From: Planctomycetaceae bacterium
GTDB taxonomy: Bacteria; Planctomycetota; Planctomycetia; Pirellulales; Pirellulaceae
NCBI GenBank assembly: GCA_007694185.1
Contig: RECD01000102.1
Span: forward strand, 84,244-148,243
Length of the DNA stretch: 64,000 nt
Reading direction: 5' to 3'
Within the stretch, counting starts at the first letter, position 1. The number at the start of each line of letters is the position of its first letter. The position numbers were made by a program, and so were the translations under genes. Positions 1 to 64,000 of the stretch are shown one piece after another. The notes under the pieces are model-generated. The model saw nothing but the letters and a program-made list of their open reading frames with translations. It was not told the origin of the DNA and did not search any database.

Positions 1-1020
1 GCGATTTCGCTGCTCAGCGGCAACATTCTGCCATTCTGGTTCGAGCAACGCCTGGGGATGGTCGAGGGTCTTCGGAGCTTTGCCTATGCCTGTTCGATGG
101 CAACCGTTCCGGCGCTGAATCTGTTCCTGGTCAACGGCTTCGGCTGGCGTGGGGCCTACGCGATTCTCGGATGCGGGATTTGGGTCGCCTTGTTCCCGCT
201 TTATTTCTGGCGGCTTCGCAACAATCCGGCCGAAGTCGGCCAACAGATCGATGGCGGGGTGGCGCCCGCGGGCGTGGCGCGATCTGTGACGGACGGTTCC
301 CGCAGACGCTGTCAGACGGAATCGTCGGTCGGTAGTGTCGACGGCGACCAGTCGGGGGGACGCAGGGAGACGGAAGCTGAGCGTTCGGCCGAACCGGAAG
401 CGGGTGTGGTCGACCTGAGACTGGTCGAGGCCCTCGGCACCTATTCTTTCTGGATCGCCTCGCTCGGGACGGCGCTCTTCGGTTTGGTGATGACCGCAAT
501 CTTCTTTTGCCTGGTGCCGATTTGTCAGGAACGAGGGCTGGACGAGCAGCATGCCGCCCAGATGATGCTGGTGTACGCGATCAGTTTGGCGGCGATGCAA
601 CTCATCGGCGGGATGCTCGCCGATCGGTTCGCTGCCCCCCCGTTGATGGCTTGTGGGCTGCTGACGCTGGCCGTGGGGGTGACGGTTTTGCATTTGGCGA
701 CCCACCCGGCCCTGGCCGTTGCCGCCGGGGGGATCTTGGGAGCTTCGCTGGGAATCCATTCCGGCGCGTCCCAGCCGCTTTGGGCACGTTACTTCGGGCG
801 GCGGCATCTGGGGAAAATTCGCGGTTTCCTGATGACGATGAACATCGGATTGTCCAGCATCGGCCCGTTGGTCGCCGGCTTGGCTCGCGATCAACAGGGT
901 GATTTCGATTCGGCGATGTGGTTGTTCATCGCCCTGCCCTTGCCGTTGGCGATCCTGTCGTGTTTCGCTACCCCGCCCCGCCGCTCCGTGGCAGCCAGCG
1001 TCGCCCCGACGGCGGCCTGA
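1..1020 (+). CDS. MFS transporter, 5'-truncated by window edge (reading frame is open from base 1)
   Basis: Frame 1 is open from base 1 (AISLLSGNILPFWFEQRLGMVEG...) through 1020; multiple hydrophobic helices; charged low-complexity linker in the middle, as between MFS halves. Confidence 0.8.
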   Translation, partial: AISLLSGNILPFWFEQRLGMVEGLRSFAYACSMATVPALNLFLVNGFGWRGAYAILGCGIWVALFPLYFWRLRNNPAEVGQQIDGGVAPAGVARSVTDGSRRRCQTESSVGSVDGDQSGGRRETEAERSAEPEAGVVDLRLVEALGTYSFWIASLGTALFGLVMTAIFFCLVPICQERGLDEQHAAQMMLVYAISLAAMQLIGGMLADRFAAPPLMACGLLTLAVGVTVLHLATHPALAVAAGGILGASLGIHSGASQPLWARYFGRRHLGKIRGFLMTMNIGLSSIGPLVAGLARDQQGDFDSAMWLFIALPLPLAILSCFATPPRRSVAASVAPTAA

Positions 1021-1187
1021 TCTCGGCCGCGTGAGCCTTCTCGAAGCGCCGATCGGCTCCCCGGCTGAAGGCCCCCCGGGTTGGCGGCCTGGCGTTCTCG
1101 GGCTGGCGCCGCCGCGTTACACTCGGGGCCGTTTCTCGAGCAAAGCCCGATTCACCCGTCCCCTACCCTCGCCCTCCGACCACCGTC

Positions 1188-2702
1188 ATGGCCAAGGCTC
1201 CCTCCAACGCGATCTCACCCACTCGGGCCGAGGACTACCCCGAATGGTACCAACAGGTCATCAAGGCGGCTGATTTGGCGGAAAACTCTCCCGTTCGGGG
1301 ATGCATGGTGATCAAGCCTTGGGGCTACCAGTTGTGGGAAAACATGCAGCGGGCGCTGGATGACATGTTCAAGGCGACCGGGCATCAGAACGCCTATTTC
1401 CCGCTCTTCATCCCGATGAGCTTCCTCGAGAAAGAAGCCGAACACGTCGAAGGGTTCGCCAAGGAGTGCGCGGTCGTCACCCATCATCGGCTGGAACCCA
1501 AGCCGGGCGGTGGCTTGCAACCGGCGGGCGAGTTGGAAGAGCCGCTGATCGTGCGGCCGACGAGCGAAACGATCATCGGCGCGACCTACGCGAAGTGGGT
1601 GCAGAGCTACCGGGATCTGCCGATCCTGATCAACCAATGGGCCAACGTGGTGCGTTGGGAGATGCGAACTCGGATGTTCCTGCGGACGGCCGAGTTCTTG
1701 TGGCAGGAGGGGCATACGGTCCATGCGACCGCGGCCGAGGCGATGGAGGAGACGGAACGGATGATTAACGTCTACGCCGATTTTGCGCAGGACTGGATGG
1801 CGATGCCGGTCACGATCGGCTCCAAGACACCGGACGAGAGGTTTCCCGGGGCGGTCGAAACGCTATCCATCGAAGCGATGATGCAGGATCGCAAGGCGTT
1901 GCAGGCCGGCACGAGCCATTTCTTGGGCCAAAACTTTTCTCGGGCCCAGGAAATCCGATTTCAGGACCCGCAGGGTGATCTGCAGTACGCCTGGACGACG
2001 AGTTGGGGGGTCTCCACCCGGTTGGTCGGGGCCTTGATCATGACCCATAGCGACGATGACGGATTCGTTTTGCCGCCTCGGCTAGCCGCGACGCAGGTCG
2101 TGATCTTGCCGATTTACCGGGATGACGAATCCCGGACTGCCGTGCTGGAATACGTCGCTCAGTTGCGTGAGGAACTCCGTGGGCAGTCCTACGCGGGGAT
2201 GCCGATCCGCGTCGAGATCGACGATCGCGATGTCCGTGGCGGAGAAAAGAAGTGGTTTCACGTCAAACGGGGTGTGCCGATCCGCATCGAAGTCGGCCCG
2301 AAAGACCTGCAAGCTCAGACCCTGTTTGTAGGTCGCCGCGATCAGCCCAAGAGCTTCTCGATGGCTCGGCAAGGGGCAGCGTCTCAGATCGCCGAATTGC
2401 TCGCTGAAATCCAGCAGGGATTGTTTCAGCGGGCCGAACAACTGCGCGATGAGAACACGCGCGTGATCACCAATGAGGCTGATTTTCGCGATTTCTTCAC
2501 GCCCGCGAATGCTGCCGAACCCGAGATTCATGGCGGCTTCGCGCGCTGCCACTTCGCCGATCACGAGGTGGTGCAGCCACTGTTGAAGGAATTGAAGGTG
2601 ACCATCCGGTGCATCCCGCGCGAGGGAAATGACCAGGAAGGCAACTGTTTCTTGACGGGCAAGCCCGCGGCCAAGCACGCGATCTTTGCTAAGTCTTACT
2701 GA
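1188..2702 (+). CDS. proS: Prolyl-tRNA synthetase, archaeal/eukaryote-like type (no bacterial editing insertion)
   Basis: 504 aa; AEDYPEWYQQVIKAADLAENSPVRGCMVIKPWGYQLWENMQ, RPTSETIIGATYAKW, RTAEFLWQEGHT motifs; C-terminus ...AIFAKSY. Confidence 0.95.
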   Translation: MAKAPSNAISPTRAEDYPEWYQQVIKAADLAENSPVRGCMVIKPWGYQLWENMQRALDDMFKATGHQNAYFPLFIPMSFLEKEAEHVEGFAKECAVVTHHRLEPKPGGGLQPAGELEEPLIVRPTSETIIGATYAKWVQSYRDLPILINQWANVVRWEMRTRMFLRTAEFLWQEGHTVHATAAEAMEETERMINVYADFAQDWMAMPVTIGSKTPDERFPGAVETLSIEAMMQDRKALQAGTSHFLGQNFSRAQEIRFQDPQGDLQYAWTTSWGVSTRLVGALIMTHSDDDGFVLPPRLAATQVVILPIYRDDESRTAVLEYVAQLREELRGQSYAGMPIRVEIDDRDVRGGEKKWFHVKRGVPIRIEVGPKDLQAQTLFVGRRDQPKSFSMARQGAASQIAELLAEIQQGLFQRAEQLRDENTRVITNEADFRDFFTPANAAEPEIHGGFARCHFADHEVVQPLLKELKVTIRCIPREGNDQEGNCFLTGKPAAKHAIFAKSY

Positions 2703-2809
2703 CAATTCTGCCTCGGCATCCCTGGCGTGGGTGCCCGTTTTGCCTTTGCCGGAAAAACACAACGCTTCGGCCGTGTAGAAAATTTGGAAAAGTGGCTTCG
2801 TGTCTTTCT

Positions 2810-2828
2810 AGGCAAGCGAAGTTTGCCT
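2810..2828. terminator. Possible hairpin in the proS/DUF1501 convergent spacer
   Basis: Inverted repeat AGGCAA (2810-2815) / TTGCCT (2823-2828). Confidence 0.3.
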
Positions 2829-2851
2829 GTCCGGCTGGTGCATGCTGGCGA

Positions 2852-2880
2852 ACGCTCGCTGTCGCTCCAGCGGCGAGCGT
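2852..2880. terminator. Possible bidirectional hairpin in the proS/DUF1501 convergent spacer
   Basis: Perfect 8-bp inverted repeat ACGCTCGC (2852-2859) / GCGAGCGT (2873-2880) between convergent genes. Confidence 0.4.
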
Positions 2881-2979
2881 GTCTTGGTCGCGCACCGCGA
2901 GGCTTATTGCACCTCACTAACTGGACCGTCTGCCGGGGAAGGCGTCCGTGTAGCCGACTCTTCGAGCTCCAGCGGACGA

Positions 2980-4485
2980 CTAAAGGATTTCACGGAGCAC
3001 CCGGCCGTGAACGTCGGTGAGCCGAAAATCCCGACCGCCGTAACGATGGGTCAAACGTTCGTGATCCACGCCCAACAGATGCAGCACGGTAGCCCAAAGG
3101 TCGTAGACCTCGCACCGGTTCTCGACGGCGTGATAGCCGAGTTCGTCGGTGGCCCCGTAGGCCGTTCCTCCGCGTATCCCTCCACCGGCCAACCAAATGC
3201 TGAAGCCCATCGGGTTGTGATCGCGTCCGTTGCCACCTTGGGAAAAGGGGGTGCGCCCGAACTCGCCCGCCCAGACGATCAAGGTTTCTTCGAGCAAACC
3301 GTGGTCCCGCAGGTCGCGGATCAACGCCGCGATCGGTTGGTCCACCTGCTGAGCCATGGCCGAATGGCCTTTTTCCAGGTCGCCGTGTTGGTCCCAGGGG
3401 TTGGCCGCCTGGCCCGCGCCGATCCCCTGTGACAAGCAACTCAGCTCGATGAACCTCACCCCCTGCTGAACCAGGCGTCGGGCGAGCAGGCATTGGTGGC
3501 CGTAGGCGGCGAGTTGCGTATTCGGCGAGTCAAGTCCGTACAGCCGACGAACCCGCTCGGGCTCCCCGGTGATGTCGCAGGCCTCGGGTACGGCGGACTG
3601 CATCCGAAAGGCGAGTTCGTAATTCGCGATCGCGGCTTCCACTTGCGGGTCATAGCCGGTTGTCGCCAAAAAGTGGTTGTCCCAGCTTCTCGTTAACTTC
3701 AGTCGCCGGCGCTGCCAATCGGTGGGCTCGGGTGGTCGCACGTTGCGGATCGGTCGGTCCCGGTCGGCTTGCAGGATTGTGCCTTGGTGGTTTGCCGGCA
3801 AAAAACCGTTGCTGAACAAGGCGACGCCGCCGTGGGGCGGGGTCGCGTCCCCGCTTTGCAGGACGACATAGGCCGGCAAGTTTTCGTTCTCGCTGCCCAA
3901 GCCGTAGGCACACCACGCCCCGGCGCTGGGGTGCCCCATGAAGGGCATGCCGCTGTGCATGAAGAAGTTCCCTTGGGCATGCTCGTTGACCGGTGTCGTC
4001 ATCGAACGGATGACCGCCAGTTCGTCCGCCACTTCGCCAATCTTGGGAAACAGGCTGCTAACGGGCAGGCCGCTTTCGCCGCAACGAAGAAATCGGAACG
4101 GGCTGGCCATCACGTTGCCGTTGTTGTTGAACTGGGTCCGCTCCACCCGAACCGGCATCGGTTGGCCGTGCCGCTTTTCCAGTTCCGGTTTGGGGTCGAA
4201 CGAGTCGACGTGCGAAACCCCGCCCGACATGAAGCAAAAGATCACGTGTTTCGCACGGGCGACGTGGTGGGTTCGCCGAAGACGGGCCCCACCAGGAAGC
4301 TCGTTCGAATGGGCGGGTGGTTTCGCCGCCGAACGCTCGTCGGCGTTTGCGTCCGCAGGGCCGCCGAGCAGCTCGCCCAATGCGACCGCCCCGAACCCCA
4401 TCGAAGCCTGGCTGAGCAGTCTTCGGCGAGACATTGGCCGACGATCCTCGGTCAGCGAGTTGTAGCCAATCCTGTGACTCATCAC
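2980..4485 (-). CDS. DUF1501 domain-containing protein (sulfatase-like fold, Tat-like signal)
   Basis: [26 protein letters not shown]-terminus; [57 protein letters not shown]. Confidence 0.93.
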
Positions 4486-4493
4486 GTTTTCGC

Positions 4494-7400
4494 CTAACGG
4501 AGGTAAATGAATTCTTGGGTCAAAAACAGGGCCCGGGCAAGATCGCTCCAGAGCTCACGCTCCTCCGCGGCGGCGTCCTCGCTGGCGGCGACGCTCGCGA
4601 CGGTTGCTCGTTGGGCGTCTCGAGCCACAATGTTGGCATACCAGTCGCGCACCTGGAGGCGTTCGGGTTCCTCTAAATGCTCGACCAATTCGGACTCGGA
4701 GAGGAAGCGTGGGACGCCGTGGAAACTGGCTTGCACCTCGTCATCGTTCAATGCCCGGTCATAGATTCGAGCCCTGACAACGGTGCCGCTGATCATCCGA
4801 TTGCCCGTGGCGGGCAGATGGCGTAACCCCAAGGTGACCACGGCCTCTCCGGGTGAAAACTCGAGCACTCCGCCACTGCGGTAGGCCTGACCGTAGGGGA
4901 GCCCTTCTCGGTAGCCGACGATTCGGCCGTCATCGTGATAGGCGATCGCAACATGGACCGGTCGGTCGCTCGCCTCCCGTTCTGCCGGGCCTTGGAAGGA
5001 TCGGGTGCGAGCGAAATGATCGCTGCCAGCGAGCCAGTGCCCCGGTTGCTGTTCGCCAAAGACGATGGCATCGAAACGATGGCCGTCACGGGACTGCAAG
5101 CTGATCACGCCGCCACCCCGTTGCTGCAGCCGATCGAGCTGTACCCAGGCTTCAAGCGTCTTGGCCCTCAGCGGTTGATCGACGGGTAGTGAGACGGCGT
5201 ACGAACCGCCATCGAGCTTGAGACCCTCGGCGGAGACGACTGCTCGGTTGCGGAGTTCCCACGCAGGCATCGTCTCCTCGTCCGCAGGGTCGGCGGGGAG
5301 GGGCCAAGCGAGCAAGGGCCGCACAGATCGGGTTTGGCTCCCTTCCGTATCCACATCACCGGTTGCTTCGAATTGTCGGTTCAAACGCTGGCGAACCGGG
5401 GCCAGTAGCGATTCGATCTGTTGGCGATCTCGCTCGTTGGCGAGTTCGAGCCCATGGAGCGTCTGCCGGTTCTTGGTTCGGTAGCGACGCGTTTCGTCAA
5501 GATAATCGAGGGCGGACAACACTTCCGCTTCGCTGGCGGGACGGGCAAAGGCCGCCCAATGCATCTCTCGAATGCGACCGTGATTTGAGGGTTGGGCGTT
5601 TGGGCGGCTGGGAGCTGCGGCAGATTCACGGTCCGCATCGTCGGCGTGTTGGCCCGGTTCCGCTAGCAGTCGGGTCGCCCAAGACCTGGCCGTGGATACG
5701 ACGAAGGGGTCGTTCATCATCGTCAACGACTGAGCCGGAACGTTCGTGCTCGCTCGAGCGCCGGTCGCCGAAAAAGGTTCGGGGAAATCAAAAACCCGGA
5801 GGAACGGATCGAGCGAATTGCGACGAACCGCAACATACAACGCCCGTCTGCCAGAGTCGCCGGCCGCCGGTGGGCCGAACGGGGTGTCATCGAGTTGACC
5901 GGAAACGGCCAGCAGGTTGTCGCGGATCGCTTCCGCTTCCAGGCGACGGACGTGGGCGTGGGATAGCCAACGGTTGTCCGGATCGATTTCGCGAGCCAGT
6001 GGGCTCGGTTGCGATGATTGTTGCCACGTTTGCGAGGTGACGATCAGCCGAATGATTTGTCTCAGCGACCAACCTTCATCGACCAGCCGGCTGGCGAGGT
6101 AGTCGAGCAATTCGGGATGGGTCGGCGATTCGCCCAACCGTCCGAGGTTATCAGGCGTGCGGACGATTCCTTGCCCGAACAGGTGATGCCACAGGCGGTT
6201 GACGATCACCCGACGAGTCAGTGGGTTATCAGGTCGGACAAGGTCCGCAGCCAGGCTTGCTCGGCCGCTCTGAGAATCCGCATACGGAGTCGGATCGATC
6301 GCTTCGAGAAACCGACGCGGGACCGTTTCGCCGAATTGCCGGTGATCGCCGCGGATCATCAAGGGCCAGTCTCGGCCGACGGTTTCATCAACGCCAGGGA
6401 CCCTCGTCGGGATCGGGATCGCCTGTTCCAGGTCTCTGTAGCGCAGCACCAGCGGCTTGACGGCGGGCAGGTCATCCAGGCCGGTTGGCATTAGGCCGTC
6501 TCGTATGAGCTCATCAAGCAGAATCGCCTGTGCGTCGGTCGTGCTGCCGTCCCGCCAGGCATTCACGGCGGATCGGACCTGATTCGCATACGCCAACTCG
6601 AGCTCACCAAGCGTTTCGTCAGGGGCTCCCACGATCGCGCTGCGGATCGCTTCGATCGGGCTCGTGGTTGCCGCGGGCGGACCGGATCCCTTGGGCGTCA
6701 AAACGGCTGCGGTGATCCCGAACCAGGACCGCGGGCCGGGGCTCACCAGGAGTGGCGCATCGGCGGCGGTGGCCAGTTCGATGTGGACCTCATCTCCGGC
6801 CCAATAAGCGAGATCGAACCGTTGCCACTGCCACTGCGGTTTCAGCGTCATGACGGGATAAACCGTACCGCTGCGGGGATAGTGTTGGACGACGTAACGC
6901 AGGCTTGCGCCCCCGTCTCCGATCACGCGAACCCACAATTCCGATTCACCTTTCAGCTCGATGTCAGGGGACATCAGGCGGCCGGCATGCTTTGTCGAGA
7001 GGAGATGAGAGTAGACGCCGGCCGGGTAGATCGCGGCGATCGTGGTTTCGCCTTCGCTGGGGATCGAGAAGTCGCCCGGCGGCCGGGGACGGCTGACCGA
7101 TCCCGTGCCGAACGCATGCCAACGCTTCGCTTGGGCCGGATCGCTCAGTTCCCACCGTTGGATAATCGCAGGGTTCGGGACGGCGGTTGGTCGCAAACCG
7201 CTCGCTGGAGCCAACGGGGCCGCTTTCCAGATCTCTTGTTGCCGCTGCCAACGCCATCGAACCCGCTCGGGAACCAGAGTTTCCTGTTCCCAGTGACGCG
7301 TGATCGCGGCTCGGATGTCTTGCTTGAGGTCTGCGAGGTCTTCCTGGTGGAGTTGCAGACGCTCCGGCAAGTCGATCACCGCTCGACCCGGTCGGCACGA

Positions 7401-8648
7401 GGCCAAGATGCCGAATAGGGCGTAGTAATCTTCTTGGCTGATCGGATCGAACTTGTGGTGGTGGCAGCGGGCGCAGGACACCGTCAGTCCCAGAAACGCC
7501 TTGCTAATCGCGTTGATCTGGTCGTCTGTAAATCGCACCCGTTCGTCGAGCGCGTCGGTTGGGGCAAAACCGTGAAATACCATCCGCAGATGAGCCGGTC
7601 CGATGACCGATTCGTTGATCCCGGCCGCTTCGTCGACTCGGGGGTCGTCCAGCAGGTCGCCTGCCAAGTGCTCTAGGAGCAAGCGGTCGTACGGCACGTC
7701 CGCTCGCCAGGCACGGATCAAATAGTCTCGGTACAACCACGCACGATCGATCGGCGGGTCTCCTTCCGAACCGTGTGATTCGGCGTAGCGAATCCAGTCC
7801 ATCCAGTGACGTGCCCAACGTTCTGCAAAGGCCATGCTGTCGAGCAGTTCATCGATCAGTTGTTCCACGGTCAAGCGTCTCGCTTCGCCTTGTCGGCTTT
7901 CGATCCGCTCCACCCAAACTTGCGCTTGCTCGGGCGTCGGCGGGAGTCCCGTCAGGGTGAAAAAGAGGCGACGGACCAGCACATTCGGTTCGGCCGTATC
8001 TGCGGCGTCCAATCCCAAACGCTCCAAATCGGCACGGATGAACCGATCGACCGGGTGGGTGACTGCTGCATCCGCCGCTTCGTTTAGCAGCCGAGGTACC
8101 GCGGGGCGTCGGATCGGCTGAAAGCTCCACCAAGACTTGCGGCGGTCGAGGGTCGCCGGCCAGGAGAGCGTTTCGGAAAGCTCGGCCGAGTCCGGTGGGG
8201 AGTCACGTGGATCGGCAGCTCCGTCCGCGATCCAGCGCTCGAAGTCGGCGATCACGTGATCGTCCAGACGTGGGCCGCCACTCGGCATTTCTAAGCCCTC
8301 GATCTCGTGTCTCAAGATCGCCAGCAAACGACTCGCGGGAACGTCCCCGGGGATGAGCACCGGGCCCCCGTCGCCACCCTCACGAATCCCTTGGCGGGAA
8401 TCGAGCGCCAAGCCTCCGTCTGTCGTTTCCGCCTGGTTGTGGCAGCCATAGCAGGACGCGATCAGCACCGGCCGAATCCGGCTTTCAAAAAACTCGACCT
8501 TTTCCGCGGGCCAGTTCGATCCCGGTGGTTGAGCGGACAAGTGCGGGAGGCTCGTGAGCGAACCGAGCAGCACGACGAAGACAGCACGGAAGGTGGAGGC
8601 CGGCCAATTCGGCAAGAAAAGTGCGAGTCCAGTCATCGGTATCCGCAA
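4494..8648 (-). CDS. PSCyt1 + DUF1549 + DUF1553 protein with inserted LamG-like domain
   Basis: 1384 aa; CYGCHN and [12 protein letters not shown] heme-type motifs; [33 protein letters not shown]; LamG-like segment ([15 protein letters not shown]...[13 protein letters not shown]) before the C-terminal [12 protein letters not shown]. Confidence 0.93.
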
Positions 8649-8659
8649 AGGAAGAGAAG

Positions 8660-10306
8660 CTACGGGGCCATCGCACGCTCGACTTGGTCCGGGAGTTTTC
8701 GGCCGGTCAGGTTGATCGCCGAGACCCGGCCCTGACGGTCGAGTATGACCACGAACGGCAGCGAGACGACGCCGAAGCGAGCGGCGATTTCATGAGCGCC
8801 TCCGGGGGACTTGGGTCGGCTGCGAAAGCTGCGAAACGCGACGGGCGATTGTTCGAGGAACTCGTCGACGGGAGCGTCCTCGTCGTCCAGGTTCATGCCG
8901 ATGATTTCGACCTCGCCGGGCGACTTTTGACGCAAAGTTTCCAGCGTCTGCAGGACGGAAAGCGAGTCGGGTACGGCGATCGCCCAAAATGGCATCAACA
9001 CCACCCTGCCCTGAAGGTCCGAAAGGCTGAGCGGTGTGCCGTCGGCGCTCGGGAGTTCGATCTCGACGATTTGGCCGATGATCTCACGCCGCGCCTGGGC
9101 CGCTTGGGTTGCCAAGCGGATCTCGGCGACGCAGTCCTCATCCAGCCCTACGAAACCGGTCAATTCCTCGAAGGTCGCTTCGGAAAGTTCGGCATTGCCA
9201 CCCGATTCGAATTGCAGGGAAGCCCCAGCCAGGTAGCGGACCGATGCGATTTCGGGGGCCTCCTGCAGCGTCTGCCGGACGATTTCCCGCCAACGTTGCG
9301 TTTCGACCGGTCGGCCTTCCAGGAAATCACCGATCGCCTGATCGATCGCTTCGAACTGAGGAGCACCCGCCAAACTGATCGCCATCTCGGCGACGGCTTG
9401 GTTGGGGTGCTCGGCAAACGCATCGAGAATCGCCAGGCGGATCTGTTCGGACCCTTCGTCATCCCCATATCCCCGCAACACCGTCAGGGCTTGTCCCATC
9501 ACCATCAACGCCGAGACGTCGGGCGGTTGGGGCGACGCGACGATGCGATCGATCAGCGTGAGAAGCTCCCCCGAATCGGTTGTGACCCCGTTTTGAAGCT
9601 TTTCCATTTCCAGGCCGGTGAGCACCAGCAGGCTGTCCGAGGCCAAGCCGGTGTCTTCGCTGGTTAGATGTGCCTGGGCCAGCTTTTCGAGCTTCAAGGC
9701 GGAGTTGAGATCACCCAGGCCGGCCAGATGCGATAGTGCCTGAAGTTGGCCACGAATCGCCAGTAGTCGTTCGGGGTCGGTCGGTTGGGAGCGTTCCTCC
9801 AATTGGGTTGCCGCCTGCAACTTGAGCTGCGAAAGACGTTTCAATTCCGCATTCGCCTCCGCCGCGTCTCGGAACGGTCGTCGTCCGGAAGCGACATTCC
9901 GCATTTCGATGTCAACCAGCTTCAGAAAGTCGGCGAGTCGTGGGGCCGGTAGCTGGGGCGCTAGTTGCAACCGGGGCGTTTCGGCGATCGGCGGAGAGAT
10001 CGATTCGTGCGGCGGTGCGGGTGTGGGATCCACCGCCGCGGAGCGGGCGTCCGGGGGTGAGATCGATGTGGGGTCGGCGGCCAGCGAGGGCGGTGTCATC
10101 GAATCCGCAAAGGCACTGGCCCCGGGCGGCTGCGTCTCGGTCTCGGTTGCAGGATCGGCCACCGAGGAAAGGGCGTCCGCTTGTGGCGTTGGCGGAACAT
10201 TCGACTCAGCGGCTTCTCGCCGACAACCGGTGGAGCTGACCAGGACGATTGCCGCAAAAAAAGCCGTCGCACAGAACCGCCGGTTTGAGTGACGCACGCC
10301 GTTCAT
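8660..10306 (-). CDS. TlpA/redoxin-like lipoprotein with long N-terminal domain
   Basis: Lipobox-like LVSSTGC; C-terminal redoxin-like region ([33 protein letters not shown]...[22 protein letters not shown]). Confidence 0.75.
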
Positions 10307-10917
10307 TCCTCTTCACTGCCATCACCAAGGGGGATCGCCGGGTCTTCCGGCGCTCGTTTTCTTAGTTTCCTCTGCAAGCTGCGGCGGTGGATACCAAGCC
10401 GCCGCGCCGCCTCGCTGATGTTGCCGCCGCAATCACACAGCACCCGGTGGATGTGCTCCCATTCGGTGCGGGCGAGCGACGGTGCCGGAAATTCCACCGC
10501 GTCGTGCGGTGTTGCCGGCGCGTCGCCTCGGATGAAAGCGCCCAGGATGTCGTCGGCGTCCGCGGGTTTACTTAGGAAGTTCACCGCGCCGCCGCGGATC
10601 GCGTCGATCGAGGCCGGAATGCTCCCGAACCCGCTCAGCATGATCACTCGAGTTTCCGGCCGCATCTGGAGCAATCGGGTTAGCAATTCGAGCCCACTGC
10701 GTCCGGGCATTCTCAAATCCAGCACCGCTAAATCGGTGGGACGCCGTGAAAAGATGTCGACCGCCTCATCAAAGCTGGCGGCGGTTTCGACCCGGAATCC
10801 CCGTTGCTCGAAGGCGATGGACAGTCGCTCACGCAGGATCAATGTGTCGTCAACCACCAGGATGCTGGAAGCCCCGACGGCGGAGTTGTCGTATACGATC
10901 GATTGACCCGAACTCAT
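10303..10917 (-). CDS. Response regulator of the ActR/PrrA/RegA type (receiver + Fis-type HTH)
   Basis: ILVVDDTLILRERLSIAFEQRGF, LAVLDLRMPGRSGLELL receiver motifs; C-terminal HTH GGNISEAARRLGIHRRSLQRKLRKRAPE; ATGA-type overlap with downstream lipoprotein gene. Confidence 0.88.
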   Translation of the reverse strand: MSSGQSIVYDNSAVGASSILVVDDTLILRERLSIAFEQRGFRVETAASFDEAVDIFSRRPTDLAVLDLRMPGRSGLELLTRLLQMRPETRVIMLSGFGSIPASIDAIRGGAVNFLSKPADADDILGAFIRGDAPATPHDAVEFPAPSLARTEWEHIHRVLCDCGGNISEAARRLGIHRRSLQRKLRKRAPEDPAIPLGDGSEEE

Positions 10918-11118
10918 CTCCTCACACCCAATCCTGTCGGCACGGTCGCTTCGCGATTTGTCGATCTTCCATCATAACCCATTGACTAGGCGGACGCGCC
11001 CTGGCTCTGGGGCCAAACGCTCGCGATCCGACGGTTGCGGGCCGGCTGCGTGTCACCGACACTGGGGGGGCTGGTACGCTGCCCGTTTTCCGGTCGGTTC
11101 CTCGTGGCGCAAGAACGC

Positions 11119-13791
11119 ATGTCCGCTCGATCCCTCGCCGTCGTCTGGGTGTTGCTGCTCGCGATCCCGTTGCTTTCCAACCCACCGGTTGTAGCCCAAA
11201 CGCCCGAGGTCCTCTTCCAAACGGGACAGTACGACGCGGTGGCTGAACTCGCGGCCCAAGAGGTCGAACGAGGCGTGTGGAACGAGAAATGGCCGCGGCT
11301 GTTGATGCAGGCCCAGTTGGCGCGAGGCCGCTACGCGGAAGCGGTCGCGACTTACGAGCAGGCGATCCGCCGATATTCCAGCAGTCTCGTCCTACGCCTG
11401 TTGGCCCGCGAAGCTTTGCTTCATGTCGGGGAAACGGAACGGGCCGATCGAGAGGCGGACGAAATCTTTGCCGTTTTGCAGCGTCCCGCGGGACGGTTCG
11501 CCAGCAGCGACAACCTCGTCGCTGCCGGTCGTTACTTTTCGCTCCGTCGCGAAGACGCTCGGCAGATTTTGCAGTTGTTCTACGATCGCGTTCGGGCCGC
11601 CGAACCCCGTCATTTGGAGGCGGCGATCGCCACCGCCGAATTGGCTTTGGAAAAGGGTGATTTTTCGGTCGCCGCCAAAACCCTGTCCGAAGCCCAACGC
11701 CTGGAGTCCGGCGATCCGAGAATCGATTATCTGAACTCTCAGGCCCTCGCGTCGAGCGATCCGCAGGCCGCGTCTGCGGCGCTGTTGCGAGCGCTCGAGC
11801 GGAATCCGAATCATGTCCCCAGCCTGCTCGCCTTGGTCGATGCCGCGATCGACCGCGAACGGTACGACGAAGCCGAGGAGCAACTCACGCGAGTGCTGCA
11901 GGTGAATCTCCACCAACCGGAGGCGTGGGCTTACCTGGCGGTGATCGCGCACCTGCGGGGGAACTACGAGATCGAGGCTTTGATGCGGGCGGCGGCCCTG
12001 AGCACCTGGGCGAGCAATCCCGAGGTCGATCACCTGATCGGTCGCAAATTGTCTCGCAGTTATCGGTTTGCCGAAGGCGCCGCCTATCAGCAACGCGCCC
12101 TCGACTTTGACCCGACTCACCCCGCAGCCAACTTTCAACTGGCGGAGGATTGGTTGCGACTGGGATATGACGACGTCGGGTGGGAACTGGCCCAATCGGT
12201 CGCTCGTGATGACCCGTATCACGTGGTCGCCTACAACCTAGTCACGCTCTACGACCGCATGAAGGCTTTCGCGACGATCCGTCGGGATGGGGTGCTGGTC
12301 AAGATGGACCCCCGCGAAGCGGAGTTGTACGGCGAACAGGTGCTCGATTTGCTCAGTGACGCACGCCGGGTTCTGTGCGAGAAATATCGGGTCGATCCCT
12401 CCGACCCGATTCTGGTCGAGATCTTTCCGCAGCAGCAGGACTTCGCCATCCGCACGTTCGGATTGCCTGGCGGCGCGGGCTTTTTGGGAGTCTGTTTTGG
12501 GCGGGTGATCACCGCCAACAGCCCTGCGTCCCAAGGGGAGACGCCGGCAAACTGGCAGAGTGTGCTGTGGCACGAGTTTTGTCACGCGGTCACGCTGGAG
12601 AAAACCAACAATCGCATGCCCCGCTGGCTGAGCGAAGGCATTTCGGTCTACGAAGAGCGGTTGCGGAATCCCGCTGCCGGCGAATCGATGAACCCGCAGT
12701 ACCGTGAGATGTTGCTGGATGATCGGCTGACACCTGTCAGCCGCCTCAGCGGCGCGTTCCTCAGTCCGCCGAGCCCCCTGCACTTGCAGTTCGCTTACTT
12801 CCAGTCCTCGCTGGTGATCGATTTTCTGGTCGAGCGTTACGGGTTCGATTCCTTGCTCGGGATTCTGGATGCCTTGGCCGATGGGATCCCGATCAACGAC
12901 GCGTTGGCCCGCTCGGTCGGCTCGATCGAACGGCTCGATCAGGAGTTTGCGGAGTACGCTCGCGGAATCGGTGCCGCTTGGGCCGCTGAGGCGGATTGGT
13001 CGCGTGACGATTTGCCCAATCGCCTGTCGAGTGAACAGTGGGCCGAATGGAATCAGCAGCATCCGGACAACGTCTGGGGATTGAGCCAACTCGCCGAGTC
13101 ACTGATCAGGGCCGGACGGGATGAGGACGCGCTGGCGCCGCTAGAACGTTTGTCGGCACTCGGCGTGGAAACGGGACGCCCGAGCGGTTCGCTCACCATG
13201 CTCGCGCAGGTTTACGGGCGACTGGGGCGCACTGATGACGAGCAGCGGGTCTTGAAACGAATCATCACCTTGGCGGATGACGCATTGCCCGCCCTCCGGA
13301 GACTTGCCTCGCTGGCTCGCGATGACGGAAATTGGCAGGCCTTGGCTGAGTTGGGCGAACAGATGTTGGCGATCCAGCCCCTCACCGCGGAAGTACACGA
13401 TCATCTGGCGACCGCTTGGGAACGATCGGAACGCTTCGACTTGGCGATCCGGCCGCTCCAGGCCTTGGCGGCTTCCGAACCCGTCGATCCAGCCGGGATC
13501 GATTTCCGACTCGCGTCGGCGCATCACGCGTCGGGTGATTCGGAAACGGCCACACGACATCTGATCCGTGCCCTTCGCGAAGCCCCTCGTTATCGCGCCG
13601 CGTTAGATTTGTTGCTGGAGATAGCCGAGCCGCCGCCGGCTGACTCGCCGCATAAAGATCAAGAAACAGACCTGCCAGAAGTGGGTGAGGACGAGAAACC
13701 GGAGGCGGCGGAATCGCCGACAGATGAACCAGACGAGCCCGCGGGGGATCAACCTCCCGCAGCCGAGACGACGGAGGATTCGGAATCATGA
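11119..13791 (+). CDS. TPR-rich protein with gluzincin-type (peptidase MA-like) metallopeptidase domain, secreted
   Basis: Signal-like MSARSLAVVWVLLLAIPLLSNPPVVAQ; HEFCHAVTLE...WLSEGISVYEE (HExxH + downstream E); TPR-like helices on both sides. Longer ORF start at 11035 also open. Confidence 0.8.
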   Translation: MSARSLAVVWVLLLAIPLLSNPPVVAQTPEVLFQTGQYDAVAELAAQEVERGVWNEKWPRLLMQAQLARGRYAEAVATYEQAIRRYSSSLVLRLLAREALLHVGETERADREADEIFAVLQRPAGRFASSDNLVAAGRYFSLRREDARQILQLFYDRVRAAEPRHLEAAIATAELALEKGDFSVAAKTLSEAQRLESGDPRIDYLNSQALASSDPQAASAALLRALERNPNHVPSLLALVDAAIDRERYDEAEEQLTRVLQVNLHQPEAWAYLAVIAHLRGNYEIEALMRAAALSTWASNPEVDHLIGRKLSRSYRFAEGAAYQQRALDFDPTHPAANFQLAEDWLRLGYDDVGWELAQSVARDDPYHVVAYNLVTLYDRMKAFATIRRDGVLVKMDPREAELYGEQVLDLLSDARRVLCEKYRVDPSDPILVEIFPQQQDFAIRTFGLPGGAGFLGVCFGRVITANSPASQGETPANWQSVLWHEFCHAVTLEKTNNRMPRWLSEGISVYEERLRNPAAGESMNPQYREMLLDDRLTPVSRLSGAFLSPPSPLHLQFAYFQSSLVIDFLVERYGFDSLLGILDALADGIPINDALARSVGSIERLDQEFAEYARGIGAAWAAEADWSRDDLPNRLSSEQWAEWNQQHPDNVWGLSQLAESLIRAGRDEDALAPLERLSALGVETGRPSGSLTMLAQVYGRLGRTDDEQRVLKRIITLADDALPALRRLASLARDDGNWQALAELGEQMLAIQPLTAEVHDHLATAWERSERFDLAIRPLQALAASEPVDPAGIDFRLASAHHASGDSETATRHLIRALREAPRYRAALDLLLEIAEPPPADSPHKDQETDLPEVGEDEKPEAAESPTDEPDEPAGDQPPAAETTEDSES

Positions 13792-14645
13792 TCGCAAAAT
13801 TTGGCCGCTCTCGTTGGCTGCTGGTCGCAGCGGCAACGCTCCTGTTGGCCAGTGTCGTTTTGGCGCAGGGGGGCATTATGCGTGGGAGCGGCCGGCGGGG
13901 GTTTGACATCAGTCAAGATCGACGCGGGGTGCCGACATGGGAGATCGACGAAAGGTATCGCGGCGACCTGTTTACCTTTGTCCGGGTTCGTTACGACTCC
14001 TATGGGCGTGGTGGCGGTTGGGCGACCGACTATCCCGACGCGGACCTGAACCTGTCGCTGCGGCTTCAGCAGTTGACCACGTTCAAGGTCAATCCCGAAC
14101 CGATCGTGCTCGACCTGACGGACGATCGGCTATTCGATTACCCGTTCATCTACATGGCCGAACCCGGCGGGTTGTTCTTCAGCGAACCGGAGATCGAATC
14201 GCTGCGAAAATACCTGCTCAACGGCGGTTTTCTGATGGCCGACGACTTTTGGGGAGACAGCGAGTACGAAAACATTCGGATGCAGTTGGCGAGAGTCTTC
14301 CCGGACCGGTCGCCGCAGGATTTACCGTTGTCGCACGAGATTTTCCACTGCGTCTACGACCTGAAGGAAAAGCCGCAGATGCCTGCGATCGAGTGGGCCG
14401 TGCGATTCAAGGACGTCGAGGTTCGCACCTGGGAGCCTGCCCGAGACGGTAGCGACACCACCCAGGTGAATTACCGCGCGCTCTTCGATGACGACGGACG
14501 CATGATGGTGTTGTTGTGCCACAACACCGATTTGGGGGATGGTTGGGAACGGGAAGGTGAAGACCCTTACTACTTCGAAGAGTTCGCGGTCAAACGGGCT
14601 TACCCGATGGGGATCAACATCATCACCTACGCGATGACCCACTGA
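13788..14645 (+). CDS. DUF4159 domain-containing protein
   Basis: Signal-like N-terminus; DYPFIYMAEPGGLFFSEPEIESLRKYLLNGGFLMADDFWGD; ATGA overlap with upstream CDS. Confidence 0.88.
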   Translation: MIAKFGRSRWLLVAAATLLLASVVLAQGGIMRGSGRRGFDISQDRRGVPTWEIDERYRGDLFTFVRVRYDSYGRGGGWATDYPDADLNLSLRLQQLTTFKVNPEPIVLDLTDDRLFDYPFIYMAEPGGLFFSEPEIESLRKYLLNGGFLMADDFWGDSEYENIRMQLARVFPDRSPQDLPLSHEIFHCVYDLKEKPQMPAIEWAVRFKDVEVRTWEPARDGSDTTQVNYRALFDDDGRMMVLLCHNTDLGDGWEREGEDPYYFEEFAVKRAYPMGINIITYAMTH

Positions 14646-14730
14646 GCCCATGCGGCGTGCTTGGGGTTCACGCGATCGGATGAATCGCGCTGGGCTCGGA
14701 TGATGCTGGTCCCCGGGTGGCTTGGCCCGG

Positions 14731-15876
14731 TCAGCCGTTTGCCACTTCCCGCAAGGCAACCTCGAGGGCGTCCAGCAGGTGGGTGATCTGCTCGGCCGTG
14801 TTGTAGCCGTGCACGGCGATCCGGATTCTTCCCGCGTGGTGCATCACCTCGATCTTTTCCCGTTCGAGCCTCTGATAAATCTGCTCTGACCGCGGGTGAC
14901 GAAACGCGACGATCCCCGCGGCATGCTCCGGGCGGTGGGGCGTCATCGGTTGTAAGCCCAGTGTGACCAAGCCCTCCGCGACCCTCGTGACGAGCGGATC
15001 GGCATGGGCTGCGATCGTCGCGATTCCGATCGCATCCAGATATCGCAGCGACGCGTTCAACGCGTAGAGCGACACGAAATTGGGCATCCCGACCGAAAAG
15101 CTTGCCGCTCCCGACCGAGTGATGGCCGTACGGAATCGGTCGTCATCAAAGGCGTTGCTCAGGTGCAGCCAGCCGCCCGCGTGGGTGGTCAGCTCTTGGG
15201 CTCGATCCTTCGGCACTCCGATCACACATCCGCCGTGGATACCGAGTGTCCATTTGTGTGTACTCGAGATCAGGATGTCAGCTCCCGGACAATGTATCGG
15301 GATCCGCCCCAGTGCCTGAGTGATGTCGACCGACAAAATCGCTCGCGGGGCATGGGATCGCACGGCAGTGACCAAGGCGTCCCAGTCGACCCGAAAGCCG
15401 TTGAAAAAGCTGACCAAAGAGACTTGCACCAGACGGGTTCGGTCGCTGAGCAGCGGCAGCAGGTCGTCGGTTTGCAGGCTCCCCTGAGGATCGGACTTCC
15501 ACAAACGCAGTTGCGGCGGGCGGGCTGCCCGCAGCCATGGCGTCGCCCCGGCCGGAAAATCGAGGTCGCTGACGACCACTTCATCCTCTGCCTTCAAATC
15601 CAACGCGGATGCCAGCAGGTTGTAGGCTTCGGAAGAACAAGAGCAGAACGAGACTTCGCCCGTGTCGAGGCCGACCAGCTTCGCAGCGATTTCCCGGCAC
15701 GATTCGACGTGCGCGAAATGACTGTCCCGGCCCGACATGCCACACAACTTGTCCTCCCAATATCGCCGGATGGCATCGCCGACGCAGACCGGGGGAACAC
15801 TTTCGGCGGCCGTGTTAAGATACGTTCGGCCTTTCAAGGCGGGAAAATCCGAATCCCGAGTTTCGGTGGTGAGCAT
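14731..15876 (-). CDS. Aminotransferase class V / cysteine desulfurase-like PLP enzyme
   Basis: TYLNTAAESVPP, SSTHKWTLGIHGGCVIG (PLP-Lys motif), PHRPEHAAGIVAFRH; the longer start at 15993 would overlap the divergent gene, so MLTTETRD is preferred. Confidence 0.82.
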   Translation of the reverse strand: MLTTETRDSDFPALKGRTYLNTAAESVPPVCVGDAIRRYWEDKLCGMSGRDSHFAHVESCREIAAKLVGLDTGEVSFCSCSSEAYNLLASALDLKAEDEVVVSDLDFPAGATPWLRAARPPQLRLWKSDPQGSLQTDDLLPLLSDRTRLVQVSLVSFFNGFRVDWDALVTAVRSHAPRAILSVDITQALGRIPIHCPGADILISSTHKWTLGIHGGCVIGVPKDRAQELTTHAGGWLHLSNAFDDDRFRTAITRSGAASFSVGMPNFVSLYALNASLRYLDAIGIATIAAHADPLVTRVAEGLVTLGLQPMTPHRPEHAAGIVAFRHPRSEQIYQRLEREKIEVMHHAGRIRIAVHGYNTAEQITHLLDALEVALREVANG

Positions 15877-15974
15877 GAAGGTCTCGTTCGCGACGGCGAG
15901 TTGCTGAATTGTCCGGCTTACTTTAGCGGGACTTGCGCGAAAGGCCCAGTATCGCTCGGTAAAGGCGACGAGAA

Positions 15975-17882
15975 ATGAAACTTCATTGGCCAATCCTGTC
16001 GCTCAGCCTGCTGATGACGGGAGCGTTTTTTGCTTTCGTTGCACCCAGGGTCGCCACGGCGGAATCGCCTGAACAGGGCTGGCCGTGGGCATCCTGGCAA
16101 CGCCCTTCAGCCGGATTGGTCCGCTGGCCCGAATTGGATTCGGATGCCTTCGACGCATGGAAGCAGTTCGAGCCCCATTCGGCTAGCGGCGCGATTGGGC
16201 CAGCCAGCGAAGCGGCCGGGGCGGTGTATTTGGTCCCAAAACCGGCGTCTCTTCGCCGGGCAGACGGACCCGGCAGGATCGAATTGCCGCGGTTAGACAA
16301 CCGCGTGCGACGCGTTTGGTGGTGGCCATTGGCCGCAACGATCGATGGTCAGGGGGCGAAATCGGAAACGGCAGCCGAACGACGGATCGCAGACCAGGTC
16401 GCGACGCCGGAGAACCGTGGTGACGAATACACGCTCCCCTTCGTTCCGCCCGTTGATCGGTTGCTAGGACTGTCCCAATCGCCAACCGACTGGTTCATCG
16501 GCTGGGAGCCCACGGCCGAGGAGGCTTGGCGGTCCGGCCGAGCCGTGATCGTGATCGACCTGCTGGGCGAGCCGTCCGTCAGTGCCGAACCCGAAGTCAT
16601 CGCGGCTGATTCGGAGGGGACGATCGTGTTGCCCGCCGCTAAGGCCAAAGTCAGCGGCACCAAATTGCAGTATGAGCCTTTGCCGCACAAAAACACGATC
16701 GGATATTGGGTTGACGAGGCTGACCGAGCCCGTTGGCGAATGGCGGTTTCTCGGCCTGCGACCTACCGTGTTTCCATCCTGCAGGGCTGTGGCGCTGGGC
16801 AAGGCGGCAGCCGGGTTGCGATCTCGATCGGCGACACCACGCTCGAGATGACGGTTGAAGAGACTGGGCATTTTCAGACCTTTCGCCGCCGCGACGTCGG
16901 TGTGGTGACTCTCGATCCCTCGGACGGGCTAGCGGTGGAGATTCGCTGCGTTCACAAGGCTCGAGCGGCGGTCATGGATGTTCGTGAAATCCGGTTGACA
17001 CCCGAGCCAGATCCTGTCGCTTCTGGCCGCCCTCGGGATATCCGTGGGGCGACCCCGGATGTGACGTTGCCACCGCTCACTCATGAATCCCCCGCTCCAG
17101 GGAGGCGATCCGTCATGCGGCCGGGACAGGCCGCCGGTTCCCACGCCTACCATCTGTTGACCTTGCCGACCGATTGGCGGCCGGGCCGCCGTTATCCGGT
17201 GTTGGTCGAGTGGACCGGAAACGGGCCGTATGAAAACCGCTCGGGGGACAAATTTTCCGGGCGGGTCGAGAACGCCGCCCTTGCGCACGGCCTGTGCGGC
17301 GGGGACGGTTGGATCGTTCTCAGTTTGCCGTTCCTCAATCAAGCCGGCACAGCCAATGTCCGCCGTTGGTGGGGGGACCCGCCGGGGTACGATCCGGAGG
17401 CGACCCTGCGATACGCCATTTCAGCGATGGAGGAGGTTGGTGAGGAGTGGGGTGGCGATCGGTCTCGGTTCGTGTTGGTCGGTTTTTCCCGAGGCTCGAT
17501 TGCCGCTTCCGCCTTGGGGCTGAGCAACGAGCAAATCGCTGGCTGGTGGCGCGGGATGGTCTGTTTCAGTCACCTCGACGGCGTCCGTTTCTGGCCACCC
17601 CCGGCCACCGAACCGACGGGGGCGTCCCAGCGGTGGCAACGCCTCGGTTCTCGCCCGCTGTTCGTGCTGGCCGAGTCAGCCGCTGCGAGCACGGATGAGG
17701 ACGCGACGTTGCTCGCTTCAGCCCGACGCTACCTCTCCACGCTGAACCTTGAAGGCGATCTCCGGTTTGCGGAAACCGGTTTTATCAACCACAGCGATCG
17801 CTGGGCGGTCTGCCCCTCCCCGGTTCGCGACGAACTCCGTGCCTGGTTGAAGCAAGTCGGCCAAGTGGACGGAACGGATTGA
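15975..17882 (+). CDS. Secreted protein with carbohydrate-binding-like domain and alpha/beta-hydrolase (esterase-like) domain
   Basis: Signal-like N-terminus; YPVLVEWTGNGPYE...RFVLVGFSRGSIAASALGL (GxSxG elbow); middle beta-rich segment IGYWVDEADRARWRMAVSRPATYRVSI. Confidence 0.7.
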   Translation: MKLHWPILSLSLLMTGAFFAFVAPRVATAESPEQGWPWASWQRPSAGLVRWPELDSDAFDAWKQFEPHSASGAIGPASEAAGAVYLVPKPASLRRADGPGRIELPRLDNRVRRVWWWPLAATIDGQGAKSETAAERRIADQVATPENRGDEYTLPFVPPVDRLLGLSQSPTDWFIGWEPTAEEAWRSGRAVIVIDLLGEPSVSAEPEVIAADSEGTIVLPAAKAKVSGTKLQYEPLPHKNTIGYWVDEADRARWRMAVSRPATYRVSILQGCGAGQGGSRVAISIGDTTLEMTVEETGHFQTFRRRDVGVVTLDPSDGLAVEIRCVHKARAAVMDVREIRLTPEPDPVASGRPRDIRGATPDVTLPPLTHESPAPGRRSVMRPGQAAGSHAYHLLTLPTDWRPGRRYPVLVEWTGNGPYENRSGDKFSGRVENAALAHGLCGGDGWIVLSLPFLNQAGTANVRRWWGDPPGYDPEATLRYAISAMEEVGEEWGGDRSRFVLVGFSRGSIAASALGLSNEQIAGWWRGMVCFSHLDGVRFWPPPATEPTGASQRWQRLGSRPLFVLAESAAASTDEDATLLASARRYLSTLNLEGDLRFAETGFINHSDRWAVCPSPVRDELRAWLKQVGQVDGTD

Positions 17883-18058
17883 ACCGCGACGTGAGCGACA
17901 GGTAGGCCGCAACCGAAAGGCTGAGCCGTCCGACGTGCTCGCGAATCGTGTGGGCGGGCGGGAACTGATCTTGTGACAGACTTCGGATTTGACGAACAAT
18001 CCGGCCCGTGTCGGACCGACCGCGTTGATCCTTTGTCGCATTCCTGAACCCCCGGCCC

Positions 18059-19156
18059 ATGGCTAAATCGATCAGCAATCCGTTTGCGATTCAGCCCGCC
18101 CCCAACCGTCAGCGTTGGTTGGCGGCGATCCGTGCAGTGGGCGTGTTGTTGCTCCTATCGTTCGGGCTGATCCTGGCCCAAACCGGTGCCCGTCAATGGT
18201 TGTTGGAGCACTGGGCAGAGGGCTTCGGCGAGCTTGCGAGCGAACAGCAGATCGTGCGACTCAATCAACTCGATACCCTCGGGGATGTTGCTATCCCGGT
18301 CATCGCCAAGCGTCTGTCGGCGGAGGACGAGTCGGTTGCCCTCGCCGCCTTCGAACTGCTGGCCAAACGACAATCCGAATGGACCGGTCGCTCAGATGAC
18401 TCGATGGCCGAAGCCCATTCCGAATTGATGGCCGGTTTGGCTGAAATCGTCGACCAACTTCCTACGGCCCGCTTGGCATGGCTGAACCAACTGCTCAACC
18501 AGACCCTAGTCGAATGCGTCGACCAGCAAAGCGAACCGGTGCGTGTTGCCTACCAGCAGGCCAACGAACTGGGTGCGATGCTTGCCGCGCGAGCTCGACC
18601 CGCCAGGGCGCCGACGAATCATGTGCGGCCGATGGTCGTTCGGGCTCCGAGTTTGGCTCCCTTACCAGTTAGTTTGCAGTTCGACCCCGCGGATCGGGCT
18701 GCATTCAGAGAAGCATCGACTCCCGAGCCGGACGACTCCCCTGCCCTGCCCTTGTCGACTTGGAACACCCTCAGCGTGATCGGCCTGCTGTCGAGCAATC
18801 GGACTGCGGAGCGCGATCAGGCGACAGCGGAATTGGCGCGACGCGGCCTGACACCCGAAGAAATCCGGATCGCAAATCAGCTCGCGGCTCCCCAGGTCGA
18901 CGTCCGGCTCGGTTTGCTCGAGTCGATCCGTGGCCGGACCGACATCGACCCCCGCCCCTGGTTGTTGTGGCTCGTGGAAGATGTTAATCGCGAGGTGCGT
19001 TCCCGGGCAGTCGATGCCCTTGCCGGACTCGATGACGATGCGGTCCGCGCGACGCTCCGCAAGCGGCTCGTGACCGAAGCCGATGTGGAGATCAGTGAAC
19101 GGATTCGAAGTCTGATCGATCGGACGCGACTGGCCGATGTCGGTCTGCTTCGTTGA
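18059..19156 (+). CDS. HEAT-repeat-like membrane-anchored protein
   Basis: N-terminal TM (AIRAVGVLLLLSFGLILAQ); repeats like DVAIPVIAKRLSAEDESVALAAFELLAKR and RSRAVDALAGLDDDAVRATLRKRL. Confidence 0.65.
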   Translation: MAKSISNPFAIQPAPNRQRWLAAIRAVGVLLLLSFGLILAQTGARQWLLEHWAEGFGELASEQQIVRLNQLDTLGDVAIPVIAKRLSAEDESVALAAFELLAKRQSEWTGRSDDSMAEAHSELMAGLAEIVDQLPTARLAWLNQLLNQTLVECVDQQSEPVRVAYQQANELGAMLAARARPARAPTNHVRPMVVRAPSLAPLPVSLQFDPADRAAFREASTPEPDDSPALPLSTWNTLSVIGLLSSNRTAERDQATAELARRGLTPEEIRIANQLAAPQVDVRLGLLESIRGRTDIDPRPWLLWLVEDVNREVRSRAVDALAGLDDDAVRATLRKRLVTEADVEISERIRSLIDRTRLADVGLLR

Positions 19157-20636
19157 TCAGGGCCAGCACCCGCTCACGGATGATCGTCCCCTTGGCCGTC
19201 AGCGCTTCGGGAATGTCCGCCAAAGGCTGGGGCATCGGATGGATCGCCCGCGGACGTTGCCATGACGGCAGATCAGCCAAGCAGGTCGCGATCCTTTCCG
19301 AAAGTTCCTCGACGCACGTTCGCTGGCTATCGAAGTCGATCCACAGGACGACGTGCCTGTCCCGGCCAACCAACACGGCATGACGAATACCGGCGATCGA
19401 TAGCACTCGCCGCTCGATCGGTCCCGGATCGACTTTTTTGCCGTTACTGAGCGTGATCCGATCGTCGGCACGACCGATGATCCGAAATTGACCGTCTGTG
19501 GCATCGACCTGGACCAGGTCGCCGGTCTCGAGCCAACCGCTCGTCGGCGTTTCGGCGCGATGGGACTGTTGGTTCCAATATCCGAGCATCACGCCGGGGC
19601 CACGCACTGACAAGTGTCCTTCCGGATCGATGCGCGTCTCCCAACCGTCAACGGGGCGCCCCACGTGGCCTGCCCGTGAGTTTTCCGGCGTCGCGGAACA
19701 GATGACGGGGGAAGCTTCGGTCAGGCCATATCCTTGGATCACGACGACACCCCGTCGGCGAAACCGCTCGAAGGCCTCCGTCGACAAGGCGGCACCGCCG
19801 CAACCGATCAGCCGCAGGCGGTTCCACGAGGGGGTGGCGTGCGGTTCACCCAGCAGCCTCATCGCGAGGCTCGGAACCGTGTTGATCAGCGTGGGACGCA
19901 GCAGGGGTGCGAGGCGCTGCCAGCTTTCCCACCCTAAGCCGATGCCGAGTGAACAGCCGCTGAGCAGCCAAGTCCCGAGATCACAGGTGCGGGCGTACGC
20001 GTGCCAGATCGGCAGCAGGACCAACCGCACATCGGCAACCGTTTGAGGGACCGCGGCCAGTTTGGCGGCGGCATTGGAACTCAGGTTCCCAAGGCTGAGC
20101 GTTACGGGCTTGGGGGTTCCCAAACTTCCGCTCGTGAAAAGGATTAGCGCCGGCGCGGCCGAGCGATCGACTTCGGATTGGGCCGGTCCGTTTCGCAATC
20201 GTTCCACGACAGCTGACACGCTCGGCAGGGCCGTCGCGTGAGCTGACAGGGCGAAAGATCCTGAAGCCAATGACTCGTAGCCGGGGATGCGACGACCACC
20301 GACCCGCTCTGTCAATCGCTGCTGTTCGACGGATGAGAGGGCCGGATCGAGCGGGACTTCGACGACGCCTACGCTGAACGAGGCGAGCATCGCCACCACT
20401 CCGGCGGGTGAGTTGCCCAGAGTGTGAACCCAGCGATCTCCTGGGCGAAAACCGCTTAGCCACAGGCCTTCCGCGCAAACCGCAACCTGGCGGGCCAAGT
20501 CGGCCCAACTGGTTGCGGCGATGGTTCGCTGGTCCTGAACAGCCAAAAGCGCCGGATGCTCGGGGCGTTCGTCGACCCAACGCAACCAACCCAGCGGCCC
20601 CGACTCGGGAAGGGGAGGAATCAGGTCAGACGCCAA
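19092..20636 (-). CDS. AMP-binding (acyl-CoA synthetase/ligase-like) enzyme, TTG start likely
   Basis: [84 protein letters not shown]. Confidence 0.88.
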
Positions 20637-21648
20637 TCCCGAGGGTCTCGCGGAATTTCGCCCCGTTGCCTGCCTGACCGAACTGGGTCATCCGCGCCAC
20701 GCAGACCTGCTTCATCGCCTCACGGGCCGGCTTCAGGTAGTCCCGGGGATCGAACTTGGATGGCTCTTCCGCGAGCACCTTGCGGATCGCTCCGGTGATC
20801 GCCAAACGGCAATCGGTATCGACATTGATCTTGCGAACGCCGCTCTTGATGCCGCGTTGGATCTCTTCGACCGGCACGCCGTAGGTTTGCTTGATCTGCC
20901 CACCGTACTGATTGATGATGTCCTGCAAATCCTGCGGGACGCTGCTGCTGCCATGCATCACCAAGTGGGTATTTGGCAAGCGGGCGTGGATCTCTTCGAT
21001 CCGCGACATCGCCAACACCTCTCCGGTCGGCTTCTTGGAGAACTTGTACGCCCCGTGACTCGTCCCGATGGCCACGGCCAGAGCATCAACTCCCGTTTCC
21101 GCCACAAACCGTTCGGCTTCTTCGGGGTCGGTCAACAATTGGTCTTGCGTCAGTTTGCCGACGGCACCGTGTCCGTCCTCTTGTTCGCCTTCACCATGCT
21201 CGAGCGACCCGAGGCAACCGAGTTCGCCTTCGACCGAAACCCCTCGGGCGTGCGCGATGCGGACGACTTCGGCGGTGACCTTGACGTTGTATTCGTAGTC
21301 AGCCGGTGTCTTGCCATCTTCTTTCAGCGACCCGTCCATCATGACGCTGGTGAAGCCGTTTTCGATCGCCGACAGACAGGTCTCGGGGCTGTTTCCGTGA
21401 TCCTGGTGCATCACCACCGGGATGTGCGGGTAGAGTTCGACTGCGGCCAACATCAGGTGCCGCAGGTAAGCATCCTGAGAGTAGGCGCGAGCCCCCCGCG
21501 ATGCCTGAATGATCACCGGCGAATCGGTTTCCTCGGCCGCCGTCATGATCGCCTGGATCTGTTCCATGTTGTTGACGTTGAACGCGGCGACGCCGTAGTC
21601 GTTTTCGGCGGCGTGGTCCAGCATTACGCGGAGCGGCACGAGAGGCAT
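20626..21648 (-). CDS. fba: Class II fructose-bisphosphate aldolase
   Basis: [84 protein letters not shown]. Confidence 0.95.
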
Positions 21649-22133
21649 GGTAGAGATCCCTGAAGTTTCGAGTGGCGAAGGGGGTGGCGAATCACAAGTC
21701 CTGGCTGGCGTGCCGGTCACCGTGGCAGTTGACCGTCACCCAAGCGTGGTGTGAAAAACCCGATTGCGAATCTTCGGGAAGGCCACCAGACCCCGTCGAT
21801 TATCCCGACTGGGGGGCCCCCCGCAAGGGTCCGCCGGCAAAAGTGACCGGCCGTTCTGACCGACAAGTGCCGAGTTGCCTCGCGCCGTCCACTTGGACCA
21901 ACCGCGGGGCTCGCCAGCCCCATCGCTGTCGATTAACTTCTTGAACGAGACGGGCCGAGTTGCCCTCGGTGTCAAATTTGGTTTACACTTTTCGCCATGC
22001 TCAAGGGCTCGGTCGACTCGCGCTTCGCCGGCCCGCGTTCGGCTAGCTCATCCGGCTAAGCGGAGCCGATCGGCTGAAATCAAGAAACCGATGATAGCCA
22101 AGCAAATCAGTCAATTTACCTGAGACTTCTCCG

Positions 22134-23642
22134 ATGCCACGTTTCTCCCGGGCGGTACCAGTTTGTCTGATGGTTCTGGTTTTAGCTTGGTGTATCCAGT
22201 CGGGCAGCGACCGACCGGGGAGCGGAACCGTCGCGGCCCAAGAACTTGCCGTCGACCAGGGGCCTGACGCATCGGCAGCAGACGCTGCTTCCGCGTCGTA
22301 TGACACGGAACAGGCCGACTCGGTATTGCTGGCGGAACTGAGCGAGCTCCGCACTGCGGTGGAGGAAGCCGCCTTGGCCGGGCATAACGCCTGGATGTTG
22401 ACCTGCTGCGCGCTGGTTCTGTTCATGACCGCGCCGGGGCTAGCGATGTTCTACGGCGGATTGGTGCGGAAGAAAAACGTACTGAGCGTCCTGATGCAGT
22501 GCATCTTTCTGATGGGAATGATGACGGTGATTTGGGCCCTGTATGGCTACTCGCTTGCCTTCGGCGGCGACGGTGGCTGGATCGGCAATGGCGACTACCT
22601 CTTCATGCAGAATGTTCAGCGAGGCTGGGACGACGCGGCCGGGGCGTCTTACACGCCGATGGCTGACGGCATCCCGCGGCTGACTCACATGCTCTTTCAG
22701 GGGATGTTTTTTATCATCACCCCGGCGCTGATTTGCGGGGCCTTTGCCGAACGGATGAAGTTCAGCTCCATGGTCGTGTTTTCGATCCTCTGGGGGACGT
22801 TGATCTACTGTCCGCTTTGTCACTGGGTGTGGGCCGGAGGGCCGCTGGCTTACGGCGAGGAGGGGCTGCTGGGCGGTGCGCTCGATTTCGCGGGAGGCAC
22901 TGTCGTTCACATCAGCAGCGGGGTTTCGGCCCTCGTCGCAGCGATGCTCATCGGGCCTCGTATGGGCTTTCCGACCGAAACCCATCAGCCGCATAACCTG
23001 ACTTACACGGCGCTCGGGGCGGCGATGCTGTGGTTCGGCTGGTTCGGTTTCAATGCCGGCAGCGAATTGCTGTCGGATGGGGCAACCAGTAGCGCTTTCG
23101 CCGCCACCCACTTCGCCGCCGCAGCGGGCGCCGTGGCTTGGGCGGTGACCGAGTGGTTGCTCAACGGCAAGCCGACGGTGTTGGGCGCCAGCAGTGGTGC
23201 CGTTTCAGGGCTCGTTTGCATCACGCCGGCAGCCGGGTTCGTTCAGCCGATGCCGGCGCTGTTGATGGGGGCGTCGGCTGGCGTGCTGTGCTACTTTGCC
23301 TGCTCGTCTCTCAAACGCCGCATTAGCTACGATGACGCGTTGGACGCTTTCGGTGTTCACGGAGTCGGTGGCACGTTGGGGGCGGTGTTGACCGGCATTT
23401 TTGCGACCCGCGCCTGTTCGGATATTGCTGAAGGGCAGCCGTTGGGGCTGATCGAGGGCAACACGCAAACGATTGTCGGTCAGGTCGTGGCCGTCCTGGT
23501 CACTTACCTGTTTGCCGGACTGGGCAGTTTCATCCTGCTCAAAGCGATCGACGCTGTGATGGGCCTGCGGGTTCGTGGCGAAATCGAGCAACGCGGCTTG
23601 GATATCGCCGAACATGGGGAAGAGGGTTACACCCTGATCTGA
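22134..23642 (+). CDS. amt: Ammonium transporter (Amt/Rh family) with N-terminal signal/extension
   Basis: GLAMFYGGLVRKKNVLSVLMQC; GALDFAGGTVVHISSGVSALVAAMLIGPR; AFGVHGVGGTLGAVLTGIFA; C-terminus GLDIAEHGEEGY. Confidence 0.96.
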   Translation: MPRFSRAVPVCLMVLVLAWCIQSGSDRPGSGTVAAQELAVDQGPDASAADAASASYDTEQADSVLLAELSELRTAVEEAALAGHNAWMLTCCALVLFMTAPGLAMFYGGLVRKKNVLSVLMQCIFLMGMMTVIWALYGYSLAFGGDGGWIGNGDYLFMQNVQRGWDDAAGASYTPMADGIPRLTHMLFQGMFFIITPALICGAFAERMKFSSMVVFSILWGTLIYCPLCHWVWAGGPLAYGEEGLLGGALDFAGGTVVHISSGVSALVAAMLIGPRMGFPTETHQPHNLTYTALGAAMLWFGWFGFNAGSELLSDGATSSAFAATHFAAAAGAVAWAVTEWLLNGKPTVLGASSGAVSGLVCITPAAGFVQPMPALLMGASAGVLCYFACSSLKRRISYDDALDAFGVHGVGGTLGAVLTGIFATRACSDIAEGQPLGLIEGNTQTIVGQVVAVLVTYLFAGLGSFILLKAIDAVMGLRVRGEIEQRGLDIAEHGEEGYTLI

Positions 23643-23774
23643 AACGCCGCCTGTCATTTCTGCTGACCGCTCACGGCGCGTCCAGCGAGATCACGAGCAC
23701 GCCGGTTCGCTGCTTGAGGCATGCCCCCGCGGTCGAATGAGATGCGTTTTGATCGCGGGCGCGGGCATCGGCAC

Positions 23775-24191
23775 TCAGCGTGGTTTGCCCGGTTGTATCA
23801 GCGGAATGCGGTCGTCTTCCGGGACCAGTTGGCGGTTGGATCGCTCGGGATCGTGTTGGGTCCAGGTCTCGCGGAACGCGGGGGCATGGATCTGCCTCAA
23901 GAGGCCGTCGTCATGCCAGAGGCATTCGTAGCCTGGAGGATTCCAACGCCGCTGAGGCAAAACCGCCTCGTCTTTGACCAACCGCCAGGCGCGGACGATG
24001 TAACGCCGGTGTTGGGGTGACCAGTCGTAAAACAGGATCTGGCGGAATACCTCCCGCCCTTCCTTGTCAACGAAGTGATTCAGTTCGATCAGGTCGACCC
24101 GTTGGCGAGCGACGGTTCGGCATTCGCCAGCCAGATCCCCCGGGACCATTCCGGCCCAGGCCACGAGCAACCACGGAGTCCAAAATCCCAC
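23775..24191 (-). CDS. Small hypothetical secreted protein
   Basis: 138 aa with hydrophobic N-terminus (MGFWTPWLLVAWAGMVPGDLAG) and non-repetitive composition; no family recognised. Confidence 0.55.
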   Translation of the reverse strand: MGFWTPWLLVAWAGMVPGDLAGECRTVARQRVDLIELNHFVDKEGREVFRQILFYDWSPQHRRYIVRAWRLVKDEAVLPQRRWNPPGYECLWHDDGLLRQIHAPAFRETWTQHDPERSNRQLVPEDDRIPLIQPGKPR

Positions 24192-24485
24192 GACGCTTCT
24201 CCCCGTTCATCCTTGACCGGTAGGTCGAAGCGCGATGCCCGACCAAAGCATCTGTGTGGTTAGTCGATTCTGGCCACCCGTTTCAAGGCCAACCACCCCG
24301 CAAGCGGCCTCAAAGTTAATTTGGGATGGCCGGAATGCTGCCACGTGCGGCTGGCGGGAACCGCCGGCATCCGTCGCCAGTGCATCGTCTTGGTAGGAGC
24401 AGTCGGTCGTGCGAGTGAACGGTTGAACCCGAGGATTCGTGAGAAAAGTGGGGGCAGCGGTTGCGACGGATCGGCGCGGCCGGGG

Positions 24486-24881
24486 TCAGGAAGCCGGCTC
24501 AACGAGTGGCTGGAAATCACCGGGCAACCCGTCGGCGAGCTTCAATAACTCATCCAGCTTTTGCTTCAGATCGGACGTCGGACCGCCCGCCCGTTCGCAG
24601 GCCTCGACCAATTGCTCGGACGCGGTGTGAATCTGAGCATATATCCCCTCGTAACTTCCCGTCGGTTTGCCAGGCTTCGGGGCAGTGGCGGAAGCGACGT
24701 TGGCGATGTGATCCTGTGGTTCCTTCGATTTCCTCGCGTCCGCAACGGCATTCACGATCAATTCCTTGACGTTTCTCGCCAGGGCTTCGGCGTCTTGCGA
24801 ATTGTCGGTGTAGGGAACCGAACTGCCACCACAGCCGAGCAAACTCACGGTCAACAAGCACGCGATAACCGCACGAATCAT
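24486..24881 (-). CDS. Small hypothetical lipoprotein
   Basis: MIRAVIACLLTVSLLGCGGSS lipobox; located just downstream of a DUF1559 gene on the same strand. Confidence 0.75.
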   Translation of the reverse strand: MIRAVIACLLTVSLLGCGGSSVPYTDNSQDAEALARNVKELIVNAVADARKSKEPQDHIANVASATAPKPGKPTGSYEGIYAQIHTASEQLVEACERAGGPTSDLKQKLDELLKLADGLPGDFQPLVEPAS

Positions 24882-24928
24882 GGGATACTCTGGAACGAGG
24901 GAGGGATGCGGGCCGTGGGAACCGGCGA

Positions 24929-25996
24929 TCAGTTCAAGTCGACCGAGTTGCCGTCAGCCATCGCCAACAAATTCAACCAGTTCTGCAGGGTGATCGATTC
25001 CGAAATGAATCGCACCGAACCGTCGGCCAAGCAGATTTGAACACCGCCGGGATGGCGACTGCGAGAGGTCTGGAACCCACGAGATCCGCCGCCGACGCAC
25101 CGCAGGTTCCGGTCGGGATCTCCAGCGTAGCCGCAGATGCCGGGGCGGTCCATCATCAGATCGTCGAGGGCATTTCCGTTAGGGGGGAGCAGGATCCGGG
25201 GGCTGGCGGCTGCCGGTTGCCCCCCGTTGATGTACATGCCGGTCGCGTACATCCATGCCCCGCGCCCGTCATTTTGGACGTCGGCAGCGATGATCTCGGC
25301 GACCAGAACGGTGTTGGAAAGGCCGTCTCGGATCTCGGCAAACGTTGCGGCAAAGGGACCTTGGGGCAAACCGGCACCTTCGAAGTGAAACGGGCCGCGT
25401 TCACGACGAATGCGATAGTCCGTGGTCGAAAAAGCATTTCCGGCGCCACAGTTGATGCCGTAATTTCCGCGAGCCAATCCGCCCCGTGTGCCGTCGGGCA
25501 ACACCCAGGCACTGGTCGGGCTGAACAACTCCTTTCGACCACCATCGCTGGGGCAGCGATAGGTCTCGATTTCGCGTCCTCCGAGCAACAGGTTGCCAGG
25601 GTTGTGTCGGAAGCCTTGGTTGCCGCCCAAATGCCTGAAGTCGTAACGATCGTAAATCGCGTTCTGTTCCAAATAGGGCAAAATACCGACAGCCCAACTT
25701 TGGGAATGGCTGGTACTGCTCGCGTTGACGACCACGTCCCGAGCGTTGTAGCCCGGAATCGGCAGGATGTTGAAAGTGTCGTTGTAGTTATGCATCGCCA
25801 ACCCGATCTGCTTCAGGTTGTTGCCGCAACTCATCCGCCGAGCCGCCTCACGAGCCGCTTGCACGGCAGGCAGCAACAAGCCGACCATCACGCCGATGAT
25901 GGCGATCACAACGAGCAGTTCGACCAACGTGAATGCGCCCCGCCGCGCCCTGGCGGAAGCGGTGAACTGGCGGTCGAGTGAGTAGGTGAATCGCAT
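24929..25996 (-). CDS. DUF1559 protein with N-terminal type IV pilin-like prepilin motif
   Basis: GAFTLVELLVVIAIIGVMVGLLLPAVQAAREAARRMSCGNNLKQIGLAMHNY; ICLADGSVRFISESI near C-terminus. ORF track extends to 26092; MRFTYSLDRQ start at 25996 preferred. Confidence 0.93.
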   Translation of the reverse strand: MRFTYSLDRQFTASARARRGAFTLVELLVVIAIIGVMVGLLLPAVQAAREAARRMSCGNNLKQIGLAMHNYNDTFNILPIPGYNARDVVVNASSTSHSQSWAVGILPYLEQNAIYDRYDFRHLGGNQGFRHNPGNLLLGGREIETYRCPSDGGRKELFSPTSAWVLPDGTRGGLARGNYGINCGAGNAFSTTDYRIRRERGPFHFEGAGLPQGPFAATFAEIRDGLSNTVLVAEIIAADVQNDGRGAWMYATGMYINGGQPAAASPRILLPPNGNALDDLMMDRPGICGYAGDPDRNLRCVGGGSRGFQTSRSRHPGGVQICLADGSVRFISESITLQNWLNLLAMADGNSVDLN

Positions 25997-26278
25997 GACA
26001 GAACCGTTGCAGAAGGAATAGAAAATCAAAACGAACTGATCAGGCTCCGCAGAGGGGGGAGCAAATGAATGACGAAGTCGACGAGGTCTCAACGAATGAG
26101 CTGTTCCTTCCCGTCAGGTAAATGCCCGATAGCAACCAATCACCAATGCCAACGTGTTCGAATGCGAGTTGGCAACGAGGGTCGCTGATGCTTTGTCAAA
26201 AAAACACGAAAACTTAACACCACAGTTTACCCGCGATCGTTTCGGTTGCCTACCCTCCCCGGACCTGCGCGTGCGTGA

Positions 26279-26515
26279 TCAGTCGAGACTAGCGGTTTCC
26301 CCGTCTTGCATCGACAAGGAAAAGAGCCACATCTGCTTCTGGATCGATTCGCTGACGAATCTGACGGAGCCGTAGCAGGGCGAGTTGGACACCTCCCGGG
26401 TGGCGAATCCGCGAAGTCTGGAAGCCACGGTTGCCACCGGCAACGCACCGCAAGTGCCGGTCTGGGGCGCCGGTGTACCCGCAGTTGCCGGGTCGATCCG
26501 GTTGCGGTCTGTGCG
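26279..26515 (-). pseudogene. Truncated, frameshifted 3' remnant of a DUF1559 gene
   Basis: Minus-strand frames read DRPGNCGYTGAPDRHLRCVAGGNRGFQTSRIRHPGGVQLAL then, in another frame, GSVRFVSESIQKQMWLFSLSMQDGETASLD*; aligns to the C-terminus of the intact 24929-25996 gene (DRPGICGYAGDPDRNLRCVGGGSRGFQTSRSRHPGGVQICLADGSVRFISESI...). In-frame stop upstream, no N-terminal part. Confidence 0.85.
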
Positions 26516-26605
26516 ACAGGTCCCGCTCGGACTGGATCGTCTTGGACTATACTGTGGGTCAGCTTGGTTTTCTGAAACCGCCACCCGATTGGAATCGCGC
26601 TTTCG

Positions 26606-27406
26606 ATGTCTGTCGCTCTGTTCGTCCCCTGTTACATCGATCAGTTCTATCCTGACGTTGCGGTCGCGACGCTCGAACTGCTCGAGCGTCAGGGGCTCGA
26701 AGTCGTCTTTCCGAAGGAGCAGACCTGCTGCGGCCAACCGATGGCCAATACCGGCTGTGCCGCTCAGGCCGAACCGGTCGCCCGCCGATTTGTCGAGCTC
26801 TTTTCGGAATTCGACCAAATCGTCTGCCCGTCCGGTTCCTGTGCCGCCATGGTTCGTCACCACTACGCCGAGTACTTTTCGCCGGATGATCAGCGATTTC
26901 GGAAGGTTCGCGAATCGACCTTTGAGCTTTGCGAATTCCTGACGGATGTGGTCGGGGTACAGTCCCTCGGGACCCGTTTTCCGCACAGGGTCAGCGTTCA
27001 TCCGAGTTGTCACGGTCTACGGGAGTTGCGGCTGGCCCCGAGCAGCGAAACCCGGTTTGCCGGCGGCCGCGACAAGCTGCGAGAGTTGCTCGCGTTGGTC
27101 GAGGGGGTGACCTGGGCCGAGCCGCAGCGGAGCGATGAGTGCTGTGGATTCGGCGGTACCTTTGCGGTCAATGAGGCGGACGTGTCGGTGGCGATGGGTC
27201 GCGATCGGATCGCCGACCACCTCGCGGCCGGCAGCGAGGTGATCGTGGCGGGTGACATGTCGTGTCTGATGCATCTGAATGGCTTGATCCGGCGGGCCGG
27301 GCAACCGCTCGGCGTGATGCATATCGCTCAAGTGTTGATGGGACGACCGCTTTCCGGAGCGATCAGACCGTCGGTAGCGGTTCCGGGGTTGGCTGTGGGT
27401 GAGTGA
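26606..27406 (+). CDS. lutA: (Fe-S)-binding protein LutA-like, cysteine-rich (CCG) domains
   Basis: VALFVPCYIDQFYPDVAVATLELLERQG; EQTCCGQPMANTG; HPSCHGLRELRL; RSDECCGFGGTFAV. Confidence 0.93.
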   Translation: MSVALFVPCYIDQFYPDVAVATLELLERQGLEVVFPKEQTCCGQPMANTGCAAQAEPVARRFVELFSEFDQIVCPSGSCAAMVRHHYAEYFSPDDQRFRKVRESTFELCEFLTDVVGVQSLGTRFPHRVSVHPSCHGLRELRLAPSSETRFAGGRDKLRELLALVEGVTWAEPQRSDECCGFGGTFAVNEADVSVAMGRDRIADHLAAGSEVIVAGDMSCLMHLNGLIRRAGQPLGVMHIAQVLMGRPLSGAIRPSVAVPGLAVGE

Positions 27407-27475
27407 CGACCTGGCAGTCGTTGCTGTTGCCCAGTCAAATCCAATTTATCCTTACGTCAGACGAATTTCCGGACC

Positions 27476-28930
27476 ATGACAACCACCTCGCAGTTGCCGA
27501 TCCTCCTTTCCGGTTCGGGAAAACTGGGCCATGCCGACGCGGACGACCAGCGGCCGCATCGGGATCACCCGACGATGGCACGCGATTTCGTGGCGAATGT
27601 CCAGCGGACTCATTGGCACGATGGGGCCTTGTGGTTCGTCCGGAACAAGCGGGACGCACAGGCATCGTCGATTCCCGAATGGGAGTACTTGCGGGAGCAA
27701 GCATCGGCGATCAAGCAGGAAGCGATCGCAAAGCTGGCGGATTTTTTGGAGCAGTTCGAGGCCAATGCGACCCGCTTGGGGGCTGTCGTACACTGGGCCG
27801 CGGATGCGGAGCAGCACAATGAAATCGTGCATGAGATCCTCCGGCAACGAGGGATCGGCAAGCTTGTCAAAAGCAAATCGATGCTGACTGAAGAATGCCA
27901 CCTCAACGGCTACCTCGAGCGTCGCGGGATCGAAGTCGTCGATACCGACTTGGGGGAACGGATCGTGCAGCTTCGCCAAGAGACGCCCAGCCACATTGTC
28001 CTCCCCGCGATTCACCTCAAGAAGGAAGAGGTCGGCGAAACGTTTCACACCCATTTGGGGACCGATGCCGGGGCGAGCGACCCGCAGTACCTGACCGAAG
28101 CGGCCCGCGGCCACCTGAGGGGCAAGTTTCTTGCTGGGGAGGCCGGTTTGACGGGAGTCAATTTCGCGATCGCGCAGACCGGCGGGATCGTCGTCTGCAC
28201 CAACGAGGGGAATGCCGACCTGGGGGCGGTGTTGCCTCCGGTGCACATCGCCAGCATGGGGCTGGAAAAGATCATTCCGCGGTTGGAGGACTTGGCCGTC
28301 TTCACTCGGTTGTTAGCCCGCTCGGCAACCGGGCAACCGATCACCACCTACACGTCCCATTTTCATGGTCCTCGCGACGCCGCCAGTGAGTTGCACATCG
28401 TGATCGTTGACAACGGTCGGTCGACGATCCGGGAAAGCGACACGTTTCGTGCGGCATTGGGCTGCATTCGCTGTGGGGCCTGCATGAATACCTGCCCGGT
28501 GTTCCGCCGTAGCGGTGGGCATAGCTATGGCGCGACCGTCCCCGGGCCGATCGGTTCGGTGCTGAATCCCGCCAGCGATGACGCGCGGCACAAAAGTTTG
28601 CCCTATGCCTGTAGCCTGTGCGGTTCCTGCACCGACGTTTGTCCGGTCAAGATCCCGCTGCATCACCAGTTGTTGGCGTGGCGGAAGGAGTTTGGGAAAC
28701 GGGGGCTGCTGTCGGTCGGCAAGACGCTGCCGATGAGGGCGGCCTCCTTCGTTTTTCGTCATCCCGCGCTCTACCGCCTTGGTGGGCGTCTGGCCCGGAT
28801 CGCGATGCGGACGCTGCCCCGAGTCTTCTTTGTCAATCGGCTGAATACCTGGAGCCGAGATCGGGAGTTGCCAACGGCGCCGGCAGATAGCTTTTCGCAG
28901 TGGTATGCCAAGAACCGAGGGCCCAAGTGA
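27476..28930 (+). CDS. lutB: LutB-like iron-sulfur protein
   Basis: SMLTEECHLNGYLERRGIEVVDTDLGERIVQL; AIAQTGGIVVCTNEGNADL; IRCGACMNTCPVFRRSGGHSYG; CSLCGSCTDVCPVKIPLHHQLLAWR. Confidence 0.94.
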   Translation: MTTTSQLPILLSGSGKLGHADADDQRPHRDHPTMARDFVANVQRTHWHDGALWFVRNKRDAQASSIPEWEYLREQASAIKQEAIAKLADFLEQFEANATRLGAVVHWAADAEQHNEIVHEILRQRGIGKLVKSKSMLTEECHLNGYLERRGIEVVDTDLGERIVQLRQETPSHIVLPAIHLKKEEVGETFHTHLGTDAGASDPQYLTEAARGHLRGKFLAGEAGLTGVNFAIAQTGGIVVCTNEGNADLGAVLPPVHIASMGLEKIIPRLEDLAVFTRLLARSATGQPITTYTSHFHGPRDAASELHIVIVDNGRSTIRESDTFRAALGCIRCGACMNTCPVFRRSGGHSYGATVPGPIGSVLNPASDDARHKSLPYACSLCGSCTDVCPVKIPLHHQLLAWRKEFGKRGLLSVGKTLPMRAASFVFRHPALYRLGGRLARIAMRTLPRVFFVNRLNTWSRDRELPTAPADSFSQWYAKNRGPK

Positions 28931-29642
28931 TGGTTGCGATCGCGAACAGCCGGCAGGCCATTTTGGACCGCTTGAAGTCGATCCCGATCGAGCAGCCCCC
29001 TGCCCCGGTGGTCGATCCGCAGCGGTTGGTGCGTTACGACGACCCGCTCGCGAAGTTCACCGAGGTGTTGAGCTTTGTCGGCGGTCAGGTTCACGTCGTC
29101 GAGCGACCTCAACAGGTGTCGGAAATTCTCGGGCAATTCCCGGCGTTTCGCGATGCCCAGCAGGTCGCCTCGTCGGCCCCCGAGATCCTGACCGGCAATA
29201 TCGATCTGAATAAAGTGGCTGATCCCCATCTGCTGGCCTATCTCGATTGGGCGATCATTCCGGGGCGTTTTGCGGTCGCCGAGAACGGGGCGATCTGGGT
29301 CCGCCCCACCGGCCCGATCGAACGGGCGATGTTGTTCTTGACCCAGCACTTGGTGATCGTCGTTCCCAAGACCGAGCTGATCGAACACATGCACGAAGCC
29401 TATCGCCGGTTGGGGCAGGATGGCGTTGGGACATCGGGGCCCGAGTTCGGGATCTTCATATCCGGACCCAGCAAAACGGCGGACATCGAGCAATCGCTCG
29501 TGATCGGCGCGCACGGCTGCCGTACGCTCCAAGTTTTCCTGATCGACGACTCGAGCGGCCCCGCAGTCGCGACGGACGGCGGTGACGGGCTGGCCGGCAC
29601 AACGCCGGACCGCCCTGTCGCCGGCGATTCAGCCGGGCGGAT

Positions 29643-29646
<4 letters not shown>
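28930..29646 (+). CDS. lutC: LutC-like protein (LUD domain)
   Basis: TGA/ATG overlap with lut[49 protein letters not shown]. Confidence 0.9.
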
Positions 29647-32312
<2,666 letters not shown>

Positions 32313-32457
32313 CGGATGCTCCTTCGAGGATGAGATGAGAGGTGCGTGCCGCTCGGCCGGTCGCCTCAATACTTGGGCCGGAGTTGGCGTCAATGGGGAC
32401 CGGGGCCAAGTGGGGGCGGCGGGGGTGTGCTTGGGAAGTGGGGGGAGTCCAAACGAA

Positions 32458-32481
32458 AAGCGGCGATCAGGACCGCCGCTT
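32458..32481 (-). terminator. Putative intrinsic terminator for dnaK
   Basis: Perfect 8-bp stem AAGCGGCG/CGCCGCTT with 8-nt loop, followed on the minus strand by TTTTCGTTT. Confidence 0.65.
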
Positions 32482-32494
32482 CATCGGTTTTCCC

Positions 32495-32522
32495 TCGCCG
32501 CGGTCACGGTCGGCCGCGGCGA
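32495..32522 (-). terminator. Second hairpin immediately downstream of dnaK (tandem with the terminator)
   Basis: Perfect 9-bp inverted repeat TCGCCGCGG (32495-32503)/CCGCGGCGA (32514-32522). Confidence 0.5.
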
Positions 32523-32551
32523 AAGGGATCAGCTATCTGCAGGAAGGGGGT

Positions 32552-34474
32552 TCAGTCCTTCACCTCGAATTCGGCATCGATCGCGTCGTCATCGGGGGTG
32601 GCCGATCCGTCCGGCTTAGCTTGAGAGCCGTCTCCGCCGGCGTTCGACTTTTCGTAGAGTACCTTGCTGAAGGCCTGCGAAGCCGCATTCAGCTCTTCGG
32701 TCGCCTGTTTGATCGCCGAGGCATCGCTTCCGGCGGCTGCCGTCTTCACCTTTTCGATCGACTTGTTCATCGGTTCCTTATCGGAATCCGACAACTTGTC
32801 GGCGTTTTCCGTCATCAGCTTTTCGCACTGATAAGTCATTTGGCTCGCCTTGTTGCGGGCTTCCGCCAATTCGAATTGTCGGCGATCTTCGTCCGCGTTG
32901 GCCTCGGCGTCCTTCCTCATCTGTTCGATTTCGGAATTGTCCAGGCCAGCGGCTTCCTTGATTTCCACCTTCGCTTCTTTGCCGGTACCCAACTCCTTCG
33001 CAGACACGCTCAGGATGCCGTTCTGGTCGATGTCGAACTTGACTTCGATCTGCGGCATGCCTCGCGGTTGGGGCGGGATGCCCTCCAGATTGAATTCGCC
33101 CAGCAATCGGTTGGCGGCGGCCATTTTCCGTTCACCTTGGAACACCCGCACCGTCACGGCGGTTTGGCCATCGGCGGCCGTGCTGAAGACGTTTTTCTTC
33201 TCGACCGGAACCGTCGTGTTCCGTTCGACCAACGCGGTCATCACGCCCCCTTCAGTCTCGATGCCGAGCGTCAGCGGGGTCACGTCCAGCAGCAGCACGT
33301 CCGTCCGGTCGCCGGCCAGAACGCTGGCTTGGATGGCGGCGCCCACAGCGACCACCTCGTCCGGGTTGACGCCTTGGTGAGGCTCTTTGCCGAATACCTG
33401 CTTGACGAGTTCACGTACCTTAGGGACCCGCGTGCTGCCGCCGACCAAGACGACTTCGTCGATGTCGGACGGCTTCATGCCGGCGTCTTCCAAAGCCTGG
33501 AGCAGCGGTTTCTTGCAACGCAGTACCAAATCGTCGATCAGTTCCTCGAACTTAGCGCGGGTGATCTTTTGCGTCAGGTGCTTCGGCCCCGAAGCGTCCA
33601 TCGTGATGAACGGCAAGTTGATGTCGGTTTCGGGCAACGAGCTGAGTTCCTTCTTCGCCTTTTCGCAAGCTTCTTGCAGGCGTTGCAGCGCCATCGGGTC
33701 GTTACGGAGGTCGATCGCCGTGTCCTTCTTGAACTGATCGGCAACGTGGTGGATCAACGCTTCGTCGAAGTCGTCACCGCCGAGGTGCGTGTCGCCCGAG
33801 GTGCTGATCACTTGGAAGACTCGGCTGCTGCCCTCCTCGTCTCCGCTGTCGGCGACTTCCAGGACGCTGACGTCGAACGTGCCGCCCCCGAGGTCGAAGA
33901 CGATGATCTTCTCGTCTTTCTTCTTGTCGAGCCCGTATGCCAACGCCGCCGCGGTCGGTTCGTTGATGATTCGCATCACTTCCAGGCCCGCGATCTGCCC
34001 GGCGTCCTTGGTCGCCTGCCGCTGGCTGTCATTGAAGTAAGCCGGAACCGTAATCACCGCCTTGTTGACCTTGTGCCCCAGGTAGCTCTCGGCAGATTCC
34101 TTCAGCTTCCGAAGCACCTTTGCCGAGATTTCCTGAGGCGTGTATTCCTTGTCGCCGACCTTGATCTTCACATATTCGTTCGCCCCTCCGGTAACGCCGT
34201 AGGGGACCATCTTTTCTTCGCTTTGCACCTCGCTGTGCCGCCGGCCCATGAACCGCTTGGCGGAGTAAACCGTCCGTTTCGGGTTGGTGACCGCCTGCCG
34301 ACGGGCCGGTTCGCCGACGATCGTTTCTTCCTTGTCGTTGAAGGCGACGACGCTGGGGGTGATCCGGTTCCCTTCCGCATTCGGGATCACCTTGGGCTCG
34401 CTCCCCTCCATGATCGCGACAACGCTGTTGGTGGTACCGAGGTCGATGCCGATGATTTTTTCGCCTTGAGCCAT
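32552..34474 (-). CDS. dnaK: Molecular chaperone DnaK (Hsp70)
   Basis: [83 protein letters not shown]. Confidence 0.98.
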
Positions 34475-34584
34475 CGCTGGGGGGTGCTCCCGAAAGGTGG
34501 TTTGAGTGAACGTGGATGTTGTCGGAGGTCGGCCCGAATGTACCTTTCTTGGCCGTCTGACCTCGTTTCGCGAATCCTGACTGG

Positions 34585-34599
34585 GCAAGAACCGTGCCA
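34585..34599 (-). promoter_or_regulatory. Candidate sigma-54 (-24/-12) promoter upstream of dnaK
   Basis: Minus strand reads TGGCAC-GGTTC-TTGC, exact match to TGGCAC-N5-TTGC, about 110 nt upstream of the dnaK ATG. Confidence 0.4.
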
Positions 34600-34859
34600 G
34601 AATTGAGGGCATTTTCGGCAGTTTCGTGATAAGCTGTTATGGGGTATTGGTTTAGGTGAGTGCTGTTGAGTCGGAAACCGAGTCGTTCGCCAGCCGCAGG
34701 GGGGCGAAGTCTCGGAAGTCTGCCAGATTGCCAAGGGGGACCTTTCGCGACTCAGGCCCCTGTTGTCAGAATGACAGTCAATCGTCATTCTCTGGCGTTG
34801 TGCCGACGCTGAGTGCCCGAGGTCGGTCGTCGTACTTTGCTTGCTTCGCGAGGCTGTGA

Positions 34860-36020
34860 TTGTCTGCAAGTTCCGATCGAAACGCTTCCGAGCCCGCCGA
34901 GTCGGTGGTGACTGCCGATGATGTTTTGCAGGCAACCCGTCAGGTCGATCTGCATCTGATCGAATTGCTTTTCCGGCGTTGCGACCTAGCTCGGCAGGCC
35001 TTCGATTCCCTGCCTCGGGAGGAAGTCGCGGGGCTGATGTTCGCCCATGGGCGACAGATCGAGGAGACGGTTGCCGCCACCGATTCGACGGCGTTTTCCG
35101 GAGCCGCCGAGGGTTTGACGCCGGATGCCGTGGCCGCTTGGCTAAGACACGCGGCGTCGATCGGGTTGGCGAACCTGCACTCCACCCGCATTTCCTTCCT
35201 CGGGCCGTTGTACAGTTACAGCCACCTGGCGGCGATCAAGTATTTCGGCGAGGCGCCGCCGATGGCCGCCGTCGCCACGATCCCCGCCGTTTTCGAATCG
35301 ATCCTGCGGGGTGATTCCCGTGCCGGGCTGGTCCCGATCGAAAACAGCACGGACGGGCGGATCGTCGATACCCTCGGCATGTTCGTGCGGGTCGATGTCA
35401 AAATCTGTGGTGAGGTGCTGCTGCCGATTCACCATAACCTGCTCAGTCGGACACCGCGGGAGTCGATCCGAGAGGTCCACAGCAAGCCGCAGGCCTTGTC
35501 GCAGTGTCGCACTTGGCTGGCGAATCACCTGCCGGGGGCGAAATTGGTCGAATGTGCCAGCACGGCCATGGCGGCCGACATCGCGGCCACGACCCCCGGG
35601 GTCGCGGCGGTAGCGAGCATCGAGGCCGCTCGGCAGTACCAACTCGATGTGATTGACGCTTCGATCGAGGACAATCCGAACAACGTCACCCGATTCGCTG
35701 TGTTGGGACGGCAAATCGCAGCCCCCAGCGGCCAAGACAAGACGGCGATCCTGTTTCAGGTTCGGCACCAGCCCGGCTCGTTGGCCGATGCGATGGCCTT
35801 GTTCAAGCAGGCGGACTTGAATCTGACCTGGATCGAGTCGTTTCCGTTGCCACATTCGACGGCGGAATACCTGTTTTTTGTCGAAACAGACGGGCATGCG
35901 ACGGACGATCGGGTCGCCGGGGCGCTCGAGCGTCTGCGAGCCATCACGCTTCGATTGGAAGTCATCGGCTCTTACCCGAAAGCTACCCGGCCGCCCCTCG
36001 AGGCCGCTGCGTCGCGATGA
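34860..36020 (+). CDS. pheA: Prephenate dehydratase with N-terminal chorismate-mutase-like segment and C-terminal ACT-like domain (TTG start)
   Basis: ISFLGPLYSYSHLAAIKYFG; AGLVPIENSTDGRIVDTL; NNVTRFAVLGR; ACT-like HQPGSLADAMALFKQADLNLTWIESFP; in-frame TGA directly upstream of TTG. Confidence 0.88.
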   Translation: MSASSDRNASEPAESVVTADDVLQATRQVDLHLIELLFRRCDLARQAFDSLPREEVAGLMFAHGRQIEETVAATDSTAFSGAAEGLTPDAVAAWLRHAASIGLANLHSTRISFLGPLYSYSHLAAIKYFGEAPPMAAVATIPAVFESILRGDSRAGLVPIENSTDGRIVDTLGMFVRVDVKICGEVLLPIHHNLLSRTPRESIREVHSKPQALSQCRTWLANHLPGAKLVECASTAMAADIAATTPGVAAVASIEAARQYQLDVIDASIEDNPNNVTRFAVLGRQIAAPSGQDKTAILFQVRHQPGSLADAMALFKQADLNLTWIESFPLPHSTAEYLFFVETDGHATDDRVAGALERLRAITLRLEVIGSYPKATRPPLEAAASR

Positions 36021-36261
36021 CAAGGAATCGTTGCCGGTGAAAACCGTTGCTGGCCTAAATCAGAATGCGGGCGGCGGACGGGCCGGGCGGTACGGCGACG
36101 CGATTCGAGTTGTCCTGTGGGTCGGGTTTGGCCTATCGTTTCTTTGAGCGGCCGAGCGATCTACGTCGGGTTTGTCCAAGTTGAAGGTCGCACCGTCGAC
36201 AGCGATTCGGTGGCCAGTCCCGATGCGGGGCCGGTTAACGCGAGAGAAGCCGGGAGAACTG

Positions 36262-37947
36262 ATGAGAAGTTGGCCGAAATCCGTGAGCTTGATCGCTTGG
36301 TCAATGCTGTGCTTGACGGTGCTCCCTCGATTGGCTGTCGTGGCTGCCGAGCCCGCGGTCTCGGTCGAGCCGCCGGACGCGATCGTCGTTTGTCCTGCGA
36401 TGTTGCAGCCCGCTTTGAAGGTCTGGTTGGAGCGGCGGACGGCCGAGGGGCTCTCGGTTCGGGTCGTGACGCCGGGGGAATCGGCGGAAGCTTTGCGGGA
36501 GCGGCTCGCCGGGCTCGCCCGGGTGGGCACGACCCGCTACGTCCTGCTGATCGGCGATCCGCGCCGAATCGTTCGCGGGCAGGTGGTGGGGCCCGGGGCT
36601 TTTGTGCCGACGATTTATGCCCAGGCCGAGGCGACCGCAACCTACCAGCAGACCACCCATTTGCCCGGCGATCATCTTTACGGAGATTTCAACCGCGACG
36701 GGATCATCGATGCGGCCGTCGGACGACTGCCAGTTCGTTCCTTGCCGCAAGCTCGGGAGGTGTTGAGCCGGATCGCCGCTTATGAGGACAGTCAAGACTT
36801 TGGGGCCTGGCGTTCTCGCGTCGAGCTGGTGGCGGGATTGGGAGGTTTCGGGCCGTTGATCGACGGGGCGATCGAAACGGTCGCCGCAGGAATGATCACC
36901 GGCGCGCTGCCGGGATCGGTCCGAACCCGGGTGACGCATGCGGGGCCTTCGAGTCCTTTTTGTCCCGGTCCCGAATGCTTCACCGAGACGGTGCTGGCCA
37001 ATTACGCGGAGGGGTCACGCTTTTGGGTTTATGCCGGACACGGGCATGTCTGCGAGTTGGATCGTGTCCCGGCCACCGCGGAGGGCCGGCCCGTGCTCTG
37101 TGTCGAGGACGTTGCCAGGCTGAATCGCCCGAGCGAATCGGCGCCGATCGCGCTCCTGCTGGCTTGCTATACCGGTGCTTTCGACGCCGACGAAGATTGT
37201 TTGGCTACCCGAATGCTGTTGGCACCGGGCGGGCCGGTGGCGGTCCTCGCCGGATCTCGAGTGACCATGCCCTATGGCAACGCCGCCGCCGCCATGGCGT
37301 TGATTCACGCGGTGTATGAGCATCGTCCCGAGCGGCTGGGCGACGCCTGGATCGCTTCGCTGCTCGAAATGTCCACGTCGAGTGCGGCACGGCCCGAGTT
37401 GCAAGCTCGGCGGGGTGTGATCGACAGCTTGGCGACGCTGCTGGGGGGAACCGGAATCGATGCCGAGCGGCGCGAGCACATGCAGTTGTACAACTGGTTG
37501 GGTGACCCGACGATGCGGATGACGCACCCGCAAACGATCGAGTTCACTGCCCCTGCGAGGGCGACGGCTGGAGAAACGTTGTTATTGACAGGTGAATCGC
37601 CCCTGGCCGGGACATTGACGATCGGCGTACACCGCCGCTTGGCCGCAACGCCGAAGACACTTCCTTCCCAAAATGCCATTCGGCCGCACGCCGGGCTCGC
37701 AGACGCAGATGACAGCGCAAGGCGATCGGGAGAGCCGACGACGTCGTTGCCGGGCGCACGCGACCTTTATCATCATGCCAATGAAACCCTGTTGGCCGAG
37801 AGTCGGGTCGAGCTGTTAAGCCCCGGCCCATGGGAAGCCACAATCCTCCTGCCGCAGGGCACAACGGGCCCGGTCCGATTGGTGGTCGAAATCGAGGGGC
37901 TTGCGGGGCATGCCGAGGGAGTAAAGCAGATCTGGGTTCGTCCTTGA
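36262..37947 (+). CDS. Peptidase family C25 (gingipain-like) secreted protein
   Basis: Signal-like N-terminus MRSWPKSVSLIAWSMLCLTVLPRLAVVAAE; caspase-clan dyad context FWVYAGHGHV ... IALLLACYTGAF; YNWLGDPTMRM near the end of the catalytic domain; C-terminal Ig-like region. Confidence 0.82.
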   Translation: MRSWPKSVSLIAWSMLCLTVLPRLAVVAAEPAVSVEPPDAIVVCPAMLQPALKVWLERRTAEGLSVRVVTPGESAEALRERLAGLARVGTTRYVLLIGDPRRIVRGQVVGPGAFVPTIYAQAEATATYQQTTHLPGDHLYGDFNRDGIIDAAVGRLPVRSLPQAREVLSRIAAYEDSQDFGAWRSRVELVAGLGGFGPLIDGAIETVAAGMITGALPGSVRTRVTHAGPSSPFCPGPECFTETVLANYAEGSRFWVYAGHGHVCELDRVPATAEGRPVLCVEDVARLNRPSESAPIALLLACYTGAFDADEDCLATRMLLAPGGPVAVLAGSRVTMPYGNAAAAMALIHAVYEHRPERLGDAWIASLLEMSTSSAARPELQARRGVIDSLATLLGGTGIDAERREHMQLYNWLGDPTMRMTHPQTIEFTAPARATAGETLLLTGESPLAGTLTIGVHRRLAATPKTLPSQNAIRPHAGLADADDSARRSGEPTTSLPGARDLYHHANETLLAESRVELLSPGPWEATILLPQGTTGPVRLVVEIEGLAGHAEGVKQIWVRP

Positions 37948-37960
37948 GGGACGAACCCAG
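37932..37960. terminator. Strong hairpin overlapping the stop codon of the C25 peptidase gene
   Basis: Perfect 12-bp inverted repeat CTGGGTTCGTCC/GGACGAACCCAG, 5-nt loop containing the TGA stop; no clear U-tract. Confidence 0.5.
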
Positions 37961-38058
37961 TTCGAAGGCCACCGCGGCGCTCTTCAGGGGTTTCTGCACC
38001 CCGCCGCGCTGCGGGCCGGCGGCGGGGAGGCGGTGATAGCATTACTGGCCGTTGTGAC

Positions 38059-39573
38059 TCAGACCGACGCGACGGTGGGCAGTTCGTAGCCGCGGCGGTA
38101 TTCCCGGGTCAGCCATTGGTTGGCAACTGAGTTGCCGACAAAGGTCTCCGACTCGTTGTCAAACTTCAGCACCTGGCCGAGCGAAACCGGGTACTTGTCG
38201 AGTTCCACACCGTTGTCGGTCAAGTGCTTCAGTGTCCGTTGCAGGGTCGCCTGGTTGTCATCGAATCGGCTGGCCTGGGCGACGGCTTCGGAGAGTTCTC
38301 GTTCGTTCGCGTGGTTGTTCTCGCCGACGTAGTACGAAATGTTGCCCAGGTGGCTGATCGCAGCCGATAGGTGTCCCTCCAAGGCGTCCGCGTTCAGTTC
38401 TGCGGAGTTACGGCTGACGACGGCATCGATGAAGTTCGCGTAGTGGGGTTGGCCACCGTTGAACTCTTTGACCCGCTGGAAATCCTTGTCGTAAACGACG
38501 CACTTGCCGTAGGTTTCTTGAACCAGGTAGCCGTCGGCCCCGTAAAAAATCACCCCGACTTTGTTGCCGCGGTTCGATCCGAAGAGGCGATTGATTTCGT
38601 CGTCGGCCGAATCGTCGACGCTCAGGCCACGGGTTTCGAAGACGATGCACTTGTCGCCGTAGTCGTAAATTGAGACGCAGGTATTCGCGGTGTCGCCGGC
38701 GTCGACGTACTTCGGGTCCTTCCGTTCCGCCTGGTAGCCCAAGCGGCCGCCGTAGCTGAGGATCGTTTCCGGGTGTCGCATCAGCCCCAACCCCCAACGG
38801 GCGATGTCGGTCTGGTGTGGGCCTTGGTTTCCCAAGTCGCCATTGCCGTAGTGTCGTTGCCAGTGCCAATCGTAGTGAAATTGTTGGCGGGTCACTTTCG
38901 GGTCGGTGAAGGAGGCCGGACCGCTCCACAAGTCAAAGTCAACGTTGCCGGGGATAGGGTAATTTCCCAAAGCCCCGATCGACTTGCGACGCTTGTAGCA
39001 GAGGCCACGGGCCAGTTTGACTTCCCCGATGCCGCCATCGGCCAGGAACTGCATGGCCGGTCGGAGGGCACCGCTGCTGCGGCACTGGGTGCCCGTTTGA
39101 CACATTTTGCCGTACTTCTTGGCCGTTTCGACCAAAATCCGTCCTTCGGAAACGTTGTGGGAGATCGGCTTTTCGATGTACACGTCCTTGCCTGCCTGCA
39201 TCGCCCAGACGCCGCAGAGGGCGTGCCAGTGATTCGGCGTTGCCGTGCTGACGATGTCCACCGAATCGAGTTCGAATGCCTTGCGCATGTCGGTGAAGAC
39301 TTCTGGCCGACGCCCCTGGAGCTTCTCGACCATATCGGCCCGCTTGTTCGCGACCGCCGAGTCGATATCGACCAGGACCCGGATCTCGGTTCGCTTGTCC
39401 GCATGAAAGCCGTTGATGTGATCGCCACCTTGGCCGTTCACCCCCACGATCGCGACTCCCAATGTCTCGTTCGCCGATTGGGCTTGGGCTGTTCGCGGGC
39501 TAGCGCCCAGGCCAACGGCCGCCGAACCGGCTGCGAGTGAAAAGTGAAATTGACGACGGTTTAAGCGTTTCAT
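38059..39573 (-). CDS. Gfo/Idh/MocA family oxidoreductase with Tat-like signal
   Basis: MKRLNRRQFHFSLAAGSAAVGLGASPRTAQA; VAIVGVNGQGGDHINGF; VSTATPNHWHALCGVWAMQAGKDVYIEKPISHNVSEG. Confidence 0.94.
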   Translation of the reverse strand: MKRLNRRQFHFSLAAGSAAVGLGASPRTAQAQSANETLGVAIVGVNGQGGDHINGFHADKRTEIRVLVDIDSAVANKRADMVEKLQGRRPEVFTDMRKAFELDSVDIVSTATPNHWHALCGVWAMQAGKDVYIEKPISHNVSEGRILVETAKKYGKMCQTGTQCRSSGALRPAMQFLADGGIGEVKLARGLCYKRRKSIGALGNYPIPGNVDFDLWSGPASFTDPKVTRQQFHYDWHWQRHYGNGDLGNQGPHQTDIARWGLGLMRHPETILSYGGRLGYQAERKDPKYVDAGDTANTCVSIYDYGDKCIVFETRGLSVDDSADDEINRLFGSNRGNKVGVIFYGADGYLVQETYGKCVVYDKDFQRVKEFNGGQPHYANFIDAVVSRNSAELNADALEGHLSAAISHLGNISYYVGENNHANERELSEAVAQASRFDDNQATLQRTLKHLTDNGVELDKYPVSLGQVLKFDNESETFVGNSVANQWLTREYRRGYELPTVASV

Positions 39574-40078
39574 GGTGGCCTCGGTAGGTCTGTGAAGATG
39601 GGGGCGAGAGGAGGAAGGGAATCAACGCCAGCCGAGCTCTGGCAGCCGGGTTGAAGAACCTCACCCCTGAATTATGCCCCATTCGCGGACGGAAGTTCAC
39701 ACCCGATCGATTTTTTTCCGATAGAAAATTCGCGACAGCAACCGGCGATGCCCCGACCTGCGGCCCCGACGTGGCGGTGGTCCAGCCGGCCGTTCGGTCG
39801 GTGGCCGGACAGGCACGCGGCACCATTGCAACCCAATTAAGGGGAGATAAACTTCCTGAGGATCGTTTTGGCTCAGAAATGACTATCATAAAGTCGCACG
39901 GTTAGGGGAAAATTAACGGCCGGAACGGAAGATATCCGATGCGTGACAATGAGCCGTGCGGCAACGCGGGCCTTCCGACAAGAGCGATCGTTTGGCACGC
40001 CGATTTACGAAAAGCGGTTCCAGGCCCTTCCGCCGAAAGCCCCGTCGTCCACGGGGGCAATCCTCAGATGAGTGACGC

Positions 40079-42271
40079 ATGAACCTACCTGCGCCCAAGC
40101 CGAACTCGCTCAAGCAAGATCTCGAGGCAGTGGCTTGGCTATTTCAGCAATTGCTGGTCGATTCTGGCTCGCCTGCCGATCGGCTCAAGGTCAGGCGTGC
40201 GTTGGACGAGGCGTCCGCAGCCTGGCCGCCTGGGATCGAGGACCGCTGGTGGAAATGGATCTACGAAACTTCTCGTAGTCTCGGGTTGCGATGCAAGGTG
40301 GTCGACTGCACCTTCAGTCAGTTAGCCGAGATCGTTCGAGAGGGGGCCCAAGTGATCACCCGGGTGGGTGAGACGCAGCAATGGAAGGCTGTCGAGCCCT
40401 GCAAGGGGCGGCACTTCCGCTTGCTCTGTCCCTTGATGGACCAGAACCGCGTTCGCCTGACGACGGCGAAGTTGAAGGACGCCCTGGCGATTTCTGACCG
40501 CAATTCACTGATCCGCTGCGTCGTGCTCGAGCCGCGGTTGGCCGGGGCAGCCCAATCCGAGATAGATCCCGCCGAGCGAACGCCGTTTCAGCGGATGGTG
40601 TCTCTGCTGCATGCCGAGCGTGGGGACATCTGGGTCATTTTGGTCTATGCCTTCGTTGCCGGGGTGCTCGGTCTGGCGACCCCGCTGGCGGTCGAGTCGT
40701 TAGTCAGCACCGTTGCCTTCGGACGGGTCCTGCAGCCGATCGTGGTGGTCGCGTTGATGTTGCTGGCGTTCCTGTCGTTCTCGGCGGTGATCGTCGGTTT
40801 GCAGACTTATGTGGTCGAAATCATCCAGCGGCGGTTGTTCGCCCGGGTGGTCGCGGACCTCTCTTTTCGGTTGCCACGGGTGGAGACGAAGGCGCTCGAC
40901 GGGAAAGACGCTCGCGAACTCGTCAACCGATTTTTCGATATCGTCACGGTGCAAAAGGTTTGCGCCTCGATGTTGCTCGAAGGCATTTCGGTCGTCCTGT
41001 TCGCCTTCATCGGGATGGCCGTCCTGGCGTTCTATCACCCGTTTTTGCTCGGCTACAACATCGTGTTGTTGGCGTTGCTCGCTTTCGTGATCTTGGTGCT
41101 CGGCCGCGGCGCGGTCAAAACTTGCATCAAGGAGTCGAAAATCAAGTACAAGACGGCGGCTTGGTTGGAGGAGTTGGTCGCGTGCCCGACCACGTTTCGC
41201 AACGGGGGGGCGGCGGAATTCGCGTTGGACCGGGCGGATCACCTGACGTATGAATACCTGGAAGCCCGACGGGCACACTTCCGAATTCTGCTTCGCCAGA
41301 TCGGCTTTTCGCTGGGGACGCAAGCCTTGGCCAGCACCGTGCTGCTCGGCATCGGTGGCTGGTTGGTGATTTCCGGACAGTTGACGCTCGGGCAATTGGT
41401 CGCTTCGGAGTTGATCGTCGCGGTGATCGTCGGCGCCTTCGCAAAACTCGGTAAGTACATGGAAATTTACTACGACCTGATGGCCGCCGTCGATAAGCTT
41501 GGCGTGTTGTTCGATCTGCCGATGGAGCGCCAGGATGGGCTGCTGTTCCTCGCGTGCGACCGACCGGCGGAGGTGATTTTCAGCGACGTCGGCTACCGGG
41601 GTTGGCCGGGCCAGACGGGGTTGAGTGGGCTCAACCTGACCGTCCGATCCGGTGATCGGTTGATGCTCTGCGGTCCCTCGGCAGGCGAAAAGACGATGCT
41701 GATCGACATGCTGTTTGGCATGCGGAGTCCCGAGTCGGGGCACATCGCGATCAACAATGTCGACCCCCGCGATCTCCGCCCCGATGCGCTGCGTCGGGCT
41801 GTCTCGCTCGTCCGCGACGCCGAGATCTTTCATGGAACCCTTGCCGAAAACGTTCACCTGGAGCGGCCCGATGTTTCGACCAGCGATGTTCGCGAGGCCC
41901 TGGAGGACGTCGGACTGATCGACGAAGTGCTACGGTTGCCTGACGGCTTGGAAACGGAACTTTTCGACAACGGCTATCCGTTGACACGCAATCAAGCCTG
42001 CAAGCTGATGATCGCCCGGGCCATCGTCGGCAAACCGAGGCTGTTGTTGGTCGACAGCACGATCGACGGTTTACCAGACCAGGACGTTCGTCGTTTGACA
42101 TCTTTGTTGGTCGACGCGCGGCAACCCTGGACTCTGGTGTTGGCGACAGGACGCAGCGATGTCGCGGAGGCTGGCAAACAGTTGCTCGATTTGACTCATC
42201 GGCGCCCCAGCGAAAAAACGGCTCCTTTACGGGAGATCACCTTGGCGACCTCGGAACCCGTGGCGGAGTGA
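40079..42271 (+). CDS. ABC-transporter-like protein (N-terminal C39-like domain, TMD, degenerate nucleotide-binding domain)
   Basis: ABC exporter-like TM region (DIWVILVYAFVAGVLGLATPLAVESLVSTVAFG...); NBD scaffold with SGLNLTVRSGDRLMLCGPSAGEKTMLIDMLFGMRSPESGHIAINNVDPRDL and AEIFHGTLAENVHL, but altered catalytic motifs; followed 8 bp later by an HlyD-like gene. Confidence 0.85.
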   Translation: MNLPAPKPNSLKQDLEAVAWLFQQLLVDSGSPADRLKVRRALDEASAAWPPGIEDRWWKWIYETSRSLGLRCKVVDCTFSQLAEIVREGAQVITRVGETQQWKAVEPCKGRHFRLLCPLMDQNRVRLTTAKLKDALAISDRNSLIRCVVLEPRLAGAAQSEIDPAERTPFQRMVSLLHAERGDIWVILVYAFVAGVLGLATPLAVESLVSTVAFGRVLQPIVVVALMLLAFLSFSAVIVGLQTYVVEIIQRRLFARVVADLSFRLPRVETKALDGKDARELVNRFFDIVTVQKVCASMLLEGISVVLFAFIGMAVLAFYHPFLLGYNIVLLALLAFVILVLGRGAVKTCIKESKIKYKTAAWLEELVACPTTFRNGGAAEFALDRADHLTYEYLEARRAHFRILLRQIGFSLGTQALASTVLLGIGGWLVISGQLTLGQLVASELIVAVIVGAFAKLGKYMEIYYDLMAAVDKLGVLFDLPMERQDGLLFLACDRPAEVIFSDVGYRGWPGQTGLSGLNLTVRSGDRLMLCGPSAGEKTMLIDMLFGMRSPESGHIAINNVDPRDLRPDALRRAVSLVRDAEIFHGTLAENVHLERPDVSTSDVREALEDVGLIDEVLRLPDGLETELFDNGYPLTRNQACKLMIARAIVGKPRLLLVDSTIDGLPDQDVRRLTSLLVDARQPWTLVLATGRSDVAEAGKQLLDLTHRRPSEKTAPLREITLATSEPVAE

Positions 42272-42278
42272 AGCGATC

Positions 42279-43754
42279 ATGGCTACCGAAAGAATCCCCG
42301 CCGGCCCGCTTGCGAACCGCTCCCTGCGACGTACCCCGCTAGCGCCGGTAGCGTACAGCGAATCGTTGATGCCAGCACTCAGGTTGACCCGGTCTTCCCG
42401 GATAGCGAGACAGATTTCGAACGTGATGCTGGTCGGACTCGCCATCACGACGGTGCTGATGACCCTGGCGCCCTGGCAGCAATCGCTCAGCGGCAACGGG
42501 ACGGTCCTGGCCTACGCCCCCGATCAACGTCCCCAGGTAGTTCAATCGCCAGTTAGCGGTCGCTTCGTCCGTTGGGGCGAGAACATTTACGAAAACGTTC
42601 GTGTCGAGGAAGGGCAGGAAATCGTCGAATTGGGAGATATCGACGAAGGCTACATCGAACGGTTGCGGCAGCAATTGGTGAACAGCCAGCGAGAACTCGA
42701 TGCCACTGGGGATGGGCTCGAGGCGAGCAAGCGGGCGTTGTTGGACGCCAAACGCGTGGTCGACGCCTATCAGGACCAGGTCGTCGCCTACACCACGGTG
42801 CGGCGTGAGACGGAGGCCGCCCAAGACGCCTTTGTGGAGATGGCCAGGAAAAAAATTCAAGCGGAGCAGCAGCAGTTGGTCGAGTACCAAGCTGCCCTGC
42901 CTCAACTGCAAGCCGAGTACGAGCGAATGAATACGCTCCAGATCGAAGGCAACGTCTCGCTCCAGCGTTACCAAGAAATCCAACGCAAAGTTCAGGAGCA
43001 GCTGGCCAAGATTCGCCGCGGAGAAGCTTACGTCCAGTCCGCGGAGTCCGAACTGGAGGGGAAGATTCGCGAACGCGAAGCGAAGATCCAAAAGGCTCAG
43101 GTCGATATCGATTATGCCGAGGCCACTTTGAGAAAATCGCGGGGTGACGTGTCCAAGGCCGAAGGCGATGTCGCGAAGATGGAGCAAGCGTACAACAAGG
43201 CGGAAAAAGATCTCCGCGATATGGAGACCACACTTTCTCGCCAAGAAAGTCAAGTTGTCAGGGCACCCTTCGACGGATTCCTCGTCGAAATCAATCCGAA
43301 CGTGACCACGGCGATCCTTCGGCAGGGCGACCCGATCGCGACGATCGTTCCTGAAACGACCGATCGCTCGGTGCAACTCTGGCTTTCCGGCAACGACGCT
43401 CCGCTGGTTAACCCAGGGCGACACGTGCGTCTGCAATTCGAGGGCTGGCCCGCGATCCAGTTCACGGGTTGGCCGTCCGTGGCCGTGGGGACTTTCGGCG
43501 GGGAAGTCATTTCGGTCGATGAGAAGGACGACGGCCAGGGCCGGTTCCGAGTGCTCGTTCAGCCCGATCTCGACGACAACCCGTGGCCGAGCGAACAGTT
43601 CCTCCGCCAGGGAACGCGTGCCAACGGCTGGGTGCTGCTGGAACAGGTGCCGCTGTGGTTCGAGGTCTGGCGAAGGCTCAACGGCTTCCCCCCGATCGTC
43701 GAAATGGAAGGCTACGGCAAGGTTCCCAAATCTCCGAAACTCCCCAAGCTCTAG
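42279..43754 (+). CDS. HlyD/membrane-fusion-protein family, long coiled-coil
   Basis: Single N-terminal TM, lipoyl halves GTVLAYAPDQRPQVVQSPVSGRFVRW and VVRAPFDGFLVEINPNVTTAILRQGDPIATIVP separated by long heptad-rich helix. Confidence 0.9.
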   Translation: MATERIPAGPLANRSLRRTPLAPVAYSESLMPALRLTRSSRIARQISNVMLVGLAITTVLMTLAPWQQSLSGNGTVLAYAPDQRPQVVQSPVSGRFVRWGENIYENVRVEEGQEIVELGDIDEGYIERLRQQLVNSQRELDATGDGLEASKRALLDAKRVVDAYQDQVVAYTTVRRETEAAQDAFVEMARKKIQAEQQQLVEYQAALPQLQAEYERMNTLQIEGNVSLQRYQEIQRKVQEQLAKIRRGEAYVQSAESELEGKIREREAKIQKAQVDIDYAEATLRKSRGDVSKAEGDVAKMEQAYNKAEKDLRDMETTLSRQESQVVRAPFDGFLVEINPNVTTAILRQGDPIATIVPETTDRSVQLWLSGNDAPLVNPGRHVRLQFEGWPAIQFTGWPSVAVGTFGGEVISVDEKDDGQGRFRVLVQPDLDDNPWPSEQFLRQGTRANGWVLLEQVPLWFEVWRRLNGFPPIVEMEGYGKVPKSPKLPKL

Positions 43755-43994
43755 GCTTGAGTCGCGACAAGGCTAATGCGGCGGTATTGAGCCAAGAATC
43801 GGATTTGCGAATCAAGCCTTCCCACCGCTACAGTCGATAAACTCCGAAAGGCTGGCAGAGTCGCTCCAGTCCACCCTTGGGGTGGGCGCGGCGACGGCCC
43901 GCTTCGAGGCAGTTTCTCGGAGTGGCGGGCTCGAAGCATTCGACCTGGCCAAGGATTTAGGCAAGCACCTCGCCATGGAAGGCTGATCGTTTTG

Positions 43995-45689
43995 ATGCGT
44001 CGCGTAGCGATCGTTCTGATGATCGCGACGGTGGTGGGATGTTCATCCTCGCCGCCGCGGCGACACGTTGCCCAGCAGCAATCGGTCCGGCCGGCGGCCG
44101 CGCCGGCCGATCCGGGAACCGTTCGGCTGACGTCGGCGATCGACTTGACGGAAGATTCCCTCCCGCCGGGCGAGGACTCGACCGGGGTCGAATCGGACGC
44201 CGATCCGAACGAACTGATTGCGCCCGACTCGACTTCGGCCGACGCGGATTCGCGCGAGCCGGCGATGCCGGAACCGGAATCACTGCCGCCACCGGTCGGC
44301 ACGCCTGATCCCGAAGCGGGCAGCTTGGCGGAGGCCGCGAAGTCAGACCCGAACGAAACGCTCGCGTTTGACGAAGTGATCGACTCGGTCTACCGGGCTT
44401 ACCCGCTGGTCGCCGCGGCCATCCAGCAACGCGGCATCGCGGCCGGGGACCGTTTGGCGGCCCAAGGCAACTTCGATCTTGGGCTGAACGCGTCTACCGA
44501 GAACGGGACGGTCGGTTTCTACCAAACCCATCGGAACCGGGTGGGGTTGAGTCAGCCGCTCTACCAGGGCGGCGAAGTCTTCGCCGGCTATCGCATCGGC
44601 CGGGGCTTTTTTGAACCCTGGTACAAGGAACGCGAGACGAACGACGGGGGCGAGTTTCGCGCCGGCTTTGCCGCGCCTTTGGCACGCAACCGGCAGATCG
44701 ATCCGCGGCGGGCGGAATTGTGGCGGGCGAACGTCGGGGTGCAGGCAGCGAATCCTGAAATTCAGGCCGAGGTGATCGCGTACGTCCGGCAGGCCGGCTA
44801 CGCCTACTGGCAATGGGTTGCGGCGGGTGAGAAGGCTCGCATCACCGACAGGATCTTGGAACTCGCCGAAGACCGCACCGAAGGGATTCGGCGTCAGGTG
44901 GAGGAAGGGTTGGTCGATCCTCCTGTCCTGACCGACAACTTGAGGCTGATCGCCGAACGCCAGGCGGCGCGAGCGGATGCGCAGCGCCGGCTACGTCAGG
45001 CGGCCATCGAATTGTCGCTGTACTATCGAACTCCCGAGGGCGATCCGTTGATCCCGGGGCCTGGGCGCCTACCGAGATTTCCTGAACCTCCTGCCGTCCA
45101 GGAGGAGCGAATGAACGACGATGTGATCGAGGCGATTCGCCAACGTCCCGAGATCGCGGTGTTGACGTTCATTCAGCAGCAATTGCAGATCGATTTGGCC
45201 CAAGCGGGCAACGAGTCGCGGCCAAATTTGGATGCGGTGGTCTCTGCGGCCCAGGATGTGGGCGATCCGGCTACGCCGCTGAATGACAAGGGGCAGTTCG
45301 AGTTGGACGCGGCCTTGTTCTTCGATGTGCCCGTGCAGCGTCGCAGAGCCCGCGGGAAGATATTGGCGACCCAAGCGAGGATCTCGCAAGTCAACTCCCG
45401 ACGAAGGCTGGTGGAAAACCAGATCGTTGCCGAAGTCCAAGCGGTATACGCCGGTTTGGAGGCCGCCTTCGAGCGGGTACACCTGACCAGGCAGGCGCTG
45501 GAATATGCGGAGGATCTGGCCCGCCGAGAACGTCGCAACTACGAACTCGGGTCCACCGACCTGTTGACCGTCGCACTTCGTGAGCAATTCGCGGTCGAGG
45601 CTGCGGAAAAGGCCGTGGACGCCCTGCTGTTGTACTTCTTAGCACAGGTCGACTACCGGGCAGCCTTGGCCGCTGACCAAGTTCCCTGA
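43995..45689 (+). CDS. TolC-like outer-membrane efflux lipoprotein
   Basis: Lipobox-like MRRVAIVLMIATVVGCSSS; two helical OEP-like repeats; NRVGLSQPLYQGGEV; LAQAGNESRPNLDAVVSAAQD. Confidence 0.88.
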   Translation: MRRVAIVLMIATVVGCSSSPPRRHVAQQQSVRPAAAPADPGTVRLTSAIDLTEDSLPPGEDSTGVESDADPNELIAPDSTSADADSREPAMPEPESLPPPVGTPDPEAGSLAEAAKSDPNETLAFDEVIDSVYRAYPLVAAAIQQRGIAAGDRLAAQGNFDLGLNASTENGTVGFYQTHRNRVGLSQPLYQGGEVFAGYRIGRGFFEPWYKERETNDGGEFRAGFAAPLARNRQIDPRRAELWRANVGVQAANPEIQAEVIAYVRQAGYAYWQWVAAGEKARITDRILELAEDRTEGIRRQVEEGLVDPPVLTDNLRLIAERQAARADAQRRLRQAAIELSLYYRTPEGDPLIPGPGRLPRFPEPPAVQEERMNDDVIEAIRQRPEIAVLTFIQQQLQIDLAQAGNESRPNLDAVVSAAQDVGDPATPLNDKGQFELDAALFFDVPVQRRRARGKILATQARISQVNSRRRLVENQIVAEVQAVYAGLEAAFERVHLTRQALEYAEDLARRERRNYELGSTDLLTVALREQFAVEAAEKAVDALLLYFLAQVDYRAALAADQVP

Positions 45690-45740
45690 TCGCCCCATCG
45701 ATTATCCTCGTTTTTCGATCTCTTCCGGAACAGAACTACC

Positions 45741-46718
45741 GTGTCCGATTCGAAGCCGACGTTGAGTTATGCGATCATTGGCGCGGGTGCTTTGGGTGGG
45801 CTGTACGGCGGGATGCTGGCCAGGCGAGGGGCTGATGTTCATTTCCTGATCCACAGCGGGATCGACATCATCCGTCGGGACGGGTGGGACGTGCAAAGTA
45901 AGTGGGGGGACTTTCACCTGCCCGGCGAAGCGTTGAATTTGCACGCTGCGGCGGAGTCACTGCCCCCCTGCGACGTCACAATCGTCGGGATCAAGACGAC
46001 GCAAAACCATCTGTTGCCAGAACTGCTAACGCCGCCGACCCGAGACGGAGGCCTAGTGCTCTGTTTGCAGAACGGTTTGCACAGCGAGGCCGACTCCGCC
46101 GCCGTGGTCGGTGGCGACCGCGTGTTGGGAGGTTGCTGTTTTCTGTGTAGCAACAAGGTCGGCCCGGGGCGGATCCGCCATCTCGATTACGGCCGGATCG
46201 TGATGGGCGAGTTCACTTCGGCGAACCGACCACCGGCCGGGGTCACCCCACGATTAAAACGGGTCGCGGATGACCTGCTGGCGGCCGGTATCGATGTCGT
46301 CGCGACCGGCGACCTGTGGCAGGCCCGCTGGCGCAAATTGATGTGGAACATCCCGTTCAACGGCTTGTCCGTCGCGCTGGACGCCTCCACCGAAGAATTG
46401 ATCCACGATCCGGCCGCCTCAGGGCTGGCCGAGTCGATCATGCGGGAGGTGCATCAAGCGGCAGCGGCGTGTGGCCGGACGCTGCCGGCCGATGCGATTC
46501 GGGAGACCCTGGATCACACCCGCCAGATGGTGCCCTACGACAGCAGCATGAGATTGGACTATCTCGCGGGGCGTCCGATGGAACTGGCGGCCATCTTCGC
46601 GGCGCCGTTGGCGGCAGCGGCGGCGGCCGGCGCCGCCATGCCGCGGGTCGAAATGCTCCATCAGGAACTCGCGTTCCTACAGCAGCGGGCGGTTCGGGTC
46701 GATCGTCCCCCAACCTGA
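45741..46718 (+). CDS. Ketopantoate reductase (2-dehydropantoate 2-reductase) family, GTG start
   Basis: YAIIGAGALGGLYGGMLARRGADVHFLIHS; LCLQNGLHSEADSAAVVGGDRVLGGCCFLCSNKVGPGRIRH; WRKLMWNIPFNGLSVAL. Confidence 0.9.
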   Translation: MSDSKPTLSYAIIGAGALGGLYGGMLARRGADVHFLIHSGIDIIRRDGWDVQSKWGDFHLPGEALNLHAAAESLPPCDVTIVGIKTTQNHLLPELLTPPTRDGGLVLCLQNGLHSEADSAAVVGGDRVLGGCCFLCSNKVGPGRIRHLDYGRIVMGEFTSANRPPAGVTPRLKRVADDLLAAGIDVVATGDLWQARWRKLMWNIPFNGLSVALDASTEELIHDPAASGLAESIMREVHQAAAACGRTLPADAIRETLDHTRQMVPYDSSMRLDYLAGRPMELAAIFAAPLAAAAAAGAAMPRVEMLHQELAFLQQRAVRVDRPPT

Positions 46719-46735
46719 CCTGTCGCGTCGACCGA

Positions 46736-47749
46736 TCAGGCCCGCGGATGGAATTGGCGATGCACACGTTGCAACCGTGAGTGCTCCACGTGCGTGTAAA
46801 TTTGCGTCGTCTGAATACTCGCGTGCCCCAGCATTTCTTGCACCTGACGCAAATCCGCGCCGCCCGCCAACAGGTGCGTCGCGAAACTGTGTCGCAGCGA
46901 GTGGGGGCTGATCAACGGATCGATCCCGGCCCTGGCCGCGTAAAGCTTGACCAGACGCCACAGCATGATTCGGTCCAGCGCCCGGCCGCTGCGGCTGAGC
47001 AGCAGCTCTTCGGCCGGCTCCGGGCGACGGGCCGCCAGTTGCGGCCGGGCTGCTGTGAGATAGGCTTCGATCGCGCTGATCGCGCGGCCGCCGATCGGCA
47101 CGATCCGTTGCTTGCCACCTTTCCCTTCGCAGCGAATCCGCCGTTCGGCCAGCGACACATCGGGCAACCTCAGTCGACAGACTTCGGAAACCCGGCAGCC
47201 GGTGGCGTACAACAATTCGAGCATCGCCGAATCGCGGAGGTGGTAGGTGTCGATACGCCGGGGCGCAGACAGCAGTCGCTCGACCTGGTTGACCGTCAGG
47301 ACCCTCGGGACCCGCTGCCACATCTTTTGCGAAGCCAGCCACTCCGCCGGGTTGGACGACACCAGCCCTTCCAATTGCAGGTAGCGGAAGAACATTCGGA
47401 CGGTGACGACGCATCTCGAAATCGAAGACGGGGCGAGTCCCTCGGTTTGCAGCGTCGCGATGAAATCCGCCAATTCGGCAACCCCCAACGACCCGAGCGG
47501 GCGGGCATCGACCCAGGCGAGAAATCGGCGCAGGTCTCGGCCATAAGCCTCGATCGTGTTGTTGGCGAGATGGCACTCGCCACGCAGGTAAGCCGAAAAA
47601 GCCTCCGCCAACGTTTGGCCACCACGGGCCGTGGTCGGGGCCGCGGCGGCCGTCCATTGTTGGAGTTTGGTCGGTCGGGGGGCCACGTCTTCCTGTCTGG
47701 GGCGGGAGAAATCGATCGCCGCAGCCGGATGACGCGAGCGAACTTTCAA
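46736..47749 (-). CDS. Tyrosine recombinase, XerC/XerD type
   Basis: LLYATGCRVSEVCRLRLPDV; SPHSLRHSFATHLLAGGADLRQVQEMLGHASIQTTQIYTHVEHSRL. Confidence 0.93.
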   Translation of the reverse strand: MKVRSRHPAAAIDFSRPRQEDVAPRPTKLQQWTAAAAPTTARGGQTLAEAFSAYLRGECHLANNTIEAYGRDLRRFLAWVDARPLGSLGVAELADFIATLQTEGLAPSSISRCVVTVRMFFRYLQLEGLVSSNPAEWLASQKMWQRVPRVLTVNQVERLLSAPRRIDTYHLRDSAMLELLYATGCRVSEVCRLRLPDVSLAERRIRCEGKGGKQRIVPIGGRAISAIEAYLTAARPQLAARRPEPAEELLLSRSGRALDRIMLWRLVKLYAARAGIDPLISPHSLRHSFATHLLAGGADLRQVQEMLGHASIQTTQIYTHVEHSRLQRVHRQFHPRA

Positions 47750-47896
47750 TTTATTCTTGTCTTACCTATCGGTTACCTCGACCACTTCGGATGACCCGGG
47801 CAGAATCTTCGCCGAGAAGTCGGGTTGCGAGCTCCTTCCCGTACGGTCGAACCGGTTGTGCCGGGGGTGCGAATCGTCCCTTTTGTCGGGAGTCCC

Positions 47897-48880
47897 ATGA
47901 ACATTTTGGTTGTCGGCGGTGCCGGTTATGTCGGCTCCCATGCGGTGCGTCGGTTGATCGGGGCGGGCCACTGCGTCTGGATTTACGACAACCTGTCACG
48001 GGGGCATCGTGGTGCGGTTCCCGAGGGACGCTTGATCGAAGGTGAGGTGGCTGACGGACCGCGGTTGATCGAGGTGATGAAGGAGCATCGGATCGACGCG
48101 GTGATGCATTTCGCAGCCTACGCGTTGGTCAACGAATCGGTAGTTGATCCCGCGATGTATTACCGAAACAACGTGATCGCCACCTTGGAATTGCTCGACG
48201 CCATGCGGCAGGCGAAGGTCGAGCGGTTCGTCTTCAGCAGCACCACGGCAACCTACGGCGAACCGGGGCTGTCACCGATCCCCGAAACGACCCCGCAGCA
48301 GCCGATCAATCCGTATGGGTTCACCAAGCTGGTGATCGAGCGAGCGTTGGCCGATTATGCGGCCGCGTACGGCTTCGCCTACGCGGCGCTTCGGTACTTC
48401 AACGCCGCCGGCGCCGACCCCGCGGGCGATATCGGCGAAGACCATGATCCCGAATCGCACCTGATCCCGATCGTTCTGCAGGTCGCGCTCGGGCAACGAG
48501 AGCAGGTGACGATCTTTGGAGAGGATTACCCGACTGCCGACGGCACGTGCGTCCGGGATTACATTCACGTCTGCGATTTGGCGGACGCTCACCTGCTGGC
48601 ACTGGAACGACTTCAGCCGGGCCGAGGGCTCTGTTTGAATCTCGGCACCGGGCGTGGGACGAGCGTGCGTGAGATCATCGAGTCTTGCCGTCGGGTCACG
48701 GGGCATCCGATCCCCGCTTCGATCGGGCCACGTCGCGCCGGCGATCCCCCGGAACTGGTCGCCGACTCGCGTCGCGCCAAGGAGGAGCTCGGTTGGGTCC
48801 CTCAGTTTACCGAGGTGGACGAGATCGTGAGCACCGCCTGGCGGTGGCATCGCGATCATCCGCGCGGCTATCCGAACTGA
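47897..48880 (+). CDS. galE: UDP-glucose 4-epimerase
   Basis: [82 protein letters not shown]. Confidence 0.94.
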
Positions 48881-50043
48881 GGCTCGATCCAAGCCCGTTC
48901 CGCGACCGAACGGAGGCCGGCTTCGGCTAGTGCCACGCCGGCGGCTCCCCGCCGGATCGACCAAGGAAACTCCCCCTCGCCGGCGCAGTGCCGCAGGAAC
49001 AATTCCCACTCGATCTTGAACGCGTTGTCGTAGTGGGTCGCGTCGGGAACCCGTTGCCAACCTTCGTAGAAGTCGATCGGCTGCGGGATATCGGGATTCC
49101 AGACCGGTTTGGGTGTTGCCGCCAACGATTGAATTCGGCAGTCCCGCAATCCGGCGACGGCGGACCCGTGAGTCCCGTCAACCTGGATGGTCAACAGGTC
49201 ATCGCGGCGAACACGGGTGGCCCAAGAGTTGTTGAATTGGCAGCTCACGCCGTTGTCGAGCACGAAAATCGCGTAAGCGGAATCATCGGCCGTGCAGGCG
49301 TAAGGCCGACCGGACTCGTCGACACGTTGGTTCAGATCGGTGGTGGCGTGCGCCAAAACTCGCTCTACCTTGCCGAACAGATCGCCGATCACGTACTCCC
49401 AGTGACAGAACATGTCGATCATGATCCCGCCACCGTCCTCACTGCGATAATTCCACGACGGTCGCTGGGCCGGTTGATCGGGCTCGTCGCCGCTGAACAC
49501 CCAGTAGCCAAACTCCCCGCGGACGCTCAGGATCCGCCCGAAAAAGCCTTGATCGCGAAGCATTCGTAATTTGCGGATGCCGGGCAGCCACAGCTTGTCC
49601 TGAACGACACCGTTTTTGACGCCCGTCGACTCGACCCAATCGGCCAGGGCGTAGGCTTCTTCGGCGCGGGTGGCGATCGGCTTTTCGCAGTAAACCCCCT
49701 TGCCGTTGGTGGCTGCCCGCCGGATCACTTCGGCCCGCTGCAGCGTGCTGGAGGCGTCGAACAGGATGTCGACGGCGGGATCCGACAGCACCGAGTCCAA
49801 ATCGGTGGTCCAGGCGAGTTGGCGTCCGATCTCCCGGTCCGAAACCGTCTCGGCCAGATGCCGAAGCTTGCTCTCACTCCGGCCGACCAAAATCGGCTCC
49901 ACGGCTAACCGCTCGCCCGACGTCAGCGTGACACCGCCTTGCCGGATGATCGCCAGGATCGAGCGGATCAGGTGCTGGTTCGTTCCCATGCGTCCGGTCA
50001 CCCCGTGCATGGCCACTTTCAAAGTCCGAGGGGGCGCATTCAT
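48868..50043 (-). CDS. Gfo/Idh/MocA family oxidoreductase
   Basis: [66 protein letters not shown]. Confidence 0.9.
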
Positions 50044-50945
50044 GGGGTCAATCGCTCGAGGATTTCACGGAGGATCGGAAGGTCGGAATCGGGACGACGG
50101 GGACTATCCGGGTGCGTCTGGTCGCTGCGAATCCAGCCGCGGGCATGCAGGAACTGGGCCGCGTTGTGCTTGTAGGCCGGCACCGGATTGCGGAAGGCGA
50201 AAAAACCGAGGTACTGAAGCAAGTCATTCAGTTCGAAGAAGCCGGCGTCACCCGCCAGCCACATCGCGTCCCGCTTCGCGAAGGCCTCTGGGGCGAAGGT
50301 GCTCAGGCCCAGCAGGTAATCGCTACCGTACATCACCATGTCGATCGCCAAGTCGTTCCCGGTCAGCACTCGAAAATCGGGACGCAGACGATCGCGCAAT
50401 ACCAACCTCTCCCATTCTTGCTCGCGGCTCAGCGAGGAGTGTTTCGCCCCCAAGCAATGCGGCAATTCCAGCAGGCCCTGATAGGCCTCCAAGCTGTAGA
50501 TGCTGCCGAACGGGGCGAACATCTTCCCCAGTTCGAACCCGTAAAAATCACCGATCTGCTCCCCAATGCGGGCGTAAGCGTCGACGATCTGGTGGTCACT
50601 TTGGCCCGTCAATCCGTAACTTTGGAAGATCACGGGCGTGCCACCGGCGGCGACGATCTCCGAGCCGACTTCACGATACGTGTCCAAAGCGAAGGGAGCC
50701 CCAGGCGAATCCTTCACGAACGCGCCGGCGACGAACGGACGGCCCGCCAAGCAATCTGCCGTCTGGCGCAGCACTTCCAACCGTTGCTCGCGGGTCAGCA
50801 GGTTGATGTAGCCGGTGTCCATGTTGACCGCCGGAATCAGGCCGGCATTTGCCGTCCGGTTCACGTGGTCACGAAAAGAGTCCCAGTCGATCCGAACCGA
50901 TTCGCCCGGGCTGGGGGTCAACAGGGGCAACAGGATCGCTGACAT
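50040..50945 (-). CDS. Dihydrodipicolinate synthase/N-acetylneuraminate lyase family protein
   Basis: [59 protein letters not shown] overlap with the downstream oxidoreductase. ORF track extends to 51059. Confidence 0.82.
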
Positions 50946-51112
50946 CCCGGTGATTCTTCGCCGGGGGCGGAGGGGAGGGACCGAATCGATCATCATGAAG
51001 GGACCTTTGATTTGCACATCTCGAAAACCGTCCGGCGGATGCCGAACGCCACTGGTCATTGCGGTTGTCAGATCCTAAGGGTTGGCCCTTGCTCGGTCTT
51101 GGCGATTCGAGC

Positions 51113-52075
51113 ATGATCGATTTGCGTTTTGGGCAAGGTGGGGCTTGGAGGGCGGGCATGAACGGGGAGCAGGTTCGAACGGGTGGGGCGGGCGAGTTAT
51201 CCCGGCGGATCCAGCCGGTCGAGGAACGACTGGATACCGCCGGCATTTGGGCTTTTGAAAGCCATCATGGGGATGCCTTCACGATGGACTTCACCCGCCA
51301 CGATTTCTGGAAATGGCTGTTGCTGACACGCGGTGGCGGGGTGCTGGACGGGGATTGGGGGCAACCCATTTGCGAAACGGGCGATTTGGTGGTGATCCCG
51401 CCCGGTTTGCGGCACCGGATCGTCGATCACCCGCGGCGAGCGATTTCGCTGTACGGTCTGGGCATCGCCCCCTCCGTGCTGGCCGGCGTTCCCGATTTGA
51501 CCGAGTATCTGCCTAGCGGCGTCTTGTCGGCTGCCGACTTGGCGCCGTTGCGATTGAAACGACGGATGCGGCGTCTGTTGTACACCCACGCTCGGCAGGA
51601 CCCGTTGCACCGGTTGGCCACGGTCGCGGCCGCGGTCGATCTGGTGGCCGAGGTCTCGCTCGCCTGTGCCGACATCCGCAGCACTGCGTTCGATCCGGGC
51701 CCGGTCGGGACGGCCGAGGTCGACCCGATGCTCGAGTCCTACCTCGCCTGGTTAGAAAATCATTTTTTCGAATCGTTGCGACTCGACGACGCAGCGGCAG
51801 CTTGCGGGATGTCGCGTCGGGGTTTTACTTCGGCCTTTCGAAAACGGACCGGTCGAAGTTGGCTGGATTACGTGAACCGGTTGCGGGTCAGCCATGCGAT
51901 GGGGCTGTTGCGGACCACCGATCGCAAGCTCGCGTCGATCGCGTTTCGGTCCGGTTTTGACGACCTGTCGACGTTTTACCGGGCCTTTCACCGGATCACG
52001 GGAAAACGCCCGGGGGACTGGCGAAGGGCCGACGAGCCGCGATTGGGGCGGACGATTCCGGGGACTCAGACTTGA
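51113..52075 (+). CDS. AraC-family transcriptional regulator with N-terminal cupin-like domain
   Basis: GDLVVIPPGLRHRIVDH; C-terminal double HTH (AAAACGMSRRGFTSAFRKRTGRSWLDYVNRLRVSHAMGLLRTTDRKLASIAFRSGFDDLSTFYRAFHRITGKRPGDWR). ORF track start is 51059. Confidence 0.92.
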   Translation: MIDLRFGQGGAWRAGMNGEQVRTGGAGELSRRIQPVEERLDTAGIWAFESHHGDAFTMDFTRHDFWKWLLLTRGGGVLDGDWGQPICETGDLVVIPPGLRHRIVDHPRRAISLYGLGIAPSVLAGVPDLTEYLPSGVLSAADLAPLRLKRRMRRLLYTHARQDPLHRLATVAAAVDLVAEVSLACADIRSTAFDPGPVGTAEVDPMLESYLAWLENHFFESLRLDDAAAACGMSRRGFTSAFRKRTGRSWLDYVNRLRVSHAMGLLRTTDRKLASIAFRSGFDDLSTFYRAFHRITGKRPGDWRRADEPRLGRTIPGTQT

Positions 52076-52560
52076 CCCTTGATCGTCCGTTGTGCCAGCG
52101 GCCAGGCCTGCTCCAGGTGATTCAAGTAGGCGTCGACATCGAGCAGGTCGGCGGTCCCCTCGGGGGTGATTTCGAGTAACCATCCGGCGGAGTAGAGGTC
52201 GACGTTGATCAGTGACGGGTCAGCCAAGACGGCGGCGTTCAACCCGATCAGTTCGCCAGCCGTCGGAGCGAACAGATCACTTTCGGCTTTCTTGCTTTCG
52301 ATGGAACCGAGCGATTGGCGTCGGGCGATCTTGCTCTGCGGTTCCACGACCCAATCGAGGAAATAGACGTCCTGCAGCAGACGCACCGCATAGGCCGTCA
52401 GCCCAAATCGATAGATTGGCGGGGCACCGGCGGCCTCGCCCGGTAAGGCCTCCGCCCACATGTGGTTCGTGGTGTATCGCAGCCGTGAGGGAAAGTCCGC
52501 GCGGAACTGGCCCATCAGGAAGGATCGCGAATCCTCACCCTCGGACGGAGGCGTGGTCAT
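52066..52560 (-). CDS. Glycine-cleavage H-protein-like (lipoyl-type) protein
   Basis: TTNHMWAEA...YRFGLTAYAVRLLQDVYFLDW...SLGSIESKKAESDLFAPTAGELIGLNAAVLADPSLINVDLYSAGWLLEITPEG matches the H-protein pattern including the lipoyl-Lys context (ES-x-KA). Confidence 0.85.
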   Translation of the reverse strand: MTTPPSEGEDSRSFLMGQFRADFPSRLRYTTNHMWAEALPGEAAGAPPIYRFGLTAYAVRLLQDVYFLDWVVEPQSKIARRQSLGSIESKKAESDLFAPTAGELIGLNAAVLADPSLINVDLYSAGWLLEITPEGTADLLDVDAYLNHLEQAWPLAQRTIKGQV

Positions 52561-53882
52561 GTGTAGCGGACCCCGCGATGTTCCGGCTCGAAGAACACCG
52601 GCAACAGGGCGTCGGCGCGCAGCAGCCCCGCACGGGTCAAGCGGATGGCATCCCCTTCGATCGTGACGTAGCCGTCGGCCACGTGGGCGGCCCATGCTTC
52701 CGACCAGTGCTCCAGCACGTCCACACCGAACTTGCTGCGGAAATACCCGGCGTCCAAGTAGCCGCGTTTGAGCAACAGGATCAGCTCGCGAACCAGCAAT
52801 TGATGAGGTGTCGGGATCAGGCCGCGTCCCAAGGGAAGCTGCCCCGCGTCGATCGCCTCATAGTACTTTTCCAGTTCGGCGAGATTCTGATAGTGGACGC
52901 CGCTGGCGTGCCCGAAGCTCGCGATTCCGGTCGCGATCAGATCGGCCCCTTGCCAGAGGTTGTCGCGATAGGAAAAGTTCACCTTGGACGAGTCTTTGAC
53001 CATCGTGTAGGCGCTGCTGACACTGTAGCCGGCCGCCTCCAATTCGGTGAAGGCGTAGTCGACCCACTGGCGTTTCGTCGGCCAGTCCGCCACCGGGGTC
53101 TCGATTTTGTTACCCAAGATGTCCTTGCTGTAGACGGTGTTGAACGGCAGTTCCATCTGGTAGATCGTGACGCTGTCCGGGCTCAGGTCGATGGTCCGGC
53201 GGATGTTCTCCCGCCAATTGTCCCACGTCTCCCCGACCATGCCCGAGATCAGGTCGATGTTGACGTTGGGAAACTTGGCGGCTTGAATCCAGTCCCACGC
53301 CTCGAACACCTGTTTCGACAGGTGCGCCCGACCGTTCTCTTCCAGCAAGGAATCGTCGAAGTTTTCCACCCCAAGGCTCAATCGGGTCACGCCCATCTGC
53401 TCGCGGAGGGTTTTGACCTTGGTTTCGCTCAGGGTGCCCGGTTCGCACTCGAACGTCACCTCTTCGGCACCGTCCCAAGTGATGTGTTCGCGCAGTCGGT
53501 CTCCCAGCGCGACCAACTGTTTCGGCGCCAGGAAGCTCGGGGTCCCGCCGCCGAAGTAGACGAACCGGAACGGGCGGTCGCCCATCACCGGGAGGCTCGC
53601 GACCAGTGAGATCTCCGTCGACAAGGCGTCGACGTAGCGTTGGACCTCGGCCGCCTTGACGTCGGTGAAGACCTTGAAGTAACAGAATTTGCAACGTTTG
53701 CGACAGAACGGGATGTGCAAATAGAGCCCGAGCGGGGTGTCGACTTTCGGGGGCGATTGGAGTGCCTGCCGAACCGCCGGCAGCGCTTCGCGGTTCCACT
53801 GGCTGTAGGGCGGGTAGTTCGAGATGAAGTAACTGCCGACCTCGGTTTTGATATCCACCGTTGGCACTGGGGTGGTGCTCAT
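52557..53882 (-). CDS. Radical SAM protein, HemN/HemW-like (coproporphyrinogen III oxidase family)
   Basis: LGLYLHIPFCRKRCKFCYFKVFTDV (CxxxCxxC), RFVYFGGGTPSFLAPKQLVAL, VTRLSLGVENFDDSLLEENGR; ATGA overlap with the H-protein-like gene. Confidence 0.9.
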   Translation of the reverse strand: MSTTPVPTVDIKTEVGSYFISNYPPYSQWNREALPAVRQALQSPPKVDTPLGLYLHIPFCRKRCKFCYFKVFTDVKAAEVQRYVDALSTEISLVASLPVMGDRPFRFVYFGGGTPSFLAPKQLVALGDRLREHITWDGAEEVTFECEPGTLSETKVKTLREQMGVTRLSLGVENFDDSLLEENGRAHLSKQVFEAWDWIQAAKFPNVNIDLISGMVGETWDNWRENIRRTIDLSPDSVTIYQMELPFNTVYSKDILGNKIETPVADWPTKRQWVDYAFTELEAAGYSVSSAYTMVKDSSKVNFSYRDNLWQGADLIATGIASFGHASGVHYQNLAELEKYYEAIDAGQLPLGRGLIPTPHQLLVRELILLLKRGYLDAGYFRSKFGVDVLEHWSEAWAAHVADGYVTIEGDAIRLTRAGLLRADALLPVFFEPEHRGVRYT

Positions 53883-53931
53883 GCTTGACGACTTCCGAAG
53901 GGGGTGGGTCCGCGGACCGCGGACGGAGGGA

Positions 53932-55182
53932 TCAGTTGTCTTCCGGGGATGCGAAACAGCGGACGATCCCTCGACTGTCGGCGATCACCAACCGTCCCTG
54001 GGCGATCCCGGGGGAACTGGTGAATTGACCGCGAATTTCGAACTGCCATTTTTCACTACCGTCGGCTAGTGACAAGCGGGTGAGCCTGCCGTCGGTCGAA
54101 GCGATCCAGACGTCGTCAGCCGAAATCACCGGTGACGCGTCGGCGCGGCGCCGCAGCGTGTACCGCCATTTTCGCTTACCGGTCTCCAAATCGAGCGCAT
54201 CGACGTGGCGATTCTGGCTGGTCACCACGACGACCTGGTCCTTGACCGCGGGGCTGGTGCGGTATTCCTGGGAGCGTTCCTCGTCGACGTACCGCCACAA
54301 CTCGCGGCCCGACTTCCAGTCGATCGCGACGACGGCGCCGTCCATGATCGGCAAAATGGCTCGATTACCCGTGATCGCCGGCGTGCTGCCGGTCGGACCG
54401 CCCAGCGGCACTGGGTCGGCAGCCGCGGTACCGTCACGGACCGAGACGGCATGGAGGTTGCCGTCACAGCCACCGAGGAACGTGCGGTCGTCCGCTAGCG
54501 ATGGGTTGCACTGGATCTGGTCACTCGTTTCGTATTTCCAGAGTCCTGAGCCGTCGGCGCGGGCCAGGCCGTACAAGTTGCCATCCTGAGAGGCGATCAA
54601 GACGTTGTCTTCGAAGAACGCGGCATCCGAACCGATTTCTCCGCCAACTTCACGCTCCCACCGCAGTTGTCCACTGGCGACGTCGACGGCGTAAACCTTG
54701 CCGTCCAGGTCACCGATCACCAACAGGTCACGATCGACTGCGGGGCTGCTGGCAAAGCCGATTCCCGTCTCCAACCGCCACAGCTCCTGGCCGGACTTAA
54801 GGTCGAGGCAGTACAGCATGCCGTTCACGTCGGCGAGATAAACCCGGCCATCGACAATCAGCGGGGTAGCGTCGATCGGTTCCTCGGCGGAAAATTCCCA
54901 ACGGATCTCCAGATTTGCGGGCAAACGTTCTGCCGTGGCTCCGGTCGATTGGGCATCGCCGCGGGAGAGCGGCCAGTCGGCACCGACGGCCCGCGTCCCC
55001 AACGAGCCAACCCCGAAAACGTCGGCGAACGCGACGGCCCAGCCGATCACCAACCCGGCGAGTGCCGACCAGGAGTCAGTTCCTCGGCAAAGTTGGCGGA
55101 ATCGGGACGCGTGGCCATGCAAGCGAGACCGGCGGCCGCCGATCGGGCTACCGAGGCGATCGGTTGTAGGCAATTTGATCAT
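53932..55182 (-). CDS. PQQ-binding-like beta-propeller repeat protein
   Basis: Repeated blades: VYLADVNGMLYCLDLKSGQELWRLE, VYAVDVASGQLRWERE, VDALDLETGKRKWRYTL, RLSLADGSEKWQFE. Confidence 0.9.
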   Translation of the reverse strand: MIKLPTTDRLGSPIGGRRSRLHGHASRFRQLCRGTDSWSALAGLVIGWAVAFADVFGVGSLGTRAVGADWPLSRGDAQSTGATAERLPANLEIRWEFSAEEPIDATPLIVDGRVYLADVNGMLYCLDLKSGQELWRLETGIGFASSPAVDRDLLVIGDLDGKVYAVDVASGQLRWEREVGGEIGSDAAFFEDNVLIASQDGNLYGLARADGSGLWKYETSDQIQCNPSLADDRTFLGGCDGNLHAVSVRDGTAAADPVPLGGPTGSTPAITGNRAILPIMDGAVVAIDWKSGRELWRYVDEERSQEYRTSPAVKDQVVVVTSQNRHVDALDLETGKRKWRYTLRRRADASPVISADDVWIASTDGRLTRLSLADGSEKWQFEIRGQFTSSPGIAQGRLVIADSRGIVRCFASPEDN

Positions 55183-55277
55183 GCCACGTATTATATACGC
55201 CGCACCCGTGCGGTTGGTCCCCCCATCGGCCACTCCGTTCTCACCCTGATCGACACCGTCCCGACTCGATTGGCATC

Positions 55278-56780
55278 ATGATCTGCGTAAGCCTCGGAAG
55301 AACTCGCCACAAGCACATGATCGCCGAACATCGGCACTTGGCCGAAAACGGGGTCCAATTGGTCGAATTGCGATTGGACTACATCGGTCGCGCGATCGAT
55401 TTGACCCGTTTGCTGAAGGACCGACCGACGCCGGTTGTGGTGACGAATCGGCGACGCGAGGACGGTGGCCGCTGGATGGGCACCGAGGCCGAGCGTCAGA
55501 TGGTGTTGCGATCCGCGATCGTCGCTGGCGTCGAGTACGTCGATTTGGAGGCTGACATCGCCGGCGATATCCCGCGGTACGGACAAACGAAACGGGTCGT
55601 CAGCTATCACGATTTCGATGGCACCCCCGATGACTTGCCGGGGCTGCATGCCGAAATGGCGACCATGGATGCGGACGTCGTCAAGATCGCGTGCCAAGCG
55701 ACGACGATCGCGGATACCGTTCGAATGATGGAGATGGTTCGGCAAGCCAAACTGCCGACGATCGGCATTTGCATGGGCGAGATCGGCATGATGACTCGGA
55801 TCCTGGCCGGTCGGCTCGGCTCCCCGTTCACCTTTGCCTCCTACAGCACCGATCGCACGCTGGCCCCGGGGCAGTTGAATTACAAGGTGATGCGGGACCT
55901 GTACCGGTTCGACGAAATCGACGGTCAGACCGAATTGTTCGGCGTCGTGGCGGACCCGGTCGCCCATAGCCACAGCCCGTTGATTCACAACCGGGCGTTT
56001 CAAGACGCCGAAATCAATGCTCGGTACCTTCCGTTCCGAGTGCCCGCGGACGATCTGAACGTGTTCATCGATGCTTGTCCGCGCTTGGGCATCCGAGGGA
56101 TCAGCGTCACGATCCCGCACAAAGAGCGGGCGCTAGCCTATTGCACCCAAGCGGAACAGGCCGCCACCGGCATCGGCGCGATCAACACCATGATTTTCGA
56201 TGAAGAGGAGCGAATCGGCTACAATACCGACTATCGGGCGGCGATGGACTGCATCAACGCCGTGTATCAGGCCGGACGTCCGGCTGACAGCCTGCCGGTG
56301 TCTCACCAAAGCCGGCGGGTGCTGATCCTCGGGGCTGGGGGTGTCGCCCGGGCGATCGCGTGGGGGATGAAGCAACGAGGGGCGGAGGTCACCATCAGCA
56401 GCCGCACCGAAGAACGTGCGGTCCAGTTGGCTCATGAGATCGGCACACGATCGGTCCCGTGGGAACAACGCCACGAGGTTCAGCCCCAATTGCTCGTCAA
56501 CGGAACCCCGGTGGGCATGCACCCCCATGTTGACGATTGTCCCTACGACCCCGGCAAGCTAAATCAGTTGATGGTCGTGTTCGACACCGTTTACAACCCG
56601 GAAAGCACGATGCTGATCAAACACGCCCGCAACGCCCGCTCCAAGATAATCACCGGCGTCGACATGTTCGTCCGCCAAGCCGCTTATCAGTTCAAGCTGT
56701 TTACCGGGCGCGAGGCACCGTCGAGCCGGATGCGGGAGGCGATCAAGGAAGCGACCAGCCCCGTCAGGCTCAACCCCTAG
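55278..56780 (+). CDS. aroDE: Bifunctional 3-dehydroquinate dehydratase (type I) / shikimate dehydrogenase
   Basis: N-terminal ICVSLGRT...VELRLDYIG...VKIACQATTIADTV; C-terminal LFGVVADPVAHSHSPLIHNRAF, SVTIPHKERALAYC, VLILGAGGVARAIAWGMKQRGAEVTISSRT. Confidence 0.95.
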   Translation: MICVSLGRTRHKHMIAEHRHLAENGVQLVELRLDYIGRAIDLTRLLKDRPTPVVVTNRRREDGGRWMGTEAERQMVLRSAIVAGVEYVDLEADIAGDIPRYGQTKRVVSYHDFDGTPDDLPGLHAEMATMDADVVKIACQATTIADTVRMMEMVRQAKLPTIGICMGEIGMMTRILAGRLGSPFTFASYSTDRTLAPGQLNYKVMRDLYRFDEIDGQTELFGVVADPVAHSHSPLIHNRAFQDAEINARYLPFRVPADDLNVFIDACPRLGIRGISVTIPHKERALAYCTQAEQAATGIGAINTMIFDEEERIGYNTDYRAAMDCINAVYQAGRPADSLPVSHQSRRVLILGAGGVARAIAWGMKQRGAEVTISSRTEERAVQLAHEIGTRSVPWEQRHEVQPQLLVNGTPVGMHPHVDDCPYDPGKLNQLMVVFDTVYNPESTMLIKHARNARSKIITGVDMFVRQAAYQFKLFTGREAPSSRMREAIKEATSPVRLNP

Positions 56781-56790
56781 AAGATGCCGG

Positions 56791-57300
56791 ATGAGCTCCC
56801 CTGACCCTGCGCACCCGCAGCACGGCCTAAGTGAGACCGAACCGCCGGAAGCCGACTCGCCATCGGGCCGAGACGCTTCTGAGGCGATCACTTACCGCCA
56901 AGCGACCCCCGAAGATGCCGACATGATCCACGCGATCCTGCGGCCCTACGTGATGAATCGAAAACTCTTTGCCCGCACCGAGGCCGAGGTGATCGACTTG
57001 ACTCGCCACGGATTTGTGGCCGAGGCGAACGGACGCCCCATCGGTTTTGCGGCCGTCGAGGTCTACAATCGGAAATTGGCGGAGGTCCAAAGCTTGGCGA
57101 TCCGGGTCGAGTATCAGGGCCGCGGCATCGGTCAGGAATTGGTCGCCCGCTGTGTCGAGCGGGCCCGCGAACTGGGGGTTTGCGAGGTCATGGCGATCAG
57201 CAGCAGCGAAGACTTTTTGAAACGTTGCGGGTTCGATTACGCGTTGCCTGATCAGAAACGCGCCCTGTTCTATCAACTGAAACCGCGCAGCCTCGACTGA
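56791..57300 (+). CDS. GNAT-family N-acetyltransferase (NAGS/ArgA-like)
   Basis: [79 protein letters not shown]. Confidence 0.88.
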
Positions 57301-58445
57301 TGGCGAAGAAACGGTCCAAACTGCGAGCCGAGTTTCGAAAAAAACACCAGGGCCGGGTCCGCCAAAGCGACTTGACCCGAGGGTTTCGGTCGGATCAGAA
57401 CGACAGCCGGATCGAGGACGCCGTCCAAAGCGAGCGGCTGAGCGGCAAGGGCGAATTGACCCGCAAGCGGACCGTGATCGGGAACGACTCCGATCCGGAC
57501 CCGACCGCCGGATTGCAAGTCCGCCTGACCGATCACGACCAACAGATTCGGTTCGGGCGAGTGATCAGTGTCCACGGACTTCGCAGCCGCGTGTTGGGGC
57601 CCGACGGCCAAGTGCATGCCTGTACCGTTCGACAGTTGCTCAAGTCGCTCAGCACAGACCAGCGGAATGTCGTCGCCACGGGTGACTTGGTCGGCTTTCG
57701 ACCTGACCCGGGGGGCGGGGGCGTGATCGAAACGGTCGAGCCTCGGCATGGGCTGCTCAGTCGCACCAGTCGCGGAAAGCGGCACGTGATCGCCGCCAAC
57801 ATCGATTATCTGCTGATTGTCACCAGTTGCGGCGAACCGGGGATCAAACCGGCGTTGATCGATCGCTACCTGCTGACCGCAGAGCAATATGGGATCCGGC
57901 CACTGATCTGCTTCAACAAAGTCGATCTGATCGACCCGGCTGCTCTCCAACCGCTGGTCGGCGTCTACGCCCAATTGGGCTACCTGACGCTATTCACGAG
58001 CGTCAGTCGGATGACCAACATCAACTTTCTGCGGGCCCTGTTGGTCGGCAAGCAGACGGCGCTTGCGGGACAAAGTGGGGTTGGCAAAAGCAGCCTGCTC
58101 AATGCGATCGAGCCCGCCCTCGGGTTGCGTGTCGGCCAGGTCAGCCGTGAGAACGAAAAGGGCAAGCACACCACGACCAACGCCAGTCTGATCCCGCTGG
58201 ACGGCGGCGGGGCGGTGGTCGATACCCCCGGTATCCGCCAATTCCAGCTTTGGGATATCTCGGCGGGAGAAGTGGCCGGTTTGATGCCTGACCTGAGGCC
58301 ATACGTCAGTCAGTGCCGTTATCCAGATTGTTTGCATTTGAACGAAGAGCCCTGCGCGGTGAAGGATGCCGTCGCCGATGCCAAGATTGATGCCCGGCGG
58401 TACGACGCCTACTGCCATTTGTTGCAAGAGGAACTCGGGAACTGA
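57300..58445 (+). CDS. rsgA: Ribosome small-subunit-dependent GTPase A
   Basis: Circularly permuted GTPase: CFNKVDLID then [31 protein letters not shown]; zinc motif [21 protein letters not shown] overlap with upstream gene. Confidence 0.94.
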
Positions 58446-58494
58446 CCGATCGGCTATGCTAAACGTTGCGGTCTACGCTCGCGTCGCCCGGGGA

Positions 58495-58586
58495 TAAGCA
58501 ATGAGCGGTAAGAAAGTGTCCGGAACCTTTTGTGCAAAGCACCCGTAGGGCGAGTTCCTCGCAAAAGGTTCCGGACTCTTTTTGCT
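58495..58586. repeat. Hairpin repeat element, complete copy
   Basis: TAAGCAATGAGCGGTAAGAAAGTGTCCGGAAC... with perfect 15-bp inverted repeat GTCCGGAACCTTTTG (58518-58532) / CAAAAGGTTCCGGAC (58562-58576), stem extendable past one mismatch, then CTCTTTTTGC; its first 32 nt recur at 63969-64000. Confidence 0.85.
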
Positions 58587-58657
58587 GCACGATCCTAAGT
58601 CGCTGACGGCTCGGTCGATGCCGCGTGCCCGTCGGCGCCGTTTGTCAGTTCGCTATC

Positions 58658-58677
58658 TGCCCTGCCCTGCCCTGCCC
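58658..58677 (+). repeat. Pentanucleotide tandem repeat (TGCCC)x4
   Basis: ctatcTGCCCTGCCCTGCCCTGCCCtcacc upstream of the Gfo/Idh/MocA CDS. Confidence 0.7.
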
Positions 58678-58762
58678 TCACCGTCCCCGCCCCGGTGTGG
58701 CCCAGCCCGATCACGAACCGGCCGCTACGGCCTTTTCGCTACCCTGCTCTCCACTCAGGAAC

Positions 58763-60136
58763 ATGACCATGTCGGCTCCCCAATCGGCCTCACCGTCCCC
58801 GTATCGGCCTTCCCGGCGTGCCTGGATGAAGGCATCGGCCGCCGCGGCGATCAGTGCCCCGGCGGTGTTGCATGGTCGCAACCTGAATGAGAAATTGCGG
58901 ATTGCGGTCATCGGCTGCGGCGGCCGTGGCGGGTCCAATCTGCGTTCGGTCGAATCAGAGTCAATTGTGGCGCTCTGCGACGTCAATCAGGAAAACCTTG
59001 CCGCCGCCGCAAAACGCCACCCCAACGCCCGCACCGAAACCGACTTTCGCCGGTTGTTTGACCACGCCGGTGAGTTCGACGCGGTAGTCGTCAGCACCTG
59101 TGAACACACCCACGCCTTCGCAACCCTACCGGCGTTGCAATTGGGCAAGCACGTTTATTGCGAAAAGCCGCTCACCCACAGCGTCTGGGAGGCTCGGGTC
59201 ATCCGCGAGGCGGCCTCGCGAGCCAAGGTCGCTACCCAGATGGGGACGCAGATCCATGCCGGCGAAAACTATCGCCGGGTCGTTGAATTGGTTCAGTCGG
59301 GGGCGATCGGCCAGGTCAACGAAGTGCACGTTTGGGTCGGGCGCGCCTGGGGTTGGCAGGCGACCGAGGCCGAAGCTCGCGCCGGCGGCGACATCGTGTT
59401 CGTTCAGGAACGGCCGCGAGAAGCCGAACCGGTCCCGGCGGGGCTCGATTGGGACCTCTGGCTGGGCCCGGCACCGAATCGCTCGTTTCACAGCGTCTAT
59501 TTTCCAGGGCCCAAATGGTACCGCTGGTGGGACTTCGGCAGCGGCACCATGTCGGATCTCGGCAGCCACTGGATCGACCTGCCGTTCTGGGCGCTCCGGC
59601 TCGATTTCCCATTGACGGTCGAGGCCGACGGCCCGCCGCCCCACCCGGAACTCGCCCCCGCATCGATGTCGGCCACCTACGAGTACGGCCCACGCGGTGA
59701 AATGCCACCCGTCCGGCTGACTTGGTATCAAGGCGCTTTCAAGCCGCCCGCGTTGACCGCAGGCCGCATCCCCGCCTGGAACAGTGGAGTCTTGTTCGTC
59801 GGGGACCGTGGCATGTTGTTGGCCGATTACGGCAAGCACCTGCTGTTGCCCGAAGACCAATTCGTCGATTTCCAGGCCCCGGAACGCTCGATCCTGCCTT
59901 CGTTGGGGCATCACAACGAATGGATCCATGCCTGCAAAACGGGTGACCCGACGACGTGCGATTTCGAATATTCCGGCAAATTGACCGAAGCGAACCATCT
60001 GGGAAACGTCGCCTACCGGACCGGCAAAAAGCTGGTCTGGGACGCCAAAAATCTGAAGGCCGTCGGCGTCCCCGAAGCCGACCGCTTGATCCGCCGCGAG
60101 TACCGCAAAGGTTGGTCGCTCGAACCCTCGGCGTGA
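58763..60136 (+). CDS. Gfo/Idh/MocA family oxidoreductase with Tat-like signal
   Basis: [80 protein letters not shown] track start is 58625. Confidence 0.93.
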
Positions 60137-60452
60137 CCGGTGGGCACGGAGCAGGCCTCTGCTCGACCAGGCGTCGCAACCGCAGACGACCGAAGTTAAT
60201 CGCCACGGTTGCCTCTGCATGACCCTGTTGGGTCGACCAGGCGAATGGGCTGGCCACAGCCCTCCGTCAGTTCCGCCCTGCCCTTCAAGACTGCTTGCCC
60301 ATGTTTTCGAGCGGATGGTTATACTCCGAGTGGCGTCCCGGGGTCCGTCGGGGCGGTCGAAGGTCGTTGATTTCGGCTCTGCGACCGCGACCGGCTTTGG
60401 AATCGGCCTCGTATGGTCCTGCTTCATTCTCCCATAGTCGATCTTCTCACCC

Positions 60453-63400
60453 ATGCACCGCCTGTCGCTTTCCGGCTTGGACGGACTCGTCTGCCGACTC
60501 GTTTTCAGCGTACTGATCGTCTCCTGCCTGGCTACCGGTAGGGCTTTTGCCCAACGGGATCTGACGGAGATCCCGGCGCCCGATCCGGTCGCCGAAATGG
60601 CCGCGATGAAGGTTGCCGACGAGGCGGTCGTGAACCTCTTTGCCGCCGATCCCGACATCCGCAAGCCGATCCAAATCAACTTCGATTCCCGTGGCCGATT
60701 GTGGGTAGCCAGCAGCGAGGTCTACCCCCAAATCAAGCCGGGCGAAATTGCGAATGACAAGATTTTGGTTTTGGAGGATACCACCGGCGACGGGGTTTGC
60801 GATGTCAGCACCGTCTTTGCGGATGGGTTGTTGATCCCCACCGGGGTGGTCCCCGACGAGCAGGGCGGCGCCTACGTCGCGGCCAGCACCGAGTTGCTCC
60901 ATTTCGCCGACACCGACGGCGACGGGGTGGCGGATCAGCGGCGGGTCGTGCTCAGCGGTTTTGGCACCGAGGACACCCATCACCTGATCCATACCTTGCG
61001 GTGGGGGCCGGATGGCTGTCTCTATTTCAATCAGTCGATTTACATCCACAGTCACGTGGAGACCGCGTTCGGGACACGGCACTTGGACGGTGGCGGCATC
61101 TGGCGTTATCGTCCCGATACCGGCGAGCTGTCGGTGCTGTGCAAGGGATTCGTGAATCCTTGGGGGCACGTGTTCGATGCCCATGGCGAATCGTTTGCCA
61201 CGGACGGGGCCTATTTTGAAGGGATCAATTACGTCTTTCCCGATTCCGTGTTCGTGAAGTCGCCGGGCGAATTGCGTTGGTTGGGGGGGATGAACCCCGG
61301 CAGTCCTAAGCATTGTGGGTTGGAAGTCATTTCCGGGAGCCATTTTCCTGAGTCTTGGTGGGGCGATTTGGTGACGAACGACTTCCGCGGGCAGCGGGTC
61401 TGTCGATTCACCGTCCGGCCCGCGGGTAGCCATTACACCAGTCGCCAGCAGCCCGAGGTCTTGACCAGCAGCCACATCGCCTTTCGGCCGATCGATGCCC
61501 GCATGGGTCCCGACGGCGCGTTGTACGTTGCGGACTGGTACAACCCGATCATCCAACACGGGGAAGTCGACTTTCGTGACGAACGCCGTGACCGTGAGCG
61601 GGGGCGGGTGTGGCGGGTTCACATGCCCGGCCGCCCCTTGGATTCTCTCCCCGATTTCGAGGCGGCTTCCACGGACGGATTGATCGAATTGTTGGAGCAT
61701 CCGTCCTTGGCGGTTCGTCAGTTCGCCCGACAACATCTCTGGTCTCGGGTTCGGCAAAACGCCGGTGAAGTTCTCGAGGCGGTCAGCCTTTGGCGTGACG
61801 CGGCTACCGACGAGAGTCGACTCGCCACGAGGTCGCTGGAGCATCAATGGTTGGGCGAGGTCGCCGGTCAGTTTGCCCTCGACGCCTTTGAGATCGTGGC
61901 CGGGATGCAGCCCGGTAGCGTGGCCCGGACTTCGCTCCGCAGCGCCGTTCGGTCCGGCGGTCTGGAACATCCCGCGGTAGCCGCTCGTATCACCGCGTCG
62001 GCGCTGGGCGACCATGCCGCTAGCCGATTGGAGGCCGTCGTCGCGTTGGGGCAGGCCGAGTCGGGCGCCGCTTCGATCGAGGCCACGAAAACCCTCTTGG
62101 AGGTTGCCCAACGGTTCGGCGAGGGGGCTGACGACCCGCTGCTCGATTTCGCCCTCTGGCAGTCGTTTCGCCGGCTGAGCGGTTCCTGGATTGAGGCGAT
62201 CCGAGAAGACCGGTTGGCTTGGCAACCGCATGCAGCCGGACTTGCGTACGCGGTTTCGGCGGCAGCCAGCAGCGCCGCCGCCGATGCGGTCCTGCCTTTG
62301 TTGCAGCAGCGGGAACTGGGGGATGCCCAGAAGCGTCCTTTGATCGCCGCGATAGCCGCCTCCGGCGATCCCGCGACGCTCGGCAAGTTGTTGGCTTTGG
62401 CACTGAAAGCTGCGGTGGCGGATGGCGAGCCTTGGGAAGACACCTGGGTTGCCACGTTGGATCAATTGGTGCAGCGGTCCGGGCGTGACCGTGTCGTACC
62501 CCAGGATGCCGCGACGTTGCTCAGCGAACGCTTTCCCGCTGCCGATTCCCTGCCAGCGGAACCAAAGCTCCGCCACCTGGTGATCACCGCCGCGGGGCTC
62601 TGGAAGGCCGAGTCGATGTTGCCTGCCTTGCTGGCGATCGCCTCCAGCCCCGCGCCGGGCGAATCGCTCCTCCCCACACTGCGGGCTTTGTCGAACTTTG
62701 AAGCTGCCGCCGCCGCTGACGAGTTGAACCGCTGGGCAACTCGTGGCAACGGGCTCGGTAACCCCGCCGCGGCGATCGAGGCTGCCGTCGCGCTCGCTTC
62801 CCGCCGCCCGAACTTGGCGGCTCAAGCGGTGGTCGGCTTGCTCGACGAATTGTCGGCAGACCAGGATGCGAGCCGCCTGCTGTTAGCGCTGCGGACCAAT
62901 CAGGCGGTCGCGGGTCAGGTCGCCGAGCGATTGAATCAAGCGGAACTGTCCCGCCCACGTGCACAATCCTTGCTCTCTGCGGTTCGCAACGCGGGCGGTA
63001 GCGAACTCTTGGAAGCGGCGATTCACGCTGCCGGCAGACTGGACAAGGCGGGGTGGGAGCCGACGCCAGAGTTGGCGGCTGAGATCCTGGCTGCCGCCTC
63101 GACCCACGGCGATCCTGCCAAAGGTGAGTCGATTTACCGCCGAGCGGCGCTTCAATGCGTCAACTGCCATGCGATCGGTCCCGCCGGCGGATTGGTCGGT
63201 CCCAATCTGATTTCGCTCGGCAGCAGCTCGCAACCCGATTACATCCTGGAATCGTTGTGGTTACCGGATGCCCGGTTGAAGGAGGGCTACAACACCCTGA
63301 GCGTTTTGACCGACGACGGCCGAGTCACTTCGGGCATCCCGATCGGACGCGGCGACTCGAACCTGAGATTGCGGCTCGCGGATGGCAAGGAAGTCGATCT

Positions 63401-63971
63401 GCCGATCGATGCCATCGAAGACGAGCAGCCGGGTAAATCGTTGATGCCCGCCGGCTCGATCGATTCACTCACCCGCGACGAACTGATCCATCTGGTCGCC
63501 TTTCTCCGAGCGTTGGGGCGTGACCCCGCCTACACGGTTTCGGCCGATTCGATCGTCCGCGAATTCGAGACGCTAAGTTTTTCCAAGGAGGCTCAGCAGC
63601 GGCTGAATCGCACCAGCACCGATTCGGTCGCGGTCGAGGACCCGGTGTTCCAGTGGCGTCCCGTCACCACCTTGGTCAACGGCTCCCTGCCGATTTCCGA
63701 ACTGGATGGTTTTCGTCAACACGCCACGACGCCACTGCTTTCATTCGTTCGCTTTCACGTCGTCGTGCCGGAGGGGCAGGAGCCGCCACGAATCGAATTA
63801 CCGACCGGCGAAATCGACCTATGGGTCGATGGGAAACCGACGCCGCCCGCCGAGTTGGCCTCGTTGAAATGGTCGCCCGGGACGCATGCGATCGTCCTCG
63901 CCATCAATCGCGATGCGTTTCAAGGTGACTTCATGATCCGTCTCGGCCAAGCCGATGCCGCAAAGCCCTAA
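60453..63971 (+). CDS. PVC-type heme-binding CxxCH protein / membrane-bound dehydrogenase-like (beta-propeller + HEAT-like + cytochrome c)
   Basis: Signal-like N-terminus; INFDSRGRLWVASSEVYPQIKPGE; WGPDGCLYFNQSIYIHSHVET; C-terminal QCVNCHAIGPAGGLVGPNLISLGSSSQPDYILESLWLPDARLKEGY. Confidence 0.94.
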   Translation: MHRLSLSGLDGLVCRLVFSVLIVSCLATGRAFAQRDLTEIPAPDPVAEMAAMKVADEAVVNLFAADPDIRKPIQINFDSRGRLWVASSEVYPQIKPGEIANDKILVLEDTTGDGVCDVSTVFADGLLIPTGVVPDEQGGAYVAASTELLHFADTDGDGVADQRRVVLSGFGTEDTHHLIHTLRWGPDGCLYFNQSIYIHSHVETAFGTRHLDGGGIWRYRPDTGELSVLCKGFVNPWGHVFDAHGESFATDGAYFEGINYVFPDSVFVKSPGELRWLGGMNPGSPKHCGLEVISGSHFPESWWGDLVTNDFRGQRVCRFTVRPAGSHYTSRQQPEVLTSSHIAFRPIDARMGPDGALYVADWYNPIIQHGEVDFRDERRDRERGRVWRVHMPGRPLDSLPDFEAASTDGLIELLEHPSLAVRQFARQHLWSRVRQNAGEVLEAVSLWRDAATDESRLATRSLEHQWLGEVAGQFALDAFEIVAGMQPGSVARTSLRSAVRSGGLEHPAVAARITASALGDHAASRLEAVVALGQAESGAASIEATKTLLEVAQRFGEGADDPLLDFALWQSFRRLSGSWIEAIREDRLAWQPHAAGLAYAVSAAASSAAADAVLPLLQQRELGDAQKRPLIAAIAASGDPATLGKLLALALKAAVADGEPWEDTWVATLDQLVQRSGRDRVVPQDAATLLSERFPAADSLPAEPKLRHLVITAAGLWKAESMLPALLAIASSPAPGESLLPTLRALSNFEAAAAADELNRWATRGNGLGNPAAAIEAAVALASRRPNLAAQAVVGLLDELSADQDASRLLLALRTNQAVAGQVAERLNQAELSRPRAQSLLSAVRNAGGSELLEAAIHAAGRLDKAGWEPTPELAAEILAAASTHGDPAKGESIYRRAALQCVNCHAIGPAGGLVGPNLISLGSSSQPDYILESLWLPDARLKEGYNTLSVLTDDGRVTSGIPIGRGDSNLRLRLADGKEVDLPIDAIEDEQPGKSLMPAGSIDSLTRDELIHLVAFLRALGRDPAYTVSADSIVREFETLSFSKEAQQRLNRTSTDSVAVEDPVFQWRPVTTLVNGSLPISELDGFRQHATTPLLSFVRFHVVVPEGQEPPRIELPTGEIDLWVDGKPTPPAELASLKWSPGTHAIVLAINRDAFQGDFMIRLGQADAAKP

Positions 63972-64000
63972 GCAATGAGCGGTAAAAAAGTGTCCGGAAC
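63969..64000. repeat. Second copy of the hairpin repeat, truncated by the window end
   Basis: TAAGCAATGAGCGGTAAAAAAGTGTCCGGAAC matches 58495-58526 with a single G/A difference; its TAA is the stop codon of the 60453-63971 CDS. Confidence 0.85.

Follow-up and report, generated by a model that had tools for sequence, protein, structure and literature searches.

An ABC-exporter-like protein encoded in a stretch of 64,000 nucleotides from a Planctomycetaceae bacterium (contig RECD01000102.1; this whole stretch is referred to as the window) is probably best explained as the pump of an ABC-fold tripartite exporter that works independently of ATP hydrolysis by its own nucleotide-binding domain (NBD). 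Comparison of family members shows that the ATPase residues are dispensable throughout the family, and that one clade can even do without the NBD as such, with the HlyD-like adaptor, the TolC-like channel and the transmembrane domain (TMD) being retained. The family comprises proteins from Planctomycetota (62 analysed), Bacteroidota (110), sphingomonads, and Sericytochromatia, and no published account of such an ABC-HlyD-TolC family was found in the open-access literature. A first, sequence-only reading had proposed a pseudo-ATPase exporter, which is now strongly supported by catalytic losses that extend over the family in three phyla and by dN/dS values far below 1.

The locus and its degenerate ATPase motifs

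The ABC, HlyD-like (MFP), and TolC-like (OMP) genes had been described as lying in order on the same strand, which was borne out (Table 1), and the two gaps, given before as 8 bp and about 240 bp, are 7 bp between ABC and MFP and 237 bp between MFP and OMP. The start of the OMP gene is a TTG at 43992, with ATG alternatives at 43995 and 43998, and its product is a probable lipoprotein, judging from the lipobox VVGC. PCAT1 and HlyB were the best Foldseek matches of the ABC protein, with which they share the TMD and NBD fold; these whole-chain alignments span about 670 columns and include the N-terminal region, whose position suggests that it may be a C39-like domain as in HlyB. The structural model of the ABC protein has a mean pLDDT of 61.7 and serves for the NBD fold and the helix order only; according to the latter, Glu444 lies about seven residues into TM6 from the periplasmic side.

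All five motif readings in the ABC protein, together with their coordinates, proved correct when they were re-read and aligned with the genome's own exporters. In the aligned columns, two of these exporters (L104 and L105) have Q, LSGGQ, DE, and H, which confirms that the altered positions are homologous to the catalytic ones. The Walker A motif is degenerate as originally described, but two consensus glycines rather than one have changed (G4 to Ala535 and G6 to Glu537).

Table 1. Features of the three-gene cassette in the window
Feature	Position	Strand	Basis or remark
ABC-exporter-like gene, degenerate NBD	40079..42271	+	730-aa ORF; Pfam ABC_membrane and ABC_tran; orthologs
N-terminal region, ~160 residues	40079..40558	+	No Pfam match; low pLDDT
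TMD, residues 168-482	40580..41524	+	Most conserved part of the family
His320, TM3-TM4 turn	41036..41038	+	96% conserved; rarer where ATPase residues are kept
Glu444, TM6 carboxylate	41408..41410	+	97% conserved, including all NBD-less members
Degenerate NBD, residues 498-702	41570..42184	+	Pfam; predicted fold intact (pLDDT ~70-90)
Walker A GPSAGEKT, residues 532-539	41672..41695	+	Two consensus Gly lost; Lys538 and Thr539 kept
Q-loop region SLVRDAEIF, Gln absent	41804..41830	+	Alignment to control exporters
Signature LTRNQ instead of LSGGQ	41981..41995	+	Alignment to control exporters
Walker B LLLVDST, Ser660 in place of the catalytic Glu	42041..42061	+	Asp659 kept; alignment to control exporters
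H-loop LATGRSD, His replaced by Gly691	42140..42160	+	Alignment to control exporters
HlyD-like periplasmic adaptor (MFP), 491 aa	42279..43754	+	Pfam HlyD_3; next gene in cassettes examined
TolC-like outer-membrane factor (OMP)	43992..45689	+	Pfam OEP; sequence; third gene in cassettes

Distribution, motif loss and selection in the family

Orthologs were searched for in 60 relatives and in a sample of 392 genomes from the phylum, where they were recovered at E<1e-66 and ordinary ABC exporters at about 1e-38 or weaker. They were present in 29 of the 60 relatives (the window's genome not counted) and in 43 of the 392 sampled genomes; within this sample, the 'same class' group had them in 23 of its 28 genomes. 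Many planctomycete genomes lacked the ABC gene in the same search. Among Bacteroidota, family members were detected in 90 of 346 genomes at E<1e-90. The family also occurs on sphingomonad plasmids: a query with the TMD only matched 22 of 72,556 plasmid records, exclusively from sphingomonads and Bacteroidota, as against 3,721 for the full-length query, and this specificity among plasmid records makes the TMD alone diagnostic of the family.

The order ABC-MFP-OMP on one strand was the rule in the examined loci of planctomycetes, Sericytochromatia, Bacteroidota, and sphingomonads, with the exception of two cassettes in which the OMP gene precedes the ABC gene (L083 and L095) and one with the OMP gene on the opposite strand (L094); a few examined cassettes had no detectable copy of one component. 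No further gene was conserved around the planctomycete cassettes in the neighbourhoods of the examined loci. Two pairs of neighbours, DUF1592/DUF1552 and DabA/Mrp-type genes, recur there at variable positions; they were considered as substrates and rejected. In many flavobacterial cassettes, a TetR-like gene lies immediately upstream, which hints at possible induction by a small molecule.

Motif losses were counted in 161 members with an NBD and in 22 control exporters from the sampled genomes. The LSGGQ signature was found in none of the 161 members, compared with 15 of the 22 controls, and the Walker A lysine, the catalytic glutamate, and the H-loop histidine were jointly kept in 21 members versus 16 controls. 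By lineage, all three residues occurred together in 2/62 Planctomycetota, 19/93 Bacteroidota, and 0/5 sphingomonads. In planctomycetes, the glutamate was replaced by glycine in 45 of 62 proteins and the histidine by glycine in 31 of 62. The Walker A lysine, present in all 22 controls, was lost in 19 members through seven changes on the TMD tree, and was absent from all five sphingomonad proteins; in one member (L124) the NBD is no longer detected by Pfam. A Bacteroidota group (e.g., L165, L166, and L174) has near-canonical Walker motifs and the histidine but no LSGGQ, and the family thus spans possibly active to almost certainly inactive ATPases. As to whether orthologs share the substitutions, degenerate motifs are found across the family, and the exact letters differ between lineages. 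Judged from these alignments, the losses are beyond what chance would give, as the same functional positions were lost family-wide in open frames under purifying selection.

Canonical exporters are more conserved in their NBD than in their TMD. The reverse was observed in this family, in which TMD identity exceeds NBD identity: the mean NBD/TMD identity ratio was 0.69 in planctomycetes and 2.20 in controls, and, within Bacteroidota, 0.66 in proteins without the glutamate and histidine and 0.96 in those with both. As the controls are mixed paralogs, a comparison at matched TMD identity (0.45-0.6; 13 control pairs) is fairer, and it gave mean NBD identities of 0.36 for planctomycetes and 0.62 for controls, and of 0.32 and 0.42 for Bacteroidota without and with both residues, respectively. 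The median dN/dS of the family was 0.038 for the TMD and 0.074 for the NBD, which are rough values because dS was often >1; for the window protein and its sister sequence, the corresponding values were 0.096 and 0.208. Altogether, these figures show that selection has moved from the NBD to the TMD.

A clade without the NBD

In a scan of Bacteroidota, some family matches ended where the TMD ends. One clade has a complete TMD-only gene of 333-360 aa, followed directly by the HlyD and TolC genes; L159-L162 are complete genes of this kind, L181-L193 likewise have no NBD, and in L160 and L161 the stop of the TMD gene overlaps the start of the adaptor gene by 8 bp. Within one Bacteroidota family, 40 NBD-less loci were counted in 39 of 201 genomes, as judged by open frame and score gap. 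In all 17 NBD-less sequences examined, the distance between the TMD stop and the start of MFP homology is -7 to +89 nt, and a remnant of the NBD was not detected. On the TMD tree, a quick tree with several weak branches, the NBD was lost in a single change nested among members with a degenerate NBD. Candidates for further independent losses were rejected: the contig ends cut off the frames of G934 and G833, which are short for this reason, and G939 (L255), an isolated fragment without adaptor, was left out of the count. In addition, a search of four NBD-less genomes with the family NBD revealed no dedicated orphan NBD; ordinary full-length exporters came out on top, and matches above 100 bits were frames of 583-813 aa. 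Similarly, no full-length family paralog was found alongside an NBD-less gene in the Bacteroidota searches.

Related systems, energy source and rival explanations

Type I secretion systems (HlyB-HlyD-TolC; TIGR01846/TIGR03375) and PCAT-type exporters have the same gene order, an HlyD-like adaptor, and a TolC-like channel. Unlike HlyB-type systems, however, the window protein is devoid of canonical catalytic ATPase residues, its TMD is more conserved than its NBD, no gene for a substrate was recognised, and its scores are far below the cut-offs of the curated HlyB and LssB models (159.7 vs 725.55 bits and 155.1 vs 693.1 bits). An ABC-exporter-type TMD working without an NBD, as proposed for the NBD-less relatives, is known from SbmA/BacA (SLiPT). 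SbmA is an importer and has a glutamate ladder and no coupling-helix loops, whereas the present family has one near-invariant TM glutamate, keeps the loops, and is encoded in a tripartite cassette next to the HlyD and TolC genes. Moreover, SLiPT proteins are without an NBD, which the window protein has and only the relatives in the clade described above have lost, and the family matched the Pfam models ABC_membrane and ABC_tran but not SbmA_BacA. SbmA/SLiPT transport is proton-driven, and descent from ABC transporters after NBD loss has been proposed (PMC13316013). The NBD-less form would be the most SbmA-like in its working, yet by the tests made it does not belong to SLiPT. As the family is not SLiPT, and differs from type I secretion systems in catalytic residues and model scores, it is classed as a variant of tripartite ABC-fold exporters.

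Other counterparts exist among ABC exporters. MsbA without its NBD (MsbA-MD) still effluxes ethidium with a proton gradient (PMC4979069), and the TM6 glutamate E314 is used for proton-coupled transport in LmrA (PMC6155054). In both MsbA-MD and LmrA-MD, the TMD alone transports on an ion gradient, as may the NBD-less relatives; however, these two are engineered truncations of active ATPases, whereas the NBD loss in this family is natural, inherited, and set in a tripartite system. The heterodimeric TAP, TM287/288, and CFTR likewise lose the catalytic glutamate, the histidine, and the signature in one NBD (PMC7756269), but they keep a canonical site in the partner NBD, and no such partner half was found in the family's cassettes examined. 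The planctomycete SecA_DEAD-associated HlyD/M50 loci, which are related to type I secretion and were discussed with a non-ABC energy source (PMC4452313), were considered and set aside, as their gene set differs and contains no ABC homolog.

In the favoured reading, the TMD dimer would still export a substrate through HlyD and TolC, the substrate would more likely be a small molecule than a protein, and the residual NBD may form a cap whose role is structural or lies in sensing ATP. The earlier suggestion that such an exporter is powered differently is the best remaining one and is helped by the NBD-less relatives, and the energy source itself is only inferred. Tentatively, the most likely option is that a proton- or ion-motive force works through conserved residues of the TMD, with Glu444 as a candidate for ion coupling. 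Both Glu444 and His320 are retained in all NBD-less members. Ignoring kinship, His320 is absent from 6 of the 21 members keeping the ATPase residues versus 2 of the 157 others, and Glu444 from 3 of 21 versus 3 of 157, a pattern that suggests a possible switch to ion coupling. As Glu444 also occurs in 18 of the 21 members keeping the ATPase residues, it is at most suggestive as a marker of ATPase loss. Two further observations run counter to the favoured reading: Glu444 is the sole near-invariant membrane carboxylate, and the cytosolic loops that normally contact the NBD are conserved even in NBD-less members.

Somewhat less probably, the degenerate NBD binds ATP through the Walker A lysine and gates or senses without hydrolysis, another force driving transport. 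Nucleotide binding may indeed still matter, since 142 of the 161 NBD-bearing members keep this lysine; in addition, the window protein has both lysine and threonine, its NBD fold is predicted to be intact, and the degenerate site 1 of ABCC7 holds ATP for minutes (PMC7756269). Against this stand the 19 members without the lysine, all five sphingomonads included, the disappearance of the whole NBD in one clade, and the two replaced Walker A glycines of the window protein. The ABC protein may also serve as a scaffold or gate.

That the protein acts in a heteromer, its partner being an ATPase or a canonical ABC exporter from another locus, is unlikely. Canonical exporters are present in the sampled genomes, and the three HlyB dimers in each HlyB-HlyD assembly (PMC11026475) make a mixed assembly thinkable; a shared general exporter ATPase is conceivable. 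However, no second ABC gene is conserved within or next to the cassettes, the window's genome has just two other clear exporter-type matches, and the searches yielded neither a dedicated orphan NBD in four NBD-less genomes nor a full-length family paralog alongside the NBD-less genes. The idea that the protein pairs with an NBD elsewhere, raised at the outset, is therefore disfavoured. Still less likely is an unorthodox active ATPase with its substitutions compensated elsewhere in the NBD. The 19 Bacteroidota and two planctomycete members that keep lysine, glutamate, and histidine could hydrolyse ATP, and the NBD has a low dN/dS, but the Walker B glutamate, H-loop histidine, Q-loop glutamine, and signature are jointly altered in the window protein, the replacing letters vary among lineages, and relatives without an NBD exist. 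Finally, gene decay, for which the motif losses, the absence of the gene from many planctomycete genomes, and an in-frame TGA in the paralog G049 might speak, is hardly credible and already refuted for the family: the frame and, over three phyla, the three-gene cassette are intact, dN/dS against the sister sequence is 0.21 (NBD) and 0.10 (TMD), and the family-wide losses rule out a recent decay of the window copy, in agreement with the original argument from its open frame.

The ATPase is the defining feature of ABC transporters, and the label 'ABC transporter ATP-binding protein', carried for example by a sphingomonad member (NZ_CP155757.1), can misstate the energy source. So far, the notion of an ion-driven ABC-exporter fold rests on SbmA and the engineered LmrA and MsbA truncations; a family with living intermediates provides a natural experiment on whether ion gradients can drive this fold. 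It is conceivable, although far from assured, that the family represents a natural and widespread class of tripartite exporters with a secondary-active ABC-fold inner-membrane pump. If so, the tripartite systems driven by ABC, RND, or MFS pumps would be joined by a further energisation class, and the family would record steps of the conversion, from a near-canonical NBD through a degenerate one to its deletion.

ATPase motifs in two groups of members

In the Bacteroidota members L165, L166, L169, L174, L239 and L241-L251, Walker A, Walker B and the H-loop are near-canonical and the signature and Q-loop are aberrant, and many of these proteins (700-839 aa) carry a long N-terminal extension. The Walker A lysine is wholly gone in the members borne on sphingomonad plasmids (L122, L123, L124, L127 and L128), which remain annotated as ABC transporter proteins.

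Possible decay, lipid anchoring and regulation

The planctomycete paralog L097, which has an in-frame TGA, is possibly a decaying copy. The TolC-like protein of the window is probably lipid-anchored, because its N-terminus carries a lipoprotein signal. The regulator upstream of Bacteroidota cassettes (ABC-HlyD-TolC gene trios) is a candidate sensor of the cassette's substrate.

Locations of features in the window and at family loci
Feature	Location	Remark
Lipoprotein signal, lipobox VVGC	window 43992-44050	N-terminal start of TolC-like protein
L097, paralog with an in-frame TGA	G049:C15:213177-214619	second planctomycete paralog within one genome
Family TMD fragment	L255:2203-3165	isolated, no NBD or adaptor close by
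TetR-like regulator gene	L033:5310-6014	immediately 5' of Bacteroidota cassette
TetR-like regulator gene	L039:5307-5978	immediately 5' of Bacteroidota cassette
TetR-like regulator gene	L164:4720-5400	immediately 5' of Bacteroidota cassette
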